Assembly: GCA_033816765.1 (NCBI GenBank)
Contig: CM066293.1
Span: forward strand, 2,542,001-2,606,000
Direction of reading: 5' to 3'
Length of the DNA stretch: 64,000 nt
DNA from: Nothopassalora personata
Taxonomy: Eukaryota > Ascomycota > Dothideomycetes > Mycosphaerellales > Mycosphaerellaceae
Position numbers and translations under genes: made by a program. Below are positions 1 to 64,000 of the stretch, piece by piece; positions within the stretch are counted from its first letter, which is position 1, and each line of letters opens with the position of its first letter. The notes below the pieces were generated by a model. That model was not told the DNA's origin. It saw only the letters and a list, made by a program, of their open reading frames with translations, and did not search any database.

Positions 1-745
1 TGCCGCAGGGGGCGATGCGCGTGAGGTAGAAGGTGCGGGTCATTAATGGTGCCTTCCTCGAAGCGTTCTGGGGGGTGGTGGATGTATCGGCGTCATCTTC
101 GTCGTTTTCGATGCGGGAGTAAGGTCCCGAGTGAGACTCGCTGTGGAGGTCTGTGGCGTTCCAGGGCCGGAATTGCGGGAAGAACCAGATTGTTATTGCT
201 GCGGCGGAGAATTGCACGAGCATGTGGATGGATGTGGTGAAGAGGGGGAAGTGGAAGTCTAGATTCTCGGAGGAGAACATCCATTTGTTGTAGACGGAGA
301 TGGAGATGGAGAAGGTGTACCAGAGAGTTATGAGCAGGGCGTTGATGATTATGTGTCGGAGCATCACGGCTTTGGCGATTCCTTCTTCTGATTTTTGGTC
401 TGCGGAGGAAGAGGATGCGATCCGTTCGTCGAGGTGGGTGTTTTGGCGTTTCCGCCGCCGCCGCTTTTTGCGTTCATTGTGTGTGAGGCCGGTCTCTTCG
501 TCTTCGTCTAGCTCTTCTTCTTCTTCTTCTTCTTCTTCTTCGGATCGCATGTCGTCCAGTTCGAGATCGTCGCTGAGCGTTCCTGCTGATGCTTCTGATC
601 CGGATCGATCTTCGGGGTGCCTGCCTCCCTCTCCTGTTTGACTCCGGCGCCGGTGTTCTGCAGTGTTACTGCCCGCAGCTGCTCCGAGTAGTAAAGATCC
701 GCTTCGCCTTCGTGCATGCGTTGGAGGAGACGTGGAGTTCTCCAT
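1..745 (-). CDS. SLC35C2/Ymd8-type nucleotide-sugar/triose-phosphate transporter family protein (5' part, runs off window)
   Basis: The reading frame is open on the minus strand from the ATG at 745 to the window edge (248 codons) and has no stop. It begins MENSTSPPTHARRRSGS, continues through a Ser/Gly-rich and Asp/Glu-rich cytosolic tail (a run of nine Glu around 515-545), then the basic stretch RKKRRRKR. Two hydrophobic segments follow, with motifs such as VYNKWMFS and FPLFTTSIHMLVQF, and then LTRIAPCG at the edge. NKWMF and the R-x-x-P-C-G element are typical of the TPT/DUF250 branch of the drug/metabolite transporter superfamily (fungal SLC35C2-like, yeast Ymd8). Members are multi-pass Golgi/ER membrane proteins with substrates that are mostly unproven. 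The ATG at 745 was chosen because the frame continues cleanly into it; an ATG at 550 is also possible. The remaining transmembrane segments lie outside the window. Confidence 0.82.
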   Translation of the reverse strand, partial: MENSTSPPTHARRRSGSLLLGAAAGSNTAEHRRRSQTGEGGRHPEDRSGSEASAGTLSDDLELDDMRSEEEEEEEEEELDEDEETGLTHNERKKRRRRKRQNTHLDERIASSSSADQKSEEGIAKAVMLRHIIINALLITLWYTFSISISVYNKWMFSSENLDFHFPLFTTSIHMLVQFSAAAITIWFFPQFRPWNATDLHSESHSGPYSRIENDEDDADTSTTPQNASRKAPLMTRTFYLTRIAPCG

Positions 746-1122
746 TATGGAGTGGGTGTGCTATCGTGAGGCTGACATGCGGTCGTTGTTGTCGCGATAC
801 CACGAGGCTTTCTGCGAGTTGACGTGGTATGCCGGACACGTACGAACGGCGATTTCAGTACGATAGAATTCCGCGATATGGCTGTGAGTGGATGCTATGT
901 TACCGTACATGTTCATCTGCATAAGATGATGTTTCCCCTGTGATCAACATAACTGTTGCAGGGTCTCTCGGCACGGGAACCACATGGTTGGTGGTGTCAC
1001 CTTATCTTTAACCTGGTCATCTGCTTCACGACCTTTTCAGATGTTGACATGATCATGCTCTCCTCTCGACCCACACCCCGCCAACATAAATGACGACCAT
1101 TTTATCTCACTACGTACTGTAG
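746..1122. other. Divergent intergenic region
   Basis: This is the upstream region shared by the transporter (minus) and the esterase (plus). It has normal base composition and no RIP. I see no repeat or RNA gene. An ATG at 1090 is in frame with the esterase but meets TAG at 1120-1122. That TAG could instead be the 3' end of an intron, so a missing first esterase exon may lie here; I could not place one. Confidence 0.5.
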
Positions 1123-2728
1123 GCCGTTGGAGTACGATGGAAATTCAACGGCACAGAGACAGGTGGTTGCAGTCAAGGCAATTACCAAGACACCAATCTT
1201 CTCAAGCACGTAAAAATCCGTAGCGACGTCCTGAGCCAATTCTGGAACCGAGATATGTATATCGGTGCTAATGTGCTCCTCCCATCTGGATATGACGATA
1301 CCGACAGAGAGACGAGGTACCCAGTCCTCTATCATCAGAGTCACTGGCCAGCCGACAGTGGTTTGTATGGCTATACCACAAATGATGAATTTACAACTGC
1401 TTGGGACAGCGGCGTCGTACCCAACACGACAGACAGACCTACACCTAAATTGATCATGGTGCGTGAATAAGATCGTCTTGTCGACGAGCATCTTCACAAA
1501 CAGTGCTGTTGCTAAAATTGCCCTCCAGGTGACCTTCCGCCACGAGACACCATTCTACGACGACTCATACGCCGTCAACACTGCCAACATTGGTCCGTAT
1601 GGTGATGCCATCAACGATGAGCTTATTCCTTACATCGATGCCCACTTCAACACCATAGCTAAGCCCTTTGGGCGGATCCAGGATGGCGGCAGCACCGGAG
1701 GCTGGGAATCCGCTGCAAACCTCGTTTTCAGACCTGACCTCTTCGGTGCCTGCTTCTCGTCTTATCCAGACTCACTGAGCTTCAGAAGGCATCAGGATAT
1801 CCCTCTGTACAACGCTTCGAACGCATACACGAGACCTGATGGTAGCAAGATATACTCGATACGTGAGGTTATCAATGGCACCCTGACGGATGTTACGACA
1901 GTCGAACAAGAGAATCACTGGGAGCTCACCTTTGGTACGAACTCGAGGTCATCCCAGCAGTGGGATGTCTGGAACGCTGTCTTCGGCGTGCAAGGTGTGA
2001 ATGGATACCCGTTGGAACCTTGGGACAAAGTCACTGGCGAAGTGTACCCCGAGGCAGTGGAGTACTGGAAGCCCATGGACTTGGCACAGTACATATCCGA
2101 CAACTGGGATAACGAGCGCAACTTGGATGAAGTGCTCCGGAACCGAATGTTCATATATGTTGGTTCCTGGGACAACTACTTCCTCAACGAAGGAGTTGAA
2201 GAGTTCCAGAAGACAGTCTCCGCGCTCGGTGGACCTGAATGGGCCAACGTGACGATCCTCGACAAGCAAATCCATGGCGGTAATTATCAGCTTCGTCCCA
2301 TCTGGAACTACCTCGATCTGGTCGTGAATTGGACTCGAGATCATAGCCCAACGGGCGAGACGCCTTTGGCAGATTCTGTGACGGAGCAGTCGAGCCGAGG
2401 AAATCTGTGGGATGAGGTCATAGCGTCTGGTGGCCACGAAGCTGCATTGGCACGTCAGTCTCCGCCCTCTATTAACGCAACCAAGTCATCGGGAAGTAGT
2501 GTTCAGGGAGATGTCGGGCGTTGGGATCCGGGAGTGTCACTGAAAGCAGTCTGGCTAGTCGATGGCCGTCGCACTGGTGAGCCGTTCGACGTGGAACGAG
2601 GCGCGCAGATCTCGTATCCAGCGTACAGAAAGCGCTGGTCAGCTGGGAGGACTTTGCAGCTGGAGGTGTCTGGCCACAAACGAGGCTATGTTGATGAGAC
2701 TCGTATGAGTAACGTACTCACTCTTTGA
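1123..2728 (+). CDS. Putative esterase, alpha/beta-hydrolase fold (N-terminus missing or unresolved)
   Basis: Two exons, 1123-1458 and 1529-2728, are joined across a 70-bp intron (GTGCGT...CCAG). The intron restores one continuous frame, reading KLIM then VTFRHETPF. The protein matches a fungal/bacterial family of large putative esterases. Family hallmarks visible are LLKHVKIRSDVLSQFW, YIGANVLLPSGYD, PFYDDSYAVNTAN and the nucleophile elbow GGSTGGWE near 1691. Further on come QWDVWNAVFG and, near 2270, IHGGNYQ, where the family has its His-containing loop. The C-terminal extension ends VDETRMSNVLTL. Family members usually have roughly 150-200 more N-terminal residues, often with a secretion signal. 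None is seen here: an in-frame TAG lies at 1120 and the first ATG inside the frame is at 1255. It is therefore either a 5'-truncated relic or a gene whose first exon I could not find. Substrate unknown. Confidence 0.7.
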
Positions 2729-3138
2729 GCCCAGGACCACAAGCGCTTATAGTGTCCTCAATTTCCGGAATGATACTAGGTCCCTTACTACGAGAGAGGA
2801 CTACGCTATTGGCAAAGCGGCCATCCTATTGGAAAACCCGCGAACGGAGAGATGATATTCTGATTCTCGAAAGACGCCGCGCTGCCAGGACTGCGCTTCT
2901 CTCTAGTCGCGGAGACTTTGACATGAGCGCGAAAGATATTTAGGGACACTGTAATGCATACAAGACTGAGATGTCACTGGCAAGATGTCGCCGCTTTGTC
3001 GCTTTCGGAGACTTTCTTGCTTGGCATCCCAGACACACGTGACGACCGTGTTCAGGCCCGACAAGTTTATAAGGACGGTAGACATTGTCTGCACGTCTCT
3101 CCATTCCAAAGCAATACCTTCTAGATATACCGACGAAC
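2729..3138. other. Intergenic, no recognised feature
   Basis: About 410 bp between the esterase stop and the GST relic. Composition is normal and only short random ORFs are present. No repeat, RNA gene or clear regulatory site was recognised. Confidence 0.5.
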
Positions 3139-3764
3139 ATGGCGAGCCAAACGGGGTTGCAACGTAAGACCCGCCCCTGGGTGCTGCCAATAGGCCTCTA
3201 TCCACGCGGCATTACAATCTACCTGCAAGAAAAACCCATAGCCGACAAGTTCGACTTCATCCCAGTCGACGTGGGTCCGGAGGGAATGGAACCGTCGACG
3301 GAAAGCCACCTAGTACACTTCCGATCCTTAAGATCCGCCGCCGTCTAGAAGGGAACGAACCGGGCCGATACATTTTCCAAAGCAACGCAATCCTGGAGTA
3401 CCTAGAAGACATGTACGCCGACCGGGAACCAAATATGAGAGGCAGCACGCTAGAGACTAGAGCACGCACGAGAGAATGTACGGACGTTGTTAATAAGGCT
3501 ACTACATAGCTTATGCTATACGTCCAGAATGGCTCCTCGTTCTATGCACAATTTCGGGAGCAGGAGAGAGGTGCGGCGAAGGAGGGGTTGGAGCGGATGC
3601 ATAAGGCTCTGACATTGCTCGAAACGCTGGCGGATGCGAAGGGGCCGTTCCTGGTTGGGGCAAGTCCTATGATTGTGGACTGCGTCTTGGTTCTGATCTT
3701 CGCTGGTGCTCGTTGTCGTTCTGGCTCATTCATCGCGCTTCTTAGTCCCCAGAGGCGGCCATAG
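3139..3764 (+). pseudogene. Glutathione S-transferase pseudogene
   Basis: Starting at ATG 3139 the frame reads as a GST N-terminal thioredoxin-fold domain (TIYLQEKPIADKFDFIPVDV). A one-base-type frameshift near 3296-3300 moves it into another frame with KPPSTLPILK, the usual cis-Pro GSH-site strand. GRYIFQSNAILEYLEDMY follows, containing the Ser of the glutathione pocket. An in-frame TAG at 3507-3509 interrupts the start of the helical C-terminal domain, which resumes as MLYVQNGSSFYAQF and runs to DCVLVLIFAGARC. It then ends early at 3764, so the last helices are missing. A frameshift, a nonsense codon and a lost C-terminus make a pseudogene the best reading. The stop could be a RIP-type CAG to TAG change at the edge of the repeat block, but the surrounding bases are otherwise normal. 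Confidence 0.72.
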
Positions 3765-4056
3765 GAAAGCCGAAGCCCGGTGTCAAGGGGGGAACAACCA
3801 TCCCGAGGGGAATCACCTAAGCTGCGTACATCGCAGTGAAGTATATACGGAGGTTGTACAATATTCAGCTGATACTCGTTAATCAAGAAAAAGTGTCATG
3901 ATGAGAAGTCCGCAGGAAAACACGCTAAGCAGGGATATCTGAGGCCTGCATCACGGGTGAGACCAATTAGCACGAGACGCTCCTGCTTGGCGGTGGAGAC
4001 AAACAAGATCGTCTCCTCGCTTTGTCCTTCGCCTTTTTCTCTACCCTCTTACGATT
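3765..4056. other. Island-to-repeat transition
   Basis: Normal-composition sequence with no gene. At about 4050 it changes sharply to TpA-rich, CpA/TpG-poor sequence that marks the start of the RIP-affected block. Confidence 0.55.
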
Positions 4057-4489
4057 TATTTTTATTAACGCTCGAAACCCGCTCTATCGAGTAGCTGCAT
4101 ATAGCATGCCTCTACCCGGCTAACGTGCTCTTACGACGCATAGATGTCGACCGTAAGTGGGTCGCTATTATATAGCACTGGTCTTCGCTAAGTATAGACC
4201 TAGTTTAGTATTTAGAGGTAGTATAAGCCTCTTCCTATATACTGTAAGTAAGCTTCCCTATTTAATCTTATTATCCTACATTATGTACGGAGGATTTTTA
4301 CTCTATAGACGCTCTATAGAGCTATACTACTATAATGTTAAGTTAAAGGGTTTTACGGAGGCGTTAGAAGCGTCGGGATTAAAACGCGATATTAATTATA
4401 CCTTACTAAACTATAACAATATTAATAGCGCGGATAGAGAAGGTATCTAGGATAATACTACCTATAATAGCTAAGATATACTACGTATA
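4057..4489. repeat. RIP-mutated repeat, unclassified
   Basis: TpA-rich sequence with kept CpG. An open frame of 97 codons (4157-4450, plus) survives, but I recognise no domain in it and do not call it a gene. The block continues after the retroposon copy A insertion, at 5345. Confidence 0.5.
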
Positions 4490-4502
4490 GGAAAGACGTA
4501 GG

Positions 4503-5331
4503 GTTTAATTAATTAATTAATTAATTATTCTATTTACGTACTTTACGAATCTAAGACTATATAATACGGGTCCTAAAAATAGGACTAAAATTTAAGAAAA
4601 GGAGAAAAGCTACGTCGTACCCCGAATATAAAAACTCCTTAAAAGCTCGTAAGCGAGGCTCGGTATTTGAGATAAAGGTTGAATATATTACGGCGTAGTA
4701 CGTCGCGTACCCGGTAGTTATATCTTATCCGTGTTTTACGAGTTATCTACTTACCCCGGGTAAGATAAGTTATACCTATTTTAAAAATTGCAACCGGTCG
4801 GGTCTTATTTCTTTAAGATTATAACCGTGTTTCTTTACCGCGCCGGGCGGTCCCGTTATATAAACGCTAAATTCGAGAATATAAGAGAGAGAGAGAGAGG
4901 CAGTATCTCTAATAGCCCGTCCCCTCCGTAGAAAGTCTTCGACCGTCTTCTTTATATCATCTCTTCGAGGTTTAGGTTACCTCGATAGATTCGTAGCGAG
5001 AATACCCGTTTTATACGGCCGTCGTTATCCGAAGAGTAAGTCCGCCGCGTTCTCTCTTCTTTTAAGTAGTTTCGAGGTCTTCGTTAATAGATATCCGGGC
5101 GCGTTCTCCCTTCTTCTCTCTTCTCTTCCTTTCTCCTTCGTCCGTATTCGAGGTATCCGTCCCGCCGTAGGCTCCAAAATAGGCGTCTTTCTTTAAGGAA
5201 GCTCGGTTATTTTTCGATAAAAGACGTCGCGTTTTAAGAGGGAGTTTTAAGAGGGAGAGTCTTAGTTTCTCTTCGCTATAACGAAGATACTTACGTTATC
5301 CGCCGCGTAAAGGCGCTCTCCGTAGGACGAC
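4503..5331 (-). mobile_element. SINE-like retroposon, copy A (RIP-mutated)
   Basis: This is homologous over its whole length to the intact copies at 13536-14296 and 18882-19642, but changed throughout by C-to-T and G-to-A. It is flanked by a 13-bp target duplication, ggaaagacgtagg, at 4490-4502 and 5332-5344. On the minus strand its 5' end is GTCGTCCTACGGAGAGCGCC, the same ribozyme-like start as the intact copies. Its 3' end is a tail of about six TTAA units, the mutated form of the (TCAA)n tail. At 829 bp it is longer than the others. Variable TSD length, no terminal inverted repeats and a simple-repeat tail point to target-primed reverse transcription. Confidence 0.8.
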
Positions 5332-5344
5332 GGAAAGACGTAGG

Positions 5345-6054
5345 AGTTTAAGCGTAATTTTAGCTTCTTAAGCGTACTAGGCTTCGTATTAGTATATATA
5401 GTATCGTAAGAGTTTATTCTAGTGTTACTATCTATTAGATTCTTAAATAGTAGGTATACTAGACTATTCTAGTAAGTATACTAAACTAGGCAAATATACA
5501 ATATTACGAGTCTATACTAATAGCCGCAACCTTATAGGTACTTTATTACGACTATAATATACTACTCTACTATTATAGCTAGCTTAGTAGAGATAGCTTT
5601 AATAGTACCTACTACTAGCGGATAATATTATATAAGTATTGTAGGATACTTTCCGTTTCTAAATATTACTAATATACTCTCTAGTAGGTGTCTAAGTTTA
5701 CCGCTCTATAATACTAGAAGATTCTCTCTTATACCTCTAGATAGATATTAACCTCTAGATAGCTTACTTTAGTCGCTAGTAGTACCTTTATTATAGCGAC
5801 CTAAATCGAAGCTATAGTTTAGGTTACTCGTACGGAATATACCTTTACTAACTAGTAGTACTTCTTAATTATACTAGCTTTTACGATAATTATAATCTTC
5901 TTTAATACCTAGGGAGTGTCTTTCTTACTAATACTAGAGATAGCTTACTATTAGGTTTAGTATAACCTAATAATATTACAAGTTAAGAAGATAAGCTTAA
6001 TCGGTTTTGTTCTCGGGCCGATAGGAAGTTAAGGGAGAGTAATAAAGCAGTAGC
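5345..6054. repeat. RIP-mutated repeat, unclassified
   Basis: Continuation of the decayed sequence interrupted by retroposon copy A. It is very TpA-rich with stops in all frames. No domain was recognised. Confidence 0.45.
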
Positions 6055-6352
6055 TGTCTTGTCTCGTAGAGACTAAGTAGCAGTAAGGTAGAGGTTATAT
6101 TATAGTATATTCTAAACAGTAATATTAAATAGTAAGTTGAACGTATCGAAACTATAAGGGATTCTTAGCGTTCCTAAATATAAAGGAGATTCATAGATCT
6201 CGGTAATTAGTCTAATTACTCTAAGTATAAGTAGTCTAATTAGTCTAAGTATAAGTAGTCTAATCGCCCTAAGTCTAAGCGCTTAGGTAGGATAAGTTAC
6301 GTGCTCGTCTCGTTATTATAATTCTAGGGTCTATTAGAATCATTCCGTAATA
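6055..6352 (-). repeat. 3' LTR of chromovirus H0 (RIP-mutated, U3 type 'TAATTAGTC')
   Basis: Shares its central block and its U3 end with the H3 LTR at 55648-56008. It carries a threefold repeat of roughly 20 bp around 6210-6280 (taattagtctaagtataagt). It ends ccgtaata, a mutated ccgtaaca, and is followed at 6353 by ctatccccttttt, the complement of a polypurine tract. With pol on minus, this is the 3' LTR of the outermost element H0. The left end is the least certain boundary. Confidence 0.6.
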
Positions 6353-6425
6353 CTATCCCCTTTTTAGCCTAGCTTCGTCCCAAAGCTCTATAAGCCGTTA
6401 TTATTTCTTATAGTAATAGTTAACT

Positions 6426-6975
6426 ATATCTTCTTCCTCCTATAAACGCCGTTAATAACTTACTCTAGATACTAAAACCTCTAGTATTAAAATAGCTCTA
6501 TATATAAATTGTTAGAAGTCTCGATCATCGGGCGCGGTAGTAAAGTATATCGTAGGTTCTTAGTCTAGGAAGTGTTCGGCCTATATTCGAAAAGGCTATA
6601 AGGATTACGACGTATATCTTTCTCGGCCGGAGTAGGAACGTCTTCGTAATTCGCGCGATAAACTTAAGCTAGAGCTTAAGAGGATTAAAGAGGAGGAGGT
6701 ACGGCTAAAGATACGTAAGATTCGTCTTCGGAAATAGCTACGCTTAGCTAAGCGTCGCACTAACGACGCCGTCGCTAAGGAGTTAGAGGAGCTCGAGGAA
6801 GAAGAGGCGCGCGAGGAGCTAGCGTCTCTAGAGTAGGCGTTAGGGGTAGAGGTGTCGTCTTCGCTAGTTTCTTTCTCGGATATCCTAGAGATGCCCGTAA
6901 ACGACTAGGCGGCGCTTTCTAGAGCGGAGCCCTAGGGCGAGTCCCTAGGGGTAGAAACTTATTAGGGTATTTATT
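6426..6975 (+). pseudogene. Accessory ORF of H0, Cys-motif plus charged tail (decayed)
   Basis: Nearly co-linear with the H3 accessory ORF at 56082-56636. The start codon is lost (ATG to ATA at 6426) and several Gln/Trp codons are stops. Conserved pieces are SRKCSAYIRKGYKDYD, then a long charged, probably coiled-coil stretch with LKLELKRIKEEEVRLKIRK and ELEELEEEEAREELASL, then VSFSDILEMPVND. Orientation is opposite to the retrotransposon pol. Function unknown; see the copy at 8824 for the clearest Cys spacing. Confidence 0.6.
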
Positions 6976-7005
6976 TTATAAGTTATATCCCTGTTCTTAT
7001 TAATC

Positions 7006-7079
7006 GGCTAGGTAGCTTAGTAGTAGAGCGTAAGCTATCTATACTCTTAAGGTCGTAGGTTCGATTCATACCCTAGTCG
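7006..7079 (+). tRNA. tRNA-like sequence inside H0 (degenerate)
   Basis: It has a 7-bp acceptor stem GGCTAGG/CCTAGTC (one G-T wobble), a D-arm GCTT/GAGC, an A-box-like TAGCTTAGTAG and a B-box GGTTCGATTC within a T-arm. The anticodon arm does not form a normal 5-bp stem and 7-nt loop, so no anticodon is assigned. It sits between the end of the accessory ORF and the LTR1 insertion. RIP has probably damaged it. A decayed tRNA gene captured by the element, or a tRNA-derived module, are both possible. Confidence 0.55.
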
Positions 7080-7185
7080 CTCGTTAGCCGAGAGATCGAT
7101 TATCGTTAGTCGTATCGGCGGACCTATTTTTAGTATTGTCTAATCTTTTACTAATAGTTTCGTAGGTGTTGTTTTGGTTCCTAGG

Positions 7186-7567
7186 TGTTATGTCTCGTTC
7201 TAGGGCTAGTCTTAAAGGAGAGATAAGTCAAGTTACGTGGCGGTATTCTTTAGAGAGGCTAAAGTAAGCTAAGCGAAGATAAATAATTGGAATAAGAGTT
7301 GTATTCCAATTAGTGAGATAGTAATATAAGTTGAACGCGTCGAAACCATAAGGGTTCTTAGCGTTCCTAAATATAAAGGAGACATTACTAGTCTTAGTCT
7401 TAATTACTTAATCGCTAGTAAGCGAGTAATCTCGAATTACTAAGTCACTAGTAAGCGAGTGATCTCGAATTACTAAGTCGCTAGTAAGCGAGTGATCTCG
7501 TGCGGCGTACGTGATTTCTATAGCTAATAGTTAGGCGTGTCGTCGTAGCTCAATCCGGACCGTAACA
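7186..7567 (-). repeat. LTR1, 3' LTR of H1
   Basis: Runs from TGTTATGTCTCG to ccgtaaca on the plus strand. The U3 part (about 7390-7505) holds three tandem copies of a 33-bp unit containing the inverted repeat CGAG-TGAT-CTCG. Differences from LTR3 are transitions, as RIP predicts. Confidence 0.82.
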
Positions 7568-7580
7568 CCATCCCCCTTCT
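7568..7580 (-). promoter_or_regulatory. Polypurine tract of H1
   Basis: On the minus strand the bases directly upstream of the 3' LTR read AGAAGGGGGATGG. This is a purine run in the position used to prime plus-strand DNA synthesis. It confirms that the left LTR is the 3' LTR and that the element is transcribed right to left. Confidence 0.65.
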
Positions 7581-7644
7581 AGCCTAGCTTCGTCCCGAAG
7601 CTTGTATAAGATAACATAATGTCCCCTCTTTGCGGCCTATAACG

Positions 7645-8150
7645 ATGTCTTCTTCTTCTTCTAAAAACCGTCTCCGGCTTACTAAGGAAATTAACGAACA
7701 CGGTCGTCTAGTAGATCTCGCGTGTAACTATTACTTCTTTAACGGTTTATCCTATGTCGCTATAGAAGGCAATTTTCGGCTTCGGTATTCGGAGTATGTT
7801 CGTTGCGGACGTAAGTGTATAAACCTATCCTAGGAGTCTCTTAATAAGACCCGGGAGGAGTACCGGAAAAAGGTCGAAAAGGATAAGGAAGAGCTTACGG
7901 AGATCTTAGTACGGTTAATACGGGATAAGGCAATACTTCGCTAAGCGGAGGAGCGCGCACGTAAGAAGGCGTAGTGTTTAGAGACCGAAATAGAGGTCTC
8001 TAGAGAGATTAAGGACGTCGATTGTCCTACTGCCGATGCGACTATTAGTCTCTCTCCTACTATATAGTCCTCGATCGACTTTGTTAATAACGCAATCGAC
8101 TTCTCCGTCCCTTCTAGTTCTACTAGGTAGCCCGTTATAGTAGGGGATAT
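7645..8150 (+). pseudogene. Accessory ORF of H1, Zn2Cys6-like spacing (RIP-decayed)
   Basis: Begins MSSSSSKNRLRLTKEINEHG. A region follows where four of the expected Cys are Tyr. If TAY is read as RIP-mutated TGY, the spacing is C-x2-C-x6-C-x10-C-x2-C-x6-C, the Zn(II)2Cys6 consensus. This is followed by a charged helix-prone stretch (ESLNKTREEYRKKVEKDKEE) and an acidic/Ser-rich end. In-frame stops replace likely Gln codons after CINLS and later. Strand is opposite to pol, with the element's polypurine tract just upstream. The protein differs from the H0/H3 accessory ORF except in layout. Its function is inferred only; a DNA-binding role would fit the spacing. Confidence 0.6.
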
Positions 8151-8182
8151 AAGTTGTAAGTCTCCCCTTACTCTTATTAATT

Positions 8183-8258
8183 GGTTAGGTGGCTTAAGGG
8201 TAGAGCGTTATTCCGCTATTCAGAAGGGAGGTTGTAGGTTCGATTCCTACCTTAGCTA
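8183..8258 (+). tRNA. tRNA-like sequence inside H1
   Basis: The best preserved of three. The acceptor is GGTTAGG/CTTAGCT (seven pairs with wobbles), the A box is TGGCTTAAGGG, and the T-arm GTAGG/CCTAC is perfect around the B box GGTTCGATTCC. A clear anticodon stem is not visible in the 26 nt between the D- and T-arms; an intron or mutation could explain this. Location is the same as in H0 and H3, just after the accessory ORF. Confidence 0.55.
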
Positions 8259-8348
8259 TTCCCGGCCGACTAGTCGCTAATCGGTAGCTTAGTCGGCTAG
8301 CCGTTTTTTGGTTTTATAGTATTCCTAGATTTTTTACTAACAGTTATG

Positions 8349-8732
8349 TGTTATTATCTCGTTCTAGGGCTAGTCTTAAAGGAGAGATAAGTTAAGTTAC
8401 GTAGCGGTATTCTTTAGAGAGGCTAAAGTAAGCTAAGCGAAGATAAATGATTAGAGTAAGAGTTGTATTCCAATTAGTAAGATAGTAACATAAGTTGAAC
8501 GCATTAGAACCATAAGGGTTTCTAGCGTTCCTAAATATAAAAGAGATTCGCAGCGTAGAGCCTATAGCTTAGTCTAATTACCTTAATTAGTCCTACTAAG
8601 CATACTAATTACACTAATTAGTCCGTAAAGTGATTAGTGTTACGTGCATCTAGATGATTAGTATTACGTGTCTCTAAGTAATTAGTATTACGTATGTCTA
8701 GTCGGGGCTACCGTTTAGACTAAACCGTAACA
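8349..8732 (-). repeat. LTR2, internal 3'-type LTR with a different U3
   Basis: Shares the R/U5-like left half with LTR1 (TGTTATTATCTCG to aaatataaa). The U3 half is unrelated, with three copies of a roughly 20-bp unit around 'gattagtattacgtg' (8630-8700). It is followed by its own polypurine-tract complement (ctatcccccttct) and its own accessory ORF, but has no matching 5' LTR in the window. Confidence 0.72.
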
Positions 8733-8823
8733 CTATCCCCCTTCTAGCCTAGCTTAGTCCCTTAAGCTTACTTATAACGAACGGTATCCTCTATGTATTC
8801 GCGTATAGCTTCTTCCTTTTACG

Positions 8824-9381
8824 ATGCCTATCTACTAACGTCCTTCTAGCACTATCCGTCGCCGCCGTCTCTACGAGTTTGTTAAATCCGCGGGAGAAGT
8901 TATAGTTAAGAAATGCTTAACGTGTAAAAAGCATAGTCGCGTGTGTAAAGTGCACATTCGTTCCGGGAAGTGTAGTAAGTGTCTTCGTCGCGGCTAAAGG
9001 TGCGATGTAAGAGTAACTTAGTCGGAGTTTAAGAGGTTAGTAGAGGAGAAGACTCGTCTTCGTTAGAAAATCCAGGAGTCTCGGTCCGCTTAGGAGGAGG
9101 CGATGCGGGTTTATAAGAAGGCTCTCGAGGACCTAAAGATTACTCGCGCGCGCGAGGAGCGCTTACGTTAGTAGATGGATCTAGTAGATCGTCGCGCCGA
9201 GGAGGCGATTTCCGTCGAGGAAAGGGAGATTAAGGAGTAGGAGATAGAAGAGGCTTCTTTACTTCCTTCGGATATCCCTTATAAGGGTCTAGCTCTCAAC
9301 TTGTTACTAGGCACATAGGGTGCTATTAAGGGTCTCGCTAACGAGTTCTAGGAGGTGCCCGAACTACTTCCCGCGGGTTAA
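8824..9381 (+). pseudogene. Accessory ORF beside LTR2, Zn2Cys6-spaced cysteines plus charged tail
   Basis: The frame runs from ATG 8824 to TAA 9379-9381 (185 codons) with about ten in-frame stops that fit RIP of CAG/TGG. All six cysteines are intact around 8915-9000: CLTCKKHSRVC, then eight residues, then CSKC, six residues, C. The spacing is C-x2-C-x6-C-x8-C-x2-C-x6-C, matching the fungal Zn2Cys6 cluster, with basic residues in the loops. A long E/K/R/L-rich segment follows (EEKTRLR, RVYKKALEDLKITRAREERLR), probably coiled-coil. It lies on the strand opposite pol, converging on the chromodomain end. No tRNA-like sequence follows this copy. The link to transcription-factor-like proteins rests on spacing alone. 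Confidence 0.62.
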
Positions 9382-9439
9382 CTTATAGGTCTTTATTTTT
9401 CTTATAGTATTCTCGGATCTTTTGTTAACAGTTTTATAG

Positions 9440-12400
9440 GTTCTTTTCTAGTTCCTAGGTATTTTCTAATTCGTCGTATCCTTTCTATTTAATAAGGTAT
9501 CGCTAACCTTTCTTATCTAGGATTTTTTTAACTTCGAATTCGTTTTCTGCTTCCGGCTCGAAATAGAAGCTTTCCTAGTAAGGTGTTTCGGCGTCCGCGG
9601 GTTCTAACTTAGACATGTAGAAGACTAGGTAGATTTTTACGTCGGGTAGTAATCGTAGGCGGTAGTTAACTAGCCCTATAACTTTATCGATAAAAAATAG
9701 TCCGACCTTAACGTGATCTAGTTTCTTAGTCTATCTTCTTATTCTTAAGTTTTTTGTAAGGAGATAGACCTTATCCCCCTCTTTTAGTAGAGGTGCTATT
9801 TTTCTCGTATCCTACCGTTATCGAGACAGTTTATGTTATGTATCTTCGATCGCCTTGCGTGTTTCTTTATACACTTCCTTAAGAGTGTCCGTCGTTACGA
9901 TTGCTCTTTCGGCTTGTAGGTAGGATCTAGGTGTTCCGAATAGGTTAGGATCTTTACTAAAGTTCGTATAGAATAGTGTCGTTAAAGTTGTCTCCGATTT
10001 GTAGTTATTTAGTGCAATCTACGCTATTAGTAGTAATGAAACCTAGTTATCTTATACATAATTAATGTAGTATCGTAGGTATTGTTCTAGCGTTTAATTC
10101 ATCCTTTTGGTTTATCCGTCTATTTCCGGATAATATGCTATTAATAGCTTATGTTTAATTCCGATCGTCCCTATAAGCGTCTTCTAGTAGTTCGATGTAA
10201 ATAACTTGTCTCTATCCGTTATGAACGCTTAAGGAAATCCGTAGTATCGGATAAGTCTATCTAGTACGAGGTATCTGAGCTACTCTACATTATACGTCTC
10301 TAATGTAGGAATAAAGTGTACGTATTTCGTAAGTCTATTAACTATAACTAGTATTATGTCGTATAGTTATTTCGTAACTTAATCTTTTAACGGTAGGAGT
10401 TTCGTAATAAAGTCTATTGTGACTTCGTCCTATAGTTTTATCGGTAGTGTCCTAAACTGTAGGTAACCGTATTTTACATGTCTCGCAGCCTTGTTTCGTT
10501 AGTAGTATACGCATTGCTTAATGTAGCGTAGCACCTTTTATCTTATCTATAGGAATGAGAAGCTACGTTATATTAGGTCTATTGTCTTTAAAGTTCTAGG
10601 GTGTCTATAAGTTAGTCCGTCGTAATATTATCATATACATTCTTCTTCTCGATCTTTTAGTACTTAGTATTTTCCTTACGATATAGGGAATTGTTCGTCC
10701 CTATCGCCTAATATCCGTACGATGTTATTAAATTCTCTTACGTTAGCACTAAGACTTCCGTCGGGGTTTATCTTTAGTACTTTATGCTACACTAGTTCTT
10801 TTCCTTCTATATAGTCGCTTCTTCGGCTTAGCGCGTTAGCGCGGCTATTCTCTCGTCCTAGAGTATATTTAATTTCGAACTTATACTATCCTAGCAGCTC
10901 CGACTAGCGGGCTTGCCTTCGGGTAAGTTCTTTTGTCGTCGTGAAGTACATAAGATTCTTATAGTTAGAAAGAATCGTTAACTTCGGTAGGCCCTCGATA
11001 TATACTCTCTAATGTTGTATAGCGGTAACAATGGCTAGAAGCTCTTTATTATAGATGTCGTAGTTCTATTCCGCTATAGTTATTTTCCGGGAGTAATAGT
11101 CTACTAGGTGTCTCTATACGTCGTATGTCTATGTTAGACACGCGCCTATTGCTATATTAGACGTATCGGTCTCGATGTAGACTTCCTTACTACTATCGAA
11201 TAGTCGAAGCGTAGGGGCTAAAGCGCATTGTTCCTTAAGTTTCTTAAATGCTTCAATCTGTTCCTTTCCCTATTTCTAAGTAACGTCTTTCCTCGTAAGC
11301 ATCGTTATTAGTACTACTGTCTTTACGTAATCCTTAATGAATTTCCGGTTGTAGTTCGCTAGTCTAAGGAATGATTGTACGTCCTTAACTATTTTCGGTT
11401 CTAGCTATTCTCTAATTAACTGTGTCTTTATAGGGTCGATCGTTATCCCTATAGTACTAATAATAAAGCCTAAGAATTTAACTTCTTTCTTATAAAATTC
11501 GCATTTCTCGGGTACTGTCTTGAATCCTAAACGTGTAAGTCGTTCGAAGACGTCCTAGACTTGTCTTATATACTCCTATAGGGATCCTTTCGTGTAGACT
11601 AGTATATCGTCTATGTAGGCGATAACGCATACGTCGAGTAGGTCTCTAAGTGTTTCGTTAACAAGGTCCTAATAGGATGCGGGTGCATTAGTTAATCCTA
11701 TTAGCATAACTAAGAATTTGTAAAGTCCGTATCTTATTCTAAAAGCGGTTTTCTATTCTTCTCCTTCTACTATTCGTATAGCATAGAAGGCATCTCGTAG
11801 GTTAATCTTCGTATACTAGTCCGATCCGGTTAATCTATCTTATGCTTCTTCGATGTTAGGTAGCGGGTATCGGTTCTTAATCGTAATCTCGTTTAACTTC
11901 CTATAGTCTTATACGAGTCGTAACTTCCCGTTTACTTTTAGAACGAATATGTATAGAGTTCCTACACTTAAGGTAGATCTTCTTATCTATCCTTTAGCTA
12001 GCTTCTCCTTTAGCTATTCTCGTAGGGTCTATAGCTCTTTCTTAGACATTTAATATAGGGGTCCCTATAGAGGCTCTTTCCCTAGCTAAATGTTAATCTT
12101 ATAATCCTATAGGCGGTACTTAGGTAAGGCGGTTCTACCTTTCTCCTCTTTAAAGAGTCGCGACTACTTACGATACTCCTTAGGAATACTTAACTCTAAG
12201 ATGTTAGTATTCTTTAATAGTGCGTTACTTCTATTACTTCTAGTAACTTCGTAACCCGGCGGCCCTACGCTAGTATCTATCCCGGTCGAAGGTAGTTCTT
12301 CTATCCTTCTATTCGGCGTAAGCTTAAATGCATTAAGCTGTTTCCTTACCTTATCTACTATCGTCCGCTATCGATGCGTAGGCTAAATGTCGATAAAGTA

Positions 12401-13524
12401 GTTGTATTCCCTAAATGTAAGTACTCCTCTTCTCTAGTCGATTACTAGATTATGCTTTCTTAACTAAGGCATACCTAATACTATGTTATAACTAGCTATA
12501 TTAGTGATATCTAAGGTAATATTCTCGTAGTGCTATTAGATAGCTAGTAGCAATAGTGTCGTCTCCTATTCTACGCTAGGTAACGATAATCCGTTTACCG
12601 CGATTAACTCGTAACTCTATTTCTTCTTTAAGGTAGCGAACCCGTTTCTTCTTATAAAAGACTCGGAGATAAAATTCCCCGCTACTCCTAAGTCGATTAT
12701 GACACTAGTCTTATGTCCGTTAACAATTGCTTATGTCTAGAAAACTATATTTAATGTCGATACGTGAGCCTAAGTATTATATAACTCCCTCCGGTCGCTT
12801 ATTCCTAGGGAGCTAATCCTTTTCCCGAATAGTATATAGTTTGCTATACTTCGTACCTAGAGGCTTCGGCTAGAACCTATAGCCCGTTGCCCTATATCTA
12901 TACTTGTAGTCTATTACGTTCCTAGATCTTCTACGATTCTAAGTAGAGAGCCCGTATATGCTATACTACTGTTCGTAGTTCGTTTAAGACGAAAGTTCCT
13001 ACCGGTATTAGGTATCCGGTATCCGTTATTCGGCTTCCTATAGGTAGTCGTTCGATAACCGCTTTAGCTAAGTTCTTAGTATTATTTATAGTTAGGTAGC
13101 CCTATACTATGCCCCTTATTATATCGAGTGTCTTATCGAATTCGTTAGGGTTTAGGTATCGCTTCCCTAAGAACTTTAGTAGGAATTCTTCGTACCGTCG
13201 TTAGAGGTAGATAATTAACTTATAGAGTTTCTTTAGCGCGTCTACCGTAAATGTGTATACTTCGTTTTCGTCGTCGGTGTCGCTCTCTTCTTCTTCGGAT
13301 GAGTCCTCGCTTAACTCCTCCGGTACGTAATCTTCTTCGATAGTATCTAGTTCGTCTATTTATTGTTCTAGTGCTAGTAACTAGCGTCCGTTCTATTCTA
13401 GATCCTAGTTTTCTTTATTGTCGTTATCGAAGTAAGATTCGTCTATGTCTACTTCTTAGAGCTTGTTTTGTCCGTGTTAAGCTCCTAGGGTTCCTACTAG
13501 TTATCGTAGCTAGTACCCTACGCC
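9440..13524 (-). pseudogene. pol of chromovirus H1 (RIP-inactivated)
   Basis: Read on minus, many Gln/Trp stops interrupt an otherwise recognisable Ty3/Gypsy pol. The 3' end (9440-9560) encodes a chromodomain (ENEFEVKKILDKKG, then YLIKWKGYDELENT with one stop at a Trp). Upstream is an integrase zinc-finger remnant near 10480-10540 (QRNKAARHVKYG). The reverse transcriptase palm lies at about 11590-11740 (VIAYIDDILVY and KFLVMLIGLTNAPAS). RNase H lies between them. A C-terminal chromodomain is the mark of chromoviruses, which target heterochromatin. The region between about 10250 and 10700 is identical to H0 (see findings). Confidence 0.8.
10250..10700. repeat. 451-bp tract identical between H1 and H0
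   Basis: This stretch and 16793-17243 read identically over 451 bp, although the same two elements differ every few bases by transitions on both sides. The H3 counterpart (near 57650-58100) differs from both. It is best explained by gene conversion between H0 and H1 after RIP. Confidence 0.7.
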
Positions 13525-13535
13525 TAACTTAGCGT

Positions 13536-14296
13536 TTGATTGATTATTCCATTAACGTGCTATTTGAGTCAAAGACTATGCAACACGGGTCTCGAGAACG
13601 AGACCAAAATTTGAGAGAAGGAGAAAAGCCCCGTCGTACCCCGGACGTAAAAACTCCTTAAAAGATGCGAGCAACGCTCGCTATTCGAACCGTAAATCGA
13701 ATATATTGCGGCGTAGTACGCGCGTACCCGGTAGTCGTGTCTTGTCGAGAATTGCGGTTTGTCGCCTTGCCCCGGGCGAGACAAGTTTTGCGCCCGTGTC
13801 TCGTTCTTGTTTTAAAAAGCCAAGCCGGCCGTACCCGTACGCACCGAGCAAAATCCCAAGAAACACCCGTTGCCTCTGTTTCAATCCAGTCGCGTTCTCC
13901 GGTCTCGAGTGTAGCTCCTCGGTCGCAGTGGCCTCGCTGTCGTCCCCCCCTCGGCCTCTCTTGGTTCCAGCCGTGCAGTATACGTGGTTTGCGCCCCTAA
14001 ACGCCTCTCTTGGTTCCAGCCGGCAGTTTACGTGGTTTGCCGGGACGACAGGTAGACAGCGCCTTCGTTGTTCGAGCGACGTGTACGCTATGTACGTCGC
14101 TTTCCCTTCTCGCAGTTCCGGAGTTCTTGTTTGTAGATTTTGAGCGTATCTCGTTCGTTCGGTTCGTCCGACCTGTCTTTTCTTGTTTCGAGTCGAGTAG
14201 GCTTGTATTTTTCGAGAGAGAGAGTCTTAGTTTCTCTTCGTCGTAACGAAGATACTTACGTCGTCCGCCGCGTGAAGGCGCTCTCTATAGGACGAC
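13536..14296 (-). mobile_element. SINE-like retroposon, copy B (intact, not RIP-mutated)
   Basis: 761 bp with an 11-bp target duplication taacttagcgt (13525-13535 and 14297-14307) inside decayed H1 sequence. On the minus strand it starts at the ribozyme-like 5' end (14296) and ends with ...ATAATCAATCAA, a short (TCAA)n tail. Normal CpA/TpG content contrasts with the flanks. It is identical in length and, as far as I read it, in sequence to copy C in the opposite orientation. Small open frames on both strands have no recognisable domain, so it is probably non-coding and mobilised in trans by a LINE. Confidence 0.82.
14219..14296 (-). ncRNA. HDV-like self-cleaving ribozyme at the 5' end of copy B
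   Basis: Same sequence as 18882-18959; see that entry for the fold. The 5' end of the ribozyme coincides with the first base of the element after the target duplication. Confidence 0.68.
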
Positions 14297-14307
14297 TAAC
14301 TTAGCGT

Positions 14308-15588
14308 TATAGTAGGTTTAATACGAGTCCTAGTAACAGAATCGCTAGTAAAGGCTTCCGTAACCGTATCGAGATTCCTTCTTAACTTTATAGTTAACTC
14401 CTCGTACTATTATGCTAAACAATCTAATAGTCCTTAATTGTTAGTTATTCGGTAGTAGTGTATGTTATTAAATACAGTATCCTCCTCGTCCTTATAAGGG
14501 GTCTAGGAGAGGCGTCGTAACCCGGTTGCTATCCTTCTCCTCTACTCTCTAGGTATAGTTAAATTGTCGGGGTCTAATACTACTCCTAGATTTGCCTACC
14601 TTTAGTTGCATTATATTAAACTGCTCGCGGCGCACTATATTCTTGCCGCGGCAATCCCGCGCTATGTAACCTTCCTTACTATAGGCATAGTATATAAGTT
14701 TTCCTTTTCCTTTAAAGGGCTTTCCGTAGCCCCTACTCTTATCGATTCTCCGTCCTCGTTAGGTAACGTCTAGTTCCATTAGCTGTAGTCTATAGTAGGG
14801 CTGGCTTTATCGTAAGAATTCTCCCTTCGTAACGTATCCTCCTAAGGGTCTACGATTCGGAGTGTATCCTACTATACCTCCTACTTTAGAGTCGTGTTTC
14901 TTTTCCTAGTGTCGTTCCTAGAGCTAGTTATCGATGTTAATCGACGCCTTTATTAGCTCTTCGAGGTTAGTAATCCGTCCTCTGTGTCTTATTAACTCGT
15001 CCTTAACGGAGTCCTTAAGTCTACGTCGGAACATAGTTATTAACGCCGTCTAGTCCTATCCGGTAATTTGTCCGTATTCTTTGAATTTGGCGGCATACTC
15101 TAAAGTAGACGTCTTCTGGTTTAGGTGTTAAATAATTCGTATAGCCTATTAGACTTCGTTCGAGGTTCTAAAGATTGATTTTATCTTTTCTTTAAAGAGA
15201 GTGTAGCTCCTAAACATTCCGGTAGGGTCTAATCGTCCTATACCTTTAAGGTATTCCTTAAGGTAAGGTTTAATCTAGTTCTACGCACTTCCGCGAAGGT
15301 ACGTAATAGCGAAGATAGTTCTTTTATTAGCATCGACTAGGTTGAACATAAGATACATATCTATCTAATTAATCTAGTCGTCGAACTTAGCCCTATCTCT
15401 ATAGAAGAGGTCTAGCTTAGTAGCCTTAACGTCGTTCTTCCTTAGAGTAGGCTCGTTATCGTTATTAGACTTATCGTCCTTCGTAGTAGTCTATTATAGT
15501 AGCGTACGGCGGATGCTTCCTACTTCGCTAGGGGCGGGTGTTCCCCTACTAGCTGCTTAAGTAGCGCTTATCCTAAGGGCGTTTAAAG
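14308..15588 (-). pseudogene. gag of chromovirus H1 (RIP-inactivated)
   Basis: Minus-strand gag-like frame with stops. A CCHC zinc-knuckle relic lies at about 14640-14700. It reads YYAYSKEGYIARDC, where Tyr replaces two Cys and the His as RIP predicts; the H3 copy keeps EGHIARDC. Upstream is the capsid-type region (14900-15450). The 5' leader abuts LTR3 at 15589. Copy B separates this part from the pol side. Confidence 0.68.
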
Positions 15589-15970
15589 TGTTATGTCTCG
15601 TTCTAGGGCTAGTCTTAAAGGAGAGATAAGTCAAGTCACGTGGCGGTATTCTTTAGAGAGGCTAAAGTAAGCTAAGCGAAGATAAATAATTGGAATAAGA
15701 GTTGTATTCCAATCAGTGAGATAGTAACATAAGTTAAACGCGTCGAAACCATAAGGATTCTTAGCGTTCCTAAATACAAAGGAGACATTGCTAGTCTTAG
15801 TCTTAATTACTCAATCGCTAGTGAGCGAGTGATCTCGAATTACTAAGTCGCTAGTAAGCGAGTAATCTCGAATTACCAAGTCGCTAGTAAGCGAGTAATC
15901 TCGTGCGGCGCACGTGATTTCTGTAGCTAATAGTTAGGCGTGTCGTCGTGGCTCAATCCGGACCGTAACA
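15589..15970 (-). repeat. LTR3, 5' LTR of H1
   Basis: 382 bp, same U3 type and tandem units as LTR1 (15790-15905), ending ccgtaaca. It is followed at 15971 by the second copy of the target duplication ctagg and then the interior of H0. Confidence 0.82.
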
Positions 15971-18868
15971 CTAGGTATTTTCTAATTTGTCGTATCCTTT
16001 CTACTTAATAAGGTATCGCTAACCTTTTTTATCTAGGATTTTTTCGACTTCGAATTCGTTTTCTACTTCTAGCTCGAAATAGAAGCTTTCCTAGTAGGGT
16101 GTTTCGGCGTCTACGGGTTCTAACTTAGAGATATAGAAGACTAGGTAGATTTTAGCGTTAGGTAGTAGTCGTAGGCGGTAGTTAACTAGTCCTATAACTT
16201 TATCGATAGAAAATGGTCCGACCTTAACATAATCTAGTTTCTTAGTCTATCTTCTTATTCTTAAGTCTTTTATAAGGAGATAGACCTTATCCCCCTCTTT
16301 TAGTAGAGGTGCTATTTTTCTCGTATCTTACCGTTATTAAGATAGTTTATATTATATATCTTCGATCGCCTTACGTGTTTCTTAATACACTTCCTTAAGA
16401 GTATCCGTCGTCACGATCGCTCTTTTGGCTTATAGGTAGGATCTAGGTATTCCGAATAGGTTAGGATCTTTCCTAAAGTTTATATAAAATAGTGTCGTTA
16501 AAGTTGTCGTCGTTAAAGTTGTCGTTAAAGTTGTCTCTAATTTATAGTTATTTAGTACAATCTATGCTATTAGTAGTAATAGAACCTAGTTGTCTTGTGC
16601 GTAGTTAACGTAGTGCCGTATATATTGTTCTAGCGTCTAATTTATCCTCTCGGTCTATCCGTCTGTTTCTAGATAATATGCTATTAATAGCTTATGTTTA
16701 ATTCCGATGGTTCCTATAAGCGTTTTCTAGTAATTTGATGTAAATAGTTTATCTCTATCCGTTATAAACGCTTAAGGGAATCTATAGTATTAGATAAGTC
16801 TATCTAGTACGAGGTATCTGAGCTACTCTACATTATACGTCTCTAATGTAGGAATAAAGTGTACGTATTTCGTAAGTCTATTAACTATAACTAGTATTAT
16901 GTCGTATAGTTATTTCGTAACTTAATCTTTTAACGGTAGGAGTTTCGTAATAAAGTCTATTGTGACTTCGTCCTATAGTTTTATCGGTAGTGTCCTAAAC
17001 TGTAGGTAACCGTATTTTACATGTCTCGCAGCCTTGTTTCGTTAGTAGTATACGCATTGCTTAATGTAGCGTAGCACCTTTTATCTTATCTATAGGAATG
17101 AGAAGCTACGTTATATTAGGTCTATTGTCTTTAAAGTTCTAGGGTGTCTATAAGTTAGTCCGTCGTAATATTATCATATACATTCTTCTTCTCGATCTTT
17201 TAGTACTTAGTATTTTCCTTACGATATAGGGAATTGTTCGTCCTTATCGCCTAATATCCGTACGATGTTATTAAATTCTCTTATATTAGTACTAAGACTT
17301 CCGTCCGGGTTTATCTTTAGTATTTTATGTTATACTAGTTCTTTTCCTTCTATATAGTTGCTTCTTCGGCTTAGCGCGTCGGCGCGGCTATTCTCTCGTC
17401 CTAGAGTATATTTAATTTAAAACTTATACTATCCTAGTAGCTCTAACTAGCGGGCTTATCTTCGGGTAAGTTCCTTTATCGTTGTAAAGTACGTAAGATT
17501 CTTATAGTTAGAAAGAATTGTTAACTTTAGTAAGCCCTCGATATATACTCTCTAATGTTATATAGCGGTAATAATAGCTAGAAGCTCTTTATTATAGATA
17601 TCGTTGTTCTATTCCGCTATAGTTATTTTCCGGGAGTAATAGGCTACTAAGTGTCTTTTCCTATCGTGTATCTATATTAGATACGCGCGTATTGCTATAT
17701 TAGACGCGTTAGTCTCGATATAAACTTCCTTACTACTATTAAATAGTCGCAGCGTAGGGGCTAAAGCGTATTATTCTTTAAGTTTCTTAAATGCTTTAAT
17801 CTATTCTTTTCTCTATTTCTAGTTAACGTCTTTCCTCGTAAGTATTATTATTAGTACTACTGTCTTTACGTAGTCCTTAATAAATTTCCGGTTATAGTTT
17901 ACTAGTCTAAGAAATAACTATACGTCCTTAACTGTTTTTAGTTCTAGCTATCCTCTAATTAACTATGTTTTTATAGGATCGATCGTTATCCCCGCGGTAC
18001 TAATAATAAAACCTAAAAATTTAATTTCTTTCTTATAGAATTCGTATTTCTTAGGTGCCGTTTTAAATTATAATTACGTAAGTTGTTTAAAGACGTCCTA
18101 GACTTGTTTTATATGTTTCTATAGGGATCCTTTCGTATAGACTAGTATGTTGTCTATATAAGCGATAACGTATACGTCAAGTAGGTCTCTAAGTGTTTTG
18201 TTAATAAGGTCTTAGTAGGATACCGGTACGTTAGTTAATCCTATTAGTATAACTAAGAATTCGTAAAGTCCGTATCTTATCCTAAAGGCGGGTTTCTATT
18301 CTTCTCCTTCTACTATTTATATAGTATAGAAGGTATCTCGTAGGTTAATCTTCGTATACTAGTCTAATCCGGTTAATCTATCTTATACTTCTTCGATGTT
18401 AGGTAGCGGGTATCGGTTCTTAATCGTAATCTCGTTTAACTTCCTATAGTCTTATACAAGTCGTAAATTCCCGTTTGCTTTTAGAACGAACATGTATAGA
18501 GTTCCTACACTTAAGGTAGATCTTCTTATCTATCCTTTAGCTAGCTTCTCCTTTAGCTATTCTCGTAGGGTCTATAGCTCTTTCTTAGACATTTAATATA
18601 GGGGTCTCTATAGAGGCTCTTTCCCTAGCTAAATGTTTATCTTATAATCCTATAGTTAGTACTTAGGTAAGGCATCCTTACCTCTTTCCTCTTTAAAGAG
18701 TCGCGACTACTTACGATACTCCTTAGGAATACTTAACTCTAAGATATTAGTATCCTTCGATAGTACGTTACTTCTATTACTACTAGTAACTTCGTAACCC
18801 GGCGGCCCTACGCTAGTGTCTATCCCGGTCGAAGGTAGTTCTTCTATCCTTCTATTTAGCGTACGCTA
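15971..18868 (-). pseudogene. pol of chromovirus H0, part 1 (RIP-inactivated)
   Basis: Continues H0 from 7185 across the H1 insertion. The order is the same as in H1: chromodomain end at 15980-16080, integrase (16500-17200), reverse transcriptase with the Y-x-D-D motif region near 18140. It is more heavily mutated than H1, with frequent loss of Cys, Gln and Trp codons. It is interrupted at 18882 by retroposon copy C and resumes at 19656. Confidence 0.72.
16793..17243. repeat. 451-bp tract identical to H1 (10250-10700)
   Basis: Partner of the conversion tract described at 10250-10700. Divergence resumes at once on both sides (for example cccta versus cctta at the right end). Confidence 0.7.
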
Positions 18869-18881
18869 TATCCTATTTAGC

Positions 18882-18959
18882 GTCGTCCTATAGAGAGCGC
18901 CTTCACGCGGCGGACGACGTAAGTATCTTCGTTACGACGAAGAGAAACTAAGACTCTCT
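18882..18959 (+). ncRNA. HDV-like self-cleaving ribozyme at the 5' end of copy C
   Basis: Numbering from 18882, bases 1-7 GTCGTCC pair perfectly with 31-37 GGACGAC (P1, 7 bp). Bases 18-20 GCC pair with 28-30 GGC (P3, 3 bp) around a 7-nt L3, TTCACGC. Bases 11-16 AGAGAG pair with 73-78 CTCTCT (P2). Bases 46-51 CTTCGT pair with 56-61 ACGAAG around the tetraloop TACG (P4). The J4/2 strand carries ACTAAG with C67 in the place of the catalytic cytosine (C75 in genomic HDV). Strand order and the 1-7/31-37 spacing of P1 are those of the nested double pseudoknot. Predicted cleavage is immediately before base 1, which is the exact element boundary. Known analogues sit at the 5' ends of R2, Baggins/RTE and trypanosomatid L1Tc/NARTc elements. 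Confidence 0.72.
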
Positions 18960-19642
18960 CTCTCGAAAAATACAAGCCTACTCGACTCGAAACAAGAAAA
19001 GACAGGTCGGACGAACCGAACGAACGAGATACGCTCAAAATCTACAAACAAGAACTCCGGAACTGCGAGAAGGGAAAGCGACGTACATAGCGTACACGTC
19101 GCTCGAACAACGAAGGCGCTGTCTACCTGTCGTCCCGGCAAACCACGTAAACTGCCGGCTGGAACCAAGAGAGGCGTTTAGGGGCGCAAACCACGTATAC
19201 TGCACGGCTGGAACCAAGAGAGGCCGAGGGGGGGACGACAGCGAGGCCACTGCGACCGAGGAGCTACACTCGAGACCGGAGAACGCGACTGGATTGAAAC
19301 AGAGGCAACGGGTGTTTCTTGGGATTTTGCTCGGTGCGTACGGGTACGGCCGGCTTGGCTTTTTAAAACAAGAACGAGACACGGGCGCAAAACTTGTCTC
19401 GCCCGGGGCAAGGCGACAAACCGCAATTCTCGACAAGACACGACTACCGGGTACGCGCGTACTACGCCGCAATATATTCGATTTACGGTTCGAATAGCGA
19501 GCGTTGCTCGCATCTTTTAAGGAGTTTTTACGTCCGGGGTACGACGGGGCTTTTCTCCTTCTCTCAAATTTTGGTCTCGTTCTCGAGACCCGTGTTGCAT
19601 AGTCTTTGACTCAAATAGCACGTTAATGGAATAATCAATCAA
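18882..19642 (+). mobile_element. SINE-like retroposon, copy C (intact, not RIP-mutated)
   Basis: 761 bp with a 13-bp target duplication tatcctatttagc at 18869-18881 and 19643-19655. On plus it starts GTCGTCCTATAGAGAGCGCC and ends GGAATAATCAATCAA. It has no terminal inverted repeats, no LTR and no coding domain. TSDs of 11, 13 and 13 bp in the three copies, a simple-repeat tail and a fixed 5' start match non-LTR retroposition of full-length RNA. At 761 bp it is long for a SINE, and a non-autonomous LINE derivative is equally possible. It lies 4.6 kb from copy B in inverted orientation; the two TSDs differ, so these are separate insertions. Confidence 0.82.
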
Positions 19643-19655
19643 TATCCTATTTAGC

Positions 19656-21821
19656 TGTCTCTTTACCTTATCTACTAGCGAACGCTACTACTACGTAGGC
19701 TAAATGTCGATAACGCAATCGTATTCCCTAAATATAAGTACTCCTCTTCTATAGTAGATTACTAGATTATGCTTTTGTAACTAAGGTATACCTAGTACGA
19801 TGTTATAACTAGCTATATTAGTAACATCTAAGATAATCTCCTCGTAGTGCCGTTAGATAGTAAGTAGTAGCGGTATCGTCTTGCGCTCTATACTAGGTAA
19901 GGATAACCCGTCTACCGCGATTAATTTATAACCCTCTTTCTTCTTATAGGTAGCGATCCTATATCTTATAATAAATAATTTAGAGGTAAAGTTCCCGCTT
20001 ACTCCGGAATCTATTATAGCATCTATCTTATACCCGTTAACGATAATCTTAGTTCGAAATACTATTGTCGTTAGTAATACTTAAGCCTTTTCTATATTGT
20101 ATAACTCCCTTCGGTCGCTTATTCCTAGGGAGTTAATCCTTTTCCCTATTTATACGTAGAACGTTATACTTTGTATCTCGAGGCCTCCGCTTAAACCTAG
20201 CGCGGGCCTTTCTATATCCGTACCTATATTCGGTAACGTTCCTAGATCTTCTACGTTTCTAAGTAGAGTACGCGTGCGTGTTACACTACGTTACGTAATT
20301 TATTCGATATAAATGTTCCTTACGGTATAAGGTATCCGGTTCCTATTATTCGGCTCCCTATCGGCGGTCGTTCTATAATAGTAGTTACAAAATTCTCGGT
20401 TGTTTCTATAAGTAGGTATCCCTAGGCTATACCTTATAGGGTGTCGAGTATCTTATTAAACTTAATAGAGTATAGTATTCTTCGTCCGCCTATCTTAGGT
20501 AGGAATTCTTCGTGCCTTCTTTATAGGTATACGATTATATTATATAATTTCTTAGGTACATTAATCGTAAAGGTTAGTTGTTTATTATTATCGTTAGTGT
20601 CGCTCTCTTCTCCTTCGGAGGAATCTTCTTCGCTTAATTCTTCCGGATTCTAATCTTCCTCGATAGTATCTAGCCCGGTAGTTTCTTAACTTTCTTCCTA
20701 TAGTTCCGGTAACTACGATCCGTTCTATCCTAGGTCTTAGTTTTCTTTATCGCTTTTATTATCGTTAAAGTAGGATTCGTCGATATCTACTTCTCGGAGC
20801 GTAGCGTTTTGCCTATACGTTACTCCTAGGGTTCCTCTTAGTTACTAAGGCTAATACCCTACGCCTAATTTTGCGGCGTAGTAAACCTAACACGAGTCTT
20901 AGTAATAGAATCGCTAATAAAGGCTTCTATAACTATTTCGAGATTTAGATTCGATCTCGTAGTCGACTCTTCGTACTATTATATTAAACTGTTATAGTTA
21001 GTTCTTCGTATTAAATGAAATAACTACTATTTACTGCCTATAGTACCTTCCTCTTCCTTCTAAGGGGTCTAGGAGAGGCGTCGTGCTTCTATTACTAGCT
21101 CTCTCTCCTACTCTCCGAGTATAGTCGGTATCTCCTCGAGATCTAACGCTACTCTTAGGTTTACTAGTTCGGCGTCGTATTATATTAAACTGCTCGCGGC
21201 GTACTATATTCTTACCGCGGTAGTCCCTTACTAGGTAGCTAGGTTTACTATATCTATAGTAGGTTCGTGTTTCTTTCGAACTCCGGGATGCTCTATTCCC
21301 GTTACTATTCCTAATCTTATAACCTTTCTCGGTAACGTCGAGCTCTATTAGCTATAGTCCGTAGTACGGTTTGTCCCTAGGCTTATTATTATAGTTGTCG
21401 TAGAAGCCTCTATTACGATTGTCGTAGCCTAGTGTATATCTAGCCTTTCCGGATACCTTAGAGTCGTATCGTCGTTCCATAGCTCTTTCGTAGAGCTTAT
21501 CGTTAAGATTAATCGTAACTCTAACGAGGTCGCCTAAGCTATCGATCTTCCGACCGTCCCTTATTAACTCTTCCTTAATATGCTCCTTTAGTCCTCTTTA
21601 GTTTATAACTTAAAGTGCTTCGTTATCCTAATTAGTAAGTTACGTATATTCCTAGAATTTAGTAGCATATTCGGTAGTAGATATCTTCTAGGTTAAATAC
21701 TAAATAATACGAACGGTAGTAGTAATCTTATTAGAGACACTAAAGACACTCTTTATAGTATGCTTAAGATAGTTATATAACCTAAAGATTCCGTCGGCAT
21801 TGTCTTCTCCGTTACTATTAA
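19656..21821 (-). pseudogene. pol (N-terminal side) and gag of chromovirus H0 (RIP-inactivated)
   Basis: Resumes H0 after copy C. The protease/early pol region (19660-20880) parallels H1 and H3. It includes a plus-strand run tcgttagtgtcgctctcttctccttcgg that encodes an acidic Glu/Ser stretch on minus. Gag with a zinc-knuckle relic follows near 21180-21250. It is cut at 21822 by the LTR of element E2, and its 5' LTR is not seen in the window. Confidence 0.62.
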
Positions 21822-22189
21822 TGTCTACTAACTACCCTATGTAGGCCTGTCCGAGTTGTGGTGGTATGGAGCGGTGCTTACGTAAGTAGGGGTATTTGCC
21901 GGTCCCGGGACCGGGAAATAAGGTCACGTGACGAGTAGCGCAGTAGCTAGATAAAACAAGAGGATTAGCAGACCTAAACCCCTATGCCCTCTACTCGAGA
22001 GGTATGAATTGAATTATTACCTTAATACTACGCTTATAATGCTTAGCTACGTAGTATATATCTTAACAGCTATACTAGGTCCTACTAGCTTACCTAAATG
22101 TCTAATTAAACCTAAATGAAATTAGGGTAAGTTAGACCTAAGGGACCCCCTCTAAACCTAAGGTTAACATAACCTATTAGTCGTTAATA
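21822..22189 (-). repeat. 3' LTR of E2
   Basis: Matches 34067-34435. It contains a near-perfect palindrome centred on GGTCCCGGGACC (about 21893-21920), followed by GGTCACGTGACG, an E-box-type palindrome, at about 21922. Confidence 0.75.
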
Positions 22190-22499
22190 TATCCTCCCCT
22201 ATTACGAACCTGTCCTTAGGTTCTAAAGTAGTAAGCCCGGGCAACATAGGTAGTGCAGTTAGTCGCTATAAGCTAAGGTAGTCTTATAGCAGTATAGTAG
22301 CTCACCCTACTATTTAGCTTAACATATAAGATGTTAGGTAATCCTAGGGCCTACTAGCGACAGTTTATAAAGATCGAAAGGATCCTTCTAATAGAGACCG
22401 TAATAATAACGTTAATAACCGCGACTCGCATCCGTCGCACTATACTAACGTATACTACGAAACTAGCGAGGGAATAGACAGCTATGTTAGCATCAATCG

Positions 22500-25400
22500 A
22501 ACGGGCTAGATAGTCGAATAATATAAACGCTATTTATAAGACAAGTGAGTATTAGTACTAGTAACCTAATAAATCTAAAGACGAGTCTACCGCGTAACTA
22601 GAAAGTAAGTTAAGGGAAGATAAGTAACTATAAGAAACAAGTAAGATCTAAGGACTAGAAGCACCTGTACCCGAAGCATTAGAACTAGAATTAGAACTAG
22701 AATTAGAACTAGAATTAGAACTAGAATTAGAACTAGAATCCTATAGGCTATAGCTATAGCCGGAAATTAACTAGAAACTAGGAGCCTATAAACCCGTACT
22801 AACTACTTAGTTCCACTTATTCTTACATAACTCCTTTATCTAGACCTACTCGTTATTATAGCTAATACTAGTCTTACTAGACGCGTCCCTAAGTAGCTAG
22901 CTAGTAAAGTTCCTATAGTAGTTACGGAAGAAGCTCTTATTACGCCCTTCGCTTATAAAGCACATCTGCTCGAGAGTAGTGACTAAGCTAAGCTACTTGT
23001 CTATCAATTTTATAGCTCGGACGCGCTAATTATGCATCTTCTTATAGAAGAGCTCCGAGTCTAGGCGGACCGTAGCATTAAGCTACCTTCTAGCATTAAG
23101 GATGACTTCGTTGTCGTTCTAAGACTTTAAACCCGCTAGGGCATCGGATAGAGGGCTAATACTACTAAGGTGTACGGCCGTAGGAAAAGGATAGCCGGGT
23201 ACTAGGCGTCGATACTTAAACCCCGTAGCGCTCTTACTTAGCGTCTTAAAGTTACAATAGAGGTCCATTACCTAGTGTATGCTCTAGCTTCTCTAGAGTT
23301 TAAGATAGTTATCGTCGCGGATCTCGATAAAGTAAGGGTTAATCTAACGTAGCGTCTTCTTATATGCGGCCTACCTTATTAGAACGCCTATAGTAGTTAC
23401 CCGCATTTACTTAGCGCTTAGGTCCTCTCTAAACTAGCTAATGCTGTTCTTACTTAGGTAATTCTAGACCCTAACCGAGAAGAAACGCTTAAATCGGCCG
23501 TCTTCTATACAGTCGTTAATCCGGTACTACTAGATGAACTCTCTAGCATTCCCTTACTTATGAAAACCGTGTAAAAACTCCGGCCCACTAGTGCCCTCTA
23601 AGTTAAGAGAGTATAGCATATTAAGCCGGTTACTAGTCTAGTAGTTTTTAATTTCGAGGTTTAAGTCGACCCTAGCATGCTACACTATAGTGTTCGCGTT
23701 ACCCCCTAATAAGCCCTATTAAAGCTAAAAATCGTAGGCCTAGGGAAGGAGATAAACCGAGTACAGTGTTAAGGGTATAGAGCTACTTATAAGAGCTATA
23801 GCCCGGGGTCTTATCGTATAATCTATTAGCTTAGAGAATACTACATGTTCTAGTAGACGCCGCCGTTACTAACCTTGTTCAATTCTCGTAGGTGCTATCG
23901 GTACACGTCAAATTCTCGACTTATTATCTCTCTAACTATTTTAACCCGCGGCGCTAGTTTAGCGTTATTATACTAGTATAGTATGTTACTATTAATGTAG
24001 GTACCGGTACTATTAACATCGGCTTAGTTAGCTTTATCGATACTAAATTTGTCGAGGATCTAGTTATAGTTAGTATATATAACGATACTACTCGTAGTAC
24101 CGACTTTACCTCGAACGTAGAGGTAGCTAAGCGGGTTAACAGTCTTCTAACTACGCTTATTAGGGCGAAACCACGACCTATTCTTTACCTTAATAGCTAA
24201 AAAACTCTTGCCTTTAAAGAGCTAGTCTTAGACCTTAAGCGCGCACTTACATAGGGTATTAGCGGTAATACCGGGATTCGTAACGAAGTGGAGGGCCTTA
24301 TAGTAGAAATCTCGAACATACTAATCGCACATTATAGCGCTAACCTTACTATCCCTCTTAAGAACGTCCGAGACAGTATATTCGAGCATCTTAAGGCCCG
24401 CTATCCGGTACTTAGGTAGCTAGTTAATGCTATCTACATTAATCGAGTTTCTAAACTTAATGCTATAGTACCGCTTATTATAGGTGCAGTTAGCGCGCTT
24501 AATCCGGAGGGCCTCGTCTTCTTATAGGATCTAATCCTTAAAGACTAATATATCCCTAATTATAGCCGAAGGTAATATAGTAAGTATCGGATTACTATTC
24601 TTAGTTAGGGCCGGAGTAGATCGTAGGGTGCTAACCGGTGTACCTAGCGGACTGCCTTTGCGTATAGGAGCGCCGTCTAGCGTTCGGTTAGGCGAGGATT
24701 AAGTAGGCGTAGTTATGCCCTTACCTATACCCTCGCCTATACGGAGCTACTTAAGTCGACTCGACTTACGACCGCCTCTCGATAGGACTGTAGGCTAGGT
24801 AGAGGCTAGTAGTAGAGTTAGCGTAGTACTCTTTATACGTCCTTTACCTTTACTACCCGGTAGCGGCTAACGTAGCTAAAGCTATTACTAGCTAGATAGT
24901 TTAGGTTAATCTATACTATCCTCTAGGGACGCGGACTTCTTAGTAATAGTACCCTCTATAAAGTATAGAAGGCTATCCTTATAGACGGCTAGGCGGTATC
25001 TTCTAATAATCTCCCTACTCTTAGCCGACTGCGGATTAATACTACGTGCTTTAGCCTCCCTATCGTACCGGGTAAGATTACTAGGCTCTAGAATTCGCTT
25101 ACGATCTATGCCCTTACGGCCGATCCTTATAGGCTAGATTAATGCCCTCTAAATTCTACTAATAGCCCTACTATAGTCTAGGTACTTATTAATAAAGGCC
25201 GTGAACTAGCGGCGCCCGCTGTTAGTACTATAAAGCTCGGAGATAACGCGTCGATTAAGAATCTTGTTATCTATCTACTATAGCTAGTAGCGGGTAAGCG
25301 TAGCTCGAAGAGTCTTCTCTCGGTTACGAATCTCTAAACCGGTCTTGCGAATCTTACCGACGATAGGAAACAAGACATTAAGCTTCTTATTACTAAGGAA

Positions 25401-25750
25401 TTCATCCTAGTAGCTCTTACCTATACCGCCCTTAACTTCCTCAAAAAATAGGTTAACCTAGACGGAGTAGTCTTCGAACACCTTCTCGAAGCCCTTATAG
25501 AAGTCCTTTAACACCTTAACCCGCTTCTAAGGACTAAGCTCTCGGAACATAACATTAGCGGCGAACTTCGGCGTGTTCGTATTAGTAAGGACATGCTTAA
25601 CGTTGTCCGGTAGGCGAAGGGACTCGAATAAGGTCTAAGGTAGGCGGGTGAGCCTAGTAATAGTACTAGTAAGCGCTGTGCTCGAGCTAGCTGGGCGTAA
25701 CGATAGACTAGCTAAAGCTATAATAACTAAGATTCGCTATTAGTAAGATC
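22500..25750 (-). pseudogene. Long unassigned frame downstream of E2 pol
   Basis: If TAG/TAA are read as former Gln/Trp, one minus-strand frame carries protein-like text over about 3.2 kb. Examples are FYKGFEKVFEDYSV and GKIRKTGLEIRNREKTLRA (25650-25250), YYKALHFVTNPGITANTLCK (24330-24240) and GRNKSFFRNYYRNFT (22960-22900). Near its end is a (Ser-Ser-Ser-Asn)n run encoded by 12-bp repeats at 22680-22739; un-mutated, this would be SSSD. I do not recognise the family. It lies after integrase in transcript order, so it could be an extra ORF in the env position, or a separate element inserted there. Confidence 0.45.
22680..22739. repeat. 12-bp tandem repeat (about five units)
   Basis: Unit gaactagaatta repeated head to tail. 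On minus it reads Ser-Ser-Ser-Asn repeats within the long unassigned frame, so it is probably a low-complexity protein segment. Confidence 0.7.
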
Positions 25751-26164
25751 GTAAGAGCTAGCTATCTCGTAGTACCACTCTAGAGTGTTAGTAAGCTTTA
25801 AAAGCTTAGTGTCGGGGTAGGGGCTTTAAAGAAGGTTAAGGTCGTAAAGAGAGAGAGGCTAAAGAACCGTCTAATGTGTATAGTAGTAGTATATAGATGT
25901 GTTAGTAGCTCTAGTAATAGTGTTAGTATTTAAAGAAAAAGAGAGGAAGTAGTAGGTAGAGAGCTACGCTTAAGTATGCCTCTTAGCGTATGTCCCTATA
26001 ACCGTTATAAGGTAGTAGCGCCGAGACCGGTCTTATAAGTAGTAAGAGCAGTGCTATTAAGGTTATACTAAAGGTCCGATAACCCTACATGTAACCGAAA
26101 ACCAGTACTAGTAACTACCTAGGTAAGCATTTGGTAGAGGCATGCTACGCTATTACGTAATCCG

Positions 26165-26190
26165 ATTTACCGGTCCCGGGACCGGTAAAT
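26165..26190. promoter_or_regulatory. Perfect 26-bp palindrome, internal site 1 of E2
   Basis: Self-complementary over all 26 bases, with core CCGGTCCCGGGACCGG. The same core occurs in both E2 LTRs and at 29983-30008. It is placed just upstream, in transcript order, of the long unassigned frame. It may be a dimeric protein-binding site; function is inferred. Confidence 0.6.
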
Positions 26191-26299
26191 GTAACTCTAC
26201 TAACTAAGGTCTAACTAAGGTAAGAACACCCTATAAAGTAAAGTCTAGATAACCGAATCGGCTTAATAAACTAAAGGGCATGTGCAACACATGCCTAAG

Positions 26300-29200
26300 G
26301 GAAGTAAACTCCGTACGCTATTACTAACTAATTAGTTCTTAGCCTCGATCCTACTAAACTGTAAAATTTTGGCTATAGAAAAGTTATAAGGCCTAACCTA
26401 TAGCTTCTTAGATTCCGGTTTAGGATACGATCCCCTTTCGTTAACTCCTATAGGTAGTACCTCTTCGTCGGCGATAGGCTCGATCTCGTTCGAATTACTA
26501 CTATCTTCGCTATTAGCGACTTCTCCCTCCCCTATTACGAGATCGGTCCTATTATCTAAGTTTAGTACTCCTATGTTATCCGGGCGAAGCTCTAGAACTA
26601 GCTTAAGGTTTTCCCGTGCCTAAATACCCTTCATTAGCGTACTATTAAGTTCCTTAAGAATATAGGTACTAAATTCCCTAGAGACACTAGACACCCGATA
26701 TAGACCTTACTATCGGTAACCGATCTTACGTAAGAAGTTATCCTTATATAGCTTATCGAATCTTATAATAAGGTCGCCCTTCTAGAAACTAATAGAGTTA
26801 ACATTCTAGTAAGAATTAAAGTAGTCCTTACTAAGTTCTCTTAGTCGCTTCCTTCGAGCATGTAGCTCTTCTAAACTAAGGTCTCGAGCCTAGAGTTAAC
26901 GCGCACGTATAGTAAGTAGGTCCTTAGTCGTTCTTACCGATCCCTATTAGTAATTCGCCTACGTCGGGTGCTTAACCTCAATTAGTAGAATCGTGCGATA
27001 GCTATATAGGACCTAAGCTAGCGTTATTCTAGTAGTACGATAGGTCGTAGTCCTATTAGCCTATAACATAGCGGGTACCTATTGCTCCTATCCGCGATAT
27101 GTGTTCCTTATAAGCTTTACTAACGCTATAAGAATCGGACGGTACCTAACCTCGACTAAAGTATTAGACTACGGATAGTACGGTAATATTCGGATCCTTC
27201 GAACACTAAGTCCCACGAGTAACCGCTTAACCTTAGCCGTATGAACCGTAGCGTTATTAAGTACAATTTTAGCATAGTAGCCGTGCCTATAGAAGACATC
27301 TTCGTATAGAAACTTAGTAACCGTCTTAGAGCTAGGAGGTGCCCTTGTTACTCTAGCCTCGATCTAGTTGCTAAGTGCTTCGCGCGTAACTAGGAGGTAT
27401 CCATTTTTATGCACCTAGACGGGGTCCGAGTACCACTTCTTACTAATAACCTAAGGGCTCGATAAGTGAAGCTTACTAGCGCGCTAGTTGCCTTCGCGAA
27501 ACCTATAGGGAGCATAACTTTGAACCTACGTAGAGACATCGGCAAAGTACCCGTCCTAGTAATACCGATCGGAAATAAGGTTATACATAACCTTAGCGCT
27601 ACGATAACCGTGTCTTTTATAGCATTCTATAACGATCTCCTTCTAAGCCTTATTATCGTTAATTACAAGTTGTAACGGTGCTCCTCGGCGCTTCTAGAAG
27701 AATAGCAATTAGTCCCGGATAAAGAAGTTAACGCTCTTCTTTACTAGCCGCCGGTACTTAGTACGGGTAACAATATCGGGCCGGGTCCTAGTTTCTATTA
27801 CCTAAGTAAGTTGCTAAGAGTTCTTAGAATATTAGTCCCCGAGATGTCGTGTTTTCTAGATTTTAACTAGATAGGTGTCGACCGGCTCCGGGTACCCGAA
27901 TAGCTTATTATTAATTATCTAGTCGACTTCGTCTTCGTTAGCTTCCCTAGGTTCCTAAGATGTAGAGGGCCTACGAGACAGGGCATCTAGGCTAGTGTAT
28001 CTAGTCCCCGTAACGTACTTTACCTCGAACGTAAATAACCTAATCTATACGACCTACCGGGCTATTGCCGAGTTCGGTAGGTCCGAAGCCGGCCGGTTAA
28101 GCTACTATACAAGTGTCTTAGCATTAACCTTAAGGATAAAATTAACGCTAGTAATATATCTCTAGATCTTCTTAAGCCCCTTAAGGACCCTAAGGCATTC
28201 CCGCTTACTAGCATCATATCTAGATTCTAACGCGTTCTAGATTCTACTCTTATACCGCACCGGGTAACGCCGTCGAGTACTGTCTATTAATTCTTAAGAA
28301 ACGATACATCCCTATCTAGTACCGCTAGCATTAACTAAGACAAAGATAGACCTAGCACTAGGTAAGTAGTAGAGGGTAACTAAGGCTAGAGCCTATATAA
28401 GATATCTAGTAACCTCTTCTTTCGAGAACTGCTTATTTTCTATCTAGGTAAACTCGGCGTCCTTCTTTAGTAGCTTATACATTAGTCGAGCGATAATAAC
28501 GAACTAGGGGATCTATATCCGGAAGTATATACACAGCCCTACATAGGTGCGGACCTCCTTAATATAGGTAGGCGTAGGCTAATCTAGGATCTTAGCTATA
28601 ACCTTTAGGTTAGGATAGCGACTATCCGGGCTAGTAACGTACCTAACAATCTTAAGCTTTTCGTATAACTATTAGGATTTGCCTCTAGTAACCACCGTAC
28701 TAGCTCTCTCTAGGTTAGTAAGAACTAGATCTAGGGAAACGATGTGCTTAACGACCCATTTCCTTAACCTAGGCTCTACTTCGGCATTCCTATAGTCCTC
28801 GGTTAGTCCCTTAATACCGATGTTATCGAGAAACGGCTTCGCTCGATACGAGATATAATTAAGTAGAATCTTTGTTACCGTACGTACGAACTAGGCAACT
28901 AAATTAGTAGCTCCTTAAGGTAGAGTCGTGTTGCGTACTAGGCTAAGAGGGGTTATAAAGGCTATTAAGTCCCGGTAGGACTTATCTAAAGTGATCTAGT
29001 TATAACCTAAAAACAGGTCCATAAGTGAAGCGACTCGGCACCCGGTAAAATCCTCTAAGAAGCTATCCGTGTCTGGTGGAATGTTAGCATCGCATATAGT
29101 AACCTTATTTAGGAGCATAGCTAAGTTAATTAACCGATATAGCACATCGCTTCTAGAGGCATTAACCTTCTTTACGACTAGGAACTAGCTATTAGAGTAT

Positions 29201-31900
29201 GCCCCTTATAAGTATTCTAGGATGTTGTTCTTAATCCGGGCTCTAATTATACGCTTAACAATCGCCCTAAGACTTAGGTACAACCGGATAGAGCGTGCCT
29301 ACTATAGCCTATAAGGGACCGTGTTAATCTTCTAAGGTGGCATAACGTCGTACCTAATTTACCTTATATAACTAAAAGCCTAAGTAAGGACTGCCTCCCG
29401 GTTGTAGAGCATCTTATCGAATAAGGCCCTTTCTATTAGCAATAGCTTAATGTCAACCTTAATTAAGGTAAGTCGTTCTAGCGTAATCCGGCTACCTCGC
29501 TTAATACTTGAGAATTTCTTAGTTAAGTACTTCCTATCGAACGGACCTTGTCCTTTAGGTATCTTAGATTCTAGGTATAGTGCCCTATGATTCTATTCTA
29601 TATCTCCCTCAACTCGTGATTCTAGGCGTTCGTAAACGCTCGCGTCTACTAGCTTCTTCTTATCCGCCTTACGCTTATATATCGTAAAGACCTACGGTAT
29701 CCTAATGTTAGCTATATGTTAGCCTACTTATTACTTCCGTACCTAAGCATTTAATGTAGATTGCCTTAGGATCTCGGAGGGCTAATTCCCTTAAACTAAA
29801 TAAACGTTAGTAATAGAATCTCCCTTAAACGCGCCTATTCCAATTTCTACAACTCGTTCCTTTACTCTAGCAGTCCTAAGTAATCCTAATAAGTGAGCTA
29901 AATAGTTGCTAGGTGTTAGAGCCTTGCCGGGTTCCTATAGATGCGTCGTGTCGTAGTCGTACCCGTTTTCCTTACTGTAGCTATTTGCCGGTCCCGGGAC
30001 CGGTAAATTAAAGTCCGAGGTTTCTCCGAGATAGTGCGAGAACCTCACCGATTTTGTTAAATCCGGCTTTAGTAAGTCGGTAGGTTAAGCGCCGTAACTT
30101 AACCTACCCTTCCATTTCCCGACACTTTTAATAGTTCTTAAAGGGTCTTGCACCTGTCCGAGCTAACTAGGGTAGTAAACATAACACTTTTACCTTTACG
30201 GCTAGTAATAGTCCCCTCCTATAAACTATTATCGTAGTTACGGGTAGTAAGTCGCACCTTACGGGCCTACGGACGTCCTAGGATTGTTAGTAAGTTTAGA
30301 TCCGAGGAGATAAACATGTCTACTTAGTAGTAAACCCTAAATACCTAAACATCTAAATTGCCTATAACACCTTTAAACTAGGCCCGCCCTCTAGTACCTT
30401 AAAAGGTAAGCTAAGCACTCGACATTACTAGTAACCTAAACCTATAAGCGTTCCTCTAGCCGATAATATTTACCTCGGAACCCTTATTAATTAGGCACCT
30501 AATCTAGTTCTTGTTTATCCTAAACTCCGCTACTACCTAAGGACTAGGGACTATAGTAAAGTTGTTAAGAACACTAGAGAGCCCGATTTTCTTAACGTCC
30601 TTATATAGCTTAGTAGTAGGGACCGTACCCTTAGAGTAAAGCATAGTTAAATACACTCCGACATACTAGGCCTAACTATCTTCGCAGAAGACCTCCTTAT
30701 TATACTTAGGTTCATCTTTATAGGTAACTACTTGTCTAGTGCGAACCTTAGGGTCCTTTCCTATAAGACGTCGTACTATAGCGAGCTTCTCCTAAAGAGC
30801 GGGGGTATTAGTAATGCGACCGAAGAGGGTAGCCTCGAACTAGCGACTATATCGAAACTAATCTTAGGCGTTCACATTAGGAAACGTTGTCTAGAGGATC
30901 TAATTAATCTAGTAGATAATACCCTCTTCCTTTATAACCGGACTATTACTAGCTAAACTATATTGTCGGACGTAGTTATTAATCCTTATAGTCTTAGCAT
31001 TCTATATACGCTTCCTTTATACGAAGGGGACGTTTACGGGACTAATAGGCATATCCTTAGGCAGTCCTTTGTTAGTATCGTTCCCTAATCTATTTACTTA
31101 GGCATTATTTCCCCTTCCTAGGGTTACTCCGGATTTAGCTAATGATTAAGTTTCGCTTATTTAAGCATTAACTTCGTTAATTATTTTAACCTCCTACTAG
31201 TTAATCTTAGCTTACCGAATCTCCTATTCCAATTGTAGGCGAACTTTCTTAGTAGCCTTAGCTCGGGCTCGTAGATCCTAGGCTAAGGACCGGGTCCTCG
31301 GGTGCGGATTCTTTAGAATGCCTACGGGTGCCTTCCCTTTCAATTTGTTAGACTATATAGGATAGGTAGATACCTCGTTAAGCTCGCCTAAGTTGACCGC
31401 CTACTCTACTTTGCTTTCTCCGAATAAGACCTAATATGTACTAGTAGCCTTCTCCGTTTAGCTAGACCGTACGTCCTAAGGGCTATACTTCATTAAATGC
31501 CTAAAGTTAGGAGGGGGCTTAGAATAATTAGGAGGCGTGACCTTTGTTACCCTAGTATAGTCCCTACCTATCTATTGCTTACGTAGTGTAGAAATCTTAT
31601 ACTAGTTATTAAACTCGATCGGCCTATAATGTTCTTCGAGTAGAGGGAGTATATAGAGCAGTTTCGGTTTACTATAGTCCCTCCGAAAGTTAAACTTAGT
31701 AGGACGCGGATCGCCTTCTTTCCCTAGATACTACTAGTTGTTTAGGGCGAGGTATACGTAGCCCCGGGATATTAAGGACCTTATCGCCCTACAATTACTA
31801 GCCTAGTGCTTCGAGCTACTACAGTTATAGTAACAACCATCTATTGCTTTAGACTGTTCGCGATTCTACGATAGGGGACGCTACATTACGTAAACCTATA
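26300..31900 (-). pseudogene. pol of Gypsy element E2 (RIP-inactivated)
   Basis: Minus-strand pol. A zinc knuckle relic near 31790-31840 reads YYNCSSSKHxASNC (C-x2-C-x4-H-x4-C with one Cys as Tyr). The reverse transcriptase is clear at 28700-29020: GYNxITLDKSYRDLIAF, TTLPxGATNLVAxFVR and AKPFLDNIGIKG. In the last motif the catalytic Asp pair is D-N, a RIP-type change that alone would kill activity. Integrase is expected at about 28000-26400, but I fixed only scattered pieces. Stops are mostly at former Gln/Trp codons. It is a different Gypsy lineage from H0/H1/H3; no chromodomain was seen. Confidence 0.7.
29983..30008. promoter_or_regulatory. Near-perfect 26-bp palindrome, internal site 2 of E2
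   Basis: Same sequence as 26165-26190 except one base (a TpG that is TpA in the other copy, so this is the less mutated form). It lies upstream of the reverse transcriptase in transcript order. Confidence 0.6.
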
Positions 31901-31984
31901 GTTTAGTGTCTAGGTCGTGCCTCTCCGGTTGCATAGAGCGTTAATTCTCGCTCGGGTAGAAGGTACCTGCTATTACGGATCGAT

Positions 31985-32770
31985 CCGGAGAAGCTCCAGC
32001 CAACCAATCGATGCCTAACCAATCGATGCCTACACACTAGTGGAAGGATCCGATATGTAGAGTGCTCTCTCTAATCTGCGTGTGTTACGGTTCGGATGAA
32101 GGACGGTGCAGGACGTGGCATGGGGAGGAAGAATCAGAAGACACGAACCAATCGCTAGGAAGAGAAAGGGACCCCACGTCCGGGTCACGTGCACGACCGC
32201 GCGCTTAGTGCATGGTCGAACACGACCGCAGAAGTAGCGTATGGACGTACACGACCACACGACCAGACGACCGGTCGAGTGGACAGACGGACATCTAACA
32301 CCGGATGGCATACGAACCTCCTTTGTATTTAGGAACGCTAGAAACCCTTATGGTTCTGATGCGTTCAACTCATGTTACTATCTCACTGATTGGAATACAA
32401 CTCTTATTCCTATCATTCATCTTCGCTCAGCTTGCTTCAGCCTCTCCAAAGAATAATACCGCCACGTAACTTGACTTATCTCTCTTTTGAGACTAGCCCT
32501 GGAACGAGACAATAACAGCGTGCTCTATAACAGAGTAGAGAGAGCAGGACAGATCAACTGATCCGACTAATCAGTTACGCTAAGACATGGCACTATATAG
32601 ACGACGCTTCTTTACGAGTAGATAGGAGCCTCGTGCTCAACTCATTTTAAGTATACACCATATACTGTTTGGGACTACTACCTTCTTAACGTTCGAGACA
32701 TCTCTACAAAGATCCAAGCCCGGTTAGGATAACGTACAGCGGTTCCTAACACCCGCGTCCGCGACGCGAC
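31985..32770. other. Un-RIPed patch inside E2, holding a solo LTR
   Basis: CpA/TpG content is normal here, against heavily mutated flanks. Apart from the solo LTR (32083-32517) it holds a 15-bp tandem duplication (aaccaatcgatgcct twice, 31998-32030). An 11-bp inverted repeat, tgctctctcta/tagagagagca, flanks the LTR insertion point. No coding sequence was recognised; open frames here are short and overlap the LTR. It is probably a later insertion of unknown type. Confidence 0.5.
32083..32517 (+). repeat. Solo LTR of the H chromovirus family (un-mutated)
   Basis: 435 bp starting TGTTACGG and ending AACA, with a perfect 5-bp target duplication gcgtg at 32078-32082 and 32518-32522. In plus orientation it is the reverse of LTR1/LTR3: the segment 32330-32517 is the intact form of their shared R/U5 half. 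The U3 half carries repeats of 'cacgacc' type (32185-32290) seen in no other LTR of the window. A solo LTR arises by recombination between the two LTRs of one element. Lack of RIP implies a late insertion. Confidence 0.85.
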
Positions 32771-32779
32771 CGCGCTAGT

Positions 32780-33797
32780 ATACACGTATACTTATTTTAG
32801 CTACCTTCTAGATTAGGTCATTATTAATAACAGTCCTAGAGGTAGCCTTCTTAAGCGTGTTAATCTTAGGCTTAAGGCGCGGCATTTGCTTTACGACTAA
32901 GCGGTGTAGCTAAGGTAAAGTAAGAGGGAAATCTATATGTATAGCTTTCTATCCCTCCTTACTATCTACGATACTAGCAGCTTCATCGAGAATCCTCTAA
33001 AAGTCCCTAAACTTCTTAGGTTGCTTTAGGTAAAGCCCGTAAGCCTTGTAGACCGCTTTCGCGACTACCTCTAGCAATCCCTAAAGGAGAAGGCGACTCC
33101 GGGAGCTATTATCTAAATCCTTAGGTTTAATTAGATTACTTAAGGATATAAATAGGCGGATAAATTTCTTCACATCTTATTCTTTAGGCCTCTTGCCTTA
33201 CTACGCCCTAACAATCTCCTTAAGATATTCCCGACTCCCTAATATCGAGTAGGCGTTAAACCTTAAGAACTCTAATAAGAACGTCCTCCTAAAACGTGCC
33301 TTATTAGAGAGCTACCTAGGCAGCCTTATAACTACGCGCCGGATAGTAGTTTCGCAATTACGCTTAAACCTGCCCTAGAAATCATCCTTCTTAATAGATG
33401 CCCGAGGCGGATACTAGTCTATTAGGTCGCTAAATCGCTCCTAGAACTTAGTAGCATTAGTGCTATTAAAGAACGGATTCTCAGCACCTCCTAGAGGTGG
33501 AAAGCGAGGGCTAGCGTTTTCTATTACTACTACTAATCGTCTAAAGAGGGTAGTTATAGTATCTATTCCAATTGTGCTATTCGTTCCTACACCTATACCT
33601 AATTTAGCGGCGCTAGTTCCGCTTCTCCCTTCTTTACTAGATTTAGGTGTTTCCCCTTCCTCCGATTCCTCTATCCCCTTATAAGGGACAGAATCCCTAT
33701 AGACCCCTTCTATTTTCGTAGGGTTTATAGGCTATTCGTAGCCCCTACCTATGTCGGTAAAGGTGCTAAGTTTTTCTAGTAATGCAGCCGTATTCAT
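32780..33797 (-). pseudogene. gag of Gypsy element E2 (RIP-inactivated)
   Basis: Begins at ATG 33797 (MNTAALLEKLST). Around 33480-33000 it shows the Gypsy capsid pattern PPLGGAENPFFNSTNATKF, then ERFSDLID, RLPR and FLLEFLRF, with stops at likely Gln/Trp codons. The short leader between the start and the 5' LTR (33798-34066) holds CTTAAC-type repeats. The frame is disrupted by RIP and by the insertion to its left. Confidence 0.65.
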
Positions 33798-33884
33798 TGT
33801 TACGTAGTACTTGCTTTAGAATGTACTAATACTAGTTATTACTTAATAGGACCTTATAACCGTAATTGTTGCTAAATACCTTAG

Positions 33885-33995
33885 ACCTTAAGTGTTTTCG
33901 ACCTTAGTCGACCTTAACCGTAAACCTTAACCTTAAACCTTAACCTTAAGTAATAACCTTAACCGTGAACCTTAGACCTTAAACTGTGATTTTAA
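33885..33995. repeat. Imperfect CCTTAA/CCTTAAC repeats in the E2 leader
   Basis: About a dozen short 'accttaa' or 'accgtaa' units in tandem, with small spacers, between the E2 5' LTR and gag. They resemble degenerate telomere-type repeats, but the unit differs from the usual fungal CCCTAA. Confidence 0.55.
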
Positions 33996-34066
33996 CCTTA
34001 TAAACTGGATGCTAATACGCTACCGGGTGTATACTTAACAACCCCCCTTATTAACCACTAAAATAA

Positions 34067-34435
34067 CGTCTACTAACCACCCTATGTAGGCCTGTCCGAG
34101 TTGTAGTAGTGTGGAGCAGCGCTTATGTAAGCAGAGGTATTTGCCGGTCCCGGGACCGTGAAATCAGGTCACGTGACGAGCAGCGCAGTAGCTAGATAAA
34201 ATAAGAGGATTGGCGGACCTAAACCCCTATGCCCTCTACTTAAGAGGTATAAATTGAATTGTTGCCTTAATGCTACGCTTACAATGCTTAGCTGCGTAGT
34301 ATATATCTTTAACAGCTATACCAGGTCCTGCTAGCTTACCTAAATGTCTAATCAAACCTAAATGAAATTGGGGCAAGTTGGACCTAAGGGACCCCCTCTA
34401 AACCTAAGGTTAACACAACCCATTAGTCGTTAATA
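34067..34435 (-). repeat. 5' LTR of E2
   Basis: Partner of 21822-22189. It has the palindromic core ggtcccgggacc at about 34145 and GGTCACGTGACG at about 34168. Differences from the left copy are almost all transitions. Confidence 0.75.
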
Positions 34436-34990
34436 ATAGTTACTTCTTAACTTTAATCGAGGAGGTAAGGGTGTTGCCTAGGCAGTATTGCCGATTAAGA
34501 GTACGCTCTTACTAGCGGATGTTCTTTACTTTAAATTTTTAGGTTAAGATATTTGCTAGTAACTCTCGGCTAGCTATAGTATTACTTTCTTGTTTTTAAT
34601 AGTAGCAATAAAGAAGCGAGTAGACCTATACGTTATAGTACACGTCTATAAAAATAGGAAGAGACATAATATACGTACTAAAAAGTAAGATTACCTTCTT
34701 TTACTATATTAAAGTAATAGTATAGTAAATTTACTTACTTACTTTCCGCTACTAATGTTCTTATTTACTTACCTTAGGCTCTAATATGTTACGTTTAGGA
34801 TTAAGCCGTACCGCAACCTACATATAAAGTATTACCCATTATAGTAATAATCCTACGATTCCGTGCTTAAGTACGGCAGAGCGAACGGGATGCCCTATTT
34901 CCACGAATCTGTGGTCGTATGTGCTATAATGTGGTATTTGTCAATATGTATAGGTAAATTCTAGTCAAGATAATATCGACTGAAGCGCTG
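34436..34990. other. RIP-affected flank, no gene
   Basis: TpA-rich decayed sequence between E2 and the right gene island. No domain or repeat partner was recognised in the window. Composition turns normal near 34870-34990. Confidence 0.5.
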
Positions 34991-35025
34991 CATACCGGCA
35001 AACATGCCCCACAACAAGTTTCAAC

Positions 35026-36649
35026 TTACGGGGTAATCAAGATCTCAGTCGCAACGGATGGAACGCCATTCTCCATCGCAAAAAGCCACCAGTAACCCGG
35101 ATTGACAATACCAGGATCAGATGGCAGACGAAACGTGTGCACACCATTCGCAGAACCAGTCTGCACCAGCGGAATGCGTCTCTGGTCACTGTTGACGGTA
35201 TGCGTAGAAGAGCCCAGTCTCAGAATCGAAAACGTCCAGACACCGTTGGCAACCGAACTCCTTACGGTAGCTGTGAATGTAGTTCCGACCTTCACCGTCT
35301 TCGCGGAGACAGCTGAGATTGTCGGGCGAGCAGCAGCTGGTCGGCCGTCGGGTCGAAGCAAGTAGGGTGGAGTAAAAATCTCGCCGTCGAAGTGGTTGGT
35401 GCTACAGCCTCTGCAGAGTTCCCCACCGCCAGTGAATACTCGAGCATCGGCCATGAGCACGGAGACCGAATGATATGTGCGTGGAACACGATGGTTCGCC
35501 ATACGTGTATACTGTTTGGTAGCAGGATTCCAGAGTTCAGGAATCAAAATTGCTCTCGCATCAGAAAATGGTACGCCGAAGGTCTGGCCCCCTACCACGA
35601 AGACCTGTCCATCGGGTAGAATGGTGCTTGTGGCGAATATTCTGCGGAAGGCCATGCTCGCTGTGCGCTCAACGCTGGCTGCAGTACCTGGGGCACCAAT
35701 GGTGATGATTTGAGAATTGGAGGTGGCTTCGTCGTTCTCATAGTTAGGAAAGCCACCATTTACGAGGATCTTGCCAGCCGTGGCATCATACATTGCGGCC
35801 ATGCCGCACATGGCGTCCGTGTCTGTGCTGCGCGTGCCAGCTGCGCTGAAAGATCCTTGACCCTGGGTGTAGTACCATACCATTGCTCGAGAGGGGCCAA
35901 CAGAGATGGCGGAGGCATTCGACCAGCCGAAAAGCTGATACAGACAGAGTAAGCTAGGGAGGCCGAGTGCTTCAAGGATACGGGGCTTACCATAGCATGA
36001 TTGTCCGCGCGAAATGCACGGTCTCGATCATTCGTCAAGATGGGATCGACCAATGCACCCGGCAACGCAGTCCACGATCTGCCGTCCCAGATCTCGCCAT
36101 GCTTACCACCGCGCGCTTGTGGAACAACCCAAGAGCCTCCAATTTGGAAGATCTTACCATCAGAAAGGATGACAGAAGTCTGATACCCGCGTTGCTGCTT
36201 CATGTCCGGAGCGGAAATCCAGGCTTTCTGTTGCGTGCTGTAAATGCTGGAGCGGAGAGCGTCGTTGCCTCCCGTGATCATCAGGTTGCCGTTGAAGTCG
36301 AAGGAGATGCCTGGACAGAACCTGTTTCGTCCGTGAGTCAGTTCTACATTTCATGCAGCATACACCACACTATACTGACATATCATGCCTCGTGTTGGTC
36401 ACAGTCCTCTGCGACACAGCTCCTGTGGCCGGGTTGTAGATTGCAGTCTGCGTCCGTCCTTTTCCAGATTCAAATTCAGAAGGATTGAACGCTGACCAAA
36501 CGAGAAGTTGGCCATTGGTGCCTGGCAATGGAGCCGCTGCTACTGGCACTATCGGGAAGCGGATTGGGGACGACCATGTGCCTATCTATGTTTTGAGCGA
36601 TGGACGTGGAAGCAGCTGCGAGTACGAGAGTTATCGACCGAGAAAACAT
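35026..36649 (-). pseudogene. Galactose-oxidase-like copper radical oxidase (AA5), frameshifted by a 4-bp duplication
   Basis: Exons 36649-36380, 36321-35991 and 35934-35026 (introns of 58 and 56 bp, GT-AG). It begins with a signal-like peptide, MFSRSITLVLAAASTSIAQN. All AA5 active-site elements are visible: FCPGIS (thioether Cys), RGYQ (radical Tyr), GGSW (stacking Trp), RTYHS (axial Tyr and first His) and THTVNSDQRR (second His). The Trp favours galactose-oxidase-type over glyoxal-oxidase-type. The exons sum to 1510 nt. The tandem ctatctat at 36582-36589, between the signal peptide and the mature GTWSSPIRFP segment, shifts the frame; the length without the extra 4 bp is divisible by three (501 codons plus stop). 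No N-terminal CBM domain. Secreted, oxidising primary alcohols to aldehydes with H2O2 release, if functional. An unusual tiny intron there cannot be excluded. Confidence 0.78.
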
Positions 36650-37143
36650 GGTGGTTAGTGAAGAATGAGACGGAGTGAGTGTGTGGAATCGAAGGACTAG
36701 ATGCTGGCCCACGCCTCAGAGGCATGCGAGCGACAAGGGAACTTGTAGTCCGTGAAGAGATTCTTGTGGTGGCTTGGTGCTTGAGCGTATGGAGCGCCAT
36801 ACTCACAAGTCTCGTACCCCAGACTCTCTTATTTGAGGTAGAGTTCGTGGTATAGGCGACTCAAATTCTTGTATCTCGTATAGGGCTGACTCGCGCGAAC
36901 TGTAACTGACCATCAGCCCAAACTCGGTCATTGCTAAACCGCAGGTAGAATGATGGCGTGAACTTCACACTTCTTACTCTACTCGTGGATCCCAAGTCTG
37001 GTCATGCGTCGTGTGCTTTCGTCCACTTGTGCTATTGCCGCGCCTCCGTTTTCTTATTCTCTTCGCACCTCTGTGACTGTGGCTAGCCCACCGTATCAGG
37101 TGCGCACACTATCCGAGGGACTGGGCCTCGCACTAGACCATCA
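36650..37143. other. Intergenic between ABC transporter and galactose oxidase
   Basis: 494 bp of normal-composition sequence between two genes on the same strand. It presumably holds the terminator of the transporter and the promoter of the oxidase. No repeat was recognised. Confidence 0.5.
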
Positions 37144-40100
37144 TTAGCTGCACGGAAAGTGCAAAAATTGACCATTGGATAGGACGAGTTTTACCAGCTT
37201 CTTGTAACTCGAACCAAGCGCTAACAGCTCTTCGTGCGTACCACTTTCAGCCACGCGACCATTCTCTAGCACGAAAATCTGATCACAATCCCGTATTGTG
37301 GCAAGACGCTGCGAGTCTCAGAATCAGTTCAACGCTTCGGCCACAACGCGCATGTAGAAGTGCACTTACATGAGCAACAAAGACCACTATACGACCTCCG
37401 ACGACATCTTTTAGGGCCTCTTGGACAAGCTGCAAGAGACCGTCAGCAGTGATTCGACATGTGGCTTGGGTGACCTACTCTTTCTGAGGTACTGTCCAAA
37501 GCACTCGTTGCCTCATCCAGCAAGAGCACCTTGGGATCTCGAATCAATGCCCTGGCAATACAAATCCTCTGCTTCTGCCCACCGCTCAATTCTGTTCCCC
37601 TGCTCCCGCAATCAGTATTCATTCCCTCTGGAAGTGATGTAATGAAACCGAGTATGTGAGCGTCTTTAGCGGCTTGCTCTATCTCTCCAACGCTGGCATT
37701 GTCCTTGCCGAGAGCGATGTTGTCTGCTATTGAGCCTTGGTAAAGCGTGGGCTCTTGGGAGACGAGTGCAAGGTTTGAGCGGTAGGTGGCGAGTCGAAGG
37801 TCGGGGAGCGGAGTTTTCGAGAAGTCTATGGCGCCATTCGTTGGATCATAGTAGCGTTCGAGCAGGCCAATAGTGGTGGATTTGCCGCAGCCGGAGCCGC
37901 CGACGAAAGCGACGGATGTCGAAGGCTTGATCTTCAAGTCGAGACCTTGGAGCACCGAGACATCTTTCCTGAGTGGGTACTGGAAGTCCACATTCTGGAA
38001 TTCGTATCCACCAGAAGCATCTGGACTCTTTGCTTTTGGGTCGTCGGCAATGGCTGCTTTACTATGTCGTAGCTTCAGTATGAACTCGGCTCCGGCTACG
38101 GCCTTGCTGATGTCTGAAGTTGGTCAGATAAACGCGGGTCAGCGTTGCATTGTTGCTGTGACTTACTGGGCGTGTATGCGAAGAATTGTCCTGCCGCCTC
38201 TCCTCCAAAGATGACAGCCAGATATATGACATAGAACTGTTCTGTCGAATATTGCCCATCAGCAAGCAATCTTCCGCCATACCAGAACGCTAGGCCCATG
38301 ATCGGGAATTGTATAGACTCCGCCAGTGCGTAGGATAGCATAGACCACGACACAGTGGCATACGATTTTCTCAAAAGTGCCTCCAATGTTCGGTCATACT
38401 CTGTCCATATTGTTTGCTGAATACAGAATGATACGACAGTGCGCATGGCCGCAACAGCTTGACTAGCGAACCTTGAGCTATCCGCGAAGACTGCAGCATC
38501 ACGCTTGTCAGCTGTCATCTCAAGTCGTAGTCGCACGATGCCGGAACCGAAGATGAGAGGCAAGGTGCTTGTGATCACGAGACCGAGTTTCCAGCCATAT
38601 GCGAGGGCTAGTGCCACGCATGAGACCAAGTTCACTACAATGACGAGGATGAAGGTCATGTTCATCCCCAGTAGCTCTTGTAGACCGTTGGGATCTGTCG
38701 ACAATCTGGAAGCCAGGGTCGCCGCTGCATTCTCCGGCCGATCGAAGAATGCTACGTCTTGGTGTAGCATTGAGGACAGGAGCTCCAGGCGGTAGCGGCG
38801 TATGAGGGTCTGAGAGATCACGTTCGTCACCCAGCCCATGATTGCGTATGCGATCATTGAAACGCAGGCTACTAAGAAGAGCATTCCGGCGTAGAACTTC
38901 ACCCGAGTCTGGAGCTCTGCCACGGGTAGTTCGAAGGCGGTGATGAGGCGGGTCAGTATGATCGCTTGGGCAGGATATACGGCTCCTGCGGGATTCTGTC
39001 AGTGGATTGCGGGAAACGGATTTCCTGATCTTTTACCTCCGATGATTGAGACGGTGACACACGTGGCGTAATGTGGCCAGAGATGGCCGTTCTCGAGCAC
39101 GAAAGTCCAGAAGATTCTCATGATAGAGTGACGGCTTCCCTGAGTGCTCTGGTCCTCGGATACGGAAAGACTTTTGTTCTCGAGCTTTGGCGGCGTGTCT
39201 TCGATTTCGGCAACGACCTTGTGAGCTTTCTCGGTCTCAGTAATATCTTGAATGCGCTTGCTCGCCTCTGTTCCGCTTAGCCTCAGGCCTTGCGCCTTCA
39301 CGAGCGTAGCATATCGCCCGTCCCTGTGAAGCAACTCTCGGTGTGTGCCCTGCTCCACGACTTCGCCACGATCTATTACGATGATCTTGTCTGCGTTCAT
39401 GATTGTGGAGAGCTTGTGGGCAATTATCAGGGTAGTACGTGATTTCGACGCATTATTTAGCGCAGCTTGGACGATAACCTCTGACTTGGCATCCAAAGCA
39501 CTAGTGGCCTCGTCGAGTAAGAGAATTGGAGGATTGGAGATGATGCTTCTCGCGATTGCAATTCGCTGCTTTTGTCCTCCGGACAAGAGACTTGCCCTCT
39601 CGCCAACGTTTGTCTCGTAGCCCTGCGTGACATTGTCAGCATACGGTTATGAACATTGTGCATTCATTATACCTCAGGCAGACTTTCGATGAAGCGTGCG
39701 GCGTTGGCAGACGTGCATGCTTGTACGACTAGCTTTTGCTTGGTACCCCGGTCAGCATGTTCGTACTCAGTCCCCGTGAGCCCTTGGATAACATTGTTGA
39801 ATATAGTATCATTGAATAGGACAGGCTCCTGTGACGAAGGCGTCAGCGTGCCTCTGACAATTGCAGTCAGCTTACCAAACCTGCTGCACGAGTCGAAGCT
39901 GGGTCCTGAGCCATTGCAAATTGAGGGTCTCGATACCCATGCCATCCAAGGTGATGTGTCCATGCGACGGCTTGTACCAACGCTCGAGCAGAGAGATAAT
40001 TGTCGATTTCCCTGAGCCACTCGCGCCTACCAGCGCCGTGACCTTTTTCGCGGGACAGCTGAAAAAAATGCCGTTCAACACCTGGACCCCCGGCCGGGAA

Positions 40101-41432
40101 GGGTACGAGAAGTCAACATTATGGAAGGCAAGGTCGCCCACCACAGAGACAGGCTTTTCGCCAACTTTCGAGGTTGTGTCCAGCGATGGTTGATGGTCGA
40201 AGACTTCGAAAATCTCCGCAGCAGCGACAGAGGCTTGGACGAATGCAGAAATCGAGGGTGCAATTTGAGCGAGCCCACTGGCCATCATGAGCACGGCAAA
40301 GACGATACTGTAAGTACGATCAGCAAAGAGACACGATCTGGCGATATAGAGAAGAGCAACACCTACATCCACAGAGAACCCACGTTGTCAACGTCTCCGG
40401 CCACATACATCTTAGTCCCCTGCCAGAACGCCACAGAGTATGGCATATTCGAGAAGAAGAAATCGGCGCCGTACATAATCGCCAAGATGGGACCCTTCTT
40501 CTGTCCTACCTTCGAAGCATCGAGAAGCCATTGATCGAACCTGCGCAACAGCATCTTCCCAGCGCCGAAAGCGTGCACCGTCTTGATGCTGCCCAGCATC
40601 TCCTCGGCAAGATTCGAAGCCCGTGAGTAGATCTGCAAAGTTCTGGCATCGATGTTCGCCTCACCAGTCATGGTCAAGGGCAGAACGATGAAGCAAGGTA
40701 CAACCACAGCAGTTATGATGAGCATCAATTTCCAGCTCTGCATACAGCCTACCACAAGAGCAGCGATGATCATGGAGATGGACTGAATGACGTGGGCCAA
40801 TTTGGAAGAGATCCCGGCATTGATCTGATTTGCATTGGTCGTTGCCTTGACAGCCACTGCTCCAGAGCCGAGCACATCGATGTAGGATACGTCCTGTCGG
40901 AGGACAGCCTGGACGAATGCAGATCTGATGTTCTTCGTCGTACGGAGGGCTGTGGTGGTGAAGATCATGCCAGATCCGTACATCAGGACCAGCTTGACTA
41001 CGAACAGGTATACAAACCAAAGCCTGCGGTGACGTTAAGTCAGCGGCTTAATGCCAACTGAACGGTCTTGCTGATACATACGTGAAGTCGTTGAGATCGT
41101 TGCGAAATCGACTGGCTTCTAAGCGGCCTGAGCCAAAGTTTGTGAACTTGTCGATAAAAGATCCGAAAACAACGGCAACGAGAGGTTGCGTGACGCCAGC
41201 GCCGATAGCGCAGATGCAGCCTCCCACATTGAAGAGAGTATCCGCACGACTCATAAAAGTGAAAATTCGCTTCCGACTGAGTTAGCTGAAGCCATGGTGC
41301 GCTGTGTATAAAATATGTACGACTTACGAAGAAGTGATTGATGCCAGGAGTCTTGATCTCGCTGTCGCCATCTCGGTGCTCATCTGAGTTGCCTCTGTGA
41401 TCCTCGTAGTCGATTTTCTCGTTGGTCTTCAT
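37144..41432 (-). CDS. ABCB/MDR-type full ABC transporter
   Basis: Ten exons on minus: 41432-41328, 41269-41082, 41023-40367, 40307-39881, 39828-39673, 39622-39037, 38985-38167, 38113-37479, 37429-37370, 37308-37144. They sum to 3798 nt (1265 aa plus stop) with no internal stop. Introns are 49-61 bp and keep frame. Layout is (TMD-NBD)x2. TMD1 begins [21 protein letters not shown]1 (about 400-570) has [30 protein letters not shown] and IAHKLST. TMD2 runs about 670-975. NBD2 (from about 1015) has [30 protein letters not shown] and VAHRLAT. All catalytic motifs are intact, so it should be an ATP-driven exporter in the plasma membrane, related to fungal multidrug or metabolite pumps; substrate unknown. 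Two splice sites (donor GTTTGG at 39880 and acceptor GGAAG at 41270) are unusual but needed for the frame. Confidence 0.85.
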
Positions 41433-41785
41433 ACTTGCTGGTCCAGCAATATCGTTTTCTGACCTCGACGTGGACAGATGATGTGTTCGTACCAGCAGTC
41501 TCTCTCAGCTCGATGGACAATGGCAGTTTTCGCGCTACTTGCTACCATCGCTCCTGTGAGTTAGTGAACACTACTATAGTAGTATCGGGCGCGCCGAGTG
41601 CCGCGCTCATCTGAATCTAGGCTTGAGCTAGAACACAATAAGGCCTTGCACTAGCGTGTCGCATTTCAATCCCGATGGTGGCCTGATCAGCGGCTTTGGA
41701 AGGCTGCAGCCGGGCGATGAACGTTCTTGTCACATGCGGCCTGTCGCGGTCTTTATAGAACGACATGCCAACGAACGTTACCTTA
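41433..41785. other. Upstream region of the ABC transporter
   Basis: Normal-composition non-coding sequence containing the promoter. The repeat block begins at about 41785, so the gene has only about 350 bp of non-repeat upstream DNA. Confidence 0.5.
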
Positions 41786-41957
41786 GTAAGCTTAGACGCT
41801 TCTCCTCTCCGTTTAGCACGGTTTAGCACCGTGTAGCTAATTAGAGGGCTAGGAGCGCTAATTCGCGTAGCGAGTCTAAGACTAAATAGTGCTGTTTTAG
41901 TATATACGAATTTAGCCCTATATATAAATAAGTACTATTCTATTTAAAGGTATATAT
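41786..41957. repeat. RIP-affected fragment
   Basis: Short decayed repeat holding 'tttagcac' twice near 41813-41830. It is cut by the Copia insertion at 41958 and continues after 47575. No family assigned. Confidence 0.4.
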
Positions 41958-42204
41958 TGTTAAGTTGAGACCTCACAGGATACGTAGTTAGCAGCGGAGT
42001 GGGGTAAGAGATCAATCTTCAACTGGCTAATAGCCACAGGGCATGTAGCAATATATTAGGAACTAATGTGTTAGTTGTATTAGATGTCTATCTAAGCTAA
42101 AGGGGAGAGAAGGTGTCTTCCGACAAGCTAAGTCATCGTAGATGCCTTAGGCTATTAGATTATAACCTAACTATTAGCTCCCCTTAAGATGCTACATCTT
42201 AACA
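41958..42204 (-). repeat. Copia 3' LTR
   Basis: TGTTAAG...TTAACA, 247 bp. It differs from the other LTR at about ten sites, all transitions. The minus-strand purine-rich AGATAAGTAGGAG just inside it is the likely polypurine tract. Confidence 0.82.
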
Positions 42205-45200
42205 CTCCTACTTATCTTACATAGGAGGTCACAGTCTGCTCTTCTCCTATTAGTAGTATTTAGACCTCTATAACAGGTTAAGCTAGCTTACAAACCTCTA
42301 GAAGTGTGGACTAGTCTTTAGCTTTGTGAACCTATCTATAACTATCTTAGATGTTAGGTGTACTTAATAGTAATAAGCCTTCTCTACTAAAGTTTCCTAA
42401 CAGCATTGTAGGTAATGTTAATATGCTTTAACTTGTTATAAACATATGCATCCCTTACTAGGGTAAGGGCAGCTTAGTTATTACCTCTTAATTAGACTAG
42501 TCTTAAGCTTAACATAGTCTCCTAGTTTCTAGTGATCCTTAGTTAATAGGAACAGTCTCCTACTAACTCTAGATAGTCTATCTCCCTTAGCAGTAAAGCT
42601 AGGAATTAGGATTGCTTTACATATGCATTTATAGCTATATATTTAGCTTCTATTGTAGATGTTGCTATAGACTTTTGCTTCTTGCTTATCTAGGAGACTA
42701 GTGCCCTATAGAGGAAGAAGGCATACCTAAGGATAGAGACTCTATCTACTTTGTCTATTGCATAATTAGAGTTATAGTATCTAACTAGGCATCCTTCTCT
42801 ATGCCTAGAGAAGACAAGGCCGAGATTAGGATATAACCTTAGATATCTTGTAATCTTCTTTAAAGCCTTTATATAGTAGGTAGATAGGTTACTTATAAAT
42901 AAGCTTATCCTTCCTAGGGCAAAAGCAATGTCTAGCCTTGTAATTGTTACTAGCTATATCTATGTACTATTAATACTCTAGTACTCTGCCTTGTTACACC
43001 TCTTATCTATGTAGCTTGAAGGTTTAAGAGCCTTATAGCTGTCTATAGGTGAGTGTATAGGTGCTGCCTTTTTATAGTTTATCCCTATCTTAGTAAGGTT
43101 GTCCCTAATAAAGTATCCCTAGTTAAGTTTTAGGATTTCTCTCCTCCTGTCCCTTATGACTCTTATACTAAGGATCTTTTTAGGTTTACTAAGATCTTTA
43201 ATCTTAAAGACTTTGCTAAGTTCTCTTTTAAACTAGAGAACATCTATTAACTTTAGTGTAGCAATTAGAATGTTATCTACATACATAAGAATTATAATCT
43301 CTTTTTCCTTATAAATGAGTAGGTATAGATCCACCTCTAACTATGTAAATCCAATCTCTCTAAGCTTTAACACATAGAGTTGATTCTAATCTCTAGCTAC
43401 TTACTTAAGTCTATATAAGCTTTTAAGGATCTTAAACACTATGTTTAGTAGAAGCTTAACTCCTAGTAGTAGTAATATAAAGATGTCTTTATAGAGGGTG
43501 CTTTCTATAAACGCATTGTTTATATCTACTTAGTAAAGATGGAGATCCTTCTTACACATAATAGCTATAAACACCCTAAGGGTGTCCTATCTAACTATAG
43601 GCGCAAATGTCTCTATAAAGTTAACACTAAATTTCTATAAAAAGCCCCTTATAACTAGCCTAGCCTTGAACTTTTTAATGGCTCTACTAATGCTTCTTTT
43701 AACATTAAAGACCTATCTTAATATAACTAAGTTTACTCCTTTTAGTAGAATAGCATTCTCCTAGGTGTTGTTACTCTATAGAGCATCTAGCTCCTTCTAG
43801 ATTGCTTCCTTCTAAAGGTGTCCCTATTTCTTGTTATTTATAGCATCCTTATAGGACTTTGGAATTAGGATCTCTTACTTATATACAATAACTTCTATAG
43901 TTGCTATAAAGGCTATCTCCTTAACTTCTTCTAGGAATTCACTATCCTATAGTACTGAATTATCTACTAATTGCATAGCTATAAAGAAAGATTAGTAGTA
44001 AGCAGCAAGGTTCTCTAAGAGGTCTATTGCTTCTCCTACTTTAGTAGCTAGTTTAGGTATAGGGACTATAGATCTTAGGGCTTTCTATTTCCATTTATAG
44101 CCCTCAATATTATGGTTAGCCCTCCTCTTACTAAGGGATGATCTAAGAGTAGTTACTTATGTCCTAGTAACATCCTTTTCCTAGAGATCTAGTAAGCTTA
44201 TCTCAATTAGCTTATCAATTTTCTGAAATTCCCCTATATTCTTTAGAGGCTAGGGAAGTTGCATAAACAGCTTTCTTAGCTAGGCTATTACTGGGCTGCT
44301 CTACTAAATGATTAAATGGTGAATAGGTTGCTCTAAGGATATGTCCTTCCTTAGCCTCCCTAAGGGTCTCCTAGCTAGTTTATTGCTTAATAGATTCAAT
44401 TTTGTAACATTGAGATCTATATTACCTCTAGGTTGGTCCTTAAAGAAGTCTACATATATATGTTGTTTTATAGCTTTTATGTCTAGTTCCTAAAAGAGCT
44501 AGGCCTTAGCTATGTTTTTAACGTATCTAACAAACACTGCTTCTTTACCTCTGTTTATTAGTTTATTACTTCTTGCCTATTAAGGCTAGGATCTTGTGTC
44601 TATGTAGACAATAGCTTTGCATCCCTAAACCTTCAAATGGTTAATAGTTGGCTTAATACTATTAAAGGCTTTATCTAGTAAAACCTTAAACCTATTATAG
44701 TCTAGACTATTTAGTAGTTTGTTCCTTATGTAGGTTTAGGCTTCTAGTGCTTTAGGCTAGAATTCAATTAGCATCTTAGCCTCTTTAAGTATTGCCCTTA
44801 TAGAGTCTTCTAAGGTTTGTATTGACCTTTTAACTAGTCTATTTTAGAGCGAGTTGTATACCTTAGTATGCTCTAGCCTAATTCCTAAATCCTTCTCCTA
44901 CTGCTTAACTAATGCAATAAGTTCCCTTGTATTGTTAAGCCTAACTGCTTTTAACTATGCTAATGATTTCCTCTCTACCTTAATCTTCTAGTTCTAGAGA
45001 GCAACTAGAGCATCTTCTCTTTTCTTAAGAGGACAGGTCTACTTTTTTCTAGAGAAGTTATTAACAATCTTAAGCTAGTATTTGAACCCTAGCCTTAATG
45101 TTAGCAGTAGACTATATATGTTAATAGATACAAGGGCAAGTCTTTTAGGTCTTCTCTTAGTAACTTTACCTTTGTACTTCTTTATCTTTACTATTAAACA

Positions 45201-47308
45201 TACTCTACACTAGTAGAAGCTATCCCTAGGAATAGAAATAGGTTCTTTTAAGTCTATTACCTTATAAAGATTCTAGAGCAAGTTCTTCCTAAAGTGTGCA
45301 AATCTTCTATACTAAAGCTCCTACTGTTTTAGGTCAGTCTCTAATTTAGTAGTTACAAAGGCATTCTCTATTAGTAGTGCACATAATAAGTAATGTGCCC
45401 TTTCTTATAGTAGAGGAGAAATCTTATTAATAAATAGAACCCCCCTAAGAAGCCTTGTCTAGACAACAGTTTAGCTAGAGGGGGATATAAGAGAAAATAA
45501 AGGAGGTTAGACACTAAACTGCTTACTAAACTAGTTCTAAGAAACTAGGTTCACTCCTAGCTTAGGTATAAGTAGAACATCTTCTAAAACAACTTTCCTA
45601 CTAGATCTCCTACTTATCTCTATAGTCCTAATATAAGTAGCTAACAAATGCCCACCTCCTACTTTAATCTATTTCTTCTTTATTAAGGGAGTTATAGATC
45701 TAAAGAGGCAGTTGTAGTTAGTTATATAGGATGAAGTACAAGAATTAAGTAACTACTCTAATAAGGGGAACTTGCCTTAGACTTCTATAGTTAAGTAAGC
45801 TACTTTATTATACTTATTATTATTAGACATTGTCTTCTAGGATAAGTTGCATAAGTTAGGTAGCTCTTAGGTAGAGAAACCTTTCCTAGTCTTCCTTGTT
45901 TTAGAGGAAGGAGACTAGGCCTAGTTCTTCTAGAGTAATAGCATGTTAGAGCTAAGTTTCTTTACTATTTTCTTAAGTTCCTCTATAGAGGACTTCTCTC
46001 TTAGTGTTCTTCTTAAAGATGGTAGTAGAGATCTTCTCTTCTTAACATGTATTATATTCTAGGAGGATAGTGCTTAGGAATAAGATCTAAGGACCTTCTT
46101 TGCCTTAGAGAGACTAGGGCAGTTCTTAATGAGATAGTCCTTCTTATAGAGAAGGTAGGAAAGTGATCTTGCCTAACCTAAGGGCCTAACCTAGGTAGCT
46201 GCTATACTATACTTAGCCTTAGAGGGATTCAATCTAGCCTCTTGAGCCTTAAGGATCTTTAAGGTCCTTTTATAATCTATCTTTAGCTAAGCTATAATAG
46301 TATCCCTAGCTATATAGTAGTTAGGTAGTAGTAAGCTTAAAAGCTAGGTTATTCTTATATTAGCTTTCCTATAGTGCTAGCCCTCTAGGTTAACATTAGC
46401 AATCCTCCTTCTAAGAGACACTAGGTGTGCCTATGCAGATCTAATAGTGAACTCTTTACTTATCTCAAAGTTTATAAACTGTTTTGTGAGCTTATGTACA
46501 TAGGTTAGTAACACCTAGCTGTACTTGTTCTAGAGATGCACCTATATCTTAGCAGCTTTTCTAGATTCGTAAGAGCCCTTAAGCTTAAATTCATCTTCTT
46601 CTGTAATCCTACTTAGGATACTAAAGCAATAAGCTGCATTTTGTTTTATCTATGTTAGTGTATTAAGAATCTCTTTAATCTTAGTCTCTTCCTAGAGTTT
46701 TAGGTTCTTGCCCTTAATGTTGTTAAATAACACTTCTAACAGGTCATTAATTGCAAAGAATGCTAACTAGCTCTCTATCTTATATCTCTAAAGGTTGAAC
46801 TATCTCTTCTAGTTGTCTCTCCTAAGAATTGGGATTTTAGTTCCCTTCTCTTCTCCTTTCTCTTAGTGTAAATCTATAATGAATTGAATATAATGAAACA
46901 AGGTGTATATGCTTTAAAGTCGTGGCTTAGGTCCTACTAAGGCTTTTAGTGTAGAATAGTAAGGTTCGTAGGTGTAGATACTAAGGCCTACTTAGTAGGG
47001 TAAAGAAAGAGCGGTGTAGTCTCGGAGCTAGGACACAGGTCTATCTCTCCTAGTAGAGTTCCAAATGACTTACTTAAAGTCCTTCTTAATAGTATCTCGA
47101 TGCAGTTCTGCCTATAGAGTGTCTTTAAGGTATTAGCTTATAGTAAGCCGTATAGAGTCCTTTTCTAGATTACCTATTACTTAGTATTAAACTAAGCTCC
47201 TTAATAGGATAGATAGGGTAGACTTCTGCTTCCTAGATGTTTTCTGCTATAATAGCAAGGGATACAAGTAACCTGTACTAATATAGGTTGCTCTTACTCC
47301 TACACAAA

Positions 47309-47323
47309 CCCGGGCTTATAACC
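47309..47323 (-). promoter_or_regulatory. Copia primer-binding site (half initiator tRNA-Met)
   Basis: GGTTATAAGCCCGGG directly follows the 5' LTR on minus. It would pair with the anticodon stem-loop region of tRNA-iMet (CCGGGCUCAUAACC), as in Drosophila copia, rather than with the tRNA 3' end. Confidence 0.68.
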
Positions 47324-47570
47324 TGTTAAGTTAAGACCTCACAGGATACGTAGTTAGCAGCGGAGTAGAGTAAGAGATCAATCTTCAACTAGCTAATAGC
47401 CACAGGGCATGCAGCAATATATTAGGAACCAACGTGTTAGTTGTGTTAGATGTCTATCTAAGCTAAAGGGGAGAGAAGGTGTCTTCCGACAAGCTAAGTT
47501 ATCGTAGATGCCTTAGGCTATTAGATTATAACCTAACTGTTAGCTCCCCTTAAGATACTACATCTTAACA
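47324..47570 (-). repeat. Copia 5' LTR
   Basis: 247 bp partner of 41958-42204, ending TTAACA at 47570 and followed by the tatat duplication. Confidence 0.82.
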
Positions 47571-47575
47571 TATAT

Positions 47576-50500
47576 TTCTATTACTACGTTACTCTATCGC
47601 CTTAATAACTACTACATTCGATACCGTATGCTTGGCGCTTTTAATTGAATTAACAATAGCGTCGTCTACTTGTTATAATTACCTATAATCGCCGTCCGCG
47701 CGATACTAGTCCTTACTACACGCCTTTAAAGATATAGAGTTAGAAGAATTATTAGACAAGTACTCCGATACCGATAATAACGCCCCTAATAGTAACGAAG
47801 AGGAGGACTATATTAGATTCCCTCCGGTTATACTACGAAATCTATATGCGCCGCGCACTACGGAGCCTACGCGGGTATAGTAACCTAGAGTAAGGAGGAG
47901 GTATATACGATAGTAGGACGATAATATACCTACGTAGGAGAAGCTATAATCTATCGTTAATCTCCTACGAAGCTATAATTAGAGTCTATATAAGTTCCTA
48001 TAGGCCTAGGTTAGAATAGTAGCTAATACTTTAAGCTATAGCGTAGTACTTAAGTCGAAGAACTATACTACGATCCCGGCGCGTTAGAGTGTATTACGTT
48101 ACTCTATTAAACACTAGTCGCTTAATGCCGTATTATACGGACGAGGTTCTTAATATAACTAGATACCTATATCTTGTATAATCGCTAAACTTAATAACCT
48201 TACGCGGTATTATCCTTTTAGTACCTTTAAGTTAACCGACGGTACTAACATCGACACTTTAAATAATATAGACTACGCGGTAGTCTACGAGATTATTAAA
48301 ACTAGTACTCTAGTCTAGTACTAAATGTTACTACATTTTAGAAGTAATTTTTAATTATACTAGATAAGCTAGTTTCGAAGCGATATATTAGATTAATCTA
48401 TATAATAGCGTATATTCTTTATTACGGTGTTGGTATTATACTCGAGGATAGCTAAACGATCTAACACCTTCTATTTGCTTATATCTATACATCTATACGG
48501 ATCTAGTATAAAGCGACAGTATATAGACGTTTTATATAGACTAGGTATCTACTAGAGATATACTACTAGTAATTGCTTATTAAATAGCGTTATAGAGTAT
48601 TATTAAGGTAAGTAGGACGAGTCTATAACTATACGTAATAGTACGTCGTAGGCGTACTATTAAATAGCTACTACGTCTTTATAATGCCTAATTGCTATTT
48701 TACCTTATATATATCTATATATATACCTACCAATTTATATACTTGCTACGCCTCTATACGGTTTAGAACGCTTTACAACTACAATCGTCTACGAGCTATA
48801 TAGCTAGCTTCGTGCGGTTTAGAACGCTTTATAACTACGGTCTTCCTAGAGCTATAGAGCTAGCTTTGCATTGAGACGCTAATTTCAGGTAAATTGTACG
48901 GTTTAGAACGCTTTATAGCTACGGTCTACCTCGCGGTATAGCGTTACGATATACCGTTTAGAACGCTTTATAACTACGGCCTTCCTCGAGTTATAGCGTC
49001 GAGATGCCGGTTCTAATAGATATATACCGTTTAGAACGCTTTATAACTACGGCCTTCCTCGAGCCATATCGTTAAGATGCCGGTTCTAATAGATATATAC
49101 CATTTAGGACGCTTTATTAGTATAGCTTCCTTAAGCTATAGAGTAGGCCTTATATAATAGCGGTTATATAAATAGATCTATATGCTTTAGAACGCTTTGA
49201 AACTACGGTTCTCTAGAGCTACGAAGCTATTATTATATTAAGTCTATAGCTAATATCTGCGTTAGTAGATACACCTCCGTACTATAGGCTATAACGAGTA
49301 GACGGTACTTAACTATAATAATATAAACTTTAAGGATCCTACTTGCTATAAGGTATTAGGCTATAAGGTAAAGTAGCGTACTATAACTACTACTTAGGTC
49401 GTCTATTATTCTACGATTCTAGCTTCTAGCCTAATATAAGATATATATACTCCGTCTGCTTCTCTCTATGTAGACGATATCTACGATACGCCTAGGCTCT
49501 AGAATAATAGTACTAGACGAGAGATATTAAGAGCCATTATTACTAATACTATTAAGGCTATCTACGATAAGCCGATTAACGAGATCCTAAAGCTCGAGGC
49601 GATCGTAAATCTAGAGACACCTTACACCTATCTAGCGATACCTTAGCTAGATATTCTCGCTATTAATAGACTAATAGATTATCTATAATGTAGCTCTATA
49701 CCTAAAGACGAAGGTACTACGGAAGGTAATATACGGGTATACGATTAACTTATAAAGGTCGAATTAGGCTTTAAGTCTAATACGAATCTAACGTCCTCTA
49801 AGTAGGAGGTGTTTAGTACACGTCTTTAGCTCGTATATAGTAATTAGCTTACGTCGGAGCGCATTCGAGTAGCTAAAGTCTAGTAGAAGTATACCTAAGC
49901 TCGCTTTAACCGTAGAGAGTAGCTCCTTAGAGTACTAGCTTAGTTCTATATCTAGATAAATCTACTCTATACTATCGTCCGTACGTATTAGGATCCTCCC
50001 TCTCTAAATAAGTACTATTATTATACTATCTCTTCTAATTGTACTACCTAGAATCGGTCTTAATATAGTCGTAAGAACATTAAGTATTACCTTATTAAGC
50101 CTCTAGTCCGGTATAGATTTAACTTACGGGTATTACTATTATTCTATAAAGTACTAGAGCGTCGTAAGATCCTATTACCGGTCGGAGTTACTACTAATAT
50201 GTCCGTAATCGATAGTAGCTAGCTTATTAATAGTTTTGTATCCGTTAATAAAATACTACGGTCTAACTTAACTACCGCGATGTTTAACGAGATTATCGAG
50301 GATATATAACTAGAAGCTTTTACGCGTAACGTATAGGAAGGTAAGACTCCCTCTAGCATTATTTATAAAGACATTAAATTCCGTACTATATATCGGCTAT
50401 TATAAGAGGTAGAGTTACTTTTACGATACGGCACGCGATTAAATATAGTAATATTAGTATACTAAGGCGTACGGTAGACCTATTAATTTCTATCTTCTTT

Positions 50501-51150
50501 AGAGTATCGTAGTATAACTACGGCCGCGAGATATTATATTACCGATAGCTTCTCTTAGATACTATATATACGTCGGTATTATAGCGATTAATACTAGTAT
50601 CCGGTCTAGTAAACTAGAAAGGTAAAGCAATAACCTTTAAGCCTATTAACCTAACTCTTAAATACCTAAATAGAGGATATAAGACCGAGCTTAATTACTT
50701 TAAGAACTCGACCTATAATATAGACACGATCTTTAATCGTATTTATTAGTTAAATCGTTAGATCCGCTATCTCGCGCTAACATCGAGTAAGAATTTAGCA
50801 ATTATATACTAGACGATTATACCGTTTAAGATACTCGCCTTAACATATTTGCTCGGGCGAAGATATTATTTAATAGTAAGCTCGGGTCTATTCGAGGAGC
50901 CTAGAGCCTATACGATCCTAAGTAGTATTGTAACTTGTTTAACATTCGTAAAGAAGGTATATAGGTAGTAGGCTCGCGTATTACGGAGTTTAGCTCGAGG
51001 CTAATTCGATAGCTACTAGACACTACTACGGGTAATATACTATCGGACTTTATTAATATTAAGGCGCTTAAGGCTATAGAGAACGTAGAGATTATAGACC
51101 TTACGTAGCTTAACGATTAAAAGATAACGAAGTATATAAGATAATATATA
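47576..51150 (+). pseudogene. Decayed transposon-like coding region, family uncertain
   Basis: If in-frame TAG/TAA are read as Gln/Trp, plus-strand protein-like text appears in several segments. Examples are FKDIELEELLDKYSDTDNN (47740), LISIHLYGSSIKRxYIDVLY (48480), ITNTIKAIYDKPINEILKLE (49540), GTTEGNIRVYD (49720) and LNYFKNSTYNIDTIFNRIY (50690). The 48.4-48.6 kb part faintly recalls the N-terminal part of DUF6589-type transposon-linked proteins of fungi, but this is weak. A minisatellite at 48759-49210 interrupts it. No ends or TSD found. Confidence 0.3.
48759..49210 (+). repeat. Minisatellite, about eight units of 55-85 bp
   Basis: The core tttagaacgctttataac(t)acgg recurs near 48760, 48816, 48900, 48956, 49029, 49101 (variant) and 49190. 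Variable spacers carry GAGCTATAG-type short inverted repeats. Units 5 and 6 are nearly identical over 73 bp, indicating recent local duplication. Confidence 0.72.
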
Positions 51151-51339
51151 AGATAAGAGATAAGATACGATATTAGTAGTACCGAGAAGAAGTTTATTAT
51201 AGATAGAGACACTAAGTAGAGGATACTAAATACTAAACACCTACCTACTAATAAAACCTAGTAGAAGATACCTAACTAGTAGGAGATACCTAACTATACC
51301 CTAACTATAAAGCCTTATAGAAAATAAAAAAAATTAGAT

Positions 51340-51730
51340 AACTACCGGAGGAGCTATACCGCTAAAGCTACTACTACCTATACTACTACTAAAAATACTA
51401 CCGTTACCCCCGAAGGGGGGTCTCTTCTTAGCCGGAGTAATGTTCTTAGGCGCGGGATAATAACGAGGACTAGACTTCGACTTCTTCTCGCCCTTACGAG
51501 GACCGGGCTTATTAGGATAGTAGTAGCCCTTAGAGTAAAGGCGGTAGCGAGCATATAAGAAGCCGGTACGCTTAATCTAGCCTTTAGCTAGGTTAGAGAA
51601 GACCTAGTACTCGTATCTATAGTCTAGATAATAGTTATATAACTACCTAGGCTTAGTCGGCCGAGCTTAATCTCTATAATAGTACTAACGAGGCGCTAGT
51701 TCGTACGGCCGCGACGCTTAATATAGACGT
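51340..51730 (-). pseudogene. Minus-strand Tyr/Cys-rich protein relic
   Basis: On minus: LYNYYLDYRYEYxVFSNLAKG, then IKRTGFLYARYRLYSKGYYYP, then basic PNKPGPRKGEKKSKS and a Ser/Gly-rich end. Regularly spaced Tyr look like RIP-mutated Cys of a zinc-binding module. It is possibly the C-terminal part of a transposase; not assigned. Confidence 0.35.
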
Positions 51731-51947
51731 CTAAGGTAGTATTAGTATATTATAGTATATAGTAATAACTGGACTTAACTTACTACCGAGTACGTCTATA
51801 GACTACTACTTACTATTAACTTAAGGCTCGCGGGTTAGAGGGTTGTAGCTACTAGGTAAGAACACCTAAGGGAGCCGGGGGTTATCGGTAATATCGGTAG
51901 CTAGGCGCTACGTAAGGGTTATACTACCTTATAGCTACTACTACTAG

Positions 51948-52282
<335 letters not shown>

Positions 52283-55231
52283 TTAGGTAAGGAGGAGGGC
52301 GGTACGACGGGCGCGCTACCGAGTAGAGAGACTATAATTATATTAGTACGCTTATTACATTATAAAGTAATATATCTTAACTTACGGAGGAGGGAGTACG
52401 CGAGGAGTAGAAGTAGGCCTTTAATAATGTTAGCTAATAGATATCGGACATAAGATATGTTACGACTAACCGGCTAGCGGCGCTACTACTATACTAGTAT
52501 AACGACTACGGGGACTAAGTAGAAAGAAGGCGGGTATCTTAGCGGTAGAGTTAATAATTGACTTATATAGCTTACGGGTTAGGATTAAGGCGTTAAAGGA
52601 GGCGGAGTCGTAGATCGCTTACGGATTAGAAGTAATATAAGTTAAGTAAAAGGATATAAGTTAAGTAAAAGAAAAGAGGAAGTAAAAGAAAAAGAGGCGC
52701 GAAGATATACCTTAACCTTATAATAGCGAGAAGTATACTATTATCGATAGGAAAGCGCGGGTAATATAAAGCCTTCTTTTGGGAGTCCTATACTCTAGTT
52801 AGGTACCGTAGAGTAAAGGCATCTCTCTTATAATAGTATAGAGATGTATTATAAGAACACGCGCGCTCTTATTAGCTAAATAGTACTAAATCGATATAAA
52901 GCGTACGGCTAGACCCTAGATTTTACGCTAAACTTTATATACGTATATAAAGTAATAATACAATCCGCGCTATTATAGACTTAGCGCGCGTTCTTATTAG
53001 CTAAACGGTACTAAATCGTATTAAAGGATAATAAATCCTTATAATATTATCTATTAAGGAGGAAGGTATAATAGTAGCTACCCGCTACCTACGCGAGCTT
53101 CCTAAATCGTAAGTAGGCTTCCCTACTATAGCCTTAGGCTCCTTATATACGTTCTATTTAACCGACTAGCTATTCTATTATATAGAGCGTAAAGTTCGTA
53201 CTTTTCCTCTTCTAGTAATCCTTCTTCCCGGGCGGGTACCGTATCTTCCTAGATACGTAACCTATCTACCGCCGAGCTAATTATAGACACTAGAAACTTC
53301 GACCTAAGTATAGCTAGCTAGGTAACCGTCCGCTCTAACGATATATCCTAGTAGGGCCGTATTTAATAACGCCTATTTAGAGACTATTAACTTCGCCGAC
53401 TACCTTCTACGTAAGATACCTAAATTGTGCTCTAAGATAGGTTAGGCTATTAAGATCGGCCTTAATACCTACTAGGCGTTAAGAAGTATAGGCTTATCCG
53501 TAAGGTATAGGAGTTAAAGGCAGTTTAGAATACTATTAATAATATCTATATCTATAATACTAAGCTTAATATATACCGTTTATTTAAGGACCTAGGCTAC
53601 TATATCCGTAATTACTTTACGATAATACTACTAGCCCGACGATAACTTTACTAATATATAGCTACGTCCGTAAAGACCTTCGAGAAGATACTACTACCCC
53701 GTTAACAACTTTAACTAATATACTACTATCCTATAAGAAGTTTTAATAACATAGCTTTACTCTAACACGAGTCGCGTAACTACCGTACTTAGTAGGGCTT
53801 AGGCCTACACTGATAGTAATAAAGCTAGTCGTCGTAGTTAGTATACTATTCTTAAACGATAAAAATAGTATATTATTATCTACTATATTCCGTACTACTT
53901 TCTTATCCGGTAGGATATCTTTCGAAGGTAGCGTAGGTAGGATCTAGTTATAGCCGTCTATTACATTCCGTACTACTTTCTCGTCCGGTAGGGTGTCTTT
54001 TAAAGGTAGCGTAGGTAGGATCTAGTTATAGTCGTCTATTATTATTAGGGAGCGTCTAAGATATAGTTAATAATAGTATAGTATATACTATTATCGATAC
54101 TTTACCTTATATAAGGGCGCTTTAATAATACTAGCCCAATAATACTACCTACCTAATTAATAGTTATTAGCGCCTTTAGTAAGGCGATATTATTAGCTAA
54201 ACCGTACCGGCCGATACTAAAGCGACTATAAGCAAATATAAGCGAGCGACGAGGCTACGCAATAATGTAATATCGTACGGGGTAGAGGATATATTGTCGA
54301 AGATAGCGGGCCGAGCGGTATATACTAAGCAATATTATTAGCTAAACTATATTAAACGGAGCTAAAGCAAATAAGCGAGTATAAGCAAGAGAGGTAGCAT
54401 TATATCGATAAGGTTACCCTTAATATCGTAAGGCTACGTAACGATGTAATATCTTATAGGAGAGAGGATATCGTTATAGATATCGGGCCGAGCGGATTTA
54501 CCCGAGCGCTCTTATTAGCTAAACCGTACTAATCTATGTTATAAAGGGTTCTAGACGGTGTAAATAGGGTATATAAGCTAGCGCCGGATAAACCTGACAC
54601 GACTATAGTATATAAAACGTATATAACATTACTATTTATCTTAACTATTAATACTAGATAGGGTATTAGTATACTAGTTACTCCTCCGCGTCCTCTACGA
54701 TAGTATTTGCTTCTAACCGGATCTAGATACTACTATCTATAATATCTACACATTATTTAGTTTATCCTCTTTAACAACTACTCCGGTATTTATATTACGC
54801 TCTATAAGCGGCTTTTAGCGCTTTCCTTTTGTTTAACTTAGTGTTTTCTTCCTAGGTATACGAGCTATATCGACCTTACGCTTTAGTACACTAGATAACC
54901 GCCGACTTAGTATCGTAATAGCGGTAGTAGCTACGGGCAATAAGTTTAGTATATTAAGTAGCTATGTATTATCGATCGTCCCGTCCTATAATTATAATTC
55001 TAGTAGTATACTCTATAACTCTAGTACTATAACCTAAGAGTATAGAACTATAACCTAAGAGTCTAGTACTAAGACCTACGAATCTAATACTATAATAGTA
55101 GGAGATGTTAATCTATCTACCTCGGGTACTATATTAGTAGGTACTTATAATACCTAGAGCTCGGTCTCGTCTAGTATAAAAGGATCTAGTATACTACTAT
55201 TACTAAACATAGTGACCTTCGGCGTAGTAAT
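52283..55231. repeat. RIP-mutated unclassified sequence with a recurring motif
   Basis: Decayed throughout. A motif ttattagctaaaccgtac, followed within about 20 bp by taaag, occurs five times (about 52868, 52996, 54190, 54333, 54509), often preceded by gcgc. A second local duplication (tccgtactactttcttatccgg) sits at 53888 and 53968. No coding domain was recognised. Confidence 0.5.
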
Positions 55232-55279
55232 AGGAGATGTAAGGGCACCTGCTTAGGTAGTACGAAGTTGTTAGACAAG

Positions 55280-55400
55280 GTATCTAAGAGGAGCGCGAGG
55301 TACGCGAAGTAGATATACAAGCCGAGGCACGCGGGTCGGCCCGGGCCCGGTCACGTGACGCGCCACGTTCACTCGTCGTGCGGCCATGGGCCGTCACAGG
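55280..55400. other. GC-rich un-mutated patch
   Basis: About 120 bp with ggcccgggcc and ggtcacgtgac palindromes in a decayed background. The second is shared with the E2 LTR, so this may be a small LTR remnant. Confidence 0.4.
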
Positions 55401-55421
55401 AGACCTACGATTAGTAAGAAA

Positions 55422-55647
55422 TGTATTATGGAATAATTCCCGAGGACCCTAGAATTATAGAAAGAGGAACACACGTAACTAATCCTACCTAAGCGCTTAG
55501 GCTTAGGGCGATTAGACTGCTTACGCTTAGACTAATTAGACTAATTATAGAGATCTACGAATCTCCTTTATATTTAGTAACGCTAAGAAACCGTTATAGC
55601 TTCGAGGCGTTTAACTCACTATTTAATATTACTGTTTAGAATATACT
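55422..55647 (+). repeat. Inverted LTR fragment of the H0/H3 type
   Basis: Reverse complement of the U3 side of the H0 LTR (6055-6352), including the atttaatattactgtttag segment specific to that copy. It ends exactly where the H3 LTR starts (55648) in opposite orientation. Confidence 0.68.
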
Positions 55648-56008
55648 TGTTATTGTCTCGTTCTAGGGCTAGTCTTAAGAGAGAGATAAGTCAAGTTACG
55701 TGGCGGTATTCTTTAGAGAGGCTAAAGCAAGCTAAGCGAAGATAAATGATTGGAGTAAGAGTTATATTCCAATTAGTGAGATAGTAACATAAGTTAAACG
55801 CATTAGAACTATAAGGGTTTCTAGCGTTTCTAAATATAAAGGAGATTCGTAGATCTCGGTAATTAGTCTAATTAGTCTAAGCATAAGCAGTCTAATTAGT
55901 CTAAGCATAAGTAGTCTAATTGCTCTAAGTCTAAGCGCTTAGGTAGGATGAGTTACGTGTTCGTCTTGTCATTATAATTCTAGGGTCTATAGGAATCATT
56001 CCGTAACA
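55648..56008 (-). repeat. 3' LTR of H3
   Basis: 361 bp, TGTTATTG...GTAACA. The R/U5-like half is shared with LTR1-3. The U3 half has the H0-type threefold repeat (taattagtctaagcataag, 55860-55930). Confidence 0.8.
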
Positions 56009-56081
56009 CTATCCCCTTCTTAGCCTAGCTTCGTCCCGAAGCTTCTTAAGTCGTTATCATTTCTTGTAGTAATAGTCAACT

Positions 56082-56636
56082 ATGTCTTCTTCCTCCTATA
56101 AACGCCGTTATCGACTTGCTCTAGATACTAAAATTTCCGGTATCGAAATAGCTCTATATACAAATTGTTAGAAGTCTCGATCCTCGGGCGCAGTAGTAAA
56201 GTATATCGTAGGTTCTCGGTCTAGGAAGTGTTCGGCCTATATTCAAAAAGGCTATAAGGATTGCGATGTACGTCTTTCTCGTCCGGAGTAGGAACGTCTT
56301 TGCGATTCGCGCGATAAGCTTAAGCTAGAGCTTAAGAGGATTAAAGAGGAGGAGGTGCGGCTAAAGATGCGTAAGATCCGTCTTCGGAAATAGCTACGAT
56401 TAGCTAAGCGTCGTACCGACGATACCGTCGCTAAGGAGTTAGAGGAGCTCGAGGAAGAAGAGGCGCGCGAGGAGCTAGCGTCTCTTAAGTAGGCGTCGGG
56501 GATAGAGGTGTCGCCTTCGCTAGTTTCTTTCTCGGATATCCTAGAGATGCCCGTAAATGACTGGGCGGCGCTTTCTAGAGCGGAGCCTTAGGGCGAGTCC
56601 CTAGGGGTAGAGACTCTTTAGGGTACTTATTTATAA
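56082..56636 (+). pseudogene. Accessory ORF of H3 (few stops)
   Basis: ATG 56082 to TAA 56634-56636, 185 codons, with about five in-frame stops at likely Gln/Trp codons. MSSSSYKRRYRLALDTK is followed by a Cys region YTNC...RKCSAYIQKGYKDC, where two or three Cys seem to be Tyr. A probable coiled coil (KLKLELKRIKEEEVRLKMRK and ELEELEEEEAREELASL) and VSFSDILEMPVNDW follow. The first half of the Cys array does not fit Zn2Cys6 as well as the copies at 7645 and 8824. Opposite strand to pol. Confidence 0.62.
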
Positions 56637-56660
56637 GTCGTGTCCCTATTCTTATTAATC

Positions 56661-56734
56661 GGCTAGGTAGCTTAGTAGTAGAGCGTAAGCTATCTACACT
56701 CTTAAGGTCGTAGGTTCAATTCCCACCTTAGCTA
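56661..56734 (+). tRNA. tRNA-like sequence inside H3
   Basis: Acceptor GGCTAGG/CTTAGCT (seven pairs including wobbles), D-arm GCTT/GAGC, and T-arm GTAGG/CCCAC with one mismatch that a RIP change explains. The B box is GGTTCAATTCC. The anticodon arm is irregular, as in the H0 copy. Confidence 0.55.
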
Positions 56735-56839
56735 TTCCTAGCCGACTAGTCGCTAATGGGTAACTTAGTTGGCTAGCCGTCTTTTTTTAGTTTTATAGTA
56801 TTCCTAGATTTTTTGCTAACAGTTCTGTAGATTTTCCTT

Positions 56840-59800
56840 TAGTTCCTAGGTATTTCCTAATTCGTTGTATCCTTTCCACTTAATAAGGTATCGCTAACCT
56901 TTCTTATCTAGGATTTTTTCGACTTTAAATTCGTTTTCTACTTCTAGCTCGAAATAGAAGCTTTCCTAGTAGGGTGTTTCGGCGTCCGCGGGTTCTAGCT
57001 TAGAAATGTAGAAGATTAGGTGGATTTTAGCGTCTAGTGGTAGTCGTAGTCGATAGTTAACTAGTCCTACGACTTTGTCGATTAAAAATGGTCCGACCTT
57101 AACGTAATCTAGTTTCTTAGTCTATCTTCTTATTCTTAAGTTTTTTGTAAGGAGATAGACCTTATCCCCCTCTTTTAGCAGAGGTGCCATTTTTCTCGGG
57201 TCCTGCCGTTATTAAGACAGTTTTTATTATGCATCTTCGATCGCCTTACGTGTTTCTTTATGCACTTCCTTAAGAGTATCCGTCGTTACGATTGCTCTTT
57301 CGGCTTGTGGGTGAGATCTAGGTATTCTAAATAGGTTAGGATCTTTACTAAAGTTCGTATAGAATAGCGTCGTTAAAGTTGTCTCTAATTTGTAATTGTT
57401 TAGTGCAATCTGCGCTATTAGCAGTAATGAAACCTAGTTGTCTTATACATAATTAATGTAGTGTCGTAGGTATTGTTCTAGCGTTTAATTCATCCTTTCG
57501 GTTTATCCGTCTGTCTCCGGATAATATGCTATTAATAGCTTATGTTTAATTCCGATCGTTCCTATAAGCGTCTTCTAGTAATTTGATGTAAATAGCTTGT
57601 CTCTGTCCGTTATAAACGCTTAGGGGAATCCGTAGTATCGGATAAGTCTATCTAGTACGAGGTATCTGAGCTACTCTATATTGTATGTCTCTAATGTAGA
57701 AATGAAGTGTGCGTATTTCGTAAGTCTATTAACTATAACTAGTATTATGTCGTATAGTTACTTCGTAACTTAATCTCTTAACGGTAGGAGTTTCGTAATA
57801 AAGTCTATTGTAACTTCGTCCTATAGTTTCGTCGGTAGTGTCCTAAACTGTAGGTGACCGTATTTTACATGTCTCGTAGCCTTGTTTCGTTAGTAGTGTA
57901 CGCATTGTTTAATGTAGCGTAACACCTTAAGTCTTATCTATAGAAATGAGAAACTACGTTATATTAGGTCTATTGTTTTTAAAGTTCTAGGGTGTCTATA
58001 AATTGGTCCGTCGTGATGTTGTCGTATACATTCTTCTTCTCGATCCTTTAGTACCTAGTATTTTCCTTACGATATAGGGAATTGTTCGTCCCTACCGCCT
58101 AATATCCGTACGATGTTATTAAATTCTCTTGTGTTAGCACTAAGACTTCCGTCGGGGTTTATCTTTAATATTTTGTGTTGTACTAGTTCTTTTCCTTCTA
58201 TGTAGTCGCTTCTTTAGCTTAGCGCGTCGGCGCGGCTATTCTCTCGTCCTAGAGTATATTTAATTTCGAACTTATACTATCCTAGCAGCTCCGACTAGCG
58301 GGCTTACCTTCGGGTAAGTTCTTTTATCGTCGTGAAGTACGTAAGATTCTTATAGTTAGAAAGAATCGTTAACTTCGGTAGGCCCTCGACATATACTCTC
58401 TAATGTTATATAGTAGCAATAATAGCTAGAAGCTCTTTATTATGGATGTCGTAGTTCTATTCCGCTATAGTCATTTTCCGGGAGTAATAGGCTACTAGGT
58501 GTCTCTACCTATCGTGTATCTATGTTAGACATACGCCTATTGCTATATTAGACGTATCGGTCTTAATGTAGACTTCCTTACTACTATCGAATAGTCGAAG
58601 CGTAGGGGCTAAAGCGCATTGTTCCTTAAGTTTCTTAAATACTTCAATCTGTTCCTTTCCCTATTTCTAAGTAACGTCTTTTCTCGTAAGTATCGTTATT
58701 AGTACTACTGTCTTTACGTAGTCCTTAATGAATTTCCGGTTGTAGTTCGCTAGTCTAAGGAATAATTGTACGTCCTTAACTGTCTTTAGTTCTAGCTATT
58801 CTCTAATTAACTGTGTCTTTATAGGGTCGATCGTTATCCCTATAGTACTGATAATAAAGCCTAAGAATTTAACTTCTTTCTTGTGGAATTCGCATTTCTC
58901 GGGTGCTGTCTTAAATCCTAACTACGTAAGTCGTTCGAAGACATCCTAGACTTATCTTATATGTTCCTATAGGGATCCTTTCGTATAAACTAGTATGTCG
59001 TCTATATAGGCGATAACGTATACGTCGAGCAGGTCTCTAAGTGTTTCGTTAATAAGGTCCTAGTAGGATACGGGTGCGTTAGTTAATCCTATTAGCATAA
59101 CTAAGAATTCGTAGAGTCCGTATCTTATTCTAAAAGCGGTTTTCTATTCTTCTCCTTCTACTATTCGTATAGCATAGAAGGCATCTCATAGGTTAATCTT
59201 CGTGTACTAGTCCAATCCGGTTAATCTATCTTATGCTTCTTCGATATTAGGTAGCGGGTATCGGTTCTTAATCGTAATCTCGTTTAACTTCCTATAGTCT
59301 TATACGAGTCGTAACTTCCCGTTTGCTTTTAGAACGAACATACATAGAGTTCCTATACTTAAGGTGGATCTTCTTATCTATCCTTTAGCTAGCTTCTCCT
59401 TTAGCTATTCTCGTAGGGTCTATAGCTCTTTCTTAGACATTTAATATAGGGGTCCCTATAGAGGCTCTTTCCCTAGCTAAATGTTAATCTTGTGATCCTA
59501 TAGGCGGTGCTTAGGTAAGGCGGTTTTACCTCTCTCCTCTTTAAAGAGTCGCGACTACTTACGATACTCCTTAGGAATACTTAACTCTAAGATGTTAGTA
59601 TTCTTCGATAGTGCGTTACTTCTATTACTTCTAGTAACTTCGTAATCCGGCGGCCCTACGCTAGTGTCTATTCCGGTCGAAGGTAGTTCTTCTATCCTTC
59701 TATTCGGCGTAAGCTATATCTCGTTTAGCTATTTCCTTACCTTATCTACTAGTAAACGCTACTACTACGTAGGCTAAATGTTGATAACGCAATCGCATTC

Positions 59801-60940
59801 CCTAAATGTAAGTACTCCTCTTCTCTAGTTGATTACTAGATTATGCTTTCTTAACTAAGGCATACCTAATACTATGTTATAACTAGCTATATTAGTAACA
59901 TCTAAGGTAATATTCTCGTAGTACTATTAGATAGCTAGTAGCAATGGTGTCGTCTCCTATTCTACGCTAGGTAACGATAATCCGTTTACCGCGATTAACT
60001 CGTAACCCTATTTCTTTTTTAGGGTAGCTAACCCGTTTCTTCTTATAAAAGACTCGGAGATAAAATTCCCCGCTACTCCTAAGTCGATTATAACACTAGT
60101 CTTATGTCCGTTAACGATTACTTATGTCTAGAAAACTGTACTTAATGTCGATACGTGAGCCTAAGTATTATATAACTCCCTTTAGTCGCTTATTCCTAGG
60201 GAGCTAATCCTTTTCCCAAATAGTATATAGTTCGCTATACTTCGTACCTAGAGGCTTCGGCTAGAACCTGTAGCCTATTACCCTATGTCTATACTTGTAG
60301 TCTATTACGTTCCTAGATCTTCTACGTTTCTAAGTAGAGTGCGCGTGCGTGTTGCACTATATTACGTAATTTATTCGATATAAATGTTCCTAACGGTGTA
60401 AGGTATCCGGTTCCTATTATTCGGCTTCCTATCGGTAGTCGTTCTATAACGGCGGTTACTAGATTCTCGGTTGTTTCTATAAGTAGGTATCCCTAGGCTA
60501 TGCCTCGTAGGGTATCGAGTATCTTATTAAACTTAATGGAGTGTAGCCTCCTTCGTCCGCCTATCTTAGGTAGGAATTCCTCGTGCCTTCTTTATAGGTA
60601 GATAATTATGTCGTATAGTTTCTTAGGTGCATCTACCGTGAAGGTAAGTTATTCGTTATTATCGTTAGTGTCGCTCCCTTCTCCTTCGGAGGAATCTTCT
60701 TCGCTTAATTCTTCCGGATCCTAGTCTTCTTTAATAGTATTTAGCCCGGTAGTTTCTTAACTTTCTTCCTATAGTTCTAGTGACTATAATCCGTTCTATC
60801 CTAGGTCCTAATTTTCCTTGTCGCTTCTATCTTTATCGAAATAGGATTCGTCGATGTCTACTTCTCGGAGCGTAGCGTTTTACCTATACGTCGCTCCTAG
60901 GGTTCCTCGTAGTTACTAAGGCTAATACCCTACGCCTAAC
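56840..60940 (-). pseudogene. pol of chromovirus H3 (RIP-inactivated)
   Basis: Co-linear with H1 pol: chromodomain end 56840-56960, integrase about 57400-58100, reverse transcriptase around 58980-59130 with the Y-x-D-D region near 59000, and the protease side at 59700-60700. It keeps more TpG/CpA than H0, and fewer Cys/Trp codons are lost, but stops remain. Confidence 0.72.
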
Positions 60941-60949
60941 TTCGCGGCG

Positions 60950-61669
60950 TAGTAAACTTAACACGAGTCTTAGTAATAGAATCGCTAATAAAGGCTTCTA
61001 TAACTATTTCGAGACTCGGATTCGATCTCGTAGTCGACTCTTCGTGTTATTATATTAAACTGTCGTAGTTGGTTCTTCGCGTTAAATAGAATAACTACCA
61101 TTTACTACCTATAGTATCCTCCTCGTCCTTCTAAGGGGTCTAGGAGAGGCGTCGTACTTCCGTTACTAGCTCTCTCCCCTACTCTCCGAGTATAGTCGGT
61201 ATCTCCTCGAGATCTAACGCTACTCTTAGATTTACTAGTTCGGGGTTGCATTATATTAAATTGTTCGCGGCGCACTATATTCTTACCGCGGCAATCCCGT
61301 GCTATGTGCCCTTCCTTACTATAGGCATAGTATATAAGTTTTCCTTTTCCTTTAAAGGGCTTTCCGTAGCCCCTACTCTTATCGATCCTCCATCCTCGTT
61401 AGGTAACGTCTAGTTCCATTAGCTGTAGTCTATAGTAGGGCTAGCTTTGTCGTAAGAATTCTCCCTTTGTAATGTATCCTCCTAAGGGTCTACGATCCGG
61501 AGTATATCCTACTATACCTCCTACTTTAGAGTCGTATTTCTTTTCCTAGTGTCGTTCCTAGAGCTAGTTATCGATATTAATCGACGCCTTCATTAGCTCT
61601 TCGAGGTTAGTAATCTGTGCCCCGTGTCTTATTAACTCGTCCTTAACGGAGTCCTTAAGTCTACGTCGG
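60950..61669 (-). pseudogene. gag of H3, C-terminal part
   Basis: Zinc-knuckle region at about 61260-61330. Its His is preserved (EGHIARDC), unlike H1. It is cut at 61669 by the inserted Gypsy LTR. Confidence 0.62.
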
Positions 61670-61831
61670 TGTAAGGGGCGGGCCCCTGTTTCTTAGCATA
61701 GGCTGCGCCTATACGTTCGGATTGCTTTCCGACACCTTTTCTTCGGACAGCGTATAACTTCCCCTTTCTTCTATATCGAACTTATTATAAACTTTATAGA
61801 ACTTTAGTATATACGTCGTTCACCCGTAACA
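61670..61831 (+). repeat. 5' LTR of G4
   Basis: About 162 bp, TG...CA, with short hairpins (ggggcgggcccc; ataggctgcgcctat). The right boundary is set by the first GTAACA before the leader; no second LTR is in the window to confirm it. Confidence 0.55.
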
Positions 61832-62149
61832 TTAAGTTCGATCCATTCGAATTAGCTAGACACCTACTATTAAAGAGACGGGATACGTAATAACGTCGCC
61901 GGGTAGCGAGAACCCTAGGACTAGTGCCCCGAATAAAAACTTCTAACTTATGCTTTAGTAACTGTACTAGCGATAGGAAGAGATGTAAGCCGAGTTAATT
62001 GTAACGCGCGCCGCTTTAAAAGAATCGGAAGACGCTCGACGTTAGTTAACACCTATAGTCTCGCTACTAGTTTATAATAAGACGACTACTAGTAACCTAA
62101 TAAGACAGCTACTATAGACGCTAAACGCCGCCGCGCCCTCGCCGCGTAC

Positions 62150-63110
62150 CGGAGAAGAACCGTCGGGTCCTAGAGGTTAGAACCCCCCTTCCTAGGACGG
62201 TAAGGTAGAGACATTCCGCGATTACTTCTTAAGGTTAAAGAGCTCTTTTAGGGTGCGATCCGCCCTGAAACCGACGCTCTCTAATAGGTATTACTAGGAT
62301 GCGATTAACGACACCTTACTAGCGAGAGAGCGTACTAGGACACGGCACTTCTAGGATAAGGGAGACGGCGAACTTAGGAAGGACCCCGTTACTTTCTTTA
62401 CGCAACTCGAGAAAGTCTTCGGTAATAGTAACGAGCGCGCTAAGGCCCTAGAGTAGCTTACTAAGATTAAACATACGAACGGTTAACCTTAGCACGATTA
62501 CTAGATAAAATTCGACGGACTCCTACTAAGCGCCGGCGGAGAGAACTAGAGCGACGACGCGAAGATTAGTTACTTACGTAACACCTTCTCGAACCCCGTT
62601 CGGATATATACGGCGGCTATACCAAAAAAGGAGGACTACTACGAGTTTACGGGGGAGGTCGAACGGATTATAACTAACCTCGAGGACACGGACCAGTTCA
62701 AAATAGCCTATAAGAGGTGGAAGAATAATAATAAGGACTCTAGTATAACCGCTATAGTTAATAACCGTTCTTTTACGAGAGCGGCTAGTAACTAGGTTAA
62801 TGCCGATAGTAACACTATTATAGCACTAACCCGGATAAGCGGAGGCCGCCCTAGAAGTCGTAGAGATCGGAAGGAGGATAAAGAGAGGTAGAGAGTAAAA
62901 TAGGTAGACACCGCGGAGAGAGATCGTAGGCGTTAAGAATAGCTCTACTTCCGCTATAGAGCGAGCGGACATCGAGTAAAGGAATGCCCGTACGCCGTAG
63001 CAGTCAATCCTACTAGGATTAACGCGGCCTCGGTCGCGCCGATCCTAGAGGACGACGGGTTTAAGTCGGATCCCGGAGAGATAGGAAAAGACTAGCTCCT
63101 AGTCGAAAGC
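62150..63110 (+). pseudogene. gag of G4 (RIP-inactivated)
   Basis: Plus-strand Gypsy gag with stops at former Gln/Trp: DPVTFFTQLEKVFGNSNERA, FDGLLLSAGGEN, EDYYEFTGEVERIITNLEDT. A zinc-knuckle relic LYFRYRASGHRVKECPYA near 62944-62997 has Tyr in place of the first Cys, and the other zinc positions appear partly changed. Confidence 0.68.
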
Positions 63111-63169
63111 TAGAACTAGGAGATAAAGAAGCACTAGTAAAGGGGTAGAACGTAGTTAAGAGTTCTATA

Positions 63170-64000
63170 AATGGGAATCTTATATATACTAACGTACTCC
63201 TAAACGAAAGTTACGGAACGTTTACCCTTATCGATAAAGGATATATGTACTACGCTATAATTAACGGAGACTTAGCGAAAGGCCTCGGTCTTACGTATGT
63301 TAGTAACGAGAGCCGTAGGGCTATAGGGTTTACGAAGGCGATACGGAACTCGATCGAAGGAGTAGTTGCCTTCCGTATAGAAATTGCTAGGATCTACTAG
63401 GTGGTTTATGCTTATGTTATGTCTAATCTAGACTTCCCTATAATCCTAGGGAACCTATAGAAGGCGTACAATTAGATCCGGACCGCGCCTAAAAAGCGCC
63501 GGTACTACTATAGCTTAGTAAAGAAATAGGTACCCGAAGGGCGTAACTACGAAGAACACGAGTCGGGTAAGCGTTTCGCTACGATTGCCGCGGTAACCGT
63601 AGAAGATATTAAGAAAGCCCTTAGCGAAAAGGAGCCGCCTACGCGAGAGGAACTTAAGAAGGGCTTACCTCTAGAACTTTAGGATATACTACCGTTATTT
63701 TCCACTAGGGAAGCTAATAAACTAGCTCTACACCGCGGCGACCTTAACTATAAGATCGATATACGGACGAAAGCCGACGGAAGCCTAGAACCATTGCCCT
63801 AGGGACCGCTCTACAGCATGTCGAAAGACGAGCTACTTATCCTCCGGAAGTCGCTAACGGAGCTATAGCGTAAGGGTTACATTCGCCCTTCTACCTTAGA
63901 AGCGGCGGCTCCCGTCCTATTCGTAAAGAAGCCCGGGGGAGGACTTAGGTTCTACTACGATTATAGAGTACTAAACTCGATTACTAAGTAGGACCGTTAC
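63170..64000 (+). pseudogene. pol of G4, protease and start of reverse transcriptase
   Basis: The aspartic-protease-like LIDKGYMYYAIINGDLAKGL (63220-63290) is followed by the RT entrance, typical of Gypsy: [35 protein letters not shown], then PGGGLRF and YRVLNSITK at the window edge. A few stops are present. The rest lies outside. Confidence 0.68.

Follow-up and report, generated by a model that had tools for sequence, protein, structure and literature searches.

We report a 760-nt non-coding retroposon that begins with a 78-nt motif of the HDV-like ribozyme type. It lies in the 64,000-nt stretch of DNA analysed here (the window), in contig C7 of a genome of which we searched 54.5 Mb in 40 contigs. 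The RPB2 of the host is 94% identical to that of Fulvia fulva and 92% to that of Dothistroma septosporum, which places this fungus close to Fulvia fulva and Dothistroma. Our preferred reading, to which we give a probability of about 0.8, is that this is a non-autonomous SINE-like retroposon headed by a fungal-type HDV-like ribozyme, whose RNA would be cut out by that ribozyme and inserted by a LINE. Coordinates are given in Table 1.

Table 1. Features of the retroposon, its ribozyme-like head and its further copies in the window.
Feature	Position	Strand	Basis or remark
5′ target site duplication ATATCCTATTTAGC	18868..18881	+	sequence
SINE-like retroposon, 760 nt, young subfamily	18882..19641	+	sequence, copy comparison
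3′ target site duplication, same ATATCCTATTTAGC	19642..19655	+	sequence
HDV-like ribozyme, nt 1-78	18882..18959	+	predicted cut between 18881 and 18882
P1 5′ strand	18882..18888	+	pairs with 18912-18918; sequence and pairing across copies
P2 5′ strand	18892..18897	+	pairs with 18954-18959; sequence and pairing across copies
Extra C (C17) between P2 and P3	18898..18898	+	fungal-variant trait (PMC5640933)
P3 18899-18901/18909-18911 and L3 UUCACGC 18902-18908	18899..18911	+	sequence
Loop E-like AGUA 18922-18925 / GAA 18944-18946 enclosing P4	18922..18946	+	sequence
C67 in AAACUAAGA, predicted catalytic cytosine	18948..18948	+	C in 36/39 aligned heads
Two adjacent 3′ hairpins (19573-19590, 19591-19622)	19573..19622	+	predicted LINE reverse-transcriptase recognition structure
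LINE-shared 3′ end, 56 nt, 94.6% identical, AATC-repeat tail included	19588..19643	+	
Second young copy, identical over 761 nt	13537..14296	-	ribozyme 14219-14296; target duplication AACGCTAAGTTA
Old CpG-decayed copy, other subfamily	4503..5331	-	ribozyme 5254-5331

The element and its copies

The element is flanked by 14-nt target duplications and is 99.6-100% identical to copies at eight other loci (L002-L008, L010). The old copy in the window is bounded by the duplication CCTACGTCTTTCC, read by eye. It can be aligned with the young copy only at the head (82 nt, 89% identical) and in the 3′ part (207 nt, 79% identical), the bodies being unalike. Genome-wide, a 31-nt core of the ribozyme is present in 290 exact copies, against none for a reversed-pattern control. 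The sole ATG-started frame in the element that reaches 51 aa runs on the minus strand and is 111 aa long.

No pol III box A or box B is in place in the element; matches with two mismatches each lie at nt 340 and 606, far from the start. Moreover, tRNA, 5S and SRP RNA are absent from the seven Rfam matches listed for 18800-19720 at E values up to 10. Since the element lacks a pol III-promoter head (tRNA, 7SL or 5S), we call it 'SINE-like'. It has the features of a SINE in being short and non-coding, in its target duplications and 5′-truncated copies, and in having its 3′ end in common with a LINE. These features, together with a head common to subfamilies, agree with the sequence-only reading, a model's earlier note on this DNA, which had called the element a non-coding retroposon.

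Elsewhere in the window, Rfam gives tRNA-like matches at 7006-7079, 8183-8258 and 56661-56734, two of which lie just before copies of one dispersed repeat; ARAGORN with bacterial settings gives none. A head-to-tail array of a 9-bp unit occupies 51860-52300.

Architecture and conservation of the head

In ribozyme numbering, nt n corresponds to window position 18881+n. P1 (nt 1-7/31-37) forms seven Watson-Crick pairs in the young copy, with G1-C37 as the pair at the predicted cut site, and the P2 pseudoknot (nt 11-16/73-78) forms six pairs, with A72 bulged beside it. P3 (nt 18-20/28-30) is nested and has three pairs, and its loop aligns with the Rfam F. prausnitzii HDV model. P1.1 has only one possible pair, between nt 23 and G38, which is C-G in the young copy and U-G in most others; the second P1.1 position is U22/U39. 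C17 is C in 37 of the 39 aligned heads. P4 (nt 45-51/56-62; 18926-18932/18937-18943) is capped by a UACG loop, and the AGUA (nt 41-44) and GAA (nt 63-65) enclosing it, letters that we presume to be those of a loop E motif, are near-invariant across the 39 aligned copies. HDV-like ribozymes have their catalytic C in J4/2, with the consensus CNRA, and J4/2 in the candidate reads C67 U A A.

At the level of sequence, the motif is thus HDV-like as the sequence-only reading had proposed, with helices and key bases in the right order; the coordinates, the helices listed, L3, the P4 loop and C67 all hold. Its further statement that the spacing equals that of HDV has to be amended, given the extra C17 between P2 and P3 and the loop E-like motif adjoining P4. 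Variant HDV ribozymes have been described from 26 fungal species, 230 in all, and their gene associations are called 'widely variable' (Li & Breaker 2017, PMC5640933). To go by the accessible text of that paper, P2 and P3 are separated in them by an additional nucleotide, which is mostly C, loop E replaces part of P4, and the pair at the cut site is typically C-G. For two of these variants, which have the extra C and the loop E, in vitro cleavage at the base of P1 was shown (PMC5640933).

The sequence-only reading had suggested a search with a generic HDV-like descriptor and with the Rfam HDV models. Both descriptor matches in the 64-kb window are this element, in its two young copies; the pairing descriptor had been fitted to the candidate and is hence post hoc. 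It gave one match in 15 Markov-simulated windows and another in viral loci totalling 324,293 bases (40 of the 80 listed). There was no match in 237,738 bases from 45 other loci of the same genome, a control set that is partly redundant, many of its loci being copies of the same LTR families. Rfam did not endorse the motif: no HDV model reached its gathering threshold in the window, where the best score was 19.9 bits for RF02682 against a gathering value of 44 (E 0.41). Among 12 further ribozyme loci three had an Rfam HDV match, all below gathering and the best at 24.0 bits, and the alignments displayed misplace the catalytic part. Gathering is a criterion of the library and not a biochemical one, and two traits of the fungal variants conflict with the criteria of earlier searches (PMC5640933). 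A 22-base ribozyme motif had no match in viral_contigs or genome_contigs, neither of which is a fungal genome collection. A 16-base pattern was discarded as too short, the matches listed for it being taken for chance.

It is very improbable, in our view, that the motif is a chance resemblance multiplied by the spread of the element. Such an origin would be in keeping with the post hoc descriptor and with the lack of an Rfam call; moreover, the heads all descend from one ancestor sequence, so that copy number alone proves nothing. It sits badly with the descriptor counts in the same genome and in simulated windows, and with a motif that begins exactly at an independently fixed element end. It also leaves aside that the motif shares two traits with fungal HDV ribozymes published as active, neither trait having been named in the sequence-only reading, and that the head is kept while bodies change.

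Divergent heads were used to follow the pairing across relatives. We had 41 heads, two from the window and 39 fetched by head similarity, of which 39 were aligned, leaving out the duplicate L077 and L107, which has a 4-nt insertion. Over the 38 distinct heads the pairs are standard in 88.7% of cells, against 87.9% in shuffles (7/500 reach the observed value) and 37.9-57.8% when slid; the paired cells amount to 88.7% for P1, 94.3% for P2 and 94.7% for P3. Changes on both sides of a pair occupy 18 cells against 12.0 in shuffles (8/500 reach this). The covariation score is reached by 7/500 shuffles, the count of both-side pairs by 77/500 and the number of pair types by 130/500. P4 lacks pair 45-62 in 23 of the 38 heads, and 13 lack pair 49-58. 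C-to-T and G-to-A substitutions make up much of the variation, and 111 of 251 changes fall in CpG of the majority sequence. The covariation for which the sequence-only reading had proposed to search relatives is therefore present, and it is modest and confounded by CpG decay. As CpG decay is behind many of the changes, we gave covariation little weight as proof. Two double changes go beyond what CpG decay alone would produce: G-C to A-U at 11-78, where the C78 side is outside CpG, and U-A to C-G at 51-56, which runs opposite to the direction of decay.

The strict pairing descriptor is passed by 7 of the 39 divergent heads, one of them of the young type; this low rate is expected of decayed copies, yet it is no proof of selection. 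In the roughly 110 nt fetched for other copies, several unlike sequences follow the head. Judged by these comparisons, the head is retained across subfamilies with differing bodies.

The 5′ end and the partner LINE

Nucleotide 1 of the ribozyme is the first base of the element, because the target duplication ATATCCTATTTAGC fixes it independently. We looked at the duplications of 30 young copies, picked for ribozyme presence in two batches (10 and 20). The duplication abuts nt 1 in 23 of the 30, as the sequence-only reading would have it in placing the motif at the exact 5′ end. It lies one base earlier in two, L142 and L126, the latter having, in addition, C at nt 1. The script found no duplication in the remaining five (L002, L007, L008, L134 and L164), whose starts are therefore not independently fixed. 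Moreover, all 41 heads share one first base, at which flank similarity ends save in loci with a duplication-shared flank.

Two pairs among the 23 exact copies share a site. L005/L006 (G000:C9:27339-31815) and L138/L140 (G000:C1:1137294 / C1:1171259) are pairs of oppositely oriented copies whose flanks and target duplications are identical, and these are therefore inverted segmental duplications rather than separate insertions. Seven divergent heads (L086, L087, L096, L097, L099, L110 and L112) have one upstream flank in common and are probably one insertion spread within a larger repeat. At L008 (G000:C6, near 1779455) the first 15 nt of the ribozyme stand twice in tandem inside the target duplication, read by eye. 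An end-to-end template jump is a possible cause: a reverse transcriptase that runs off an RNA ending at nt 1 and jumps to another should leave this pattern.

An exact 5′ end could also be set by transcription start, from a promoter, internal or downstream, within the first ~80 nt, with the HDV-like fold a by-product or an inactive relic. Pr77 of trypanosomatids combines promoter and HDV-like ribozyme in 77 nt, to go by the passages cited here (PMC8190864, PMC4748587, PMC4035085), so that a promoter role is conceivable, and minimum free energy folding without pseudoknots is by itself unremarkable (z -0.74). We nevertheless consider this account quite unlikely. The box A and box B matches have the mismatches and positions given above, and the box B-like site is not preserved in the old copy (by eye). 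The promoter would also leave a whole ribozyme unexplained, with its L3, loop E, extra C and CUAAG, as well as the absence of the motif from the 237,738 bases of other loci.

The same genome contains a LINE whose two frames, of 412 and 1076 aa, carry endonuclease and reverse transcriptase domains; it may provisionally be called Tad-like. Its protein had no match in viral_contigs, which is not a fungal genome collection. Beyond the shared terminal sequence, a two-hairpin 3′ shape is common to the young element, its old relative and the LINE (z -3.6, -2.9 and -2.0, respectively), and the sequence of the first hairpin differs among the three. Exact 3′ ends of the element type number 304 in the genome and those of the LINE type 14. 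On contigs C1-C4, covered in full by the lists of cores and of 3′ ends, a ribozyme core lies ~700 nt upstream of 69 of the 79 exact element 3′ ends, and 3 of 72 cores are without an exact 3′ end. In each of eleven core-less copies (10 from C1-C4, one from C5) the alignment to the element begins only further in, at scattered points between nt 223 and 688. Such scattered starts identify 5′-truncated copies, the signature of target-primed reverse transcription, and together with the shared 3′ end they indicate that LINE machinery copies the element. Insertion by the LINE is, on these sequence grounds, well supported. Gypsy LTR elements were dismissed as the partner: 12 representative loci of ~10 kb, drawn from a first reverse transcriptase search in which 150 of 1916 candidates were scored, are LTR-like and have no end in common with the element.

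The 5′ end of the LINE is another matter. A LINE core of its own was seen there in 8 of 10 further copies probed at both ends, nine copies including L053, and not at the 5′ ends of L060 and L068. The ribozyme descriptor had no match in L053 or in a second LINE, L125, of which 3.2 kb upstream of the endonuclease was examined. As a source of the ribozyme the LINE was rejected: its core GCGGCGGAC and a downstream ACTAAGA are suggestive, but the similarity to the ribozyme is at background (262 of 2000 random pieces score equally high), and Rfam finds no HDV match in L053:250-560.

These results bear on whether the element is an internally deleted LINE, that is, a SIDE of the kind of R2 SIDE or NARTc, with its ribozyme from the LINE 5′ end. 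This has precedent in R2 and trypanosomatid elements, as far as the accessible text of PMC3414825 and PMC4035085 goes. The 3′ end of the element is LINE-derived, and an older or lost ribozyme-bearing LINE is a possible source. However, the match to the LINE is confined to the last 56 nt, and the 5′ head in common with a partner LINE that defines SIDEs and NARTc was not seen at the nine 5′ ends of one family, which carry another core, or in L125. Since no ribozyme was detected in the LINE copies examined, the element cannot be explained as just a deleted form of this LINE. We regard a SIDE origin as unlikely; it concerns origin and is compatible with the mechanism that we propose.

LINE copies (L053:275-372 and L054-L072) carry unrelated, copy-specific leaders between the target duplication and the LINE core. 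In five of them (L053, L056, L058, L064 and L066) the leader lies inside the target duplication, as read by eye. A 30-nt patch of one leader has at least 39 further occurrences in the genome (40 of 75 candidates scored). This recurrence points to template jumping at the 5′ end of the RNA, which fits better than 5′ transduction of flanks by the LINE, an explanation that we set aside. Among the 30 ribozyme-headed copies one (L008) has something similar. From the copy-specific leaders it follows that these LINE copies have ragged 5′ ends, whereas most element 5′ ends are exact.

We therefore return to a ribozyme-headed element, for which the structure and the exact ends suggest the following course. 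A copy would be transcribed within a longer RNA begun upstream. The ribozyme would fold during synthesis and cut before nt 1, leaving an RNA that starts at G1 with a 5′-OH; a start at nt 1 is evident in the DNA from the target duplications. The LINE reverse transcriptase may then recognise the two 3′ hairpins and the AATC tail, the end that element and LINE are seen to have in common. Target-primed reverse transcription would insert the copy with duplications of 10-14 nt, and early stops would yield 5′-truncated copies, both products being found in the genome. The ribozyme would thus substitute for the usual pol III head, and complete copies would acquire a uniform 5′ end without a promoter at that end.

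Comparison with known systems

More broadly, ribozyme-headed SINEs might form an ascomycete class of their own, in which an HDV-like ribozyme that comes from no living partner LINE stands as the head where a pol III promoter would be, and the 230 fungal variants might largely be such heads. We put this forward tentatively, at slightly less than even odds. If true, variants that serve as element heads would explain the scattered positions of the 230 fungal HDV ribozymes, and a likely biological role would be offered for these orphans. It would also provide a route to a fixed 5′ end for a SINE-like element without a start site of its own, in a system that is testable, with one ribozyme, one LINE, hundreds of copies and datable decay. 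Should many fungal genomes agree, the classification of SINEs by pol III heads would need a ribozyme-headed class, and transcripts reading through such insertions would be cut there.

The sequence-only reading knew of no such fungal family. Variant HDV ribozymes were already in print from fungi (PMC5640933), and they are not tied there to retroposons: transposon, retrotransposon and transposable element have no occurrence in the main text. Likewise known, to go by the cited passages, are 5′ HDV-like ribozymes on short retroposons of trypanosomatids and Drosophila (PMC4035085, PMC3414825). A fungal SINE-like family whose head is a variant ribozyme absent from its partner LINE was not found in the open-licence literature, outside which most subscription journals lie. 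What appears to be new is the joining of the two.

Compared by description only, the candidate and the fungal variants have the same architecture. Of the three traits, the candidate has the extra C and the loop E; the third is not clearly present, the cut-site pair being typically C-G in the variants, as the accessible text describes them (PMC5640933), and G1-C37 in the candidate. AfuSINEs of Aspergillus fumigatus are likewise short, interspersed and flanked by target duplications, and their host too is an ascomycete. They are described, in the text available, as tRNA- or 5S-related (PMC5063351), whereas the present element is ribozyme-headed and has no pol III boxes in place. NARTc/SIDER elements of trypanosomatids, with Pr77, are likewise retroposons that are short and non-autonomous, and their first ~77 nt are an HDV-like ribozyme. 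According to the part of the source drawn on here, they have that ribozyme in common with a parent LINE (L1Tc/ingi; PMC4035085), whereas the fungal partner LINE copies examined show none, and the host kingdom differs. The R2 SIDEs and the R2/R1 hybrid SIDE of Drosophila likewise combine a 5′ ribozyme with a LINE 3′ end (PMC3414825). These SIDEs occupy specific rRNA gene sites and are called rare in the passages cited (PMC3414825), whereas the fungal element is dispersed in hundreds of copies and has a long body of its own. The closest logical match is the R2/R1 hybrid SIDE, in which, as that source describes it, the ribozyme of one element stands on the 3′ end of another (PMC3414825).
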